A stretch of DNA of 64,000 nt, taken from assembly GCA_004379135.1 (NCBI GenBank), contig NBNI01000006.1:1-64000 (forward strand). Reading direction: 5' to 3'. Both the position numbers and the translations under genes were made by a program. The notes under the pieces are model-generated. The model was not told the origin of the DNA, made no database searches, and worked only from the letters and a program-made list of their open reading frames with translations. Shown here piece by piece: positions 1-64,000 of the stretch; position 1 is the stretch's first letter; each line of letters starts with the position of its first letter. Source of the stretch: Acidimicrobiales bacterium mtb01 (GTDB taxonomy: Bacteria; Actinomycetota; Acidimicrobiia; Acidimicrobiales; Ilumatobacteraceae).

Positions 1-1240
1 CAACAACATCCACATGACGCAACAACGCCACCTGAACAGCCCCCACACTCACCAACTGCCCATTCACCTTCACCACATCATCACGACGCCCCACCACGAA
101 CAACACACCACCACCATCGAAGAAACCGGCATCGTTGCTCACTACCGCGTGTGTTCCGGGTCGGGTTTCGATGGTCTCGAGAGGGACGAGTCCCGTGGGC
201 TCGAGGTAGCCGTCCGACGGGTGAGGACTCACGACCACCAGGCGACCGATCTCGCCGGGAGGCACTTCGGCGAAGTCGTCGTCGACGACCATGACTTGGT
301 GAAAAGGCCGGCCGACCGGAACCGGGTCTTCAGGAATGGGATCGCTGGGATCGATCACCAGGCGAGACACCGTACCGAACTCGGATGAGCCGTATGAGTT
401 CCCCAGTCTCGCGTTGGGGAACAGGCGCCGCGCGATGCTCAGATCACTCGCCAGACAACGTTCGCCGATGAAGCGAACCTCGATCACCGAGCCGGCCGGC
501 TCGATGTCCGTCGTGCTCTCGTCGCTTCGGAACAGGCTGGTTGGCAGGTCGAGCCGGTCGAGTGCGAGAGTGCTGGCCGTTTCGGCGAGTTCACGGGGTG
601 TTGTGTTGGAGACGTCGAGGAGATGGGCGACTCCACCGTGGGCGACCGTGGCCATGACCGCCGTCCCGCCGGCCATGAAACTGAGCGGCCGTGTCGCGCC
701 GACTCGATCACCGGCGGAAACGGTGGTGGACATGAACTGGTCGGGAACTCGTCGACCGAGGGGTAACGGTGTCCCTTTGGGTTCACCGGTGCTCCCGGAC
801 GTGAAGTAGAGCCAGGCCGTGTCGAGAGGCTGCCACTCGTGCCAGCCTCGATCGGGTTCACCACCCCTCACCGCATCGTCCACCACGACACACCCATCCA
901 GGTGTTCAATCGACCCCGGCGACGCCATCATCACGACGTCAGACCTCACCAGTTCCACCACGTCACGTACGCGTCGCGCCGGCTCTCGAACATCCACCGG
1001 CACCAACACCTTGCCCGCCCGCAGCGCCGCGACATGTGCGACCACGTCATCCACGGTGCGGCTGCAGGACAGCACAACGAACCGACCGGGAACGTTCGCC
1101 TTCAACCACCCCGCCAACCGAGCCGACCGATCGTCCAACTCGGCGAACGACATGGACCGAGAGTCGGCAACCACCGCGTCCCGATCACTTCCAGCCGCCA
1201 GCGAACCGACGAGCAATTCAGGCAGGTACTGGACGGTCAA
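1..1240 (-). CDS. AMP-binding adenylation enzyme, C-terminus cut by window edge
   Basis: Reads on the minus strand from a TTG at 1240 to the left edge, 413 codons, with the 3' end missing. The A3 phosphate-binding motif TSGSTGEPKG lies at residues 147-156, YGSSE at about 283-287, and the GRRDDVVKVNGQ hinge at about 384-395. It should adenylate a carboxylic acid. Whether it is an acyl/aryl-CoA ligase or an NRPS A domain cannot be told, because the carrier region is outside the window. The TTG start overlaps the TGA of the upstream TPR gene as TTGA. Codons after about residue 375 (bases 1-118) almost never end in C, unlike the middle of the gene, which suggests a mosaic origin. Confidence 0.82.
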   Translation of the reverse strand, partial: MTVQYLPELLVGSLAAGSDRDAVVADSRSMSFAELDDRSARLAGWLKANVPGRFVVLSCSRTVDDVVAHVAALRAGKVLVPVDVREPARRVRDVVELVRSDVVMMASPGSIEHLDGCVVVDDAVRGGEPDRGWHEWQPLDTAWLYFTSGSTGEPKGTPLPLGRRVPDQFMSTTVSAGDRVGATRPLSFMAGGTAVMATVAHGGVAHLLDVSNTTPRELAETASTLALDRLDLPTSLFRSDESTTDIEPAGSVIEVRFIGERCLASDLSIARRLFPNARLGNSYGSSEFGTVSRLVIDPSDPIPEDPVPVGRPFHQVMVVDDDFAEVPPGEIGRLVVVSPHPSDGYLEPTGLVPLETIETRPGTHAVVSNDAGFFDGGGVLFVVGRRDDVVKVNGQLVSVGAVQVALLRHVDVV

Positions 1241-1816
1241 GCGCCCGCGTTCTGTTCGAGGTTCTGGGCGCGAATGCGCAGCGCCTCGGCTGTCTTCGTA
1301 TCACCTTGCTGCTCGACGAGGTCGGCCAGGTTGTAGAGACCGCCGATGTGATTGGGGTAGTTGGCGATGAGCGTCCGCAAGGTGTCGGTGGCGAGTTCGG
1401 GCTGGCCCACGTCACGGTAGGCCAACGCGATGTTGTAGAGGGCGTTCTGGAACAGCGGATCGACTTTGAGCACCATGATGTAGTAGTTGATCGCCCCACC
1501 GTTGTCTCCGGCGAACTGCGAGATCACACCGAGGTTGTAGTTGGCGAGCAGATTCTCGGGCTCGTCGGCGATGACACCTTCGAGAATGGACCGCGCCTCG
1601 TCGGTCCGACCGGAATCGATGAGCGCGAGGACCTGGGCGTAGTCGACGGGTGCGGACGAAGAGTCAGCGGAGTCGGTCCGACCGATCCACCCCTGTTCCC
1701 TGGCCACGGAGATGCCCGCGACTACGACCGCGACGACACCAAGGATCAGGAGCCACCGTCGGCCCCGCGAACGACGACGTCGGGCGGTGGGGGTCGACGA
1801 CTGATTGCCGCCGTTG

Positions 1817-7973
<6,157 letters not shown>

Positions 7974-8750
7974 TCAGCGGTCTCCGAGCGACTGAACCTG
8001 GGCGAACAAGAATCGCGAGCGTTCCACCGAGTCGACAAAAGCCTCGCGGAGAAATCGTGAACGCACCTCGAACGACAGCGGCACCGCTGGTACTGCGGCG
8101 AGCAACCCTTCGATTGGCAATGCACCCTCACCCGGCAACAGGCGTCCGTTGAGTGCCTCGTCGAGAAGCGGGGCGAACTCGACCGGAGCAACCGAGGGAG
8201 CATCGGCGATCTGCAGATACGGAAACCTCTCGACGTCGATCGAACGGATGTCGTCGATCGTTCCCCCGGACCGGGACAAGTGAAGGTTGTCCACGAGGAT
8301 CCCAGCCACATCAGAACGGTGTCGAATCACCACGTCGTGTGCCATCGATAGCGACCGCAACGGGAAGATCGGAAGGAACTCGCACACCAACGCGACGCCG
8401 TGTTCGCGGGCAACTTCGCAGAGCGACGCGAAACGATCGACGGTGGCCGACAACTCGGGCAGGCGACTCGTGAACAGAACGTGTCGGGCTCCGATTTCCG
8501 CCGCGGTCTCGATGATGCGTTCACCGTTGTCGAGGTGATCGGGTGCCGGGATCACGGGCTCGAGATCGAGGGCGACCAAACCGGTATCGAGGAGACGTCG
8601 GCGAACCTCGCGAGTCGTCGTGGCCGACCAAGTCTGCGGGTCGAACCAGACACCACAGGCGGGCCAGCCCCCGAGTGCTGCGACTTCGACCATTCGTTCG
8701 GGAGCGAGATCGGGATGTACGCCCGCTGCTATCGACAACAACCGCGCCAC
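7974..8750 (-). CDS. Sugar phosphate isomerase/epimerase-like TIM barrel (hydroxypyruvate isomerase-like)
   Basis: 258 residues from a GTG at 8750, starting ARLLSIAAGVHPDL. The xylose-isomerase-like TIM barrel metal set can be followed as Glu (VCEF), Asp (VDNLHLSRSGG), Gln (YLQIADAP) and Glu (SFEV). This Glu-Asp-Gln-Glu pattern is typical of hydroxypyruvate isomerase-like enzymes. The true substrate is unknown. The GTG was preferred over an upstream in-frame start at 8840 because TACGTT (8762-8757) lies exactly 6 nt before it and because the longer form would run into the divergent esterase gene. Confidence 0.75.
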   Translation of the reverse strand: MARLLSIAAGVHPDLAPERMVEVAALGGWPACGVWFDPQTWSATTTREVRRRLLDTGLVALDLEPVIPAPDHLDNGERIIETAAEIGARHVLFTSRLPELSATVDRFASLCEVAREHGVALVCEFLPIFPLRSLSMAHDVVIRHRSDVAGILVDNLHLSRSGGTIDDIRSIDVERFPYLQIADAPSVAPVEFAPLLDEALNGRLLPGEGALPIEGLLAAVPAVPLSFEVRSRFLREAFVDSVERSRFLFAQVQSLGDR

Positions 8751-8773
8751 GTCACGAACGTAGCCTGCTGGAC
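8751..8773. promoter_or_regulatory. Divergent promoter with -10 boxes sharing one TA step
   Basis: Only 23 bp separate the two GTG starts. The minus-strand box TACGTT (8762-8757, 6 nt before GTG 8750) and the plus-strand box TAGCCT (8761-8766, 7 nt before GTG 8774) overlap by the two bases 8761-8762. Neither gene has a Shine-Dalgarno sequence, so both transcripts are probably leaderless and compete for one polymerase site. Confidence 0.6.
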
Positions 8774-9928
8774 GTGACGAGACGACGACCCGAGTTGGCA
8801 GGCGTGTCGCTTCTGCTCGGCTGGACCGTGAGCGAAGCACCGCTCTTGTGCGCGGTCGGGCAGACCATTCTGCACATCCGTGGCCTTCGTCGCCTCGGGC
8901 CCTTGGGTCGGGCGGCTCTGTGGTTACTCACGCCAGCGCTGTGGATCTTCTACGCCTTCATGTATCGCGAAGGTCGGAAGGCCGGCGGTATCGCCGCCGG
9001 TGCGCTGAGCAACGAGATACCCGATCACGAGGGGCCGGTCTTGTCCGGGGTTGCTCCACGTCGCGTGGCGCCGTACCGGCCGCTACCGCTGCTTCATCGC
9101 GACTACACGACCTCCGACACCCGCGATATCGCATACGGCCCGGATCCGAAGTTCAACCGGCTCGACATCTGGCGTCGACCCGACATCCCCACATCACAGC
9201 ACACACCGGTTCTCGTGCAGATCCATGGCGGCGGATGGATGATCGGCGACAACAAGACGCAGGCGTTGCCGTTGTTGGCGGCAGCGGCCGAGGCGGGCTG
9301 GACCTGTGTGGTTCCTCGCTACCGACTCAGTCCGCGAGCCCCCTGGCCCGATCACATCATCGACGTCAACAGCGTGATCGCCTGGACGAAGGCCAACATC
9401 GCGACTTTCGGCGGAGACGCGTCATTCGTCGCCATCACCGGCGGATCGGCCGGCGGCCATCTCACGTCGCTCGCGGCCCTCGCATCCAGTCACCCCGACT
9501 TCAAACCCGGATTCGAGGATGCCGACACATCCGTGCAGGCGGCGGTTCCGTTCTACGGTGCGTACGACTGGACCGACCGCGACGGCACGCAGGGACCGAC
9601 CCTGGCCGAGTTCATCGCACGTTGGGTGGTGAAGCGTTCGAAAACCGAGGCCCCCGACGTGTACGAACGAGCCTCACCGCGCTCGTGGATCCGACCCGAC
9701 GCTCCGCCGTTCTTCGTGCTGCACGGGGTGATCGACTCGCTCCTCACGGTGGAGCAGGCCCGCGCGTTCGTGAACGAACTACGAGCCACGTCGACCTCGC
9801 CGGTTGTGTACGCCGAGTTGCCGTGGGCCGAGCATGCATTCGATCTCACCCAGAGCGTGCGCACGCGGGGCGTGATCCCGCCGATTTTGTCGTTCTTGAA
9901 GACGGCGTACGAAGCGACTCGCGACTGA
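8774..9928 (+). CDS. Alpha/beta-hydrolase esterase with N-terminal membrane segments
   Basis: 384 residues. The N-terminus (about 10-70) is hydrophobic and probably holds two membrane helices. The catalytic domain then shows the oxyanion motif HGGGW (from His151) and the nucleophile in GGSAGG (Ser225), as in the hormone-sensitive-lipase family of esterases. An acidic residue in the VIDS segment and a His in AEHAFD complete the triad. GTG 8774 was chosen because TAGCCT lies 7 nt before it; the longer in-frame form from 8543 would overlap the divergent isomerase gene. Confidence 0.82.
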   Translation: MTRRRPELAGVSLLLGWTVSEAPLLCAVGQTILHIRGLRRLGPLGRAALWLLTPALWIFYAFMYREGRKAGGIAAGALSNEIPDHEGPVLSGVAPRRVAPYRPLPLLHRDYTTSDTRDIAYGPDPKFNRLDIWRRPDIPTSQHTPVLVQIHGGGWMIGDNKTQALPLLAAAAEAGWTCVVPRYRLSPRAPWPDHIIDVNSVIAWTKANIATFGGDASFVAITGGSAGGHLTSLAALASSHPDFKPGFEDADTSVQAAVPFYGAYDWTDRDGTQGPTLAEFIARWVVKRSKTEAPDVYERASPRSWIRPDAPPFFVLHGVIDSLLTVEQARAFVNELRATSTSPVVYAELPWAEHAFDLTQSVRTRGVIPPILSFLKTAYEATRD

Positions 9929-10051
9929 CCAGGACCGGCTTGAGGTCCGCCGGACCCCTCGGGTGACATTCATACCGAATTGGTGGAGATCTCACCCTGT
10001 CGCGGGACTCGTCCGTACGGTGGAATTCGTACCGAACAGGAGAACTTCTTG

Positions 10052-11929
10052 TTGATCATCGATCTCACAACGAGCCTGGCCACCGCACTGGTCTGCGTAG
10101 TGATCGTCGCCCATTCCACCAAGGAACGAAGGACTTCGGCGATGCGCTGGATCCGCGCGGGCGTCCTGGTGCTGGGCCTGGGAGCGCTGGGCGACTTCTT
10201 CGCCCTGCTCGCCCATGAATCACGTCTTTCTTTCCCGGCATCCATGTCCGAATCGATCCTGTGGTCGATTCTTTCCACCATCGGAGTGACCCAGTTTCTT
10301 CGTGGTCGTCGCGGCCCATCTCGCACCGAAAGAATCACGACGTTGTTCGCTGCTCTGTCGAGCTCGTTCGGCCTCGTCTGGCTCATCGGATTGGGGACGA
10401 TCGTTCGAAAGGACGGTGTCGGATCTGCGGATCGAGTTCTGTCGACGATCGTGCTTTTCGGCATCGCATTGCAGATCGCTATCATCGTCGTTACTTTGAA
10501 GCGTACCGAGCACGCTTCACTGCCTGGTTTTTCGACGTTCGCCGGCGGTTCGCTCACGATCAGTGTCGCTCACGCCATGAGCGCTTTCGATCACATCGGC
10601 ATCGTTTCGATTTCACGTGCACTCACCGGTCTCTTCAGTGTGGCGGGAACGATCGGACTCGGCGTGTCCCTGTGGATCACCAACTCGAAACGGCCCGTTC
10701 GCTCCAGGTCATTTCTTGTGACACCACTCTTCTATGCGCCGGCCACGATCGCGGTGGTGATTTCCATCTTGAAGTACGCCGATACGGTCGACGAGTACGT
10801 CTTCGGACTCACCTCCATGGTCCAGTTCGCGATGCTCATCGGACAAACCACGAGCCACCGTTCAGCCGCTCGCCGCACCCAGGTCGCTCTCGAACGGCGC
10901 GTTACACAGAGGACTCACGAACTCCAACAAGCCAACCAACTGGTCAACCGGGCCTTCGAATTCACCGCTGATGGAATCATCGCTCTCGATCCGGAGAAGT
11001 CGATCCTGTTCATGAATCCGGCTTCCCGCCGGATGCTCGGGGACACCGGGCACGTCCTCGAGATGATCAGAACGAAACTCCTCATAGGCGAAACCTGTTT
11101 CGATCTGATCGACGAGATGACCAGTCCGCCGGGCACGATCCGTGTCATCGGGGCCCGCCTCGACTCCCCCACTGTGTCGTGGGTCCTCACTCTGCGCGAC
11201 GTCACCGAGGAAATGGGTCTGCTCAGGATGAAGACCCGGATGCTGACCGCGGTGAGTCACGAGATTCGCACACCCCTCACCTCACTTCATGGTTCCCTGG
11301 CGTTGCTCGACTCCGGAACGTTCGCGGTTCTGCCTCCAGAAGCGGAGAAATTGGTGTCGATCGCCCGGACGAGTTCGGACCGTTTGCTCCGACTCGTCAA
11401 CGAGTACCTTGATTTCGAACGCCTGAACTCTCGCAAGCCCGAAACCCTGACCCTGCGCATCGACGATCTGGCCGCTGTCGTGGAGGAAGTCGGGCGGCTG
11501 ATGGGTCCGCTCGCAGCCAACCGAATGATTCGCCTCGTTCTCGACGCGGACCGGGTGGAGGTCCCGATGGCCCGCGACCAGATCGTGCAGGTACTCAGCA
11601 ATCTGGTGCACAACGCCATCAAATTTTCCTCCCCTGACTGCATCATCAGCGTCGAAGCCCGACGTTCCGAGGAGGGCGTGACGGTGTCTGTTCTTGATCG
11701 GGGTCGAGGTCTTCGCCCAACAGAGTTGGAGCGAATCTTCGAGCCATTCTTCCAGTCGAGCGTGACCGAGAATCTGGGCGGAACCGGAATGGGCTTGTCC
11801 ATCTGTCACTCGATCGTGAGCAAGCACGGAGGAAGGATCTGGGCCGAGGTACGCGAGGGCGGCGGCGCTGCCTTCCGCTTCTCTCTTCCGGCCGTAGGCA
11901 AGACACTCATCGATCGGTTGGCGTCATGA
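10052..11929 (+). CDS. Membrane sensor histidine kinase with PAS domain
   Basis: About 625 residues. The N-terminal 250 residues hold roughly seven or eight membrane helices of no family I recognise. A short coiled region, a PAS domain (ADGIIALDPEKSILFMNPASRRMLG), a HisKA domain with the phospho-accepting His403 in SHEIRTPL, and an HATPase domain (DRGRGL, GGTGMGLSI) follow. The start is TTG 10052 or 10049, because an AGGAG ribosome site (10038-10042) sits just upstream. The in-frame ATG at 9980 has none. The stop overlaps the receiver ATG (ATGA). It is the first member of a four-gene phosphorelay. Confidence 0.88.
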   Translation: MIIDLTTSLATALVCVVIVAHSTKERRTSAMRWIRAGVLVLGLGALGDFFALLAHESRLSFPASMSESILWSILSTIGVTQFLRGRRGPSRTERITTLFAALSSSFGLVWLIGLGTIVRKDGVGSADRVLSTIVLFGIALQIAIIVVTLKRTEHASLPGFSTFAGGSLTISVAHAMSAFDHIGIVSISRALTGLFSVAGTIGLGVSLWITNSKRPVRSRSFLVTPLFYAPATIAVVISILKYADTVDEYVFGLTSMVQFAMLIGQTTSHRSAARRTQVALERRVTQRTHELQQANQLVNRAFEFTADGIIALDPEKSILFMNPASRRMLGDTGHVLEMIRTKLLIGETCFDLIDEMTSPPGTIRVIGARLDSPTVSWVLTLRDVTEEMGLLRMKTRMLTAVSHEIRTPLTSLHGSLALLDSGTFAVLPPEAEKLVSIARTSSDRLLRLVNEYLDFERLNSRKPETLTLRIDDLAAVVEEVGRLMGPLAANRMIRLVLDADRVEVPMARDQIVQVLSNLVHNAIKFSSPDCIISVEARRSEEGVTVSVLDRGRGLRPTELERIFEPFFQSSVTENLGGTGMGLSICHSIVSKHGGRIWAEVREGGGAAFRFSLPAVGKTLIDRLAS

Positions 11930-12321
11930 ATCAAACTGTTCGAAGCGTCTTGGTCGTGGATGACGACGAGAGCATTCGTGCGATCGTCAATCTTTCGATC
12001 CGAACCTACGGAAAGTGCGCAGTGACTCTTGCTGCGTCGGGACGGGAAGCTCTGGAACTCCTTCAGAGGCGGCACTTCGATCTGATCGTTCTCGACGTGA
12101 TGATACCCGAAATGGATGGCCCCGCGACGCTCCGTGAGATCCGACGTCAACACCCCAACTTTCGAACACCGGTCGCTTTTCTGACCGCCAAGGCTCAGAC
12201 CTCCGACTCCGCCTCTCTGCTCGAACTCGGAGCATCCGAAGTGATCTCCAAACCGTTCGACCCGAGGGCGCTCGTCGACACCCTCTGCCGAATCGTGAAG
12301 GCCGACCATGCCGAATCATGA
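11926..12321 (+). CDS. Single-domain CheY-like receiver
   Basis: 131 residues, receiver domain only. Asp12 and Asp13 form the acidic pocket, Asp57 (in IVLDVMIPEMDG) is the phosphorylation site, Thr87 and Lys109 complete the active site. With no output domain it must hand its phosphate on or act by protein contact. It is coupled to the kinase gene by an ATGA overlap and its 3' end overlaps the HPt gene by 14 nt, which supports a kinase to receiver to HPt relay. Confidence 0.92.
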   Translation: MNQTVRSVLVVDDDESIRAIVNLSIRTYGKCAVTLAASGREALELLQRRHFDLIVLDVMIPEMDGPATLREIRRQHPNFRTPVAFLTAKAQTSDSASLLELGASEVISKPFDPRALVDTLCRIVKADHAES

Positions 12322-12598
12322 ACGAGTCGAACAAGAACTCGCGGCACTTCTACGCGCAAGCCGGACGACTCTGATCGTCCAGGTCGACATCATCCGCGGT
12401 TATCGACGGGGGGTCGTCGACCGCGACCGTGCTCGTGAAGCGGCCCACCGCTTGGCCGGGACTCTCGGTCTCTTCGGATTCGGTGAGCTCGGACTTTCGG
12501 CATCACGAATCGAACGCGATCTCGAGTCGGGAGCGGTGTCATCCGGTGGATCGTTCGATGAATTCATCGAACGGGCCACCGATCTGCTCAGTGACTGA
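12308..12598 (+). CDS. HPt histidine phosphotransfer protein
   Basis: 96 residues, all-helical. His47 in AAHRLAGTLGLFGFGEL matches the HPt signature (AHxLxGxxxxxG). It would carry phosphate between the small receiver and a response regulator. The start overlaps the receiver gene by 14 nt. The last 11 nt overlap the end of the convergent NarL-type regulator, and this shared stretch (12588-12598) is a perfect palindrome containing both stop codons. Confidence 0.88.
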   Translation: MPNHERVEQELAALLRASRTTLIVQVDIIRGYRRGVVDRDRAREAAHRLAGTLGLFGFGELGLSASRIERDLESGAVSSGGSFDEFIERATDLLSD

Positions 12599-13232
12599 AC
12601 CGATGGTTCAGGTCGTCGTACTCGGCCACCATCAGCGCCAACTGCGTGCGGTTTTCGCGTCCGAGGTTGGTGAGCAGGCGGCTCACCCGGTTTCGAACCG
12701 TCTGGGGGCTCAGGTACACCTTGGAGGCGATTTCGCGATCGGAAAGACCTTGAGCGATGAGCCCCATGATGTCTCGATCGACATCCCCGAGATTCGCCAA
12801 CCGGGCGAATCCTCTCGCTTCGAGACGTGATTGCGCGGCGCGAACCACGTCACGAGTGAGGAAGTTGCGCCCGGCCGACACCTCGCGCACGATCCGCGAG
12901 AGCTCGAACACACCGGCCGACTTGTCGACCACCGCTGCTACTCCGAGAGCTGCGGCTTCCACGAGCAACTCGTCGCTCACCCGAACGGAGATCAAAACGA
13001 CCTTCGTCGACGGACGGTGATCACGAATCCAATCGGCGATCGAGAGTCCGCTCTCTTCCGGCAGCCGAACGTCGATCACTGCGACGTCGACACCATCGGC
13101 ATCCAAGGCCAGAACGGCATCCGAAACCCCCGATGCCGCCTGGCGAATCTCGATCTGCTCGTCTTCCGACAACACGACTCGAAGAGCATCACGAACCAAC
13201 TCTTGATCGTCGCACACCAGAACCGAAACCAT
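12588..13232 (-). CDS. NarL/LuxR-family response regulator
   Basis: 214 residues: receiver (about 1-120; Asp8, Asp9, phospho-acceptor Asp54 in VIDVRLPEESG) and a C-terminal LuxR-type helix-turn-helix (GLSDREIASKVYLSPQTVRN). A strong GGAGGAGG ribosome site sits just before the ATG. It is the only DNA-binding protein next to the kinase/receiver/HPt genes and so the natural output of that relay, although it is transcribed convergently. Targets are unknown. The three hairpins in its upstream region (13262-13335) are candidates for autoregulation. Confidence 0.88.
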   Translation of the reverse strand: MVSVLVCDDQELVRDALRVVLSEDEQIEIRQAASGVSDAVLALDADGVDVAVIDVRLPEESGLSIADWIRDHRPSTKVVLISVRVSDELLVEAAALGVAAVVDKSAGVFELSRIVREVSAGRNFLTRDVVRAAQSRLEARGFARLANLGDVDRDIMGLIAQGLSDREIASKVYLSPQTVRNRVSRLLTNLGRENRTQLALMVAEYDDLNHRFSH

Positions 13233-13541
13233 GTTTCCTCCTCCTCCGAGTTATTGACTCACGAATCGAAGAATGATTCGCGAGAGTCGTTGTCTACCGA
13301 CTCTTGAATGCGTCGTTCTTTCGAACGAACGCATTTCGTCACTTTAGGTATTGCTGTACTCCGCGCGCGCGATCACTGATAGCCAACACTGAAAGCCCCC
13401 ACCCCCCCCCGAAGTTTTCTTTCAAGTACTCGTCTCACTCACTTCGACGACGCATCGATGCGGTACTGATTCATCGCGTCGAGCGACAACAACGCTCTTA
13501 CATTCGCCCGCACCACAACTCGAACGAGGAGATGAAGCGGG
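13233..13541. promoter_or_regulatory. Divergent regulatory region with three consecutive hairpins and a C9 tract
   Basis: Upstream of both the NarL-type regulator and the LPATG operon. Hairpins: CGAATC/GATTCG (13262-13267, 13275-13280); AGAGTCG/CGACTCT (13283-13289, 13298-13304); and a 12-bp stem with one bulged A and a TTTC loop (13307-13318, 13323-13335). A homopolymer of nine C follows at 13402-13410, after five C at 13396-13400. These may be a regulator-binding array or a structured leader. The C9 tract could vary in length by slippage. Confidence 0.55.
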
Positions 13542-14858
13542 ATGCAATCGGTCGATCAGTCGAGAAAGTCAGGGAGCAATCCGGCCAAAGGAGCGAGGCT
13601 GCGAATCAGCACTGTCGTGATCGTCGCGACCGTGGGTTTGTTCGGATTCGCCTTGTCGCAACGCGACGCATCCGGACAGCCGAAAGCGTCCGTGTCGATC
13701 GAGCAGTGCGCCAACGCCAATTCAACCTGCGATTCGGCGAGCCCTTCGAACTGGGTGACCGGCAATCTCAACCGGAACAACTCGTCGTATCCCGAGGGCA
13801 ATTCGGTTCCGTATCGCGCGATCATTTCTGGCCTGGTGAGCGGCGAGACCTACGCCGTGCGAATCGAGTGGGATTCCACCGAGTCGATACACCACGCTCT
13901 CGACTTCCTGACCGACTTCGACCGCACCGAATCAGGCGCCGATCCGTGCGCCGGGGTCACGTGCGGCACGGGTCCGGCGACTCTCGGTATTCCGTCGGAT
14001 CCGAACGTGGTCGCAGGAGGAGTGACACCGATCGGCGGTCAAGCGTTCCACTTATGGGGAGGATCATTCGCTGGTTCGGGCTCGACGGTGAGCAACCTCG
14101 GCAATCTCTGCGCGGGCGCAACGTGCACGATCGGTTCGAACCCCTCGGCCTACCTTCTCACCGGCGACTACACGGGGTCGAGCAAGACATCGCTCGAGCT
14201 CTACTTCACCGCGTCGTCGCCGACAGTCGTGCTCGCGTGGGGCGGTCATGTGGCGACGCAGACCGACTGGGGTCTCGGCAAGTCGGCCTCGGCGCTCCAA
14301 GGTTCTCCCTACCACATGCGTGTCGTCGACTTCCGGTGCTCGGATGCCGCGAACTGCAGTGCCGGCAACCAGGACCTGTCGATGAGAGCGACCGCGGTCG
14401 ATCCGCCGGCGAGCACCACGACCACGACTCCCGGTACGACGACCACGACAACTGCTCCGGGCACCACCACGACCACAACGGTTGGCACGACCACCACGAC
14501 GCCCGGCACCACCACGACCACCGCTCCAGGCACCACCACGACGACGCTCGGCACGACGACAACCACCACGCGGCCGACGAGCACCACCGCGCCGGCGACG
14601 ACCAATCCCGGTGTGATCTTTTTCCCCACCCAGATCCCCGAAATCACCCAGGGTTCCGACACCACCCGAACACTTCCGCCCAACGAAGACAGTGACGGGC
14701 CCGATGGCGTGACTGCGGAACAGAACACCGATGTTCTTCCGGCCACCGGTTCGAGCCAATCGTCTCTCACCCTGCTCGGACTCGCCCTGGTGTTCTTCGC
14801 CGTCGGCGGCCTCGTCATCCTCGCCATCCGACCCGAAGATCGTCCGAGCAAGCGATGA
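13542..14858 (+). CDS. LPATG-anchored surface protein with Thr-rich stalk
   Basis: 438 residues. An N-terminal signal/membrane segment (about 22-40) precedes a Cys-containing beta-rich extracellular domain (about 48-285, starting SVSIEQCANA). A Thr-rich low-complexity stalk (about 288-350) with repeated Pro-Gly/Ala-Pro-Gly breaks follows. The C-terminus is a textbook sortase signal: LPATG at 399-403, hydrophobic helix, then a basic tail ending RPSKR. It is therefore probably linked covalently to the wall, but no sortase gene is in the window. The start follows GAGGAG at a long (10-nt) spacing. The stop overlaps the next gene by ATGA. Confidence 0.85.
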   Translation: MQSVDQSRKSGSNPAKGARLRISTVVIVATVGLFGFALSQRDASGQPKASVSIEQCANANSTCDSASPSNWVTGNLNRNNSSYPEGNSVPYRAIISGLVSGETYAVRIEWDSTESIHHALDFLTDFDRTESGADPCAGVTCGTGPATLGIPSDPNVVAGGVTPIGGQAFHLWGGSFAGSGSTVSNLGNLCAGATCTIGSNPSAYLLTGDYTGSSKTSLELYFTASSPTVVLAWGGHVATQTDWGLGKSASALQGSPYHMRVVDFRCSDAANCSAGNQDLSMRATAVDPPASTTTTTPGTTTTTTAPGTTTTTTVGTTTTTPGTTTTTAPGTTTTTLGTTTTTTRPTSTTAPATTNPGVIFFPTQIPEITQGSDTTRTLPPNEDSDGPDGVTAEQNTDVLPATGSSQSSLTLLGLALVFFAVGGLVILAIRPEDRPSKR

Positions 14859-16036
14859 CATCCACAGCGAACGACTCTCGTTTCCATCCCTCGGCGGGTC
14901 GACTGCCCAGCGTCGGTATCGTCAGCACGTTTCCGCCCACGGCCTGCGGGCTCGCGACCTTCGCCGCCGCGCTCGCCCAGGGCCTGGAAACCGTTGGAGT
15001 GAGCGATATTGGAGTCGTGAGATGCGACTCCGAGGGAACGTCGACCTCCGATCACCGAGTGGTGGGGAGCATCACCAACGGCGACCACGAATCGATCGCA
15101 GAGGCCGCGGCAGTTCTCAACACTTTCGACTGCGTCGTCCTCCAACACGAGTACGGCATCTTCGGTGGACACGATGGTGACGACGTCCTTCGGCTCTTGG
15201 ATCGCATCGATGTTCCGGTCATCACCACCCTGCACACGATCCCGCTGCAGCCATCGTCCCACCAGAGGAAAGTGCTCGAAGGAGTGACCGCGCGCTCCGA
15301 TCGATCGGTCACCATGACGATGGCGGCCCGCGAGCGGCTTCTTTCCCACTACTCGGTCCACCCGCACGGTGTGACCACGATTCCCCACGGCGCAACTCTC
15401 CCCCCGCCAGTTGCGCCTCCGTCACCACGGAATCCCACCGTGCTGACCTGGGGACTTCTGGGACCCGGCAAGGGCATCGAGTGGGTGATCGACGCTCTTG
15501 CCGCGGTCTCGGATGTCGTTCCGCCGATTCGCTACGTCATCGCCGGGCGCACACATCCCAAAGTCGCGGCCCGGGACGGCGAGGCGTACCGCGAGTCATT
15601 GATGGAGAGAGCCCGTCGCCACGGCGTGGCCGACCGCGTGATCTTCGATGAGACGTACCGGTCGGTGCCCGAACTTCTCGAACTCGTCTGTTCGAGCCAC
15701 GCGGTGGTTCTTCCCTACGACTCGTCCGATCAGATCACGTCGGGGGTCCTGGTCGATGCGGTGGCCGCTGGTGTCCCGGTGATCTCCACGATGTTTCCTC
15801 ATTCGGTCGAATTGCTCCGGTCGGGCGCGGGTGTTCTGGTCCCCCACAAGGATCCCACCGCCATCGCCGACGCGCTCCGGATGGTGATCACTCGGCCGAA
15901 TGTCGCGGCTGCGATGAGATCCGTCGCCGCCGAACTCGCGCCTCTCCACAGTTGGCCGAGTGTCGCCAAGCGCTACACCGAACTCGCCCTCGATCTCACC
16001 CAGTCGTCACCGGTGTCGATCGGGCGATCGGCATGA
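14855..16036 (+). CDS. GT-B family glycosyltransferase (GT4-like)
   Basis: 393 residues with two Rossmann-like halves. The N-terminal half has VGIVSTFPPTACGLATFA and the HEYGIFGGHDGDD donor/acceptor loop. The C-terminal half has LGPGKGIEWVIDALAAV and the acidic LPYDSSDQITSGVLVDAVAAG segment, typical of GT4 enzymes. No membrane helix is seen. ATGA overlaps couple it to the LPATG protein before it and the six-hairpin protein after it. Sugar and acceptor are unknown. Glycosylation of the LPATG product or synthesis of a mannose-type glycan are possible. Confidence 0.85.
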   Translation: MTSTANDSRFHPSAGRLPSVGIVSTFPPTACGLATFAAALAQGLETVGVSDIGVVRCDSEGTSTSDHRVVGSITNGDHESIAEAAAVLNTFDCVVLQHEYGIFGGHDGDDVLRLLDRIDVPVITTLHTIPLQPSSHQRKVLEGVTARSDRSVTMTMAARERLLSHYSVHPHGVTTIPHGATLPPPVAPPSPRNPTVLTWGLLGPGKGIEWVIDALAAVSDVVPPIRYVIAGRTHPKVAARDGEAYRESLMERARRHGVADRVIFDETYRSVPELLELVCSSHAVVLPYDSSDQITSGVLVDAVAAGVPVISTMFPHSVELLRSGAGVLVPHKDPTAIADALRMVITRPNVAAAMRSVAAELAPLHSWPSVAKRYTELALDLTQSSPVSIGRSA

Positions 16037-17043
16037 GCGAGTACTCGTTCCGGCACCTCATCAACATGTCCGACGACTGGGGCCTTCTCGAACACGCCAA
16101 GGGTCCCCGACCTCGGTTCTCCCACGGATATTGCACCGACGACAACGCTCGATTGGTGGTGGTGGCCACACGCGATCCCAACGGAACGAGCGGTGCCTCG
16201 ATCCTCGCCCGTCTGGGCATGCGCTTCGTGCTGTCGGCCCAGACACCCGAGGGTCGTACCCACAACCGATTGAGTTTCGCCCGAATATGGCTGGACGAAC
16301 CCACCGTCGAAGACGCATGGGGTCGCTCGTTGTGGGCCTTCGGAACGGTGATCGCCCGAAGTCGCGACGGCCTCCTGCACCAGCGTGCGCTCGGAGCCTT
16401 CGAATCGGGCATACGGCACCGATCCGAATCGATGCGCACCATGGCCTTCGCCGCACTCGGTGCCGCCGAAGTGCTCGATGTGGCTCCGGCGCACGCGGGA
16501 GCCCTCGAGTTGATCGCCGATGCGGCCGACCTCATCCTGTCGACCGAACGGTCACCCGCATGGCCGTGGCCAGAGCCGCGTCTCGCCTACGCCAACGCCG
16601 CTCTCGCCGAGGTGGTGATCGCCGCCGGAATGGCCCACCACGACGATTCGGTCGTGCATGACGGATTGGAAATGTTGCGCTGGCTCATCACCACCGAGAC
16701 GCACCACGACCACTTCTCGGTCACGCCGACCAACGGGCGAGGACCCGGTGACCCGAAGCCGGCTTTCGATCAACAGCCCATCGAAGTGGCGGCGATCGCC
16801 GATGCGGCGAACCGCGCTCTCTCGGCCACCGGCGACCACGATTGGATCCGCATCATCGACATGGCCGCGCGCTGGTTCCACGGCGACAACGACGCCGGCG
16901 TCCCGATGATCGACGACATCACCGGTGGAGGATTCGACGGGCTCCACCCCCACGGACGGAATCTCAACCAGGGGGCCGAATCGACCTTGGCCATGATCTC
17001 CACGCTCCAGATCCACCAGAAGATGGCCCATCTCGTTCGATGA
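16033..17043 (+). CDS. Six-hairpin glycosidase-like protein
   Basis: 336 residues, starting MSEYSFRHLINMSDDWGLLEHA. The helical repeats and conserved Trp/Asp/His motifs (GYCTDDNARLVV, FDQQPIEVAAIADA, LNQGAESTLA) fit an (alpha/alpha)6 barrel of the six-hairpin glycosidase class. I cannot assign a substrate. It lies between a GT4-like gene and a GH130-like gene with 4-nt overlaps on both sides, so it probably works on the same glycan. The start at ATG 16033 was chosen over an upstream in-frame ATG because of the ATGA overlap. Confidence 0.72.
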   Translation: MSEYSFRHLINMSDDWGLLEHAKGPRPRFSHGYCTDDNARLVVVATRDPNGTSGASILARLGMRFVLSAQTPEGRTHNRLSFARIWLDEPTVEDAWGRSLWAFGTVIARSRDGLLHQRALGAFESGIRHRSESMRTMAFAALGAAEVLDVAPAHAGALELIADAADLILSTERSPAWPWPEPRLAYANAALAEVVIAAGMAHHDDSVVHDGLEMLRWLITTETHHDHFSVTPTNGRGPGDPKPAFDQQPIEVAAIADAANRALSATGDHDWIRIIDMAARWFHGDNDAGVPMIDDITGGGFDGLHPHGRNLNQGAESTLAMISTLQIHQKMAHLVR

Positions 17044-18530
17044 CGACCATTCCCCGACCCGATCCGAACGTGTTGGCGGTTCGGACCGGCATTCACATGA
17101 AAGCCGACCCGAGTCGTGTGTTCGCACGACTCTTCATTCCCGGCCAGGAGGACTTCGGGGTCACTCAGTCGCGCGCCACCGCGGTGCTCGAACGAGTCCT
17201 CGAACTCGACGAAACCGAAGTGGAAGCCGCGCTGAACGACGTACTCCTGAGGTTCGCCAATCGGCACGACGACATCCACTATTGGCTCGACCTCCACGCC
17301 CACCGAGTGACCAACCGCCTCGATGCACCGGTACGGCTGAGCGATAACCGATGGCGGCTCATCGGCGCCTACTTCACCCACGAATTCTCGGTAGAGGGCG
17401 CCGCCCTCACCAATCCATCGGTCGTTCGACATCCCGACCAATCGGACGTCGAACGGGGATGGTGTCGTTTTGCCATGAGCGCCCGCTGCATCGGCGAGGG
17501 CCACCGATCGTCCATCGGATTCCGTACCGGTGTGGTGAACGATCTCGGCGACGTCGTGATGGATCCGGTCGCCGGCGACATCGACGTGGGCCTGCACTCC
17601 GAGGGTCATCTGCGCCACGTCGCGTTTCGAGGTCTACTCGAATCGATGGGCGATCTCGGCGAGAACGCCCAACAGGTTCTCCATCAACTCGGTGACGTGT
17701 TCCATCCGTCCGACCTCGAGGAGCAGCTCAACCGGCTGATCCACGACCGCGACACCTATCGCAACGCCGAGGTGACGGCGCATCATTTCCGTCAGATCGC
17801 CGATCGCTCGTACTCGGTGTCGTTCTCGGCCGACTCGCATCTCAGCGAGCGGGTCATCTGGCCGAGGGCCCAGGCGGAATGGCGTGGCATGGAGGACGCA
17901 CGTTTCGTCGAATTCGACGATCCCGAGATGGGCCACATCTACTTCGCCACCTACACCGCCTTCGACGGCGTGGATGTAGCCCAGCAGTTGCTCTCCACCC
18001 GGGACTTCCTCACGTTCGAGATCACCCCGGTCTCGGGTACGGCCGCGCGGGGCAAGGGGTTGGCGATCTTCCCGCGCAAGGTCGGCGGCCGCTTCGCCGC
18101 GCTGTCACGGGCCGATCGCGAGAGCAACTCGATCGCGTTCTCCGACCACCTCGAGTACTGGAACGAGTCGACCGCCATTCAACTCCCCCGTCGCTCGTGG
18201 GAGGTCGTCCAATTGGGGAATTGCGGATCGCCGATCGAGACGTCGGCGGGCTGGCTCGTCATGACCCATGCGGTCGGACCCATGCGCACTTACTGCATCA
18301 GTGCACTGTTGCTCGACCGGCACGATCCCGAGCGAGTGATCGGAAGCCTGGGCACGCCGCTCCTCGTCCCGAGCGAACTCGAACAGGATGGATACGTCCC
18401 GAATGTCGTGTATTCGTGCGGATCGATGCGCTTCGAGAACACCTTGCTGATCCCGTTCGGGATCGCCGACCAATCGATCGGCATTGCGACAGCCGAACTC
18501 GATCAGGTACTCGATCGTTTGGTCGGCTGA
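17040..18530 (+). CDS. GH130-like glycoside phosphorylase/hydrolase
   Basis: 496 residues. The C-terminal two thirds look like the five-bladed propeller of GH130: NPSVV near residue 120 and MEDARFVEF followed by a YFATYTAF strand. This family acts on beta-mannosides by phosphorolysis or hydrolysis. The N-terminal extension (about 1-110) is common in the larger GH130 subgroup. It is last of the four ATGA-coupled genes. The 3' end is 17 bp from the convergent monooxygenase stop, with an imperfect palindrome between. Confidence 0.8.
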   Translation: MTTIPRPDPNVLAVRTGIHMKADPSRVFARLFIPGQEDFGVTQSRATAVLERVLELDETEVEAALNDVLLRFANRHDDIHYWLDLHAHRVTNRLDAPVRLSDNRWRLIGAYFTHEFSVEGAALTNPSVVRHPDQSDVERGWCRFAMSARCIGEGHRSSIGFRTGVVNDLGDVVMDPVAGDIDVGLHSEGHLRHVAFRGLLESMGDLGENAQQVLHQLGDVFHPSDLEEQLNRLIHDRDTYRNAEVTAHHFRQIADRSYSVSFSADSHLSERVIWPRAQAEWRGMEDARFVEFDDPEMGHIYFATYTAFDGVDVAQQLLSTRDFLTFEITPVSGTAARGKGLAIFPRKVGGRFAALSRADRESNSIAFSDHLEYWNESTAIQLPRRSWEVVQLGNCGSPIETSAGWLVMTHAVGPMRTYCISALLLDRHDPERVIGSLGTPLLVPSELEQDGYVPNVVYSCGSMRFENTLLIPFGIADQSIGIATAELDQVLDRLVG

Positions 18531-18547
18531 TACGACTCAGTCGTCGA

Positions 18548-20332
18548 TCACTCGACGTGCAAGCCGGCCATCTCGCCGGTGGCCCGCCACTGCTCGAGAA
18601 CCTTCACGAACGCAACTGGTCCCGCGCCGAAGCTGCCGTTCTGCAGGCTCCGAGCGGCCGGCTTGCCTTCGTTGTTGTAGTAACCGGGAGTGCAGGCTTC
18701 GAGGAACTTCACGTTGTTCTGCGACAGATCGACGATCGTTCGTACCCACGCGTCCTCAGCGGCGCGAGTGGCTTCTACGAGGGTGGCCCCCATGTCCTGG
18801 GCCTGCCGCAGAACGTAGGCGATGTGCTTGCTCTGCTCATTGAGCATGTGGGGGAAGTTCACTGTGAATCCCGACTGGATGTTGCTCACGATGAAGCAGT
18901 TGGGAAACCCGACCGAGTGGAAGCCATGAAGCGTGCGCGCGCCGTCCGACCACTTCTGCGTGAGCGACACGCCATCACGACCGTAGATCTCGTAGCCGGC
19001 CCGACGCGTGTACTCGGTGCCCACTTCGAACCCGGTGGCGTAGATCAGGCAGTCGATCTCGTACTCCACACCATTGGCCACGACTCCCCGTTCGGTGATG
19101 CGGTCGATGCCTTTCCCGTCGGTGTCGATGAGCGACACGTTCGGACGATTGAAGGTCTGGAGATACTCGTCGTGGAAGCACGGACGCTTGCAGAACTGGC
19201 GATACCAGGGCTTGAGCGCTTCGGCGACCCGCGGATCGGTGATCACCGAATCGACGCGCGCCCTGATCTGATTCATCTTTTCGAAATCGGCCAACTCGAG
19301 GTTGCGAGCCAAGCCATCGGGCGACAGATCGGGCGATGCCTCCTTGCGCAGTCGGATGAGCAGATTGCCGATGATGTCGGTCCAGCCGTCGTTCACGAGA
19401 TCCTCGGCCGCGAAGCCTCCCGACACGAGCGCGTTGAAATTGTCCATGCGCTCCTTTTGCCAACCTGGCTGGAGCGATTGCGCCCATGCCGGATCGGTGG
19501 GCTGGTTGTTGCGCACGTCGATGGACGACGGCGTCCGCTGGAACACGTAGAGCTGATCGGCATGCTCCCCGAGGTGCGGGACGCACTGCACGGCCGTGGC
19601 CCCGGTCCCGATGATTCCGATCCGCTTGCCCTTCAACCCCACCAGTCCGCCTTCGGACGATCCGCCGGTGTAGGCGTAGTCCCAGCGACTGGTGTGGAAC
19701 GAGTGGCCGCGGAACGATTCGACTCCGGGGATCCCCGGAAGTTTGGGTCGATGCAGCGGGCCGTTGGCCATGACGACGAAGCGTGCGCGCATCCTGTCGC
19801 CGCGATTGGTGGAGATGATCCACCGCCGGATCGCGTCGTCCCAGCGCACTTCGGTGACCTCGGTCTGGAAGCACGAGTTGCGGTAGAGATCGAAGTGGCG
19901 GCCGATCGCCTGGCTGTGAGCCAGGATTTCCGGTGCCTTCGAGTACTTCTCCTTCGGGATGTACCCGACCTCTTCGAGAAGCGGCAGATAGATGTACGAC
20001 TCGACGTCGCACGCGGCACCGGGATAGCGATTCCAGTACCAGGTGCCGCCGAAGTCGCCGCCCTTCTCGATCACGCGGAGATCGTCGATACCCGCCTCAC
20101 GCAGACGGGCCCCGGCCAGCAGCCCACCGAAACCTCCGCCGATGATCGCCACCTGAACCTCGTCGAACAGCGGTTCGCGATCGACGGGCGCCACGTAGGG
20201 ATCGTCGAGGTAGTGGGCGAAGTCGCCCGCGATCATCTGGTACTGATCGTTGCCGTCGGTGCGCAGTCGCTTGTCGCGTTCGGCGCGGTATTTGTCGCGC
20301 AGCTGATCGGGATCGAAGTCGGTGGTGGTCAT
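18548..20332 (-). CDS. Baeyer-Villiger-type flavin monooxygenase
   Basis: 594 residues. The FAD-binding GGGFGG motif is at about 65-70, the second (NADPH) Rossmann motif is GTGATAVQ, and between them sits [12 protein letters not shown], which matches the Baeyer-Villiger fingerprint FxGxxxHxxxW[PD]. It should insert oxygen next to a ketone using NADPH and O2. Length is usual for the family. Start: the ATG at 20332 overlaps the stop of the phosphotransferase gene (ATGA), so a longer in-frame form from 20908 is rejected. Confidence 0.9.
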
Positions 20333-21423
20333 GTGCGGAGCAGCTCCAGTGAGTCGAGTTCGAGACTTTGGTATCCGTATTGCGAAGCCATGCGAACGAA
20401 GAGCTCGTCGCCGCGTTCGGTCTGGGCGGCCATCGAGGTGGCCAACACCGTGATGATGAGGCCCCACAGCGCGCCGAATCGGTAGTCGCGCCAGCAGTCG
20501 TCGAACGAATACGACACACCGGTCGCCGACAGCCGCTGGTGGTATTCGGCCACCAGGTCGCGTTCGCGCGGCCGATCGCCGGGCGAGTAACTGCTGGCGA
20601 TCACGTAGGCGACATCGACCATTCCGAGACCCTGATTGACGGTCTGCCAATCGACCACCACCAACGGAGGAGCCGTGGGCGTGCGGGCGAACAGGAAGTT
20701 GTCGGGACGGAAGTCGTAGTGGGCGACGGTGAGGGGCGTTCCGGTTCCACGCGCCCAACGACCCACCAACGGAGCGAAGTCGTTGACGACACCGACGATG
20801 GCCGCATCGAGACGGGAGCCGAGTCGGTCGAGGAACGCCGGCAGCAGGAATCCGTACAACATCGCCAACCGTTCGGAACGCTCGTCCTCGGTGGAGGGTT
20901 GCGGCCACGAAACGTCGAGCGTGGCATCACCCCAACGCGGACCATGCAGCAACACCGCCTGTTCGATGGCCAAAGCCAGTTCGTCGTCGTTCAGCCCGAT
21001 GAAATGGTCGCCCTGCTCGGAACCGGCGAGGTCTTCCATGATGAGGCAGAACTCCTGCGCGTCACCATCGAACGCGGAGAGGTAGCAGTGCGGCGCGCGC
21101 ACTCGCAGCGTGGGTGCGATGTTGCGGTAGAAGTTCCATTCGGTGATGTACGCCGAACCGCCGAATCCGGTGGCCCGCGCAGTGGCGTCACGAGACGGGA
21201 ACTTGCCCATCACGGTGGCGGGCCGCTCGCCCGACCGACCCGCGGGCTCGTCCCAGGTGAGATGGAAGCGGGCGTTACAACCGGTCTGGCCGGTGCCCAC
21301 GTAACCGCCGAACCGGCATTCGGTGAGTCGTGCCCCGTGCGCGAATCCGGCGGCGTCGAGTACGCGCGCCATCCACTCGGTCTCGACGCGCTCCGGATCG
21401 CTGCGGATCCCCAAATCGTCCAC
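20329..21423 (-). CDS. Aminoglycoside phosphotransferase-like kinase
   Basis: About 364 residues with the APH-type kinase fold: catalytic loop [12 protein letters not shown] and metal-binding VVDWQ. Members of this family phosphorylate small hydroxylated molecules, and drug resistance is only one role. The coupling to a Baeyer-Villiger monooxygenase (ATGA) suggests a shared catabolic or metabolite-tailoring pathway. Start: GTG 21423 has GGGGGAG 5 nt upstream; GTG 21429 is an alternative. Its start lies 89 bp from the divergent F420 oxidoreductase. Confidence 0.78.
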
Positions 21424-21512
21424 TGACACTCCCCCGACTGATTCCCGACGGTAGTCGTCACCTCGTCGGCCGGGCGAGAGCAGCCCGACCAGTCGGCTGA
21501 CAGACTTGCGGG

Positions 21513-22391
21513 ATGACCGGCCCGCGCATCGGAATCCAACTCCCGGAAGTCGAACGAGTGGTCTCGTGGGACGAGTACTTGCGGATGGCGCGGTTGGCCG
21601 AGTCGGCCGGGTTCGCATCGTTGTGGCTCGGCGACCATCTGCTGTACCGGGGTGACGGCCAACCCGAACGCGGGCCTTGGGAGGCCTGGACCCTCCTCGG
21701 CGCGATTGCCGCGTCGACCGAGCGAATCGAGATCGGCCCCCTGGTGGCCTGCCTCGCGTTCCATCCTCCGGCGGTCATCGCCAAGATGGCGTCCACGGTC
21801 AACGAGATCGCTGCCGGGCGTCTCGTGCTCGGAGTCGGAGCCGGCTGGAACGAACCCGAGTTCGAGGCGTTCGGGCTGCCGTTCGACCATCGAGCCGCAC
21901 GGTTCGAGGAATCTTTCACCATCGTGCGTTCGCTCGTGAACGGCGAACGCGTGAGTCTCGACGGTCGTTTTCATCGGTTCGACGACGTTGTGCTTCTGCC
22001 TCGGCCCCGGTTCCACCAATCGCTCATGGTCGGCTCGGTCGGACCCCGCGTGCTTCTTGCCGCGTTGCCTCACGTCGACTGGTGGAACACGTGGTTCGAC
22101 TGGTTCGACAACGACGCGACCGGTTTCGCGACATTGAACGACTCGATCTCTCAGCAGTGCCGCGACGTGGGCCGCGATCCGGAGACTCTCAAGCGGAGTG
22201 CGTGCCTTCTCGTGAACGTCGACCCCTCCGCAAGCGAACGTCCGATGCCGACGAAGTACTCGGCTGCCACCACCACCGATGTGGTCGAGCGTGTGCGCGA
22301 ACTTCGAGATGCCGGTGCCGACGAGGTGATTCTGGTTGCCAATCCCATCGACGAGCGCTCCATCGGTCGACTGGCCGAACTCGTCCTCTGA
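21513..22391 (+). CDS. Luciferase-like (probably F420-dependent) oxidoreductase
   Basis: 292 residues with the bacterial luciferase-like TIM barrel: IGIQLPEVER start, SLWLGDHLLY, ERIEIGPLVACLAFHPPAVIAKMASTVNEI, and LVLGVGAGWNEPEFEAFG. In actinobacteria such proteins normally use F420. Cofactor and substrate are inferred only. CAGACT (21501-21506) lies 6 nt before the ATG with no ribosome site, so the mRNA is probably leaderless. Two more proteins of this class occur in the window (26760-27680 and 36639-37544). Confidence 0.83.
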   Translation: MTGPRIGIQLPEVERVVSWDEYLRMARLAESAGFASLWLGDHLLYRGDGQPERGPWEAWTLLGAIAASTERIEIGPLVACLAFHPPAVIAKMASTVNEIAAGRLVLGVGAGWNEPEFEAFGLPFDHRAARFEESFTIVRSLVNGERVSLDGRFHRFDDVVLLPRPRFHQSLMVGSVGPRVLLAALPHVDWWNTWFDWFDNDATGFATLNDSISQQCRDVGRDPETLKRSACLLVNVDPSASERPMPTKYSAATTTDVVERVRELRDAGADEVILVANPIDERSIGRLAELVL

Positions 22392-22421
22392 CATCGTCAA
22401 GAGTTGGTCAACGAACCCCAG

Positions 22422-22463
22422 TTGACGAGCCTGCCGGTAGATCCGTATCGACCAGGATCTACC
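22422..22463 (+). promoter_or_regulatory. Promoter overlapped by a 9-bp inverted repeat
   Basis: TTGACG (22422-22427) and TATCGA (22446-22451) are 18 nt apart. A perfect inverted repeat GGTAGATCC / GGATCTACC (22436-22444, 22455-22463) with a 10-nt centre encloses the -10 box and the expected start of RNA, 17 bp before the ATG of the protease gene. It could be a repressor operator, or the terminator of the gene before it. Confidence 0.5.
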
Positions 22464-22479
22464 ATGTGGCCCAAGACTC

Positions 22480-24924
22480 ATGACGCGACAAATCAAACAC
22501 CGGACTCGACCTTCGAAGTCGACTATCAGCACCTTGACGGTGTTGTGCATCATCCTTGCTTCGGCTCCGGTCCACACACTTGCTGGCAAAGCAGCGGATC
22601 AGGAATCTTCGCAACTCATCGATGAGATCGTCATCGATCGGATCGACGGTCGGGCACCGTCGACCGCCGAAGCCCTCAAGCTTCTGCACATCCAAGATGT
22701 CGAGGTTTCCTCGATCGGCGGCGGGTTCGACGTGGTCGGTTTCGACGAGCCAATCTCGTCCGCCGAAGCCCACGAAGTGATCGATCGGCTCGAATCGAGC
22801 GGATACTTCGAGTCGGTGACCATTTCTACAACCCGCAGGCGACTGGCCGCGCCGAACGACCCTCGCTACCCCGATCAGTGGTACCTGCAGTCGACCGGGT
22901 TGGGAATCGGCATCGAACAAGCGTGGGAGATCACCACCGGCTCACCCGACCTCGTGATCGCGGTCCTCGACACCGGGCGACTCGATCATCCCGACGTGTC
23001 GAGTCGAACGGTCCCCGGCTACGACTTCGTGTATCGAACACGCGACAGCAAGGACGGCGACGGATGGGACGCCGACGAGACCGACCTCGGTGATTGGGCC
23101 GATCCGAACGATGCGGAATTCGCCTGCATCTCGACTCCCAGCACCTCGCAGAGTTCGTGGCACGGCACCTACATCGCCGGGATGATCGCAGCCGATACCA
23201 ACAACGGCAAGGGGATCGCAGGGATCAACCAACGCTCCCGGATTCAGCATGTGCGAGTGCTCGGCACGTGCGGCGGACGCACCGTCGATGAGGCGACGGC
23301 CATTCGATGGGCTGCCGGCCTTCCCGTCCCAGGTGTTCCAACCAACCCGACGCCCGCTCGAGTGATCAACATGAGCCTGGGTTCGGCCGTGGCGTGCGAA
23401 TCCGTCGAGCAGAGTGCCATCGACGCCGCCGTCGCAGCCGGAGCGGTGATCGTGGCCTCCGCAGGAAACTCCAACTTCAACCTCAGCATCACCGACTTCG
23501 CACCTGCCGGCTGCAACAACGTGATCGCCGTCTCCTCCGTGGGGAACACCGGGTTGCGCGCGTCCTACTCGAACTATGGAGGGCCGGTCGACATCGCCGC
23601 CCCCGGTGGCCCGAGCGGAATCCTGTCCGCGTCCAACGCAGGAACCCGGTCGGCCGACCTCGGTTCGAACGGCTGGATATACAGCTACAAACAGGGAACC
23701 AGCATGGCAGCCGCCGTGGTCAGCGGCATCGTCTCTCTCATGCTTTCAGCGAACCCGTCGCTCAACGCGGAGCAGGTCCAAGCAATCCTCCGTCAAACGG
23801 CTCGTCCCTTTCCCACCGGTTCGGGCGCTTGTTCGAGCGACCCGACCCAGACGTACTACTGCGGAGCCGGAATCGTGAGCGCGAGTGCGGCGGTCGCTCT
23901 CGCCGCGCAATCGAGTTCCGGAGCAACCGTGACCCGACTCGAGCAGAGCGAGAACGACGACATCTTCGCGACCAACCTGGCCGTTGAACACGCGGCCGAG
24001 CGCTCCGACATCATTCTCACGAGTGGCAGCGTCTACCCCGATGGGTTGGCCGCAGCCGCGCTGGCCAAACAGGAAGACGCCGACATCATCCTCGTGCCGC
24101 CCTCCGGCCTGACCCCGAACCAGGTCACCTCGATCCTCAACGAGAATCCTCAAGAGGTCTGGATCATGGGAGGGCCCGAGGCGCTGCCGACTTCCCTCGA
24201 GATCCAACTCCAATCTCCGAGTTGGCTCGGCGGAGCCGGAGTCGACGCGTCTCGTGTGAGACGCGTCTTCGGTGCCACACGTTATGAGACAGCCACCGCG
24301 GTGGCCGGTCGAATCGGCACGATCGGGACCATCAACGGCAAGCGCACCGCATTCGTCGTTCGCGGCGACAGCTTCGCCGATGCCGTAATCGCCGGACCGG
24401 CGACGTTCGGCCCCGCCGATTCGGCGGGCGCCTTCCCGATCCTTCTCGTTCAACGCGATCGACTGCCCGATTCGGTGAAGACGTCGCTGCAGGGTCTCGG
24501 GATCACCAACGTCGTCATCGTCGGCGGAACGAGCGTCGTTTCCGATTCCACCAAGAGGCAGATCGAAGCCCTCGGCATCACCACGTACCGGGTGGCCGGC
24601 GCCGACCGCTACGGGACCGCGACGGCCCTCGCCAACTTCCTCACCGCGCCGACAACGATCGGGGGGTTCGGCTGGAGCGCCTCGAACGTGGGCATCGTCA
24701 ATATTTCCGACGAATCGAAGGGTTTCGACGCCATTTCCGCAACAGGGATACTCGGTCCGACCCGTCGCGCTCTCATCGGTGCCACCTCGTCACAGGTTCC
24801 GGTCGCTACCGGAGCATGGCTCTCACAACTCAACGGAACCATTCAAGCGGTCACCGTCATCGGCAGTCGGGCGGCGCTTCCTTCGACCGTGATCGATCAG
24901 GCCACGATTCTCCTTCGTCGTTGA
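22480..24924 (+). CDS. Secreted subtilisin-like protease with CWB2 cell-wall-binding repeats
   Basis: 814 residues. Signal peptide about 1-36. A prodomain-like region (about 45-125) precedes an S8 catalytic domain with Asp164 (VLDTG), His228 (HGTYIAGM), Asn in ASAGNSN and Ser408 (GTSMAA): a complete triad. From about residue 485 to the end are CWB2 repeats (FATNLAVEHAA, GGPEALP, RVFGATRYETA, VIVGGTSVVS, RVAGADRYGTA), which bind wall polymers non-covalently. The enzyme is probably held at the cell surface. The TGA stop abuts the stop of the convergent flavin-binding gene with no gap (TGATCA). Confidence 0.9.
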   Translation: MTRQIKHRTRPSKSTISTLTVLCIILASAPVHTLAGKAADQESSQLIDEIVIDRIDGRAPSTAEALKLLHIQDVEVSSIGGGFDVVGFDEPISSAEAHEVIDRLESSGYFESVTISTTRRRLAAPNDPRYPDQWYLQSTGLGIGIEQAWEITTGSPDLVIAVLDTGRLDHPDVSSRTVPGYDFVYRTRDSKDGDGWDADETDLGDWADPNDAEFACISTPSTSQSSWHGTYIAGMIAADTNNGKGIAGINQRSRIQHVRVLGTCGGRTVDEATAIRWAAGLPVPGVPTNPTPARVINMSLGSAVACESVEQSAIDAAVAAGAVIVASAGNSNFNLSITDFAPAGCNNVIAVSSVGNTGLRASYSNYGGPVDIAAPGGPSGILSASNAGTRSADLGSNGWIYSYKQGTSMAAAVVSGIVSLMLSANPSLNAEQVQAILRQTARPFPTGSGACSSDPTQTYYCGAGIVSASAAVALAAQSSSGATVTRLEQSENDDIFATNLAVEHAAERSDIILTSGSVYPDGLAAAALAKQEDADIILVPPSGLTPNQVTSILNENPQEVWIMGGPEALPTSLEIQLQSPSWLGGAGVDASRVRRVFGATRYETATAVAGRIGTIGTINGKRTAFVVRGDSFADAVIAGPATFGPADSAGAFPILLVQRDRLPDSVKTSLQGLGITNVVIVGGTSVVSDSTKRQIEALGITTYRVAGADRYGTATALANFLTAPTTIGGFGWSASNVGIVNISDESKGFDAISATGILGPTRRALIGATSSQVPVATGAWLSQLNGTIQAVTVIGSRAALPSTVIDQATILLRR

Positions 24925-25236
24925 TCAAGCCGGGCGGTGCAGAACCGCCCGTCCGACGACGATCGACAGACCCTCGCCATTCACAGTGGCTCGACCGTCG
25001 GCGATCAACGAGTACTCGGACGTCTCGGAGGGAGGCCAGACGACGGTGACGAAGGGGTTGGCTTCGACGTCACGACGACTCGTTTTCCCGGTGGATACGA
25101 ACCGAAGAACGGCGCCATCGACCTCGGGCACCAGTGCCACCACGTGACTGCGGCCGTCGCAGACGGTGATCAGGTACGAGAAAGGACGATCGTGGAGTTG
25201 TTGCCCGATGTCGTGCGGTTCGACCGGAATGCTCAA
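24925..25236 (-). CDS. Small pyridoxamine-5'-phosphate-oxidase-like flavin-binding protein
   Basis: 103 residues, split-barrel type: PFSYLITVCDGRSHVVALVPEVDG, then RFVSTGKTSRRDVEANPFVTVVWPP. These proteins bind FMN or F420, and the function here is unknown. The TTG start at 25236 overlaps the TGA stop of the nitroreductase gene (TTGA), so the two are coupled. An in-frame GTG a few codons upstream is an alternative. The longer frame reaching to 25536 is a shadow of the nitroreductase gene. Confidence 0.68.
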   Translation of the reverse strand: MSIPVEPHDIGQQLHDRPFSYLITVCDGRSHVVALVPEVDGAVLRFVSTGKTSRRDVEANPFVTVVWPPSETSEYSLIADGRATVNGEGLSIVVGRAVLHRPA

Positions 25237-25910
25237 CGGTGCGATCCCCACGAGTCCCAGTGCGTCATGGTCGACGACGGGAGTCGGTGGGCCGGCTTGA
25301 AGTCGTCGCCGGTGTAGTACGCGACCGGGAACAACACGGTCTGGGTCCACTCGGGCGGAATGCCGAGGAGTTGGCTGATCTCCTGCTCCTTGAAGAGGTG
25401 GATGGTGGTCCAGGCCGTGCCCAGACCGCGCGAGCGCAAGGCCAGCATGAAACTCCACGCGGCCGGAAGGATCGATCCGTAGGTGGACGCCTGCGCGACG
25501 ACCATCGGCACCTGCTCGACTCGACCCTGCACGCACGCGATCACGTGTACGGAAACCCGGTCGAGCACCTCACCGAGATACTGCGCCGACTCCATGACCT
25601 TGGGCATCACGTGCTCGCGCGGGTCGCCGGGCGGGAGCGGCGGCGGGTAACCCGAACCAGCCATGATCTCGCCGGCTCCTCGGTAGGTGTCGGCGATCAC
25701 TTTGCGCTTGGCCGCGTCGGTGACCACGACGAACGCCCAGTTCTGCGCGTTGGTGCCGGTGGGTGCCTGCAGGGCGATGTCGATGCATTCCTGGATGACC
25801 GACTGCTCGACCGGACGGTCGAGATCGAGTCGCTTGCGCACCGAGCGCGTGGTGGTGAGCAGTTTGTCGGCCGAGGCGCGATCGATTCCGGGAACTGATG
25901 ACGATGACAT
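25233..25910 (-). CDS. Nitroreductase-family flavoprotein
   Basis: 225 residues. The FMN-binding signature TRSVRKRLDLDRPV and IALQAPTGTNAQNWAFVVV open the fold, and a C-terminal segment with AWSFMLALRSRGLGTAWTT matches the family. It reduces an unknown substrate with NAD(P)H. TAGGGT (25922-25917) is exactly 6 nt before the ATG and no ribosome site is seen, so this gene probably has its own leaderless promoter in the 17-bp gap after the enoyl-CoA hydratase gene. Confidence 0.87.
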   Translation of the reverse strand: MSSSSVPGIDRASADKLLTTTRSVRKRLDLDRPVEQSVIQECIDIALQAPTGTNAQNWAFVVVTDAAKRKVIADTYRGAGEIMAGSGYPPPLPPGDPREHVMPKVMESAQYLGEVLDRVSVHVIACVQGRVEQVPMVVAQASTYGSILPAAWSFMLALRSRGLGTAWTTIHLFKEQEISQLLGIPPEWTQTVLFPVAYYTGDDFKPAHRLPSSTMTHWDSWGSHR

Positions 25911-25927
25911 GATCGAACCCTAGACCG

Positions 25928-26749
25928 TCAGGGTCGGGTCAGGTCACCGAGACGGAGTTCGCCCTCGAGGGTCTGCCCGCCGTTGGCGAGGAAGATTTCC
26001 ATCGCTTCACGAGTGCCGGCGCCACCGAGCGTGCGATTGAACGCGTTGCCCTCGGCCAGAAGATCGGCCGGGAATCCCTTCTCGGCCAGTAGGACCGCCG
26101 CCTTGGCCTCGGCCACCGCGTGAGCAGGGTACGACGCGATGCGCGCGGCGAGATCTTCGACGTGCTTCCACAACTTCTTGCGGGGCAAGGTTCGATTGAC
26201 CCAACCCCACTGCTCGGCCGTCTCGGCGTCGACGTCGTCGCAACCGAGGATCACTTCGAGGCTGCGCGAACGGCCGATCAATCGACTCAGTCGTTGCGTT
26301 CCGCTGCCACCCGGAAGAATGCCCAGGGCGACTTCGGGTTGGTTGAACACCGCGCCCGGATGCTTCTTGGACGCGCGCAATGCGAAGCGCATGTCGCAAC
26401 TCAGGGCGAGTTCGCTGCCACCGCCGCCCACACGACCCTCGATCACCGCGATGGTTGCCTTTGGCATCGTGCGCAGGTTCTCGCACATCACGTGGTACGC
26501 GTTGAGTTCGGTGGCCGGCGGCGAGTCGGTGGGGAACGTGAGAATGGCCGCCACGTCGAAGTGGGCGATGAAGAACTGCGGGTTGTTCGACGAGAGGATC
26601 ACGACGCGCACCTCGTCGTCGACGCTCAGGTCTCCAACGATCCGGGCGGTGGTGAGGAACTCCTCGATGGTGAAGAGATTGATCGGCGGATTGTCGAAGA
26701 CGATCCGAGCGATTCCGTTCGCCTTGGTGACCGATACTCCTGCTGCCAC
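25928..26749 (-). CDS. Enoyl-CoA hydratase/isomerase-family protein
   Basis: 273 residues with the crotonase fold: NPPINLFTIEEF, the oxyanion-hole segment GRVGGGGSELALSCDMRFA and PEVALGILPGGSGTQRLSRLIG. In canonical hydratases two Glu residues act; here the Glu in QPEVALG aligns with one, and the other (in GGGGSELAL) is present. A fatty-acid or aromatic beta-oxidation role is likely. The GTG start has a GAGGGGG ribosome site, and the gene follows the F420 oxidoreductase gene by 10 nt, so the two form an operon. Confidence 0.86.
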   Translation of the reverse strand: MAAGVSVTKANGIARIVFDNPPINLFTIEEFLTTARIVGDLSVDDEVRVVILSSNNPQFFIAHFDVAAILTFPTDSPPATELNAYHVMCENLRTMPKATIAVIEGRVGGGGSELALSCDMRFALRASKKHPGAVFNQPEVALGILPGGSGTQRLSRLIGRSRSLEVILGCDDVDAETAEQWGWVNRTLPRKKLWKHVEDLAARIASYPAHAVAEAKAAVLLAEKGFPADLLAEGNAFNRTLGGAGTREAMEIFLANGGQTLEGELRLGDLTRP

Positions 26750-26759
26750 GATGCCCCCT

Positions 26760-27680
26760 CTAGACGAGTAGTTCCTTCACGGCCGCGCGCGTGTCGGCGA
26801 TTTCATCCGGAGTTCCCCCGAATTCGACCGCGGCGAAATCGGTGACTCCGATGTCGGCCAGGGCGGCCAGTCGGTCGACGACCTCGGAACGGCTTCCGAT
26901 GACGGCGATATCGGCCGGGCCGGCCGCGCCTTCCTTGTCGAGCATCGCGCGGTAACTGGGGAGTTGCCCGTAGATCACGAACACCTTGGCCGCCCGTTCG
27001 AGTGCGGCGGCACGATCGTTGGTGACGCAAACCGGCAGGGCCGCGATCACGCGCGTGGAGTCGCGGCCGGCCTTCTCGGCGGCCGCCTTCAAGGTGGGCA
27101 CGGTGTGCGACGACAACGTCTGCGGCCCGGTGCACCACGTGAGGGTTCCGTCGGCGAGCGCGGCCGTGACCTTGAGCATCTGCTCGCCGAGAGCAGCGAT
27201 CACCACCGACGGACGGGTGCCACCCGGCACCGAGATCGCGCCGTTCACGCGGAACTCGTCGCCCGCGTATCCGACCGGCTTGCCTTCGAGCAGCGGCATC
27301 ATCACTTCCAGGTACTCGCGCATGTGGCGCACGGGCTTGTCGAAGCTCATTCCCCACATCGACTCGACCACGACCTTGTGGCTGAGGCCGATGCCCAGGC
27401 ACAAGCGGCCGTTCGTCACCGCGTTCACGGTGAGCGCCTGCTGCGCCATCATCATCGGATGGCGCGGATAGGTGGGGACCACGCTCGTGCCGAGTTCGAT
27501 GCGCGGCACTTCGCGACCGACCACTGCCAACGCGGTGAGCGCGTCGTGGCCGAAGATCTGCGGCGCCCAGTAACTGTGGAAGCCATCGGCTTCGGCCCGT
27601 TTGGCTTCGGCCACCATGGCGTCGATCGAGCCGTCATTGGCGGCTCCGCCGAAGATTCCGACTTTCATGGAAGTTCCCAT
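26760..27680 (-). CDS. Luciferase-like F420-type oxidoreductase
   Basis: 306 residues from ATG 27680 (MGTSMKVGIFGG). Luciferase-like barrel with YPRHPMMMAQQALTVNAVTNGRLCLGIGLSHK, a pattern of actinobacterial F420 (often TIGR-type) oxidoreductases. The ATG was chosen because TACGGT (27693-27688) lies 7 nt before it; the longer form to 27719 lacks support. It is first in an operon with the enoyl-CoA hydratase, suggesting a role in degrading a CoA-linked substrate. Confidence 0.83.
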   Translation of the reverse strand: MGTSMKVGIFGGAANDGSIDAMVAEAKRAEADGFHSYWAPQIFGHDALTALAVVGREVPRIELGTSVVPTYPRHPMMMAQQALTVNAVTNGRLCLGIGLSHKVVVESMWGMSFDKPVRHMREYLEVMMPLLEGKPVGYAGDEFRVNGAISVPGGTRPSVVIAALGEQMLKVTAALADGTLTWCTGPQTLSSHTVPTLKAAAEKAGRDSTRVIAALPVCVTNDRAAALERAAKVFVIYGQLPSYRAMLDKEGAAGPADIAVIGSRSEVVDRLAALADIGVTDFAAVEFGGTPDEIADTRAAVKELLV

Positions 27681-27725
27681 TCGGGGCACCGTAGTCGCAG
27701 GACGACTGGGCCCGAGCACCGAACG

Positions 27726-29342
<1,617 letters not shown>

Positions 29343-29381
29343 GGAGCCAGTGTGTGGGTTCGACGACGAAGCGACAACTCG

Positions 29382-30308
29382 CTACGGCGTCGAATCTCCC
29401 GGGGTTCGCGGCGTCGTCGACGAGGAATCGGGCACACTCGTATCGTCGGTGTCATCGCCGGTCGCACCGTCGTCGACGATGTCGCTGATCGCCTCGGGAG
29501 CCTCCATATCGGTGTCGAAGTCGGAGGGCAGACAGGCCCCCTTTCCGTCTCCGGGGGCACGACCCAAGACCTGCGAGATCTTCTCCACCAGGAAGTCGTT
29601 GCCATCCGCGGACGGATGGATGCCGTCACCCGCGAGAACGCCCGGAGCCTTCGAAATGGCCCGCCAGTCGACGAACCACACGTTGTCTCGCGAGATCACC
29701 TCGTTCTCGATGGCCGAGTTCACGTCGCGCTGACTTTGCCGGAACTCGCTGGTGGTGAACAAGACCACCGGACGCGGCGACATCTCATCGAGAACCTGAC
29801 CGAGAACGCGCTTGTACTCGGGACGATTGCCCCAGTAATTGGTGCCGAGGAACAGCACGAAGGCGTCCCACTCGTCGGGGTCCTTCGCATCGAGAACGGT
29901 GGATGCGAACGTGATGCCGCGCCCGATCTCGGCCTCGATCGACATCTGCCAGCCGAGGGGAACGATCGACTTGCAGGCGATGTTGGTGAACCGGCGCGAC
30001 ACCATCGCCAGGATCGAGTCGCCGATCATGAGGACGCGCGGACCGGTCGCCGCCTCACCGACGGTCGATTGCTGAACCGGAATTCTTCGACCGTCGGTGA
30101 AGGTCGAGGGAACTGCACCGGGCACTTCGAGGTACAAGCCGATGGGCGGCAACGATCCGACGCCGGCAACCGTGGCCGGGACGGTGGACGACTCGGTCGG
30201 ACCGGAAGCGTCGTTGGAGCAACCCGCGAGCGAGATGGCCAGAAAGATGGCCAGCGAGGCGGCGACGGTCGTCGCGGCGAACGAAGGGCGCGGACGCGAC
30301 GACTTCAT
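29382..30308 (-). CDS. SGNH/GDSL-type hydrolase, predicted lipoprotein
   Basis: 308 residues. The N-terminus has a lipobox LAGC, so it is a predicted membrane-tethered lipoprotein on the outside. SGNH landmarks: the Ser in VLMIGDSILAM, the Asn in FLGTNYWGN, and Asp/His in DGIHPSADG. The C-terminus is acidic and Thr/Ser-rich. It may remove acyl groups from lipids or wall glycans. It overlaps the mscL gene as ATGA, which ties it to a membrane-stress channel. Confidence 0.82.
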   Translation of the reverse strand: MKSSRPRPSFAATTVAASLAIFLAISLAGCSNDASGPTESSTVPATVAGVGSLPPIGLYLEVPGAVPSTFTDGRRIPVQQSTVGEAATGPRVLMIGDSILAMVSRRFTNIACKSIVPLGWQMSIEAEIGRGITFASTVLDAKDPDEWDAFVLFLGTNYWGNRPEYKRVLGQVLDEMSPRPVVLFTTSEFRQSQRDVNSAIENEVISRDNVWFVDWRAISKAPGVLAGDGIHPSADGNDFLVEKISQVLGRAPGDGKGACLPSDFDTDMEAPEAISDIVDDGATGDDTDDTSVPDSSSTTPRTPGDSTP

Positions 30309-30703
30309 TCGTTGGTCGGGCGATGCGAACGCAACTCGTCGCGGATCTCGGTGAGCAGGCCGATCTCCGAAGGCGGGGCCACGGCTTCGTCACCGGTCGC
30401 CCGGTTGTAGATCTTGAGGATGGTGAAGAGGACGAATGCGATCGAGAGAAACGTCACGGCCACGGTCAGGAACGCGCCGAAGCGGATCTCGGCGTCGTTG
30501 ACGGTGAGAATGAGCACGTCGTCGAAATTGGGCTTGCCGAACGGGATGGCCACCGTGGGCATGATCACGTTCTCGACGAGCGCGGTGACCAGGCCCGTGA
30601 ACGCCGAACCCATCACGAATCCGATCGCGATGGCGACCAGGTTCCCCTTGTTGATGAAATCCCGGAATTCGGCGAAGAACTTCTTGACGAACTGACCTTT
30701 CAC
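30305..30703 (-). CDS. mscL: Large-conductance mechanosensitive channel MscL
   Basis: 132 residues. N-terminal amphipathic helix FVKKFFAEFRDFINKGN, first membrane helix VAIAIGFVMGSAFTGLVTALVENVIMP with the small-residue gate, second helix (about 77-98) and a cytoplasmic C-terminal helix LLTEIRDELR. It opens under membrane tension to release solutes. The GTG start is 7 nt after TACCGT (30716-30711), with a purine-rich AGGGGGA between, so both leaderless and SD-assisted initiation are possible. Coupled to the SGNH lipoprotein gene. Confidence 0.95.
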   Translation of the reverse strand: MKGQFVKKFFAEFRDFINKGNLVAIAIGFVMGSAFTGLVTALVENVIMPTVAIPFGKPNFDDVLILTVNDAEIRFGAFLTVAVTFLSIAFVLFTILKIYNRATGDEAVAPPSEIGLLTEIRDELRSHRPTNE

Positions 30704-30761
30704 TCCCCCTACGGTAACGACCCGCCCGCGAATCCGCCCGACACCGAGTATTTTCCGGAGC
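30704..30761. promoter_or_regulatory. 58-bp divergent leaderless promoter region (mscL / membrane protein)
   Basis: Minus-strand -10 TACCGT (30716-30711) is 7 nt before the mscL GTG. Plus-strand -10 TATTTT (30749-30754) is 7 nt before GTG 30762. Confidence 0.6.
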
Positions 30762-31619
30762 GTGAGCGGTTCACCGAATCAACGACCGGGAGAGTTGCCC
30801 GTCGAGTCAGCCGCCGAACTCCTGCTCGATCGTCTCGACGCGTTGCGCGTGCTGCGAGCCGATACCGACGAGGAGAAGGACGCTCTGCTCACTCAGATCG
30901 GTGGCAAGGGAAAGGTCGAACAGGAGATGGTCGCGGAGATGTCGGCCGTGCGGCCGCTGCACCATCCCGACCGCTTCGAGGAGGCGCACCGCATGATGGT
31001 CCGCGGCCTCGAGGTGCTCGATCGCAACGGCGCCCGACCCGCCGAGATCCGCCGACTCGGCCCTCTGAAGCCCATCGCCCAATGGCTCGTTCAGCAAGTG
31101 ACTCGTTGGATCGTGCGCAGCCACATCAACCGCCTGGCCGGTCGCGTGGCCGGACTCTACGAACGTCGTGAGGCGAACTCGGCCTGGGGAACGACCGAGC
31201 ACTCGATGCTTCGGCGTTCGCGGCTCGACATGCGGCGCGTGCAAGCCGGAATGAACGCCAAGGCGCTCGGACTCCCGACCTTCCTCCTCGGTGGCGCCGT
31301 TCTCACGTCCATCGTGAGCGGTCTGCAGAGCGCGGCGCGGGCCGCGCTCGACACGACCGCGGGCGTGATCGTGCTCGGTGTGATCCTGTTCGTGGTGCTC
31401 GGTTCGCTGTCGTGGGTCGCGCTCTTTAGCGCGAGCGTCGCCCGACGCCGCATCAAGTTGTCCACCCACCAGCCGACGCGAGCCTTGTGGGAAACCATCG
31501 GCGCCGCCGGCAAGCCGCCGCGCGACGAGAGCTACAACTTCGCGGCGTACGCGATCGTGCTGCTCGTGCTGTCGTGGATCGTGATCCCGCTGATCGTGTG
31601 GCTCGCCGTCACGGCGTAG
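30762..31619 (+). CDS. Membrane protein of unknown function with helical N-terminal domain
   Basis: 285 residues. The N-terminal two thirds are charged and helical (LLLDRLDALRVLRADTDEEKDALL; a coiled segment is possible). Membrane helices occur at about 175-195, 205-230 and 262-284. Not a family I recognise. Its divergent position to mscL suggests envelope stress, but this is only context. GTG start 7 nt after TATTTT, no ribosome site. Its 3' end overlaps the MFS gene by 11 nt within the palindrome CGCCGT-C-ACGGCG (31604-31616). Confidence 0.75.
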   Translation: MSGSPNQRPGELPVESAAELLLDRLDALRVLRADTDEEKDALLTQIGGKGKVEQEMVAEMSAVRPLHHPDRFEEAHRMMVRGLEVLDRNGARPAEIRRLGPLKPIAQWLVQQVTRWIVRSHINRLAGRVAGLYERREANSAWGTTEHSMLRRSRLDMRRVQAGMNAKALGLPTFLLGGAVLTSIVSGLQSAARAALDTTAGVIVLGVILFVVLGSLSWVALFSASVARRRIKLSTHQPTRALWETIGAAGKPPRDESYNFAAYAIVLLVLSWIVIPLIVWLAVTA

Positions 31620-32880
31620 CGTTCGGGTCGAGTTCCTCGAACCGATTCACGCGCCGCAGCGCGGGGAACGCCACCGAATACGCGGCCACGACGCCGATGG
31701 TCGCCACTCCGCCTCCAATGACGGCGGCCTGGGTGCCGAACGCCTGGGCCGCGACGCCGCTCTCGAAGGCGCCGAGTTCGTTGCTCGCACCGATGAACAC
31801 GTTCTCGACGGCCATCACGCGTCCGCGCTTGTCGTCGGGGGTCACGAGCGGGACGAGTGTGCTGCGGATGAACACGCTCACCATGTCGGCACCGGCGAGG
31901 ATCACCAGACAGGCGAAGGCAACCACGTAACTGGTGGTGATTCCGAGGAAGACGGTGGCGACACCGAACACACCCACCGCCACCAGCAGCAAATGTCCGA
32001 CTCGACGAGTGACCGGTCGCGACGCCAAGAGGATCGCCATGATCGCCGCGCCGATTCCGGGGGCCGCGCGCAGCCAGCCGTAGGCCACGTCGCCCACCCC
32101 GAGACGATCTTCTGCGATGGCCGGCAGCAGCGCCACCGCGCCGCCGAAGAGAACCGCGAAGAGATCGAGCGAGATCGCCGCCAACAAGATGGGCGTGCGG
32201 CGGATGAATCGAAGACCCTCGAAGGCCGAACTCAACGTGACTTTCGAATCGGGTGCCGGCGGATCGGGTTGGCGCAGGAACGTGACGCGCACCAGTTGCC
32301 AGATGCCGAGCACGATCAATAGGGCCGACGCCCAATACGACAAGGACGGATCGACCGCGTAGAGGAATCCGCTCGCGGCCGGGCCGACGATGGCCGCACC
32401 TGTCCAGGTGGCGGAGTAGAGCGCGATCACACGCGGCAAGGTTCCATCCGGCGCGACCATGGGCGGAATCGAACGAATCGACGGCGCGGCGAAGGCGCGG
32501 CAGGCACCGAACCCGACAGCGATGACGAAGAGCGGCCACACGGCGGTCGGTTCGGACATCGCGTAGAGAGCCAGGGCGATCGAACAGATCAACTCGCCGG
32601 AAACGGCGAGCGCGCCGACGATCTTGCGGTTGAAGCGATCGGCCACCGAGCCGGTGACGAGAACCAACAGTGCGGCCGGCAGGAACTCGGCCAGTCCGAG
32701 CAGACCGATGTCGAGTTCGCGGCCGGTGATGTCGTACACCTGCTTGCCCAAAGCAGTGGCCTGCAACATCACGCCCGCGTTCACGCAGACGCTCGACCCG
32801 AGCACGCGCCGAACCGAAGCGTGCCGCAACAAGGCACGATTGCTCCGGGCCGGATCGTCGAATGAAGTTGCCTCGGGCAC
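31609..32880 (-). CDS. Major facilitator superfamily transporter
   Basis: 423 residues with about 12 membrane helices in two halves. LVTGSVADRFNRKIVGALAV carries the MFS loop 2-3 motif (GxxaDRxxR-like), and the second half repeats it weakly (PLVTPDDKRGRVMAVENVFIG). The pattern fits the enterobactin-exporter/drug-efflux-like MFS group. Substrate unknown. GTG 32880 with TAGGGT (32894-32889) 8 nt upstream; the longer form to 33112 overlaps the divergent amidase gene. Confidence 0.85.
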   Translation of the reverse strand: MPEATSFDDPARSNRALLRHASVRRVLGSSVCVNAGVMLQATALGKQVYDITGRELDIGLLGLAEFLPAALLVLVTGSVADRFNRKIVGALAVSGELICSIALALYAMSEPTAVWPLFVIAVGFGACRAFAAPSIRSIPPMVAPDGTLPRVIALYSATWTGAAIVGPAASGFLYAVDPSLSYWASALLIVLGIWQLVRVTFLRQPDPPAPDSKVTLSSAFEGLRFIRRTPILLAAISLDLFAVLFGGAVALLPAIAEDRLGVGDVAYGWLRAAPGIGAAIMAILLASRPVTRRVGHLLLVAVGVFGVATVFLGITTSYVVAFACLVILAGADMVSVFIRSTLVPLVTPDDKRGRVMAVENVFIGASNELGAFESGVAAQAFGTQAAVIGGGVATIGVVAAYSVAFPALRRVNRFEELDPNATP

Positions 32881-32947
32881 GGATGATCACCCTAGTGAGA
32901 ACGAACCCGTTGTTGCCGCAAGCACGAGACCCTGCTAAGACAGGCCC

Positions 32948-34387
32948 ATGACTTCGTTGTCGGACGACACCCGCTGGCTCGACGCCACCGCTCAGGCCGA
33001 GATGGTCGCACGAGGCGACGTATCGCCACTCGAGCTCGTGGAAGCCGCGGCCGAACGCATCGAGCGTCACGACGGCGCACTCAACGCGGTCACGTATCGC
33101 TGGTACGACCACGCCCGGCGCACCGCGAGCGACCCGTCATTGCCGGCCGGCGTCTTCCGTGGCGTTCCCTATCTGATCAAGGATCTCCACGCCACCGAGG
33201 CCGGTCTGCCGATCAGCCACGGCAACAAGGCGTTCAAAGCGGCCGACTACATCGCTCCCTCCGACACGACACTCGTGAGCCGTTTCAAGTCGGCCGGGCT
33301 CGTGTCGCTCGGTCGCTCGAACAGTCCCGAGCTCGGCAGCGTTCCGGTCACCGAACCGGAGGCGTGGGGACCCACGCGCAACCCATGGGACACCACGCGC
33401 ACATCGGGTGGTTCGAGCGGCGGTGCGGCGGCGGCCGTCGCCGCCGGCATGGTGCCCATCGCTCACGCGAGTGACGGCGGTGGATCCATTCGCATCCCAG
33501 CCGCGTGTTGCGGACTGGTCGGTCTCAAGCCGTCGCAAGGACGCATCACGATGGCGCCGTTCCGCGACGAGAGCGGTCTCGGTGTCGAACTCTGCGTGAG
33601 CCGAACCGTGCGCGACACCGCGCGCTTGCTCGACGCCGTTCACGGACCAGGCGTGGGCGACACCGTCATCGCTCCGGCCCCCGCTCGGCCCTACGTCGAC
33701 GAAATCGGCGCACCGGTCGGTCGACTGCGCATCGGCATCCTCGATCACAGTCCGCGCGGATTCGCCGTGCACCAGGAGTGTGCCAACGGCGTGAACACGG
33801 TCGGTCGACTCCTCGAGTCACTCGGACATCACGTGGAGGCGGCCTGGCCCGAGGTCTTGGCCGATGCACCGCAGACGAGCACGTTCGCCGCGATCTGGAG
33901 CACCAACATGGGCATGTCGCTGCGACGGTTCGCCGACACCCTCGGTCGCGAGATCACCGTCGACGACGTCGAACTCATGAATTGGGCCCAGGCGAAGTAC
34001 GCCGAGAAGGTGTCGGGCGTCGATTACGCGGCGGCGCTGGCGGCCACGTCGACGTTCCGCCGGCGGATGCAGCAGTGGTGGGCCGACGGCTGGGACATCC
34101 TCGTCACGCCCACGCTGTCCGAGCCCGCACTGAAGGTCGGCACGATCGCCAACGACGCGAATCGCCCGATGGCTCCGCTCGCTCGCGCCGGCGAGTGGGT
34201 GACCTTCACCGGCCAGTTCAACCAGAGCGGCCAGCCGGCCATCAGCCTTCCGCTGCATCGCACCCCGGACGGCCTGCCGGTGGGCATTCAATTGGTCGCG
34301 GGTTACGGACGCGAAGACATCCTCATCCGGTTGGCGTCGCAACTGGAAGCGGCCGCGCCGTGGGCGCACCTCACTCCATCCATCTGA
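32948..34387 (+). CDS. Amidase (amidase-signature family)
   Basis: 479 residues. The Ser-cisSer-Lys triad is visible: Lys in PYLIKDLHA, Ser in TSGGSSGGAAAAVAAG, and the nucleophile Ser in DGGGSIRIPAACCG. It hydrolyses amides (substrate unknown). Start ATG 32948 lies 6 nt after TAAGAC, an imperfect -10 box. The TGA stop is inside the palindrome CTGATCGCGATCAG shared with the convergent DUF952 gene. Confidence 0.9.
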   Translation: MTSLSDDTRWLDATAQAEMVARGDVSPLELVEAAAERIERHDGALNAVTYRWYDHARRTASDPSLPAGVFRGVPYLIKDLHATEAGLPISHGNKAFKAADYIAPSDTTLVSRFKSAGLVSLGRSNSPELGSVPVTEPEAWGPTRNPWDTTRTSGGSSGGAAAAVAAGMVPIAHASDGGGSIRIPAACCGLVGLKPSQGRITMAPFRDESGLGVELCVSRTVRDTARLLDAVHGPGVGDTVIAPAPARPYVDEIGAPVGRLRIGILDHSPRGFAVHQECANGVNTVGRLLESLGHHVEAAWPEVLADAPQTSTFAAIWSTNMGMSLRRFADTLGREITVDDVELMNWAQAKYAEKVSGVDYAAALAATSTFRRRMQQWWADGWDILVTPTLSEPALKVGTIANDANRPMAPLARAGEWVTFTGQFNQSGQPAISLPLHRTPDGLPVGIQLVAGYGREDILIRLASQLEAAAPWAHLTPSI

Positions 34388-34397
34388 TCGCGATCAG
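34384..34397. terminator. Stop-codon palindrome between amidase and DUF952 genes
   Basis: Perfect 14-bp palindrome CTGATCGCGATCAG. It contains the plus-strand TGA (34385-34387) and the minus-strand stop (34394-34396). It can form a CTGAT/ATCAG stem with a CGCG loop on either transcript. Confidence 0.45.
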
Positions 34398-34714
34398 TCG
34401 CGGGTGACCGCGCGCACTTCGACCACTGCGCTGATTTCCAGCGGACCGTAGATGTGCGGAAAGGCGTCGGGGGCGCCACCGAGCTGTTCGACGACGACCG
34501 GAGACGACAACTTGGTTTCGTCGACGACGAGCAGAACGAGTTGGTCGTCGCTCAAGTCGGCGTAGAAGCGATCACGCACACCGCGCCACTGATGCTCGTG
34601 ACTGCAGTGCACGTAACCCTCCTGCTCGGCGGTGCGACCACGAGTGGACCACGGGTACGAACCACTCGCGCGGGCCGCCTCCCAGTCGGAGCGAACCGCC
34701 AGGTGGAGGATCAA
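34394..34714 (-). CDS. DUF952-family protein
   Basis: 106 residues: LILHLAVRSDWEAARASG, then EGYVHCSHEHQ and PHIYGPLEISAVV, which fit the small DUF952 family of unknown function. The TTG start at 34714 overlaps the TGA stop of the SDR gene as TTGA; the longer frame to 34945 is a shadow of that SDR gene. Coupled expression suggests a shared pathway, not identified. Confidence 0.75.
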   Translation of the reverse strand: MILHLAVRSDWEAARASGSYPWSTRGRTAEQEGYVHCSHEHQWRGVRDRFYADLSDDQLVLLVVDETKLSSPVVVEQLGGAPDAFPHIYGPLEISAVVEVRAVTRD

Positions 34715-35493
34715 CGCGCGGTCCAGCCGCCGTCGACCACCACGGTCTGGCCGACCATGAACGACGCGGCGTCGGATGCGAGAAGGAGGAGTGCCCCGTT
34801 CAATTCGTCGAGTTCGCCCAGGCGCGGCAGCGGCGACATCTGGCGCACGTAGGCCATGCTCGCCTCCTCCTCCATGGCGACGGTCATCTCGGTGGGGAAC
34901 CAACCCGGGCACAGCGCGTTCACGCGGATGCCCTTGCGCGCCCACTGGAGGGCGAGTTCGCGCGTGAGATTGATGACGGCACCCTTCGAGGCGCAGTAGT
35001 GCGCCTGCTTCACCGGGGCGGCGCCCACGATTCCGTACATCGACGCGATGTTGACGATGTTGCCGCCGCCTTGGGCGATCATGTGCGGTGCCGCCAGCTT
35101 CGACAGATGCCAGAGCGCGGTGACGTTCACTTCCATCGTTTCGCGGAACGTCTCGAGATCCTCGTCCTCGATCGCGACCTTGTGGCCGATGCCGGCGTTG
35201 TTGATGAGGATCCGCGGCGGCCCGAGTCGCTCGGTCGTCTCGGCGACCAACCGCTCGCGGTCGGCCGGCGAACTCACGTCGGCACCGATGGCGACGGCCC
35301 CCGGGAGTTCGGCCACGAGCGATTCGAGGCGTTCGACCCGACGCGCGGCGACCGACACCTTGGCCCCGGCCGCGTGCAGCACGCGCGCGAAGTGCGCCCC
35401 GAGACCGGCCGACGCGCCGGTCACGATCGCCACCCGGCCGTCGAGTCGGAAGACGTCCGCGGGGTTGTTGGTGGTGCTGTGCGACGCGTTCAT
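34711..35493 (-). CDS. Short-chain dehydrogenase/reductase
   Basis: 260 residues. Cofactor motif TGASAGLG, NNAG motif (LINNAGIG), catalytic Ser in NIASMYG and YCASK. Probably NADP-linked, from the basic residues after the first strand (AARRVERL). ATG 35493 lies 7 nt after TAACCT (35506-35501) with no ribosome site; the longer frame to 35958 has no such support. First gene of a two-gene unit with the DUF952 gene. Confidence 0.88.
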   Translation of the reverse strand: MNASHSTTNNPADVFRLDGRVAIVTGASAGLGAHFARVLHAAGAKVSVAARRVERLESLVAELPGAVAIGADVSSPADRERLVAETTERLGPPRILINNAGIGHKVAIEDEDLETFRETMEVNVTALWHLSKLAAPHMIAQGGGNIVNIASMYGIVGAAPVKQAHYCASKGAVINLTRELALQWARKGIRVNALCPGWFPTEMTVAMEEEASMAYVRQMSPLPRLGELDELNGALLLLASDAASFMVGQTVVVDGGWTAR

Positions 35494-35598
35494 GACGCGC
35501 AGGTTACGAGGGGCCGACCTGATTGTTCCGATTGTGTGACGACGACTCCAATTCGATGACAACCCGTACGACGAGTCACACGGTGCTGGCATCATCGG

Positions 35599-35850
35599 TT
35601 GAACCAGGCGATTGACATGCTGACTCTTCACCCCATCGACCGCAACCGAGAGGTTCGCCCCCTGCGCCTCGGCCTCGTGCATCGCGTGCACACCCGCGTC
35701 CTCGCACTCGTCCTGAGCGCCCTGGCCGCCGTCGCCGCCATGTTGTTGTCGGCCACCACCGACGTCTCCGACGGTTCGCTCGTCCTTGGCACCCTGGCCG
35801 TCGGCTTCGCCGCCAGCTGGGTGAACACCTCGCTGCCGGCCCGCCGCTGA
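35599..35850 (+). CDS. Small two-helix membrane protein, hypothetical
   Basis: 83 residues from TTG 35599, or 77 from ATG 35617. Two hydrophobic stretches (about 34-50 and 60-75) around a short polar loop, with a basic N-terminus and PARR end. No family recognised. No good ribosome site for either start. Separated inverted arms GTGTGAC (35534-35540) and GTCACAC (35575-35581) lie upstream. Confidence 0.45.
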   Translation: MNQAIDMLTLHPIDRNREVRPLRLGLVHRVHTRVLALVLSALAAVAAMLLSATTDVSDGSLVLGTLAVGFAASWVNTSLPARR

Positions 35851-35916
35851 CGCGATCCGATTCCGCCGACACCACCTGATTCGGCCGCACCCCGCGCGGG
35901 GTGACACCATCGCTCC

Positions 35917-36642
35917 ATGACGGTTCGTCACGTGATCCTCGTTCACGGCGCCTGGCACGGTGCGTGGTGCTGGGCCTCACTGCAGGCCGAACTCGAGCGG
36001 CGCGGCGTTCCGAGTCTGGCCATCGACCTCCCCGGGCACGGCGCGTCCACCGCGCCGTTGTCCGACTTGTACGGCGACGCCGCCGAAGTGTCGAGTGTCC
36101 TCACGATGCTGCGCGACCGCGGCGTGACCGATCCCGTGCTGGTGGGCCACAGCTACGGCGGGGCCGTGATCACCGAAGCCAGTCATCGCACTCCCCTCGC
36201 GAGCCATCTGGTGTACGTGGCGGCCTTCGCGCTGAACACCGGCGAGTCGGTGATGGGTGCTCTCGGTTCGTTCCCGCGCCACGACGTCGGGCTCGGACCC
36301 GCGATGGTGGCCCGGCCCGACGGCACGTCGGTCCTCGATCCGGCTCTGGCCGGACCCGCGCTCTACAACTGCTGCGACGAAGCGACCATCGCCTCGTCGC
36401 TCGCGCGCCTCTCGCCCCAACCAATGTCGACGGTCACGCAGGCGGTCACCGGGAACGGCCGCGATCGCATCGCGTCCACGTACGTGCTGTGCTCACGCGA
36501 CGATTCGGTGCATCCCGAACATCAGCGCATCATGGCGACGCGCTGCACTCGCACGATCGAACTCGACACCGATCACTCACCGTTCGCATCCATGACGCGC
36601 GAAACCGCCGACCTGCTCGAAGCACTCGCCCTCCGATCATGA
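35917..36642 (+). CDS. Alpha/beta-hydrolase
   Basis: 241 residues. LVHGAWHGAWCW carries the oxyanion HG, GHSYGG the nucleophile Ser, and SRDDSV plus the His in DTDHSPF the other triad members. The compact size and WHGAWCW pattern resemble the methylesterase/hydroxynitrile-lyase-like group. CACCAT (35905-35910) is 6 nt before the ATG. The stop overlaps the downstream luciferase-like gene by ATGA. Confidence 0.85.
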   Translation: MTVRHVILVHGAWHGAWCWASLQAELERRGVPSLAIDLPGHGASTAPLSDLYGDAAEVSSVLTMLRDRGVTDPVLVGHSYGGAVITEASHRTPLASHLVYVAAFALNTGESVMGALGSFPRHDVGLGPAMVARPDGTSVLDPALAGPALYNCCDEATIASSLARLSPQPMSTVTQAVTGNGRDRIASTYVLCSRDDSVHPEHQRIMATRCTRTIELDTDHSPFASMTRETADLLEALALRS

Positions 36643-37544
36643 AGATCCGCGTCGGCTACGGATTCGGGGTGCGGACCTCGTTGAACGACTCCGGATTCGC
36701 GACCGTGGTCGACGCCCTCGAGTCGTTGCGCTTCGACAGCCTGTGACTCAGCGAACGAATCGGCGGCGAGGCGCCCGATCCGCTGGTGGCCATGTCGTTC
36801 GCCGCCGGCCGAACCACTCGCTTGAAGTTCGGCATGAGCGTCATGGTCCTGCCGGGTCGCAACCCGGTGGTGCTGGCCAAGGAGTTGGCCACGCTCGATC
36901 GACTGTCGAACGGCCGACTCCTGCCGGCCTTCGGGTTGGGGGTGGCCGATCCGCACGAACAACAAGCGTTCGGTGTCGCACGCGAGGAGCGCGCCAAGCG
37001 CTTCGACGAGGCCCTGGCCGTGATGCGCAAGTGCTGGCTCGAGGACAAGGTCACCCACCACGGCGCGTTCTTCGATTACGACGATCTGCGCGTGCTGCCC
37101 AAGCCCGTGCAGACTCCACCCGACGTGTGGCTGGGCGGCATCGCACCGAGCGAACTCAAACGAGTCGGTCGGCTCGCCGACGGCTGGCTGCCCAGTTTCG
37201 TGACACCCGACGACGTGGCCGAGGGCCGCAAGGTGGTCGAGGAGGTCGCGGCCCAACACGACCGCACGATCGACCCCGAGCACTTCGGCGCGCTCATTCC
37301 GTACACGCTTGGTCCACTTCCCGACGCCCTTCGTGCCGGACTGTTGGCTCGTCGACCCGACCTCGACGACGTGAGCACATTGGTTCCGCAGGGTTGGTCG
37401 GCGTTGCGCGACACCATCGGCCGATTCGTCGACGCCGGGTTCTCGAAGTTCGTGGCGATCCCGATCGTCGAGCCGCCGTCGCCGAACGCGTGGGTCGATC
37501 ACCTCGGCGAGGCCGCCGGGCAGTTGCTACCCCTGCAGACCTGA
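36639..37544 (+). pseudogene. Luciferase-like F420-type oxidoreductase with in-frame TGA at codon 36
   Basis: Codons run in one frame from ATG 36639 (ATGA overlap with the hydrolase) to 37544, 301 codons, except for TGA at 36744-36746. It stands where relatives carry Trp (FDSL-stop-LSERIGGEAPDP; the family has SLWxSER). A single TGG to TGA change explains it. Both sides are good family sequence (before: MKIRVGYGFG; after: RNPVVLAKELATLDRLSNGRL). It could be a recent nonsense mutation, a sequencing or assembly error, or readthrough. Re-initiation at ATG 36786 would lose the first barrel strand. Confidence 0.85.
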
Positions 37545-38567
37545 CAACCAGGCGTGCACGTTGCGGCCGATGGCCTCGATGTCGTAGCCGCCCTCTTGCA
37601 ACACGACGGTCGGAATACCGAGCGACTTCACCACTTCGCCGCAACGGCGGTAACCGTCAGTGGTGAGTGCGAGGTCGGAGATCGGATCGTTCCAGTACGT
37701 GTCGACACCGAGCGACACCACGACCACCGCTGGTTTGAACGCCGCGACACGGGACGCCACATCGGCGAGTCGCGTGACGTACACGTCGTCGGCCGTCTCG
37801 GCCGGTAGCGGAACGTTGATGGTGGATCCACGACCCGCACCGGCTCCGGTCTCGTCCTCGTAACCGATGTACCACGGGTACGCCCGCTCGGGGTCGCCGT
37901 GCAGCGACACGAACTGCACGTCGTCGCGTTCGTAGAAGATCTGCTGGGTGCCGTTGCCGTGGTGATAGTCGACGTCGAGGACGGTGACCTTCGACCCCGT
38001 GGTGGATGCGATGTGGTCGGCGACGATCGCCGCGTTGTTGAAGAAGCAGAATCCGCCGAACACGTCGGCCGCCGCGTGGTGACCGGGGGGACGGCAGAGT
38101 CCGTACGACGACGACGCCCCGTCGAGGACGATCTGCGCCGCGGTGAGAGCGACGTCGACGGACGCCCGAGCCGCCGTGTACGTGCCTTCGGCGAGCGGCG
38201 TGGCCGTCTCGTAGCACCAGTAGCCGAGACCCGACACCGCGTTGGTGGGAAGCGGCGGATCGCCCATGCCGGCGCGCAAACCTGGATGGAGCATCGCTTC
38301 GGGGAAGAACTCGGTGCGGCCCGTGCGGGCGTTGAGTTCGGCCCACGCCGTTTCGAGGAACGCGATGAGACCGGCGTGATGCACGGCTTCGATGGGTTCG
38401 ATGCCGAACTCGCGACGATCGACGAAACGGAACGTCGGATCGGTGGCCAACTGCTCGCGGATCGTCTCGGCGCGGCTCGGCTTCTCGTACGTGGGAATCG
38501 GCTGCCCCATGTTGATCTCGTGCTGCGGGCTGTGCAGTCGGTGCAGATCGGTCCAGACGACGTCCAT
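37527..38567 (-). CDS. Histone-deacetylase-family amidohydrolase (acetylpolyamine amidohydrolase-like)
   Basis: 346 residues. HDAC-family landmarks: RPPGHHA, DVDYHHGNGTQQIFY, the DP...LHGDP zone, and SLGVDTYWNDP; the His pair, Asp-His zinc ligands and distal Asp can all be followed. Bacterial members deacetylate polyamines or similar small amides. ATG 38567 lies 6 nt after TAACCT (38579-38574), so leaderless. The 3' end overlaps the convergent luciferase-like pseudogene by 18 nt. Confidence 0.88.
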   Translation of the reverse strand: MDVVWTDLHRLHSPQHEINMGQPIPTYEKPSRAETIREQLATDPTFRFVDRREFGIEPIEAVHHAGLIAFLETAWAELNARTGRTEFFPEAMLHPGLRAGMGDPPLPTNAVSGLGYWCYETATPLAEGTYTAARASVDVALTAAQIVLDGASSSYGLCRPPGHHAAADVFGGFCFFNNAAIVADHIASTTGSKVTVLDVDYHHGNGTQQIFYERDDVQFVSLHGDPERAYPWYIGYEDETGAGAGRGSTINVPLPAETADDVYVTRLADVASRVAAFKPAVVVVSLGVDTYWNDPISDLALTTDGYRRCGEVVKSLGIPTVVLQEGGYDIEAIGRNVHAWLSGLQG

Positions 38568-38669
38568 GGACCGAGGTTAGACCGACGACCCGTCCCCCAG
38601 CCGAGGACGTCCGCGGACGTCACCACTCAGGAGTCGTCCGCTCGGGTGTCGGGGCGACACAATCTTTGG

Positions 38670-39329
38670 ATGTCCACCCCCGAAGGACTCGATCCCGAGT
38701 ATGACGCCGCCCGCGTGCGGCTCGGTCGCGCCACGCGCCACCTCTCGCATGCGGTGATCGGCCGCGAGGCCAGCCGGGCCGACATGGACGCGGTGACGGC
38801 GGAGATCGAGAGCGTGATCGCCCGCCTCGAATCGGCGCCCCGTCGTGTGCGCGACTTGTCGCAGTACGGACAGACGCTCAAACTCGAGATCCCCGAGGGT
38901 GGAGAACTTCCGAGCCACATCGGACGGCCCGGATCGGGTCCGGGGAGTCCGCTCGGTCTCGACATGGTGGTCACCCGCGTCGGCCACGGCATCGAGGCCC
39001 GTTTCCGTTTCGATTCGGCGCACGAAGGTCCGCCGCAGCGCGGCCACGGCGGCGTGATCGCGCTGGCCTTCGACGACGCGCTCGGGTTCGTCATCAACCT
39101 GCATCAGGTCGTGGCGTACACCGGCCAGCTCTCCATCCGTTACTCGGCGGGTGCTCCGATGCACACACCTCTCGTGATCGCGGCCCGTCTCGATCGACAG
39201 GAAGGCCGCAAACTCTTCGTCGAGTCGGAACTACGCGAGGACCGACCCGACGCGCCGATCATCGCCACCTGCTCGGCGATCTTCATCGAGATGAGCGGCC
39301 ATCCGGGCATCGCTGCATCGTCGCAGTGA
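38670..39329 (+). CDS. Hotdog-fold thioesterase (PaaI-like)
   Basis: 219 residues. The C-terminal half is a hotdog domain, with PPQRGHGGVIALAFDDALGF as the HGG-helix motif. The N-terminal 90 residues are helical and unassigned. It probably hydrolyses acyl-CoA thioesters. CACAAT (38658-38663) is 6 nt before the ATG. The start is inside a longer frame from 37899 that overlaps the deacetylase gene and is rejected. The next gene, an acyl-CoA ligase, follows by 21 bp. Confidence 0.8.
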   Translation: MSTPEGLDPEYDAARVRLGRATRHLSHAVIGREASRADMDAVTAEIESVIARLESAPRRVRDLSQYGQTLKLEIPEGGELPSHIGRPGSGPGSPLGLDMVVTRVGHGIEARFRFDSAHEGPPQRGHGGVIALAFDDALGFVINLHQVVAYTGQLSIRYSAGAPMHTPLVIAARLDRQEGRKLFVESELREDRPDAPIIATCSAIFIEMSGHPGIAASSQ

Positions 39330-39350
39330 ACGATCGGGCATGATGGCCTC

Positions 39351-40787
39351 ATGCCCGTGATCTCCATCTCCCAGGCGCTGGCCGCCAACTCCGAGGCCGA
39401 TCCCGATCGTCCGTGCGTCACGTGCGGCGACGTCACCGTCACGCGACGCGAGTTCGACAGTCTCTCCAATCGTTTGGCCCGCGCCTACGCCGATCTCGGC
39501 GTCGCGCACGGCCGCTACGTCACGGTGGCCCTTCCCAATTCGGTCGAGTTCTATCTCGCGTGCGCGGCGGTGTGGAAACTCGGTGCGATCCCGCAACCCG
39601 TGAGCTATCGCTTGCCCGATCGCGAACGTCAGGCGATCGTCGAATTGGCCGACGCGGCGTTGGTCGTGGGCGTCGAGCCGTCGGCTCATCCGACCAGACG
39701 CACCGTGCCGAGCGGATTCTCGCCGGCCGCCGACACGAGCGACGCACCGCTGCCCGATGCGATCTCGCCGTCATGGAAGGCGCCGACATCGGGTGGATCC
39801 ACCGGTCGACCGAAACTCATCGTGTCGGGTGACCCGGGCACCGTGATCACGGAAGCGCCCTCGCTCGGGCAACGACGCGACGGTGTGGTGTGCATTCCGG
39901 GTCCGCTCTACCACAACGCACCGTTCTCGTTCGGCGCGCAGGCGATCTTCCACGGCAACCATGTGGTGCTGCTCGAGCACTTCGACGCCGAGACGACCCT
40001 CGCCGCGATCGAGTCGTACGGCGTCGACTGGATCCTGATGGTGCCGACCATGATGTCGCGCATCTCGCGCCTGCCCGACGACGTTCGCAACCGATACGAC
40101 CTGTCCACGCTGCAGGTGCTCTGGCACATGGCGGCCCCGTGTCCGGCCTGGCTCAAAGAAGAGTGGTGCAACTGGCTCGGCGGCGAGAAGATCTTCGAGT
40201 TGTACGCCGGCACCGAGGCGCAGGCGGTCACGGTGATTCGCGGCGACGAGTGGCTCGCCCACCGCGGATCGGTCGGCCGATGCATCGGCGGCGAGATGAG
40301 GGTGTTCGACCCGGACACGATGCAGGAGTTGCCGCCGGGCACCGAAGGCGAGATCTTCATGCGCAACACCCGCACGACGTACCAGTACCTAGGAGCCGAG
40401 GCGCGGCGGACCCCCGACGGCTGGGAGAGCCTGGGCGACATGGGCTGGATCGACGCCGAGGGTTACGTGTATCTCACCGATCGGCGCAAGGACATGATTC
40501 TGTCCGGAGGCGCCAACATCTATCCGGCCGAGGTCGAGAACGCGTTGTCGGAGCATCCGAGCGTGGTGTCGTCGGCCGTCATCGGAATTCCGGATGAAGA
40601 TCTCGGCAATCGGCTGCACGCCGTGGTGCAGGTGTCGACCGACGTGAGCGGCGACGACATGCGAACGTTCCTGACCGACCGTCTGGTGCGCTACAAGATT
40701 CCGCGCACGTTCGAGTTCACCCGCGAACCGGTGCGCGACGACGCCGGCAAAGTACGGCGCTCGGCTCTGCGCGACGAACGTTCGTGA
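39351..40787 (+). CDS. Acyl-CoA synthetase (AMP-dependent, bile-acid/fatty-acid CoA ligase type)
   Basis: 478 residues. A3 motif TSGGSTGRPK, A5 YAGTEAQ, A7 DMGWIDAEGYVYLTDRRKD, A8 hinge ILSGGANIYPAEVE, and the catalytic Lys near the C-terminus in AGKVRRSAL. It is a complete enzyme, unlike the partial adenylation gene at the window start. CATGAT (39339-39344) is 6 nt before the ATG. Adjacent thioesterase and SDR genes suggest acyl-CoA catabolism. Its TGA stop and the next gene's TCA stop form TGATCA with no gap. Confidence 0.9.
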   Translation: MPVISISQALAANSEADPDRPCVTCGDVTVTRREFDSLSNRLARAYADLGVAHGRYVTVALPNSVEFYLACAAVWKLGAIPQPVSYRLPDRERQAIVELADAALVVGVEPSAHPTRRTVPSGFSPAADTSDAPLPDAISPSWKAPTSGGSTGRPKLIVSGDPGTVITEAPSLGQRRDGVVCIPGPLYHNAPFSFGAQAIFHGNHVVLLEHFDAETTLAAIESYGVDWILMVPTMMSRISRLPDDVRNRYDLSTLQVLWHMAAPCPAWLKEEWCNWLGGEKIFELYAGTEAQAVTVIRGDEWLAHRGSVGRCIGGEMRVFDPDTMQELPPGTEGEIFMRNTRTTYQYLGAEARRTPDGWESLGDMGWIDAEGYVYLTDRRKDMILSGGANIYPAEVENALSEHPSVVSSAVIGIPDEDLGNRLHAVVQVSTDVSGDDMRTFLTDRLVRYKIPRTFEFTREPVRDDAGKVRRSALRDERS

Positions 40788-42845
40788 TCAGCCGACCCGC
40801 TCGACCTGCACGAGCGTGTCGTAGAAGGCCACACCGCCACCCCAGTCGGCTGGCGCGTCACTCGTGAGGACGTTGACGGTGTTCTTGTCGCGGGTTCGCG
40901 ACCACGTCCAGCCGAACGGAACGATCGCCATGCCCTCCCGCGTGCGGGGACGGTCGCTCACACGGGCCACGACGTCGATCGACCCCCGGTCGTTGAACAC
41001 TCGCACCCGGTCGCCGTCGCTGATCGCACGGGCGGCAGCATCGGCTTGGGTGAGTTCGCAATACATCTCGCCCTCGGGGCCGGCGTGGTCGGCGAGATGC
41101 GAGTACGACGAATTCAAGAACCGCTGGTGGGTCTTGGGCGACATCAGGACCAACGGGTACTTCGTGCTGGTCGGCCCGCCGGGACCCTCGACCGGCTGAC
41201 GGTATTCGGGCAGACGCCCGTGGCCCAGCGACTCGAGGCCGGAGTTGGCGAATTCGAATGTCCCCGACGGAGTGGCGAACCCTCCGTCGGCGTACGGCCG
41301 CAGGTCGTCGGGCAGCGGTAGGTGAACGACGGCGTCGCGCCGCAATACGTCGGCGTCGATCTTGGCGAGGTATTTCGCGAGCAGCGCTTCGTCCGACTCG
41401 AACAACTCGGGTTCGGTGAATCCCATCGCGCGGGCCAGGCGGCGCCACAGTTCGGTGTTCGGCACGCTCTCGCCCAGCGGCTCGATGGCCTTGTGGTTGA
41501 AGCCCAGGTAGAGGTGGCCCCACGCGGTGACCACGTCGTTCTGCTCGATCTGGGTGGTGGCCGGGAAGATCACGTCGGCGAACCGTGCGGTGTCGGTCAT
41601 GAACTGTTCGGACACGACCGTGAACAGATCGTCGCGCCGGAGACCGCGCATGATGGTCGCGGCCTCGGGTGCGGTGGCGACTGGATTGCCGTTGTAGACG
41701 AAGAGAGCCTTGACGGGCGGGTCGAGATTCGCGTCGGTCAGCGCCCGACCGATCCGGTTCATGCTGATGGGGCGACGGGGTTTGCCCGCCGCGAGATGCG
41801 GTGCACTGAACGAGTCGTCGTCGAGGAACGCGTTGTTGTACGAGCCGACGCTGCGCGAGAAACCGCCGCCCTTGTACTTCCATGCTCCGGTGAGAGCGGG
41901 TAGGCACACGAGCGTGCGGAAGAATTGGGCGCCGTGCTCGCGGTGCTCGGCCCCGATCAGGGTGCGAATGAAGGATTTCGTGGTGGTGCCGTAAACACGA
42001 GCAAGCTGCTCGATGACGCTGGCATCGACCCCGGTGATGGCCGCCGCACGTTGGGGTGTCCAGTCGGCGACGTGGCGAGTCAGTTCATCGAAGCCGGACG
42101 TGTGACGCTGCACGTAGTCGTGGTCGACCAGATCGTCGCGAACGAGCACGTGCATCATCGCCAACATGAGCGCGACGTCGGTACCCGGCAGGGGCTGGAT
42201 GAATTCGTCGGCGGCGTCGGCCGTGATGGTGCGCACCGGATCGATCACCACGACCCGCGCGCCCTGATTGCGGCGGGCCTCCTCGATGAACGGCCAGAGG
42301 TGTCGATTGGTGAGGCGCGTGTTGGTCCCCCACAGAAGGATGAGGTCGGCGTGGCGGACGTCGAGCGGATCGCAGGTGAGCGGTGAACCGAGAGCCGCTG
42401 CGGTTCCGCTCAGCGCGGTGGCACCACACAGGGAATCGACCTGCACCGATGATCCGAGTCGGGCGAAGAAGCGACGGTCGAGGGAGTTCATCATGAGCGA
42501 GCCCTGGGTTCCGGCGTCGCCCCACGGCACGACGGCCTGCCCGCCCCATGTGCGTACGATCTCGCCGACGCGATCGGCCACGTGAGCGAGCGCTTCGTCC
42601 CACGTCGCCGCGCGGAACTGCGCGTCGCCCTTGGCGCCCGTACGAATGAGCGGGGTGAGAATGCGGTCGGGGCTGTACACGCGATCGAGGAAGCGGTTGA
42701 CCTTCGGACACAGTTCGCCTTGCGAATACGGGTGGTCGGGATTGCCGCGCATCGACACCGCGCGACCGTCTTCCACCGTCACTTGCCAACCGCAGGAATC
42801 GGGGCAATCGTGGTGACACGTGCCGAGGACGATTCGCGTGGTCAC
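40788..42845 (-). CDS. Molybdopterin oxidoreductase with 4Fe-4S centre
   Basis: 685 residues from GTG 42845 (or 686 from GTG 42848). N-terminal 4Fe-4S binding Cys residues lie in CHHDCPDSC and ELCPK. Then WDEALAHVADRVGEI and DSLCGATALSG, where the Cys is the probable Mo ligand. The C-terminal domain (PLVLMSPKTHQRFLNSSY; GDRVRVFNDRGSI) binds the cofactor. It belongs to the DMSO-reductase superfamily; substrate is unknown. No partner subunit is encoded next door. CAGAAT (42857-42852) is 6 nt before GTG 42845. The longer in-frame form to 43514 crosses the SDR gene and is rejected. Confidence 0.87.
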   Translation of the reverse strand: MTTRIVLGTCHHDCPDSCGWQVTVEDGRAVSMRGNPDHPYSQGELCPKVNRFLDRVYSPDRILTPLIRTGAKGDAQFRAATWDEALAHVADRVGEIVRTWGGQAVVPWGDAGTQGSLMMNSLDRRFFARLGSSVQVDSLCGATALSGTAAALGSPLTCDPLDVRHADLILLWGTNTRLTNRHLWPFIEEARRNQGARVVVIDPVRTITADAADEFIQPLPGTDVALMLAMMHVLVRDDLVDHDYVQRHTSGFDELTRHVADWTPQRAAAITGVDASVIEQLARVYGTTTKSFIRTLIGAEHREHGAQFFRTLVCLPALTGAWKYKGGGFSRSVGSYNNAFLDDDSFSAPHLAAGKPRRPISMNRIGRALTDANLDPPVKALFVYNGNPVATAPEAATIMRGLRRDDLFTVVSEQFMTDTARFADVIFPATTQIEQNDVVTAWGHLYLGFNHKAIEPLGESVPNTELWRRLARAMGFTEPELFESDEALLAKYLAKIDADVLRRDAVVHLPLPDDLRPYADGGFATPSGTFEFANSGLESLGHGRLPEYRQPVEGPGGPTSTKYPLVLMSPKTHQRFLNSSYSHLADHAGPEGEMYCELTQADAAARAISDGDRVRVFNDRGSIDVVARVSDRPRTREGMAIVPFGWTWSRTRDKNTVNVLTSDAPADWGGGVAFYDTLVQVERVG

Positions 42846-42848
42846 CAC

Positions 42849-42920
42849 GACATTCTGACAGAGCACTCCATCGGCGAGGAAGGCACTTTGGGTGGTCCGC
42901 CGACAACTACGGTGTGATCC
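42849..42920. promoter_or_regulatory. Divergent leaderless promoter region (molybdopterin enzyme / SDR)
   Basis: Minus-strand CAGAAT (42857-42852) faces plus-strand TACGGT (42908-42913, 7 nt before GTG 42921) in a gap of about 72 bp. Neither start has a ribosome-binding site. Confidence 0.55.
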
Positions 42921-43790
42921 GTGGCCGACACGCCTTCCAATCCCCCGAGTCCGCTCGATCCCACTCCCCTCGGCATTCCGTTGGTGGGCGAAGAGACGAG
43001 CGAGATGATGCGCGCGGCGTTTCCCCTCCGGCTCGGATTGGTGGAGGGCAAGGTCGTGATCGTCACCGGTGCGGCGCGCGGTATCGGCGAGGCGGCCGCG
43101 CGGCTGTTCGCTTCCGAGGGCGCTGCCGTGATGGTGGTCGACAAGGACGTTGCCGCCGCCGAAGCAGTGGTGAAGGAGATCCGTACGCGCGGTGGCGAGG
43201 CCACGGCGTTCGATGCCGATCTCACGACCGAAGCCGACGTCGAGGCGATGGTTCTGTCGACGGTGCACGCGTACGGCCGCGTCGATTGCGCGTTCAACAA
43301 CGCCGGAATCAGCGGGCGCTTCGGGTCGTTCCTCGACCTGACGTTGAACGAGTGGCAGCAGATGATCTCGATCAACCTCACGAGCGTGTTCCTGTGCATG
43401 AAGTACGAGCTCGCGGTGATGGCGGTGCAGGGGTACGGGGTGATCGTGAATGCGTCGTCGAGTGCCGGCATCGTGGGCGCGCCGGGTCTGCCGCATTACA
43501 CGGCGGCCAAGCACGGTGTGCTCGGGCTCACGAAGTGCGCGGCCCAGGAGTTCGCGGCCAAAGGGGTGCGAGTGAACGCGGTCCTGCCCGGCACCACGCG
43601 CACACCGACGATCGAGGCCTACATCAATGGCGATCCGGCGGTCGAGCAGACCTTGGGGCGCAGTGTGGGACGCGGGTTCCTGGGCGAGGCCAGTGAGGTG
43701 GCCGAGGCTGCCGTGTGGTTGTGCAGCGATCGCGCGAGCTTCGTGAGCGGCGCGACGCTGGCCGTGGACGGCGCCACCACCAACCGCTGA
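42921..43790 (+). CDS. Short-chain dehydrogenase/reductase
   Basis: 289 residues. A non-family N-terminal extension of about 38 residues, then VIVTGAARGIG, DADL, NNAGISG, catalytic Ser in NASSSAG and YTAAK. Asp in VVDKD after strand 2 favours NAD over NADP. GTG start 7 nt after TACGGT. The gene ends 58 bp before the stop of the convergent MoxR-type gene, with a nested hairpin between. Confidence 0.88.
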   Translation: MADTPSNPPSPLDPTPLGIPLVGEETSEMMRAAFPLRLGLVEGKVVIVTGAARGIGEAAARLFASEGAAVMVVDKDVAAAEAVVKEIRTRGGEATAFDADLTTEADVEAMVLSTVHAYGRVDCAFNNAGISGRFGSFLDLTLNEWQQMISINLTSVFLCMKYELAVMAVQGYGVIVNASSSAGIVGAPGLPHYTAAKHGVLGLTKCAAQEFAAKGVRVNAVLPGTTRTPTIEAYINGDPAVEQTLGRSVGRGFLGEASEVAEAAVWLCSDRASFVSGATLAVDGATTNR

Positions 43791-43800
43791 CCTCTCCCCA

Positions 43801-43843
43801 TTGGGCGCGAAACCATGCCACTTCTGGCATGTCTGACGCCCAA
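43801..43843. terminator. Nested hairpin between SDR and MoxR-type genes
   Basis: Inner stem CATGCCA-CTTC-TGGCATG (43814-43831) inside a 7-bp outer stem TTGGGCG/CGCCCAA (43801-43807, 43837-43843). It lies in the 58-bp gap between convergent stops, so it can act on both transcripts. There is no T tract. Confidence 0.6.
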
Positions 43844-43848
43844 GCGAG

Positions 43849-45264
43849 TTACCGGGCGCGGTAGGTGCCGCCGGATGTCGAACTCGCGTCCTTATTCAGA
43901 CGCTTCGACAGGTGCAGGCCCTCCAGCACGAACTCGACCGCGGCCGCCGTGGCCGCCGCACTCGTGTCGCCGTTCAACAGATCGTCGAGGACCGGCTTGA
44001 GCGCCGGAATCTGCTCGGCCAGTGCCGCCTGGGTGACCGACGGGACGTCCTCCCCCGTCGTGACGATCGCACCTTCTTCGAAGGCCGTCACGACGTCGCG
44101 TGCCAATTCGGGTCGAACGACGTCGCGGTACACCGTGAGCACGGCCGCCTTCACGAGTTCGCGGAGGACCTGGCCTTCGCGTCCGTCCTCGAGAGCTTCC
44201 ACTTCGATCTTGCCGCCGGAAGCGGCCGCGAACGCGTCGAGATCGCACACCCGGGGCACGACGTAGGTCTCGCCCAGGCGCAGACCGCGGCGCAGTGCGT
44301 TGGCCGCCATGACTTCGTAATTGCTCACGCTCAGACGCACGCTCACACCGCTGCGCTGATTGACCTGGCTGCTGCTGCGCGCCAACTGGCTGAACGTGGC
44401 CACCACAGACTCGAGGTACGGCGGAACGGAGACCGTGATGTCGCCCACCGACGGCGGACGCGCCTCCTGGCGAACGATCTCCACTTCGGTCACGGCGTCG
44501 AGGGGATAGTGCGTGCGAATCTGGCTGCCGAAGCGATCCTTGAGCGGCGTGATGATGCGTCCGCGGTTGGTGTAGTCCTCGGGGTTCGCCGATGCGACGA
44601 GCAGAACGTCGAGAGGCAGTCGGATCTTGTAGCCGCGGATTTGGACGTCGCGCTCCTCGAGCACGTTGAGGAGACCCACCTGGATTCGCTCCGACAAGTC
44701 GGGCAGTTCGTTGATGGCGAAGATTCCCCGGTTCGTGCGGGGCACGAGTCCGTAGTGCAGCGTGAGTTCGTCGCTGAGATAGCGGCCCTCGGCGACCTTG
44801 ATGGGGTCGACCTCGCCGATGAGATCGGCGATGGACGTGTCGGGCGTGGCCAACTTCTCACCGAAACGGAGATCGCGATGCACCCACTCGATCGGCGCGT
44901 CGTCACCGTGCTGGGCAACGAGATCGCGCGCGTGGCGCGACACCGGGTTGTACGGATCGTCGTTGATCTCGCTGCCAGCGACGACGGGCATCCATTCGTC
45001 GAGCAGGTTGGTGAGGCTGCGGATCATGCGGGTCTTGGCCTGGCCGCGTTCACCCAGAAAGATGACGTCGTGTCCGGCGAGCAGCGCGTTCTCGAGCTGC
45101 GGCATGACGGTTTCTTCGTAACCGAGCACACCGGTGAACAACGGCTCACCGGCCGAGATGCGCTTGACGGCGTTGAGACGGATCTCCTCCTTGACGGGAC
45201 GCGACACCCATCCGGAGGCCCGCAGTTCGCGAATCGTCGTGGGGAGTCCGGAAGGTTGAGCCAT
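43849..45264 (-). CDS. MoxR/magnesium-chelatase-like AAA+ ATPase
   Basis: 471 residues. The nucleotide-binding loop reads GERGQAKT: the Gly before the Lys of the canonical Walker A is Ala here. The acidic Walker B-like segment is FAINELPDL, preceded by a glycine-free insert. A long C-terminal region (about 330-470) with HTH-like helices is unlike the MoxR at 61018-61929. No VWA partner is adjacent. ATG 45264 lies 6 nt after TACTGT (45276-45271); the longer form to 45318 is not supported. Confidence 0.78.
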   Translation of the reverse strand: MAQPSGLPTTIRELRASGWVSRPVKEEIRLNAVKRISAGEPLFTGVLGYEETVMPQLENALLAGHDVIFLGERGQAKTRMIRSLTNLLDEWMPVVAGSEINDDPYNPVSRHARDLVAQHGDDAPIEWVHRDLRFGEKLATPDTSIADLIGEVDPIKVAEGRYLSDELTLHYGLVPRTNRGIFAINELPDLSERIQVGLLNVLEERDVQIRGYKIRLPLDVLLVASANPEDYTNRGRIITPLKDRFGSQIRTHYPLDAVTEVEIVRQEARPPSVGDITVSVPPYLESVVATFSQLARSSSQVNQRSGVSVRLSVSNYEVMAANALRRGLRLGETYVVPRVCDLDAFAAASGGKIEVEALEDGREGQVLRELVKAAVLTVYRDVVRPELARDVVTAFEEGAIVTTGEDVPSVTQAALAEQIPALKPVLDDLLNGDTSAAATAAAVEFVLEGLHLSKRLNKDASSTSGGTYRAR

Positions 45265-45362
45265 GCCTCGACAGTAACGCCCCGCCGAGCCGGCCTCGGA
45301 GCCGGGACCGATGTCCACCCCGTCAGCGGACGATCCGACGTGAACTCAACTACTTTGGTGCC
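45265..45362. promoter_or_regulatory. Divergent leaderless promoter region (MoxR-type / GH2)
   Basis: Minus-strand TACTGT (45276-45271) is 6 nt before ATG 45264. Plus-strand TACTTT (45351-45356) is 6 nt before ATG 45363. Confidence 0.55.
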
Positions 45363-47540
45363 ATGACCGCGGCCGAAACACCCGCATCGGCCGCTTCACG
45401 ATCGCACGCGTGGTCCCTCCACGATCTCGACGGCGAGTGGCGCGTGATCGCCGCATCCGACGACGTCTTGCGAACGGGAGTCGGTCTCGAAACCGATGAC
45501 GACGACTGGCCCACCCTCTCGGTGCCGTCGCATTGGCAGTCGAGTCCGACGTTCACCGCATCGGACGGACCGCTCCTCTACCGACGCACGTTCAGTTCCG
45601 ACAAGCCGGTCACCGGCGAACGACGCTTCGTGGTGCTCGACGGAATCTTCTACCAAGCCGACATCTGGCTGGACGGCGCCTATCTCGGCGATCCCGAGGG
45701 CTACTTCATGCCCCACGCCTACGACGTGACTGCGTTGTCGCAGCTCGACACCGAGCACGCGCTCGCGATCGCGGTCACCTGCTCGCCTCAGCGCGACAAG
45801 CGTTCGAAGCGCAACATCACGGGAGTCTTCCAGCACTGGGACTGCATCTCTCCGACGTTCAATCCGGGCGGGCTCTGGCGTGGTGTGCGTATCGAACGCA
45901 CGGGTCCGGTGCGCATCGACGCGTGGAACGTCCTGTGTCGCGACGCCAACGAGTCGCGAGCCCACCTGCGCCTGCACGCTCGCCTCGACAGCGACGTCGA
46001 ACGCCCGGTGAGGATCGTCACCCTCGTCGACGGCGAGACGGTGGACGAACAAGAACGCACTCTTGCCTCGGGCTCGAACGAGATCGACTGGAACTTCGAT
46101 CTCGACGACCCGAGATTGTGGTGGCCGTGGTCGATGGGGCCGCAACCGCTGGTCGACGTCACCATGCGCGTGGTCGTCGATCAGATCGTGAGCCACGATC
46201 GCACGCTCCGCACCGGACTGCGCGAAGTCGCCATGCAGGACTGGGTGTTCTCCGTCAATGGCGAGCGACTCTTCGTAAAGGGGGCCAACCTCGCCCCCAC
46301 GCGTGCCGCACTCGGCGAAGCGAGCGCCGACGACCTCCGGCGCGACATCGAACTCGCGCGCGAAGCCGGCCTCGACCTCGTGCGAGTGCACGGGCACGTG
46401 TCGCGGCCCGAGTTGTACGACGCGGCCGACGAGTTGGGAATGCTCGTCTGGCAGGACTTCCCTCTGCAGTGGGGCTACGCCCGCCAGATTCGCCGGCAGG
46501 CGGTGCGTCAAGCCGAGGAGACCGTCAACGTTCTCGGTCATCACCCGTCAATCGCTCTGTGGTGCGCGCACAACGAACCCTTCACTCTCAGCGTCGGCGA
46601 TGGCGACACGTTCGACCTGAAGAAATTGGCTCTGCCGTTCCTCGTCGGACAACAACTCCCCAGTTGGAACAAGAGCATCCTCGATCGCTGGGTGAAGCGC
46701 GCCTTCGAGCGCAGTGACGAAACACGGCCGGTCATCGCGCACAGCGGCGTGCTCCCCCACCTGCCGCAACTCGACGGCACCGACAGCCACCTTTATTTCG
46801 GCTGGTACCACGGCAACGAGCGCGACCTGCCCGATTTCGCCGCGCGATTGCCCCGGCTCGTCCGCTTCGTGAGCGAGTTCGGTGCCCAAGCCGTTCCGGA
46901 CGCCGCCGATTTCATCGACGCATCGAATTGGCCGAATCTGGATTGGGACCACCTGAGGCGCGAACACGGGTTGCAGAAGGAATTGTTCGATCTTCACGTT
47001 CCTCCGCGCGCGTTCGCCACCTTCGACGAATGGCGCTTGGCCACGCAGGTGTACCAAGCCGAGGTTCTGAAGCATCACATCGAAACCCTGCGGCGCCTCA
47101 AGTACTCCCCGACCGGCGGCTTCTGCTTCTTCGCATTCAACGATGCGATGCCGATGGTGTCGTGGAGCGTGCTCGACCACCGTCGCAATCCGAAGCTCGG
47201 CTTCACCGCCGTGGCCGACGCCTGCCGGCCGGTGATCGTCGTCGCCGATCGACTACCTGTCTCCTTGGAACCCGGCCAGCGAATCACGATCGACATCCAC
47301 GCGGTGAGCGATCTTCATCGCACCCTCGAGGACGCCCAGGTGATGGCCGTCGTCTCGGCTGGAGGCGAGTCGAAACAGTGGATCTGGGAAGGCGACATCG
47401 GCGCCGACGAGTGCTGCCGGATCGGCTCGATCGACGTGGTCGCCCCCTACTCGGAGGGACCGATCACTCTCGATCTCACTCTGCAGAGCGGCGATGTCGT
47501 CGCGACCAACCGGTACACGACCGACGTTCGCACGCGCTGA
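45363..47540 (+). CDS. GH2-family glycoside hydrolase (beta-mannosidase-like)
   Basis: 725 residues: N-terminal jelly-roll (about 20-190), Ig-like domain (about 195-300), TIM barrel. The acid/base Glu is in CAHNEPF and the nucleophile Glu in VRFVSEFGAQ. No signal peptide is seen, so the enzyme is probably cytoplasmic. It may act on mannosides brought in or produced by the GH130-type system upstream, but this is inference. TACTTT lies 6 nt before the ATG. Confidence 0.87.
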   Translation: MTAAETPASAASRSHAWSLHDLDGEWRVIAASDDVLRTGVGLETDDDDWPTLSVPSHWQSSPTFTASDGPLLYRRTFSSDKPVTGERRFVVLDGIFYQADIWLDGAYLGDPEGYFMPHAYDVTALSQLDTEHALAIAVTCSPQRDKRSKRNITGVFQHWDCISPTFNPGGLWRGVRIERTGPVRIDAWNVLCRDANESRAHLRLHARLDSDVERPVRIVTLVDGETVDEQERTLASGSNEIDWNFDLDDPRLWWPWSMGPQPLVDVTMRVVVDQIVSHDRTLRTGLREVAMQDWVFSVNGERLFVKGANLAPTRAALGEASADDLRRDIELAREAGLDLVRVHGHVSRPELYDAADELGMLVWQDFPLQWGYARQIRRQAVRQAEETVNVLGHHPSIALWCAHNEPFTLSVGDGDTFDLKKLALPFLVGQQLPSWNKSILDRWVKRAFERSDETRPVIAHSGVLPHLPQLDGTDSHLYFGWYHGNERDLPDFAARLPRLVRFVSEFGAQAVPDAADFIDASNWPNLDWDHLRREHGLQKELFDLHVPPRAFATFDEWRLATQVYQAEVLKHHIETLRRLKYSPTGGFCFFAFNDAMPMVSWSVLDHRRNPKLGFTAVADACRPVIVVADRLPVSLEPGQRITIDIHAVSDLHRTLEDAQVMAVVSAGGESKQWIWEGDIGADECCRIGSIDVVAPYSEGPITLDLTLQSGDVVATNRYTTDVRTR

Positions 47541-47558
47541 GGCCCATGGGGAACCAGA

Positions 47559-47574
47559 CCGGCGAATTCGCCGG
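47559..47574. terminator. Perfect 16-bp palindrome between GH2 and sdhB
   Basis: CCGGCGAATTCGCCGG lies in the 48-bp gap between the convergent stops. It can fold into a CCGGCG/CGCCGG stem with an AATT loop on both strands. Confidence 0.55.
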
Positions 47575-47588
47575 GTTTCCGCGCCCAA

Positions 47589-48361
47589 TCAGTTGCGGCT
47601 GAGTTCCTTGCGGTTCTTGAACTTGGCGGCGCGGTAGTCCTTGTTCATCAAAGCGATCACGTCGACGGAGATCTCCTTCGGACAAGCCGCTTCGCACTCA
47701 CCGTGGTTGGTGCACGATCCGAAGTACTCGTCCATCGTCTCCACCATCGCCTCGACGCGCTTGTAGCGCTCGGCCTGACCCTGCGGCAGCAGGTTGAGGT
47801 GACTGATCTTGGCCGCCGTGAAGAGGTTGGCCGCTCCGTTCGGACACGCCGCCACACAAGCACCGCAACCGATGCACTGGGCCGAATCCATCGCCGCGTC
47901 GGCTACCGGCTTCGGGATGGGGATGAGGTTCGCATCGGGGGCACCACCGGTGGGAGCGGTGATGAAACCACCCGACTCGATGATGCGGTCGAACGCCGAC
48001 CGATCGACCATGAGGTCCTTCACGATCGGGAACGCCTGGGCGCGCCACGGTTCGATCACGATCTCGTCGCCGCTCTTGAACTTGCGCATGTGCAACTGGC
48101 AGGTAGCGGTGGCCCGCTCGGGACCGTGGGCCTGTCCGTTGATCATGAGCGAGCACGTGCCGCAGATTCCTTCGCGGCAGTCGTGGTCGAACGTGACCGG
48201 TTCCTTGTTCTCGCCGATGAGCTTCTCGTTGAGGACGTCGAGCATCTCGAGGAACGAGGCCTCGTCGCTGATCGAGTCGATCTTGTACGACTCGAAATGG
48301 CCCGCATTGTCGGGACCCGACTGACGCCAGACCTTGAGGGTGAGGTTCGAAAGATGGTGGC

Positions 48362-48365
<4 letters not shown>
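47589..48365 (-). CDS. sdhB: Succinate dehydrogenase iron-sulfur subunit
   Basis: 258 residues. The 2Fe-2S ligands are in CREGICGTC and the later Cys, and the two further clusters in [12 protein letters not shown] and [12 protein letters not shown]. It passes electrons from FAD to the membrane quinone site. Overlaps the end of sdhA by ATGA (48365/48362). Last gene of the sdhCAB operon. Confidence 0.95.
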
Positions 48366-50284
<1,919 letters not shown>

Positions 50285-50314
50285 CCGAGTATCTCCTTTT
50301 GACGAGCCGACTGA

Positions 50315-51094
50315 TCAGCCGACGATCCCGGCCATGACGGCCACGGGGAACGAAACGTTTCCGACGACGACGACGACCGCGAAGCCGGTTGCCATCGCCT
50401 GACGCCACTTGTTGAAGCGCGGGTTGTTCCAGCCGAGCGACTGGAAGAGGCTCCAGACGCCGTGGAACAGGTGCACACCGAGCGCGATGTTCGCGATGAT
50501 GTAGAAGATCGCGACCGGAACGCGATCGAAGGTGTACACGACCGCGCCGTACACGTCCTTCAGGCCCTCGGCGTCCTTGGTGCCGGTGTACGAGTTGACG
50601 GTTCCGAACGTGAGGTCGAGCAGGTGCCACACCACGAAGGCCAGGACGATGACACCGGTGTAGCGCATCGAACGGCTGGCGAAGCTGGCCACCTGGTAAT
50701 CGCGCGCGCTCTGGTACTTGACCGGGCGCGCCTTGCGGTTGAGAACCGTGAGGGTGTACGCGGCGTGGATGTGCACCAGGACCATCGCGATGAGGCCGAA
50801 GCGCAGGATCCAGAGCATCACCTTCTCGGGGAGGATCGGGTACAGCAGCTTCTCGAGGAAGTGCGCGTAATGGTTGAGGTCGGACGCGCCCAAGTACATC
50901 TTGAGGTTGCCGATCATGTGGAAGAGGACGAATCCGAGCAGCGCGATGCCCGAGATGGCCATGGCGTACTTCTTGCCGACGGCCGTTCCGTAGAGGTCGA
51001 CGAGGAAGGGCTTGCGACGGCGGCCCTCCCGAGACTTGGCAGTACCCGAGACGGGACCGCGTGCCGCACCTGGTTTCATCACTGCCTGCGCCAT
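50315..51094 (-). CDS. sdhC: Succinate dehydrogenase cytochrome b subunit, diheme type
   Basis: 259 residues with five membrane helices. Four His residues in helices (FHMIGN, VHIHAAY, VWHLLDL, HLFHGVW) fit the diheme cytochrome b558 form in one subunit, which normally reduces menaquinone, and no sdhD is present. The first 35 residues are basic and Pro/Gly-rich. First gene of sdhCAB. A weak -10 TAGCGT (51169-51164) is upstream on the minus strand. Confidence 0.93.
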   Translation of the reverse strand: MAQAVMKPGAARGPVSGTAKSREGRRRKPFLVDLYGTAVGKKYAMAISGIALLGFVLFHMIGNLKMYLGASDLNHYAHFLEKLLYPILPEKVMLWILRFGLIAMVLVHIHAAYTLTVLNRKARPVKYQSARDYQVASFASRSMRYTGVIVLAFVVWHLLDLTFGTVNSYTGTKDAEGLKDVYGAVVYTFDRVPVAIFYIIANIALGVHLFHGVWSLFQSLGWNNPRFNKWRQAMATGFAVVVVVGNVSFPVAVMAGIVG

Positions 51095-51270
51095 GTACCT
51101 GCGCCTTTCACCTGGGCCATGAGGGGCCGAAAGGGTCGAGACCAGGAGGTCCGACCCACTCGGACGCTACCCGTCGGCCCTGGCCGGGCTGGAAATCGAA
51201 GCCGGGTCGACCCTGTGAAAGCCGTTGCAGCGGACCCTGGCCAAAGTCGCTCTCACCAGTGCCGGTTACC

Positions 51271-51312
51271 TACACTCTCGGAAGCCCCGAACGGGCAGCA
51301 ACGGAGCTGCCC
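51271..51312 (+). promoter_or_regulatory. hppA promoter and leader hairpin
   Basis: TACACT (51271-51276) is a candidate -10 box. A perfect 7-bp hairpin GGGCAGC-AACGGA-GCTGCCC (51293-51312) follows in the leader, 10 nt before the GAGGAG ribosome site (51323-51328). Confidence 0.5.
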
Positions 51313-51335
51313 CCGAACTCCCGAGGAGATTCCTG

Positions 51336-53660
51336 GTGTCTTCACTCATTGCCGCCGAAGGTGGATGGCAGGACTTCACCCTGAAGGGCGGTGAGTGGGC
51401 CGTTCTGCTGTTGTCGGTGGCGGCCGCGCTCCTGGCCCTTGGTGTGGGGTTCTTCCTCGTCAAGAAGGTCATGGCGGAGGACGAAGGTTCGCCCAAGATG
51501 CGCGAGATCGCCGCGGCGATCCAGGAAGGCGCCCTGGCCTACCTCAAGCGCCAGTTCAAGACCATCGGCATCATCCTGATCCCGCTGGCCGCGATCGTCT
51601 TCGCCACGTCCACCGCCATCGAGAAGTCCGACGGGTCGTCGGCATTGTCGTTCGGCGAAGCCGGTCTGTGGCGCACGCTGGCGTTCGTGCTCGGCTGCGC
51701 GGCCTCGGGTCTCACCGGCTACATCGGTATGACGCTCGCCACGCGCGGAAACGTCCGCACCGCGGCCGCCGCACTTAGCGGCTCGATGCCCCGCGCGCTC
51801 ACCGTCGCGTTCCGCACCGGCGGTGTCGCCGGCATGTTCACCGTCGGTCTCGGCCTCCTCGGCGCGACCGTCATCATCATGCTGTTCCAGAACACGTCGT
51901 CGGTGATCCTCGTCGGCTTCGGTTTCGGTGGCTCGCTGCTCGCTCTGTTCCTCCGCGTCGGCGGCGGAATCTTCACCAAGGCCGCCGACGTCGGCGCCGA
52001 CCTGGTGGGCAAGGTCGAAGCCGGCATCCCCGAGGACGACCCGCGCAACCCGGCCACCATCGCCGACAACGTGGGCGACAACGTGGGCGACTGCGCCGGC
52101 ATGGCCGCCGACCTCTTCGAGTCGTACGAGGTCACCCTGGTCGCGTCGATCATCCTCGGTGTGGCCGCGTTCAACTCGATCGGCGCCAACCCGGCTCTCG
52201 GTCTGGTGTTCCCGCTCGCGGCCCGCGCCATCGGCGTGGTCGCCTCCATCGCCGGTGTGTTCGCCGTGAAGGCGCGCGCGAACGAAACAGATCCGCTGAA
52301 GCCGATCAACCGCGGCTTCCTCGTGGCGGGTGTGCTCACTCTCATCGGAACCCTGATCGTGTCTCTCGGCTACGTGGGCAACGAGTACTCGAACGCCGGC
52401 TGGAAGTGCTTCGGCGCCGTCGCCATCGGCCTCGTGCTCGCGCAACTCGTGAGCCGCCTCACCGAGTACTACACGGGCACCCACTACGCGCCGGTGAAGG
52501 AGATCGCCGAATCGGCCGAGACCGGCCCGGCCACCGTGGTTCTCTCGGGCACCTCGGCTGGTCTCGAGAGCTCGGTGTACGCAGTGGTCGCCATCGCGAT
52601 CGCCATCGGAGTCGCCCTCGCTCTCGGCGACGGCAACCTCACCTTCTCGCTCTACCTCGTGGCCCTCTGCGGCATGGGAATGCTCGCCACCACCGGTGTG
52701 ATCGTCTCTGAAGACACGTTCGGCCCGGTGTCCGACAACGCGGCCGGTATCGCCGAGATGTCGGGCGAATTCCACGGTGAACCGCAGAAGATCATGGTGA
52801 GCCTGGACGCGGTGGGCAACACCACCAAGGCCGTCACCAAGGGCTTCGCGATCGGGTCGGCCGTGATCGCGGCCGTCGCACTCTTCGCGTCGTACATCGA
52901 GATCGCCGGCGCCGAACTCGGCGTGGTCGCCGAGAACCTGAAGGACGGCGTGTTCAAGGAGCTCGACCTCCAGATCAACGTGGCCGATCCGAAGGTGTTC
53001 ATCGGATTGCTCATCGGTGGTGCGGTGCCGTTCTTGTTCTCGGCGCTCGCCATCCGCGCGGTGGGCCGCACCGCCGGCGTGGTCGTACAGGAAGTGCGCA
53101 ACCAGTTCGCCGACGGCGGAATCATGGCCGGAACCAAGCAGCCCGACTACGGCCCGGTCATCGACATCTGCACCAAGGCGTCGCTGCGCGAGCTCACCAC
53201 CCCGGCTCTGCTGGCCGTGCTCACCCCGGTGATCATCGGCTTCGGTGTGGGTTGGCAGGCGCTCGGCGCGTTCCTCGCCGCGGTCATCCTCGTCGGTCAG
53301 CTGATGGCCAACTACCTCAGCAACGCCGGTGGCGCGTGGGACAACTCGAAGAAGTACATCGAGGACGGTCACCACGGCGGCAAGGGCAGCGATGCCCACA
53401 AGGCGGCCGTCATCGGCGACACCGTCGGCGACCCGTTCAAGGACACCGCCGGTCCGGCGCTCAACCCGCTCATCAAGGTGATGAACCTCGTGTCGCTGCT
53501 CGTGCTGCCGGCCATCATCAACCTGAAGGACGACGACGGTCCGCGTCTGCTCATCGCCGCCGTGGCGCTGGTGGTGCTGATCGGCTCGATCGCGTTCTCG
53601 AACCGCAAGACCGAGAGTCTCGGCGCTCAGGCGGCCGCAGCCGCCGCCGCCAACCGCTGA
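51336..53660 (+). CDS. hppA: Membrane H+-translocating pyrophosphatase, K+-independent type
   Basis: 774 residues with about 16 membrane helices. Substrate-site motifs EDDPRNPATIADNVGDNVGDCAGMAADLFES and a second cluster DNAAGIAEM are intact. The Lys in GNTTKAVTKG stands where K+-dependent enzymes have Ala, so the pump should not need potassium. It uses pyrophosphate to pump protons. GTG 51336 has GAGGAG 8 nt upstream; the longer frame from 51225 is not coding-like. A strong terminator follows. Confidence 0.95.
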   Translation: MSSLIAAEGGWQDFTLKGGEWAVLLLSVAAALLALGVGFFLVKKVMAEDEGSPKMREIAAAIQEGALAYLKRQFKTIGIILIPLAAIVFATSTAIEKSDGSSALSFGEAGLWRTLAFVLGCAASGLTGYIGMTLATRGNVRTAAAALSGSMPRALTVAFRTGGVAGMFTVGLGLLGATVIIMLFQNTSSVILVGFGFGGSLLALFLRVGGGIFTKAADVGADLVGKVEAGIPEDDPRNPATIADNVGDNVGDCAGMAADLFESYEVTLVASIILGVAAFNSIGANPALGLVFPLAARAIGVVASIAGVFAVKARANETDPLKPINRGFLVAGVLTLIGTLIVSLGYVGNEYSNAGWKCFGAVAIGLVLAQLVSRLTEYYTGTHYAPVKEIAESAETGPATVVLSGTSAGLESSVYAVVAIAIAIGVALALGDGNLTFSLYLVALCGMGMLATTGVIVSEDTFGPVSDNAAGIAEMSGEFHGEPQKIMVSLDAVGNTTKAVTKGFAIGSAVIAAVALFASYIEIAGAELGVVAENLKDGVFKELDLQINVADPKVFIGLLIGGAVPFLFSALAIRAVGRTAGVVVQEVRNQFADGGIMAGTKQPDYGPVIDICTKASLRELTTPALLAVLTPVIIGFGVGWQALGAFLAAVILVGQLMANYLSNAGGAWDNSKKYIEDGHHGGKGSDAHKAAVIGDTVGDPFKDTAGPALNPLIKVMNLVSLLVLPAIINLKDDDGPRLLIAAVALVVLIGSIAFSNRKTESLGAQAAAAAAANR

Positions 53661-53671
53661 CTCCCCCATCT

Positions 53672-53726
53672 CTTCGGCGGCGATGTCGTCACGATCTTCG
53701 TGATGGCATCGCCGCCGAAGCTTTTT
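53672..53726 (+). terminator. Strong intrinsic terminator of hppA
   Basis: A 14-bp perfect stem CTTCGGCGGCGATG / CATCGCCGCCGAAG (53672-53685, 53707-53720), with a 6-bp inner stem TCACGA/TCGTGA (53689-53694, 53698-53703), followed by T5 (53722-53726). It is the only hairpin plus T-tract terminator I noticed. Confidence 0.9.
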
Positions 53727-54313
53727 CAGGACCGCGAAACCCAGCCGCTCGGATCGAGCACGAGGTCGATCACGACATCGTTCGGGAACGCGAACGCGAT
53801 GTTCGGGCCCAAATGCGCCACGCCAGCGGTCCGGAACGCGGGTGACAACGCGTCGCCCCATCGGTGGGTGCGACGTGACACGACCTCTGGGATCGCCACC
53901 ACACCGTTCACGGTTTCCACGTCGCCGAGCAGCACACCGCGTTGCTCGTAGCCGCCGAGCGTCGCGACCGACGGTTCGGTCGCGTACCACTCGAGATCGC
54001 TCGCAACCGGAACCGCCGTGCCGCGGGCACCACTCAACGCATCACGCGGGTGGTCGAGTTCGACCGCGTACGTCTCGTTCCCGATCGTCCACTGCTCGAA
54101 CGCGTGCTCGCAGGTGAACTCGGCCCAGAACGCGTCGGCCTTGGCGATCATCGGATCGTTTCGCCGGCGAATCCCGTCGACGACCACGTGCAGCAGCGGT
54201 TCGCCCGGACGCCACGACGCCCACCCGTACCAGGCTTCGGCCCGCTCGACGAGTCGATAGAGAGCCACCCCGGCGAAGTCGGGCGACCACCACTCGAAGG
54301 TCCACTCCTCCAC
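53726..54313 (-). CDS. Conserved-looking protein of unknown function
   Basis: 195 residues from GTG 54313, rich in Trp (EEWTFEWWSPDF, AWYGWASWRPG). No family recognised; it may have a lipocalin-like or beta-sandwich fold, which is only a guess. The frame stays open and protein-like upstream to an ATC at 54412, which lies 6 nt after TAGTCT (54424-54419). The true N-terminus may therefore be 33 residues longer with a non-standard start. The gene ends within the hppA terminator T tract. Confidence 0.6.
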   Translation of the reverse strand: MEEWTFEWWSPDFAGVALYRLVERAEAWYGWASWRPGEPLLHVVVDGIRRRNDPMIAKADAFWAEFTCEHAFEQWTIGNETYAVELDHPRDALSGARGTAVPVASDLEWYATEPSVATLGGYEQRGVLLGDVETVNGVVAIPEVVSRRTHRWGDALSPAFRTAGVAHLGPNIAFAFPNDVVIDLVLDPSGWVSRS

Positions 54314-54412
54314 GCGGGCGTGAGGGTGCGCGAACTCGTCCGATGCGGAGAATCCGGTCGGTGGAGTCGTGATGGCCGATGTGTTGGCTGAGGGTTCGAT
54401 CTCGGTGCCGAT

Positions 54413-54429
54413 GCGGGCAGACTAGGCGG
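54413..54429. promoter_or_regulatory. Divergent promoter with overlapping -10 boxes
   Basis: Plus-strand CAGACT (54418-54423) lies 6 nt before GTG 54430. Minus-strand TAGTCT (54424-54419) lies 6 nt before position 54412. The boxes overlap by five bases, so both strands cannot be initiated at once, and the predicted starts are 18 bp apart. Confidence 0.55.
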
Positions 54430-54828
54430 GTGTCCAACGTTCGCTACCTGAGTCTCGAGTGGATCGACGCGCTGTCGGTCGAAGTGTCGACCAGTGATGC
54501 GATGCGTTCGGCCGCCGCCGACCACACGATCGGTGTGACCCAGGTGGTGAACGGCGGACCCGAGGGAACCGTGGTGTATCACCTGCAAGTGGGTGACGGT
54601 CGGGCATCGTTCGGCCCCGGCGCCGCCGACCCCGAGGACGTCCGTTTCGAACAGGACTGGGACACCGCGGTCGCCGTGGCCACCGACGCTCTCAACGCCC
54701 AGCAGGCGTTCATCACCGGACGCATTCGCCTCTTCGGCGATCAGCAGAAGTTGCAGGCGAGCACTCCGGTGTTCGCCGCGCTCGACGCCGTGTTCACCAC
54801 GGTGCGCGCTCGCACCGATTACCGCTGA
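54430..54828 (+). CDS. SCP2 sterol-binding-like protein
   Basis: 132 residues: LSLEWIDALSVEV, then the beta-strands VVYHLQVGDGRASFGPG and the helical QQAFITGRIRLFGDQQKL segment of the SCP2 fold. It probably carries a hydrophobic ligand such as a fatty acid or sterol-like lipid. GTG start with CAGACT 6 nt upstream. The TGA stop lies in a 16-bp palindrome shared with cysS. Confidence 0.82.
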   Translation: MSNVRYLSLEWIDALSVEVSTSDAMRSAAADHTIGVTQVVNGGPEGTVVYHLQVGDGRASFGPGAADPEDVRFEQDWDTAVAVATDALNAQQAFITGRIRLFGDQQKLQASTPVFAALDAVFTTVRARTDYR

Positions 54829-54837
54829 CGTCAGCGG
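54822..54837. terminator. Stop-codon palindrome between SCP2 gene and cysS
   Basis: Perfect 16-bp palindrome CCGCTGACGTCAGCGG, containing the plus-strand TGA (54826-54828) and the minus-strand stop (54831-54833). Confidence 0.55.
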
Positions 54838-56183
54838 CGAACCGACGTACCCGACTTCGTCGTCTCGACGATCCAGCCGGCGCCCTGCAATTCGGCGCGC
54901 AGCGCGTCGGCGGTGGCGAAGTCCTTGGCCGCGCGAGCCGCATCGAGCGCCGCCGCCTTGGCCGCCACATCGGCCGGCACATCGGCCGCACCCTTGAGTT
55001 CGAGCCCGAACGCCGAGCAGATCTCGCGCGCGGCCTGAACGAGGCCCGCCGCCGCAGCGTCACCGGCATCGATCGCCGCATTTGCTCGCCGCACGGTGTC
55101 GAACAGCAACGCCGTGGCCGACGGAGTGTCGAGATCGTCGTCCATGCGCTCGCGGAACTGCGTCATGACGGCCGAGTCGGCCGAACCACTGACCGAAGCG
55201 GTGCGCGCGGCGAAGGCGTCGAGGCCGGCCAGCGCGCTCACGGCAGCGTCGATGTTGTCCTGCCCCACTCGCACCGGACTGCGGTAATGCGTCTGCAGCA
55301 GCACCATGCGATAGGCCCGCGGGTCGTACAGGTCCATGAGGTCGAGCAGATTGGCCACGTTGCCGAGGCTCTTCGACATCTTCTCGCCCTCGGCGTCGAC
55401 CACGAATCCGTTGTGCATCCAGTGGTTGGCGAACTCTTTTCCGAGCGCCACCGCCTGCGCGCGTTCGTTCTCGTGATGCGGGAACTTGAGGTCCATGCCG
55501 CCGCAATGCAGATCGAATCCTTCACCCAGCAGCTCGAGGCTCATCACCACGCACTCGCTGTGCCAACCCGGACGGCCATCGCCCCACGGCGACGGCCACG
55601 ACGGCTCGCCCGGCTTCGAGAACTTCCACAACGCGAAGTCGGCCGGGTGCTTCTTGTTGCTCGCACCGAACACCTCGCGATCGCCGCCACCGGCGAGCAG
55701 ATCGTCGAGGCTCTGGTTGGCCAGCAACCCGTAATCGGCAACCGACTGGACGCTCAGGTACACGCCGTCCTCGGTGACGTAGGCGCGATCGAGGTCGATG
55801 AGGTCGCCGATCATGCGGACCATGTGATCGACGTATTCGGTCGCGTGCGGCACGTCGGTGGGCCGCGACACGTTCAACTTCTCCATCGCCTGGAACCACA
55901 CCGACTCGCACTTGTGGGTGATCTCCTGCCATGGACGACTTTCACGATTGGCGCGATCGATGATCTTGTCGTCGATGTCGGTGATGTTCGAGACCAGTCG
56001 AACCTTCAGACCCGACCACTCGAGATAACGACGCAGGATGTCGTACACCAACGTGGCGCGGCCATGGCCGAGATGCGGCGGCCCGTACACCGTGGGTCCG
56101 CACAGATAGATGCCGACTTCGCCCGGCTTGCGCAGACGCAGTTCGCGCACCTCGGCGGCGGCGCTGTCGTAGAGCCGGAACAT
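54831..56183 (-). CDS. cysS: Cysteinyl-tRNA synthetase
   Basis: 450 residues. Catalytic HLGH in PPHLGHGRA, zinc ligands including Cys in GWHSECVVMS and HCGGMDL, KMSKS in GEKMSKSLGN, and a C-terminal DALR-type helical region. That region distinguishes it from mycothiol ligase MshC, which lacks it. ATG 56183 lies 8 nt after TAGGCT (56197-56192) and no ribosome site is seen. Confidence 0.95.
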   Translation of the reverse strand: MFRLYDSAAAEVRELRLRKPGEVGIYLCGPTVYGPPHLGHGRATLVYDILRRYLEWSGLKVRLVSNITDIDDKIIDRANRESRPWQEITHKCESVWFQAMEKLNVSRPTDVPHATEYVDHMVRMIGDLIDLDRAYVTEDGVYLSVQSVADYGLLANQSLDDLLAGGGDREVFGASNKKHPADFALWKFSKPGEPSWPSPWGDGRPGWHSECVVMSLELLGEGFDLHCGGMDLKFPHHENERAQAVALGKEFANHWMHNGFVVDAEGEKMSKSLGNVANLLDLMDLYDPRAYRMVLLQTHYRSPVRVGQDNIDAAVSALAGLDAFAARTASVSGSADSAVMTQFRERMDDDLDTPSATALLFDTVRRANAAIDAGDAAAAGLVQAAREICSAFGLELKGAADVPADVAAKAAALDAARAAKDFATADALRAELQGAGWIVETTKSGTSVRR

Positions 56184-56219
56184 GGAGTCCCAGCCTACGC
56201 GGGCCTAGCCTGGTGACTC
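56184..56219. promoter_or_regulatory. 36-bp divergent promoter between cysS and valS
   Basis: Near mirror images: minus TAGGCT (56197-56192) then 8 nt then ATG 56183; plus TAGCCT (56206-56211) then 8 nt (GGTGACTC) then ATG 56220. The two -10 boxes are only 8 bp apart, so polymerase can serve one direction at a time. Confidence 0.65.
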
Positions 56220-58784
56220 ATGGCCGATATCCCCGAGAAGCCCTCCCTCGACGGCATCGAAGCCACCTGGATCTCGACGTGGGACGCCGAAGGCATCTAC
56301 CACTTCGACCGAACGGCCACTCGCGATCGCGTCTACGCGATCGACACTCCCCCGCCCACCGTGAGCGGTTCGCTGCACATGGGCCACGTGTTCTCCTACA
56401 CGCACACCGACACCATCGCGCGCTTCCACCGCATGCGCGGCAAGTCGGTCTTCTACCCCATGGGTTGGGACGACAATGGACTTCCCACCGAGCGCCGCGT
56501 GCAGAACTTCTTCGGTGTGCGCTGCGATCCGAATGTCGCGTATCAGCCCGGTTTCCAGCCGCCGTTCCGTGGCGATCCTCCCAAGGATCACCAGGCGATC
56601 TCGATTTCGCGCCCCAACTTCATCGAGCTGTGCGAAGAACTCACGCACGAGGACGAGAAGGTGTTCGAGGATCTCTTCCGCCGCCTCGGCCTCTCGGTCG
56701 ACTGGAGCTTCCTCTACGCGACCATCGACGAGAACAGCCGGCGCGCGAGCCAACGCGCGTTCCTGCGCAACCTCGCGCGCGGCGAGGCGTACACGCAGGA
56801 GGCCCCCACGTTGTGGGACGTCGACTTCAAGACCGCGGTCGCCCAGGCCGAACTCGAGGATCGCGAACGACCCGGCGCGTATCACCAGGTCGCGTTCGAG
56901 CGCACCGACGGCGGCGGCTCGATCGTCATCGACACCACCCGCCCCGTCCTGATTGCGGCCTGCGTCGCGCTCGTCGCGCATCCCGACGACGAGCGCTATC
57001 AACCGCTGTTCGGCAAGACCGTGCGCACGCCGCTGTACGGCGTCGAGGTTCCGGTGGTCGCCCACCCGCTCGCGCAGATCGACAAGGGCACCGGCATCGC
57101 CATGATCTGCACCTTCGGCGACGTCACCGACGTGACGTGGTGGCGCGAGCTGAACCTGCCCACGCGCGCGATCATCGGCCGCGACGGCCGCATCATCGCC
57201 ACGCCCCCGGCTGGCCTCGACTCGACCGACGGCCAGCGGGCCTACGCCGAGATCGCCGGCCTGTACGTCAATCAGGCGCAGAACAAAGTGGTGGAGATGT
57301 TGCGCGCCACCGGCGCGATGCTCGGCGAGCCCCGCCCCATCACTCACCCGGTCAAGTTCTTCGAGAAGGGTGACCGCCCGCTCGAGATCGTCACCAGCCG
57401 CCAGTGGTACATCCGCAACGGCGGCCGTGGAGCCGAACTGCGCACCGCTCTGCTCGGCCGCGGCGATCGACTCGTGTGGCATCCCGATCACATGCGCCAC
57501 CGCTATGCGAATTGGGTCGAGGGCCTCAACGGCGACTGGCTCATCAGTCGACAGCGCTACTTCGGCGTGCCGATTCCGGTGTGGTACCCCGTCGATGCCG
57601 ACGGCGAGACCGACTACGACCACCCGATCATTCCCGACGAGTCGTCGCTCCCCATCGATCCGTCCACCGACGTGCCGCCCGGATACACCGCGACCCAACG
57701 CGACGTGCCGGGTGGTTTCACGGGCGACCCCGACGTGATGGACACCTGGGCCACGTCGTCGTTGTCGCCGCAGATCGCCGCGAAGTGGGAAACCGACGCC
57801 GACTTGTTCGCGCGTGTGTTCCCCATGGATCTGCGCCCCCAGGGCCACGACATCATCCGCACCTGGCTGTTCAGCACCGTGGTGCGCGCGCACTTCGAGC
57901 ACGATTCGCTTCCGTGGTCGAACACCGCACTGTCGGGATGGATCCTCGACCCCGATCGCAAGAAGATGTCGAAGTCGAAGGGCAACGTGGTCACTCCGCT
58001 CGACCTCTTCGACAAGTTCGGCTCCGACGCCGTTCGCTACTGGGCCGCGTCGGCGCGTCCCGGCGTCGACACCGCGTTCAGCGAGGAGCAGATGAAGGTC
58101 GGCCGCAAACTGGCCACCAAATTGCTCAACGCGAGCAAGTTCGTCCTGTCGTTCGGCCAACCACCGGCCGGTGCTGCCCCCACGGCCGTCCTCGATCGCG
58201 CGATGCTGGCCCTCTTGGCCGACACTGTGCAGGAAGCCACCGATGCGTTCGAGTCGTACGACTACGCGCGGGCCCTCGAGCGCACCGAGGCGTTGTTCTG
58301 GTGGTTCTGCGACGACTACGTCGAACTCGTGAAGGGTCGCGCGTACGGAGTGCAGGGACCCGAGGCCGCCGCGTCGGCGCTGGCAGCGCTGCGCATCGCG
58401 CTGTCGGCTCTGCAGCGCCTGCTCGCTCCGTTCATCCCGTTCGCCACCGAAGAAGTGTGGCGTTGGTGGCAGACCGACTCGGTGCACCGCGCGTCGTGGC
58501 CCACACGCGACGAATCGGTCGGTGCCGGCGATGCCGCCGTGCTCGACGCGATCAGCGAAACGCTCGCGCAGATCCGCCGTGCCAAGACCGAAGCCAAGTC
58601 ATCGCAGAAGACACCCGTGGCATCGGCCGTGGTCACCGCATCCGCGTCCGATCTCGATGCGATTCGCTCGGCGCAAGCCGATCTCACCGAGGCCGGCAGC
58701 GTGCAGGCGTGGTCGTACATCACCGATGACTCGGCAGTGACTCCGCAGGTCACCGTCGAACTCGCGGCCGACACGCCCTCGTGA
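56220..58784 (+). CDS. valS: Valyl-tRNA synthetase
   Basis: 854 residues. HMGH (class I HIGH) near residue 55, KKMSKSKGN, editing domain (about 180-330) and anticodon-binding helices. The length is slightly short, consistent with a reduced C-terminal coiled tail, here a Lys/Arg-poor helix (AQIRRAKTEAKSSQK). Leaderless-type start, divergent to cysS. Confidence 0.95.
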   Translation: MADIPEKPSLDGIEATWISTWDAEGIYHFDRTATRDRVYAIDTPPPTVSGSLHMGHVFSYTHTDTIARFHRMRGKSVFYPMGWDDNGLPTERRVQNFFGVRCDPNVAYQPGFQPPFRGDPPKDHQAISISRPNFIELCEELTHEDEKVFEDLFRRLGLSVDWSFLYATIDENSRRASQRAFLRNLARGEAYTQEAPTLWDVDFKTAVAQAELEDRERPGAYHQVAFERTDGGGSIVIDTTRPVLIAACVALVAHPDDERYQPLFGKTVRTPLYGVEVPVVAHPLAQIDKGTGIAMICTFGDVTDVTWWRELNLPTRAIIGRDGRIIATPPAGLDSTDGQRAYAEIAGLYVNQAQNKVVEMLRATGAMLGEPRPITHPVKFFEKGDRPLEIVTSRQWYIRNGGRGAELRTALLGRGDRLVWHPDHMRHRYANWVEGLNGDWLISRQRYFGVPIPVWYPVDADGETDYDHPIIPDESSLPIDPSTDVPPGYTATQRDVPGGFTGDPDVMDTWATSSLSPQIAAKWETDADLFARVFPMDLRPQGHDIIRTWLFSTVVRAHFEHDSLPWSNTALSGWILDPDRKKMSKSKGNVVTPLDLFDKFGSDAVRYWAASARPGVDTAFSEEQMKVGRKLATKLLNASKFVLSFGQPPAGAAPTAVLDRAMLALLADTVQEATDAFESYDYARALERTEALFWWFCDDYVELVKGRAYGVQGPEAAASALAALRIALSALQRLLAPFIPFATEEVWRWWQTDSVHRASWPTRDESVGAGDAAVLDAISETLAQIRRAKTEAKSSQKTPVASAVVTASASDLDAIRSAQADLTEAGSVQAWSYITDDSAVTPQVTVELAADTPS

Positions 58785-58823
58785 TCGGTCTTGCTTCGCG
58801 CGGCCGGGTAGGTTGACATTTCT

Positions 58824-60098
58824 GTGAACGACCAGCCGCGCCCACGCCGTCGTACGTGGCCTCAGCGCATCGTCCTGGTGGTCAACATCGTCGTGATCAT
58901 CGCCTGCTTCGGCACGGCCGCGATCGTCTACTACGGCAACGAGAAGGCCAACGACCGCAAGGTCGTGAGCCTCGTCGGATCGACCACCAAGCTCACCATT
59001 CCGCCGTCCACCGCGGTCGATGGAACTCCCGGCACCGATCCCGACGTGACGCTGGTGGCCGGGCCGGTCGACATGTCGGCCCGCAACTTCCTCATCACGG
59101 GTAGCGACAACGGCGCCTGCGTCGACCCCGATTCGCCCTACGCATCGGCGTTCGGAAACCGAAACGGTCTGGGCGAACGGGCCGACACGATCATGATCCT
59201 GCGGCTCGACCCCACCACCAACGCCGGTGCGGTGCTGTCGTTCCCGCGCGACCTCTGGGTGAAGATCGCCGGCAAGAAGTCGCGCTCGCGGATCAACAGC
59301 GCCTTCAACCGCGACGACCCGAACACCCTCGTGCTGACGATCTGGGAGAACTTCGGCATCCCGGTCGACCACTACGTCAACGTCGACTTCTGCGCGTTCA
59401 AGAAGATCGTCGACGCCGTGGGCGGCGTGCGCGTTCCGTTCGCGACCCCAATCCGCGATCGCAACACGGGCCTCAACATCGAGAACGCCGGGTGCCACCG
59501 CTTCGACGGCGAAGAGGGACTCGCCTACGTGCGTTCGCGCAAGTTGTTCTATTACGACAACGACTCGCAGTCGTGGAAGCAGGACCCCGCCGCCGACCGC
59601 GGCCGCATTTCGCGCCAACAGGACTTCCTGCGCCGCGCGTTGCAAAAGGCCCTCGACGTGGGTGCCGGCAGCCCCACCGTGGCCAAGGATCTCATCGACG
59701 CCGCGCTCGAGTTCGTGATCCTCGACGATCAGCTCACCCCGGGCAAACTTCTCGAACTGGCGCAGGCCATGCGCAATCTCGATCCGGCGACGTTGAAGAC
59801 GTACCAAGTGGAAGGTCTCGGAAAGTTGATCAACGGGCAGTCGGTGATCGAGCCCAAACTCGAGACCGACACGATGCAGAGCGTTCTCGCCGTGTTCCAG
59901 GGCGAGGCCCGACTCGTGGACGCGCCCGAACAATTGGTGGAAGTACCGGCCCCCGAGACATCGGCACCGACCACCACCACGCGTTCGACCGGGTCGTCCA
60001 CCACCGCGGTCTCGGGAACCACCACCACGCTGCCGCCGGTGTTCGTGGAATCGAACTCGGTGGGCGTGCTGCCTACCGACGATCCGGCCTGCCGCTAG
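58824..60098 (+). CDS. LytR-CpsA-Psr family cell-wall ligase
   Basis: 424 residues. N-terminal basic patch and one membrane helix (about 14-35), then the LCP domain: TIMILRLDP, FPRDLWVKI, INSAFNRDDP, HYVNVDFCAFKKIVDAVGGV and ARSRKLFY-type Arg residues. C-terminal Thr/Ser/Pro tail. LCP enzymes attach glycopolymers to peptidoglycan. GTG start, with TAGGTT (58809-58814) 9 nt before. The TAG stop is part of CTAG, shared with the VWA gene stop. Confidence 0.9.
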   Translation: MNDQPRPRRRTWPQRIVLVVNIVVIIACFGTAAIVYYGNEKANDRKVVSLVGSTTKLTIPPSTAVDGTPGTDPDVTLVAGPVDMSARNFLITGSDNGACVDPDSPYASAFGNRNGLGERADTIMILRLDPTTNAGAVLSFPRDLWVKIAGKKSRSRINSAFNRDDPNTLVLTIWENFGIPVDHYVNVDFCAFKKIVDAVGGVRVPFATPIRDRNTGLNIENAGCHRFDGEEGLAYVRSRKLFYYDNDSQSWKQDPAADRGRISRQQDFLRRALQKALDVGAGSPTVAKDLIDAALEFVILDDQLTPGKLLELAQAMRNLDPATLKTYQVEGLGKLINGQSVIEPKLETDTMQSVLAVFQGEARLVDAPEQLVEVPAPETSAPTTTTRSTGSSTTAVSGTTTTLPPVFVESNSVGVLPTDDPACR

Positions 60099-60988
60099 TC
60101 GCCGAGCACCGTCTGCAGCGCGGCCGGCACGTCGCTCGGTCCATCGATCACCGCGATGCGCGCGCCGATGCGGGCCGCCAGGACGCGCGCCTCGGCATCG
60201 TCGTCGGCTGGCGCGAGGATCACCACTTCGTCGAGTGAACGCGCCGCGGCCTCCACGTCGCCTTCCACCGTGGCCCGACAGTCGCTGAGCACGACGGTGA
60301 TGCGACGACCCGCGCGCGACCGCGCCAACTGCTCGCTCGCCGTGCGCAGAGCCCCGGCCAGATCGGTGGTGCCGAAACCGCGCAGAGCCAACACGTCGTT
60401 GACGACCGCTTCACCCCCCTTGGTGGACTCCTGGCTCTTGGGGACCACCACGTCCTTGCCGAAGGCGACGACGCTGTAGTCGGCCGGGCTGCGCCAGGCC
60501 ACCGCGGCCGCCGCCATGGCCGATGTGGCGAGCGGTTTACCGCCCATCGAACCGCTGCGATCGACCAGCAGGCTGATGGCGGTACCCGGCTTCACCCACG
60601 ATCGCACCTTCAACTGCTCGGGATCGATCGCCTCCTCGGCCGCGCGCGCTTCGACGATCGCACTCATCGACGCGTCGAGATCGATGTCGCCGGCATCGGG
60701 TCGATACGGCAGGGTGGCCATCTTGCCGATACCGCGCGGACGGACCGGGCCGCGGCGCGACACGTCGAGGAACAATCGCCCGGCCAGTCGCTTGGCCAAG
60801 TCACGCAACTTCTGATCGGTGGCTCCGGTGAGATCGGCCAGCAACGCGAGCATCGCGTCGGGGTCGTCCTGCAAACCCTCCTCCACCGCCGCCTCGTCGA
60901 GTTCGCCCACCTCGGGCGACACCTGTTCGAACTGCGGATTGCGCGCCAACTCGCGACGCGACAGCGTTCGCTTCGACGCATCGGCCAC
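60095..60988 (-). CDS. VWA-domain protein (MoxR partner, chelatase D-like)
   Basis: About 297 residues from GTG 60988; the true start is uncertain because the frame is open upstream as a shadow of the MoxR gene. MIDAS motif DRSGSMGG, Thr in GFGTTDLAG and Asp in VLSDCRAT form the metal site. An acidic linker (ELDEAAVEEGLQDDPD) precedes. It lies directly after the MoxR ATPase, as expected for MoxR-VWA chaperone/metal-insertion pairs. Substrate unknown; the next upstream genes are alcohol dehydrogenases. Confidence 0.75.
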   Translation of the reverse strand: MADASKRTLSRRELARNPQFEQVSPEVGELDEAAVEEGLQDDPDAMLALLADLTGATDQKLRDLAKRLAGRLFLDVSRRGPVRPRGIGKMATLPYRPDAGDIDLDASMSAIVEARAAEEAIDPEQLKVRSWVKPGTAISLLVDRSGSMGGKPLATSAMAAAAVAWRSPADYSVVAFGKDVVVPKSQESTKGGEAVVNDVLALRGFGTTDLAGALRTASEQLARSRAGRRITVVLSDCRATVEGDVEAAARSLDEVVILAPADDDAEARVLAARIGARIAVIDGPSDVPAALQTVLGD

Positions 60989-61017
60989 CGCTTGATCGGC
61001 GGCCGCACCTTCCTGCG

Positions 61018-61929
61018 CTAGTGAGTCGCCCCCGTCGGGGCGCTCGCTTTTCCCCCGAGCCCGTTCAGGCTGGGCGCGAACACCTCTCCCCACAGTTCGG
61101 TGATGATGTCGTCGGCGGTGCGCTGTGTTCCTTCGCGCACGCGGACGCGGCCCGAGAGCGCCACCAGAGCGGCGTCGAGCGACACCGACTGGTCGTCGAC
61201 CGTCGACCCGCGCACGTCGGCCAGCGATGACGCGACGGCGGCCATGTCGATGGCACCGCGAACCGACGAGCCCACGCGAAGTTCGGGGTGCGAACGCGTG
61301 CGGCGAACGAGTTCGACGACCTTGGCGAGCCAGGCGTCGGACACCGAGACCGACCGCGATGCGATGTTGCGCTCGTCGTCGGCCGATTGGTATCCCATCG
61401 ACACCCGGCACACGCGGTCGTACACCGCGCCCGAGATGCGCGCGGTTCCCACGGCGTCGAAGGGGTTCATGGCGGCCACGAGTCGGAAACCGCGCGCCGC
61501 CTCCACGCGGCCGTAACGCGGCACGGTGATCTCGCCTTCGCTCATCACGGTGATGAGGACGTTGAGCGTCTCCTCTGGAATGCGGTTGATCTCCTCGACG
61601 TACAGCAGCGATCCGTCGCGCAGCGCGGTGACGAGCGGACCGTCGACGAACACGTCGGGCTCGTACCCCTCGTTGAGCACCCGGGCCGGATCGAAGTGAC
61701 CCACCAGACGCGCCGGCGTGAGTTCGGCGTTGCCTTCCACGAACACGAAACCGATGCCGAGCCCCTCGGCCACCGCGCGCAGCAGCGTGCTCTTGCCGGT
61801 GCCGGGCGGGCCTTCGAGCAGGACGTGCCGATCGGCGTCGAGCGCCGCAACCACGAGCTCGACCTCGCGACGACGGCCGACGACCGACTTGTCGAGGGAT
61901 TGAAGGAGCGCCTGGCGCGACGAGGGCAT
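61018..61929 (-). CDS. MoxR-family AAA+ ATPase
   Basis: 303 residues. Walker A GPPGTGKST, Walker B LLYVEEINR, sensor region AAMNPFD, and Arg finger region. Works with the VWA protein that follows. Its ATG is 7 nt after the stop of the NDMA-type alcohol dehydrogenase gene, so the three genes may form one operon and the chaperone may serve the dehydrogenase. Confidence 0.87.
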   Translation of the reverse strand: MPSSRQALLQSLDKSVVGRRREVELVVAALDADRHVLLEGPPGTGKSTLLRAVAEGLGIGFVFVEGNAELTPARLVGHFDPARVLNEGYEPDVFVDGPLVTALRDGSLLYVEEINRIPEETLNVLITVMSEGEITVPRYGRVEAARGFRLVAAMNPFDAVGTARISGAVYDRVCRVSMGYQSADDERNIASRSVSVSDAWLAKVVELVRRTRSHPELRVGSSVRGAIDMAAVASSLADVRGSTVDDQSVSLDAALVALSGRVRVREGTQRTADDIITELWGEVFAPSLNGLGGKASAPTGATH

Positions 61930-61936
61930 GAGTTGG

Positions 61937-63097
61937 TCAGGCGTTGACGACGACGCCGCGAATGTTGGTGCCGACGCGCATCGCCTCGTACCCCTCGTTG
62001 ATCTCGTCGAGGGAGTACGTCTTGGTGATGAGTTCGTCGAGCTTCAACTGGCCCGCGCGGTACATGTCGAGCAACGCCGGGATGTCGGCGCGCGGATTGA
62101 GCGAACCGAAGATGGTTCCCTTGATCTCCTTGTTCCACATGGCCAACTGGAAGAGGTTGACCGAGGCGGTTTCGGAGGTCATGGGCGAGATGGCGGTGAC
62201 CACGCAGGTGCCGCCCTTGCCGGTGAGCTGCATGGCTTCGCCGAGCATCTCGCCGTAGAGGACGCCGGGCGTCATGATGACGCGATCGGCCATCTGGCCG
62301 TAGGTCATCTCCATGACCGGCATGATGGCTTCGGCCATCGACGCGTAGGTGTGCGTGGCGCCGAACTCCATGGCCTTCTCGCGCTTGAACTCGAGCGGGT
62401 CGACCGCGATGATGCGCTTGGCGCCGGCCATGCGCGCACCCTGCACCGCGTTCATGCCGATGCCGCCGCAACCCACCACGATGACCGTGTCGCCCGCCTG
62501 GGTGCCGGCGCGATTGGCGGCCGATCCCCAACCAGTGGCCACACCGCACGACACGAGCGCGACGCACTCGAGCGGGATGTCCTTCTCGACCTTGATGATG
62601 GAGTTCTCGGCCACGCAGGCGTATTCGCTGAACGTTCCGAGCTTGGCCATCAGCGTGACGGGCTGACCCTTCACGAAGTGACGGTGGGTGCCGTCGGTGA
62701 TCATGCCGCCGATGAACGTGCCCGCACCGTTGTCGCACAGGTTCTGACGACCGGTCGAGCAGTAGCGGCAGCGGCCACACGACGGAACGAACGACGCCGA
62801 CACGTGATCACCGGGCTGGACCGTGGTGACACCGGGACCGACTTCCACCACGACACCAGCACCCTCGTGGCCGCCGATCACCGGGAAGAAGTCGGAGATG
62901 CCCATCATCTCGAGCATTTCCTTGGGCGGAACCATGTCGCCCGTGACGAGGTGTTCGTCGGAGTGGCACAAACCGGCGGCGCGCCAGTGCACGAGCACCT
63001 CGCCGGCCTTGGGCGGATGGACCTCGATCTCCTCGATCGACCACGGCTGATTGAGCCCCCACAGAACGGCGGCTCGAGACTTGCGGACCTGCGACAT
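61937..63097 (-). CDS. NDMA-dependent-type zinc alcohol dehydrogenase
   Basis: 386 residues. Catalytic zinc ligands in GLCHSDEH and GGHEGAG, structural zinc CGRCRYCSTGRQNLC, coenzyme motif GCGGIGMNAV. The start (RAAVLWGLNQPWSIEEIE) and length fit the NDMA-dependent, mycothiol-linked branch. GGGGGTG precedes the ATG, and a leader hairpin CGCCCC-GGGTT-GGGGCG (63117-63133) is upstream. Confidence 0.9.
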   Translation of the reverse strand: MSQVRKSRAAVLWGLNQPWSIEEIEVHPPKAGEVLVHWRAAGLCHSDEHLVTGDMVPPKEMLEMMGISDFFPVIGGHEGAGVVVEVGPGVTTVQPGDHVSASFVPSCGRCRYCSTGRQNLCDNGAGTFIGGMITDGTHRHFVKGQPVTLMAKLGTFSEYACVAENSIIKVEKDIPLECVALVSCGVATGWGSAANRAGTQAGDTVIVVGCGGIGMNAVQGARMAGAKRIIAVDPLEFKREKAMEFGATHTYASMAEAIMPVMEMTYGQMADRVIMTPGVLYGEMLGEAMQLTGKGGTCVVTAISPMTSETASVNLFQLAMWNKEIKGTIFGSLNPRADIPALLDMYRAGQLKLDELITKTYSLDEINEGYEAMRVGTNIRGVVVNA

Positions 63098-63116
63098 GGA
63101 ACACCCCCGAACTCGG

Positions 63117-63133
63117 CGCCCCGGGTTGGGGCG
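63117..63133 (-). promoter_or_regulatory. Leader hairpin upstream of alcohol dehydrogenase gene
   Basis: CGCCCC-GGGTT-GGGGCG, 6-bp stem, 20 bp before the ATG at 63097. A weak -10 TAGCGT is further upstream on the minus strand. Confidence 0.4.
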
Positions 63134-63206
63134 ACGCGCCCGACGCTACTCCTCTGTCTTGTGGTCTCCGAAAGCCGAGATACCGGCCGGCCCGAAGGCG
63201 TTCGGA

Positions 63207-64000
63207 TCAGGAATAGACGAGCACTCCGCGGATGTTCTCGCCCTTGCGCATGGCCTCGTAGCCGTCGTTGATGCCCTCGAGCGGGTACGTCCGGGTGACG
63301 AGTCCGTCGAGGTCGAGCTGACCTTCGCGGTACAGGCCGGCCAGCTTCGGAATGTCGGCGCGCGGATTGCCCGAACCGAACAGCGAACCGACGACCTGCT
63401 TCTCCATGAGCGTCACGTCGAGCAGGTTGATGTTGGCCGACATCTCGAGGGCCGGGTGGATGTTGGTGACGACTACTCGGCCGCGCTTGCTGGCCAACGC
63501 CATCGCCTCGGCGAGGACCTTGCCGTCGCCCACACCCATGGTCATGATGACCTTGTTGGCCATCGTGCCCCAGGTGATCTCCTGCAGGAGACCGACCGCT
63601 TCGGTCATCGACGACGCGGTGTGGGTCGCACCGAACTCCATGGCCTTCTCGCGCTTGAACTCGATCGGGTCGATCGCGACGATGCGCTTCGCACCGGCGA
63701 GACGCGCACCCTGGATCGCGTTGGCACCGATGCCACCGACACCGACCACGACCACGGTGTCACCGGGCTTCGACTGCGCGGCGTACACCGCCGATCCCCA
63801 GCCGGTGACCACACCGCAGCCGAGGAGGCACATCTTGTCGAGCGGAAGATCCTGATCGACCTTGATGCAACTCGCTTCGTTCACCACGGTGTGATGCGCG
63901 AAGGTGCCGAGCAGGCACATGAGGCTCAGGTCCTGGCCGCGCGCGTGGTGGCGCGACGTGCCGTCGGTGATCTGACGGCCGATGCCCATGAGCGCTCCGA
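63207..64000 (-). CDS. Second NDMA-dependent-type alcohol dehydrogenase, N-terminus cut by window edge
   Basis: About 264 residues visible, the C-terminal two thirds. Coenzyme motif GVGGIGANAIQGARLAGAKR and FKREKAMEFGATHT are shared almost word for word with the neighbour at 61937-63097, so the two are tandem paralogues. The end differs (VRGVLVYS against VRGVVVNA types). The upstream half, including the zinc ligands, lies outside the window. Confidence 0.9.
   Translation of the reverse strand, partial: GALMGIGRQITDGTSRHHARGQDLSLMCLLGTFAHHTVVNEASCIKVDQDLPLDKMCLLGCGVVTGWGSAVYAAQSKPGDTVVVVGVGGIGANAIQGARLAGAKRIVAIDPIEFKREKAMEFGATHTASSMTEAVGLLQEITWGTMANKVIMTMGVGDGKVLAEAMALASKRGRVVVTNIHPALEMSANINLLDVTLMEKQVVGSLFGSGNPRADIPKLAGLYREGQLDLDGLVTRTYPLEGINDGYEAMRKGENIRGVLVYS

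Follow-up and report, generated by a model that had tools for sequence, protein, structure and literature searches.

The window considered here, the whole stretch of 64,000 nucleotides analysed from Acidimicrobiales bacterium mtb01, contains a gene for a luciferase-like oxidoreductase whose reading frame extends on the forward strand from an ATG (36639–36641) to a terminal TGA (37542–37544). A single codon interrupts this frame, a TGA in place of codon 36, and the remainder is open, as an earlier note on this DNA had described. The gene is preceded by one for an alpha/beta hydrolase, the stop codon of which overlaps the oxidoreductase start in the tetranucleotide ATGA (Table 1), and from this overlap the two genes may be translationally coupled. 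Of 102 ortholog loci with 700 or more bases of upstream sequence (duplicates between collections counted), 66 have a relative of the hydrolase directly upstream in the same orientation.

Table 1. Features at and around the interrupted oxidoreductase gene (positions are those of the window)
Feature	Position	Strand	Remarks
Alpha/beta hydrolase gene	35917..36642	+	ORF; PF12697, E 1.6e-30; directly upstream of the oxidoreductase gene
Luciferase-like (LLM class, F420-type) oxidoreductase gene	36639..37544	+	Length 301 codons and a terminal stop; interruption at codon 36
TGA codon 36	36744..36746	+	TGG (Trp) in all orthologs read
Possible downstream restart	36786..37544	+	GTG at codon 50, or ATG 36792 at codon 52; ORF of 252 aa
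Histone-deacetylase-like family protein gene, convergent neighbour	37527..38567	-	ORF; PF00850, E 1.6e-72; overlaps the 3' end of the oxidoreductase gene

Translated through the TGA, the protein is 95% identical to its orthologs in the related genomes G001 and G011 across 301 residues, a similarity that extends to either side of the stop, and it matches PF00296 (Bac_luciferase) with an E-value of 2.1e-51 (175.6 bits against a cut-off of 27.9). Because of these ortholog and Pfam matches, the frame with its TGA is more than a chance reading in the wrong frame. The read-through protein scored above the curated cut-off of TIGR03619 (174.6 vs 166.9 bits), whereas the match to TIGR03854, which covers residues 4–300 of 301, reached 282.7 bits and fell just below the cut-off of 295.6. 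Judged by its profile scores, the oxidoreductase is thus no more than a close relative of the TIGR03854 equivalog. It resembles the LLM class F420-dependent oxidoreductases of these two families (PF00296) in the profile matches of its read-through product, and differs from them in the slightly low TIGR03854 score and in the interruption at codon 36, which is confined to this genome. The assignment to F420-type oxidoreductases, made in the earlier note from the letters alone, agrees with the PF00296 and TIGR03619 matches, and the motif SLWxSER given there takes the form SLWLSER around W36 in the closest relatives. A cofD homolog over its cut-off in the same genome suggests that the organism makes F420; the enzyme itself may use F420 rather than FMN.

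The tryptophan expected at codon 36 was found in every other ortholog gene read. Among 88 distinct ortholog genes, the interrupted one included (tblastn E below 1e-60, identical genes counted once, identities 55–95%), TGG occupies this position in all 87 others and TGA in the mtb01 genome alone; W36 is also invariant in an alignment of 25 ortholog proteins, and the genes of G001 and G011 are intact. In wider searches of the genus and the order, an internal stop appeared, among the matches listed, only in the row of mtb01 itself. Orthologs at E below 1e-140 were found in 19 of 23 same-genus relatives; G002, G009, G016 and G018, with completeness between 53 and 87%, showed none at E 1e-140. Across the order, 168 of 397 genomes, mtb01 included, gave a match with an E-value no higher than 1e-80 and 229 gave none. 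As four of the 23 genomes of the genus and these 229 of the order show no ortholog at the respective thresholds, the group can dispense with the gene.

Where it is present, the gene has been strongly constrained. With codon 36 left out, pairwise comparison gave dN 0.034 and dS 0.686 against G001 (dN/dS 0.05), dN 0.033 and dS 0.700 against G011, and dN 0.009 and dS 0.480 between G001 and G011. A calculation by hand from these values assigns a dN of about 0.029 and a dS of about 0.453 to the path that leads from the ancestor of G001 and G011 to the mtb01 tip, so that at most some 6% of this path can have been neutral. Codons identical in G001 and G011 and different in mtb01 comprise 52 synonymous and 8 nonsynonymous cases, codon 36 being one of the eight; the count is not polarised, and codon 91, which equals the outgroup, probably changed on the other branch. 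Such constraint implies that the stop is either recent or not real. The earlier suggestion of a recent lesion holds in this conditional form, given the low dN/dS and the restriction of the TGA to a single genome. We saw no relaxation of selection after the stop (dN/dS 0.05), and the same pattern is expected of a very young pseudogene.

The interruption was set against the surrounding genes by aligning 22 genes of the window (18.5–47.5 kb) to G001. Their dN/dS ranged from 0.019 to 0.273, the oxidoreductase being typical at 0.050, and it alone had an internal stop. No frameshift was observed in any of the 22, and in-frame gaps occurred in five. Four further matches in the window (two genes at 7980–9922 and the stretches 18329–18538 and 24937–25314), which were left out of this comparison, had no stop. 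Stops in the open frames 29385–30770 and 40794–43910 were considered as possible second lesions and rejected: both lie upstream of the likely gene starts, and the genes themselves have no internal stop against G001. The fastest-evolving of the 22 genes is that at 22480–24921 (67% identity to G001, dN/dS 0.27). The gene at 40788–43514 encodes a molybdopterin oxidoreductase in which about 228 residues would precede the Fe4S4 domain, if its GTG start is right.

Seventeen of the 22 window genes, the oxidoreductase gene among them, terminate in TGA, which is therefore an ordinary stop here. The genome encodes RF2 (prfB, over its cut-off) and, among the loci holding 45 tRNA hits, a single tRNA-Trp with anticodon CCA, a 5-bp anticodon stem, G24 and A9 (in our own numbering). 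The features of tRNA-Trp that have been connected with UGA reading, in the available part of PMC13092985, are a UCA anticodon, a 4-bp stem and A24 or C9. A code in which UGA means Trp, or a suppressor tRNA-Trp, was rejected on the features of this tRNA together with prfB and the 17 TGA stops. The view put forward in the earlier note, that the code is unchanged, therefore stands in so far as UGA is not generally reassigned; it left the selenocysteine machinery out of account. The genome has selA, selB, selD and a tRNA-Sec (anticodon TCA), each over its cut-off, and this machinery makes it probable that UGA carries a second meaning in the organism. Of 23 genomes searched within the genus, mtb01 included, 17 have a selA over its cut-off and 20 a tRNA-Sec, the tRNA-Sec hit in G013 being marginal; several of the remaining genomes are incomplete. 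The window spans C2:1–64000 of the mtb01 genome, and the loci of the Sec machinery lie outside it, at C4:157165–159344, C2:428017–428108 and C5:46362–47270.

As the likeliest reading, which we favour on balance and with modest confidence, the TGA is a real and recent nonsense mutation in an ordinary oxidoreductase gene. Its main rival is an error of assembly or sequencing, in which case the organism has no TGA at codon 36 and the gene is intact; this is a substantial possibility, although we think it the less probable of the two. The genome (2.56 Mb in 7 contigs, with an estimated completeness of 97.66%) looks like a metagenome assembly, and nearly all of 80 listed relatives, whose lineage labels include Actinomycetota, Acidimicrobiales and Ilumatobacteraceae, bear a MAG label. 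A lone one-base lesion in a strongly constrained gene is what an error would leave, and one such case in 2.56 Mb would be unremarkable. Against this, the assembly looks good where tested: the 22 window genes have no frameshift and this single stop, and all 25 of the genome's remaining LLM matches are free of stops in their matched stretches, although a lone substitution is still compatible with such quality. If the base is real, the ordinary tRNA-Trp could also read the UGA as a near-cognate codon and insert Trp, so that the gene would keep a low level of function; we consider this unlikely. Such reading would give back the amino acid found in the relatives, and leaky UGA with insertion of Trp in E. 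coli and Salmonella is described in the available text of PMC7918605, together with many bacterial in-frame stops in genes with dN/dS significantly under 1 (0.66 around TGA, its Table 1); the oxidoreductase gene too has a low value. The young age of the stop, however, already accounts for this low dN/dS, the tRNA-Trp lacks any suppressor feature, and most of the window genes end in TGA. The base is seen in one assembly, and the combination of intact constraint with no second lesion fits a young pseudogene, an error or read-through equally. Three points are inferred: the reality of the base, an ancestral Trp at this position and the inactivity of the product.

Programmed insertion of selenocysteine at UGA36 is poorly supported and, in our estimation, extremely improbable, in spite of the complete set of selA, selB, selD and tRNA-Sec. 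Like bacterial selenoprotein genes, such as those for Sec-FdhA, the gene carries an in-frame UGA and its genome encodes Sec machinery; unlike them, it has homologs with Trp rather than Cys, and no compact SECIS-like stem was found. As a general trend, Sec replaces redox-active Cys (PMC1794560, available text), whereas all 87 orthologs have Trp; on the sequence comparison it is this conservation that carries the argument, the hairpin test being weak. Under a loose criterion, the TGA is followed by a hairpin of -9.8 kcal/mol, an energy within the span of those of three Sec-FdhA genes from order-mates used as controls (-8.5, -12.2 and -11.2 kcal/mol), and one as strong follows only 16 of the 87 TGG ortholog codons and, in 20 window genes, 21 of 151 Trp codons. 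The loop of the mtb01 hairpin, however, measures 13 nt, and loose hairpins of some kind follow 84 of the 87 and 127 of the 151 codons. A compact stem (at least 5 bp, a loop of 3–6 and G in the first two bases, a criterion suggested by the controls themselves) was not found after the TGA of mtb01, whereas all three controls, which are three of five matches listed with an internal TGA (the other two being without a locus), have a stem of at least 6 bp about 18 nt past the UGA; 17 of the 87 TGG orthologs pass the same test by chance. Hairpins consequently decide little, as most Trp codons of this G+C-rich sequence are followed by one and these 17 orthologs pass even the compact test. A search of Rfam with positions 35900–37600 found nothing with an E-value of 1 or below. 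A further variant, in which the TGA is real, fixed in the species and serves as a low-output switch, with the constrained gene yielding its product by leaky UGA read as Trp (or as Sec, which is much less probable still), appears very improbable.

Under the favoured reading of a recent nonsense mutation, a single base change from TGG to TGA would have occurred on the mtb01 lineage, in the second gene of a small hydrolase–oxidoreductase unit. The ribosome would then halt within the second TIM-barrel strand and yield a peptide of 35 residues. A predicted model of the intact G001 ortholog (mean pLDDT 90), which resembles solved luciferase-like and F420-dependent enzymes, places a strand at residues 4–9, a helix at 19–29, a strand at 34–37 and a helix at 48–58, and the position of the stop falls within the strand 34–37. 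A protein begun anew at codon 50 or 52 would lack the first two strands of the barrel. On this predicted fold, in which the restarted product and the 35-residue one alike would miss barrel strands, the natural conclusion is a loss of function, and the strain would most likely be without this one F420-type oxidoreductase. No close paralog or obvious stand-in was found in its own genome, where the best-scoring paralog is 32% identical and none of the matched stretches is above 39%. If real, the lesion is a single gene loss caught early, and ordinary in its meaning. In-frame stops are widespread in bacterial genes according to the available text of PMC7918605; the present case is like those in that a single stop interrupts a gene whose dN/dS is far below 1, and unlike them in that the stop is found in one genome only and gives no sign of persistence over time.

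In genomes with Sec machinery, an in-frame TGA should be checked against SECIS elements and homologs before it is called either a lesion or a selenoprotein. No selenoprotein served by the Sec machinery of mtb01 itself was identified, and the available portion of PMC5029168 contains no mention of Acidimicrob or Ilumatobacter. In three other genomes of the order, FdhA genes (L186, L207 and L208), the controls of the hairpin test, carry a TGA at the Sec site followed by a compact SECIS-like hairpin. The FdhA-like protein of mtb01 (C5:78579–80438) has Cys, in a CHAPS motif, where these three order-mates have the TGA.
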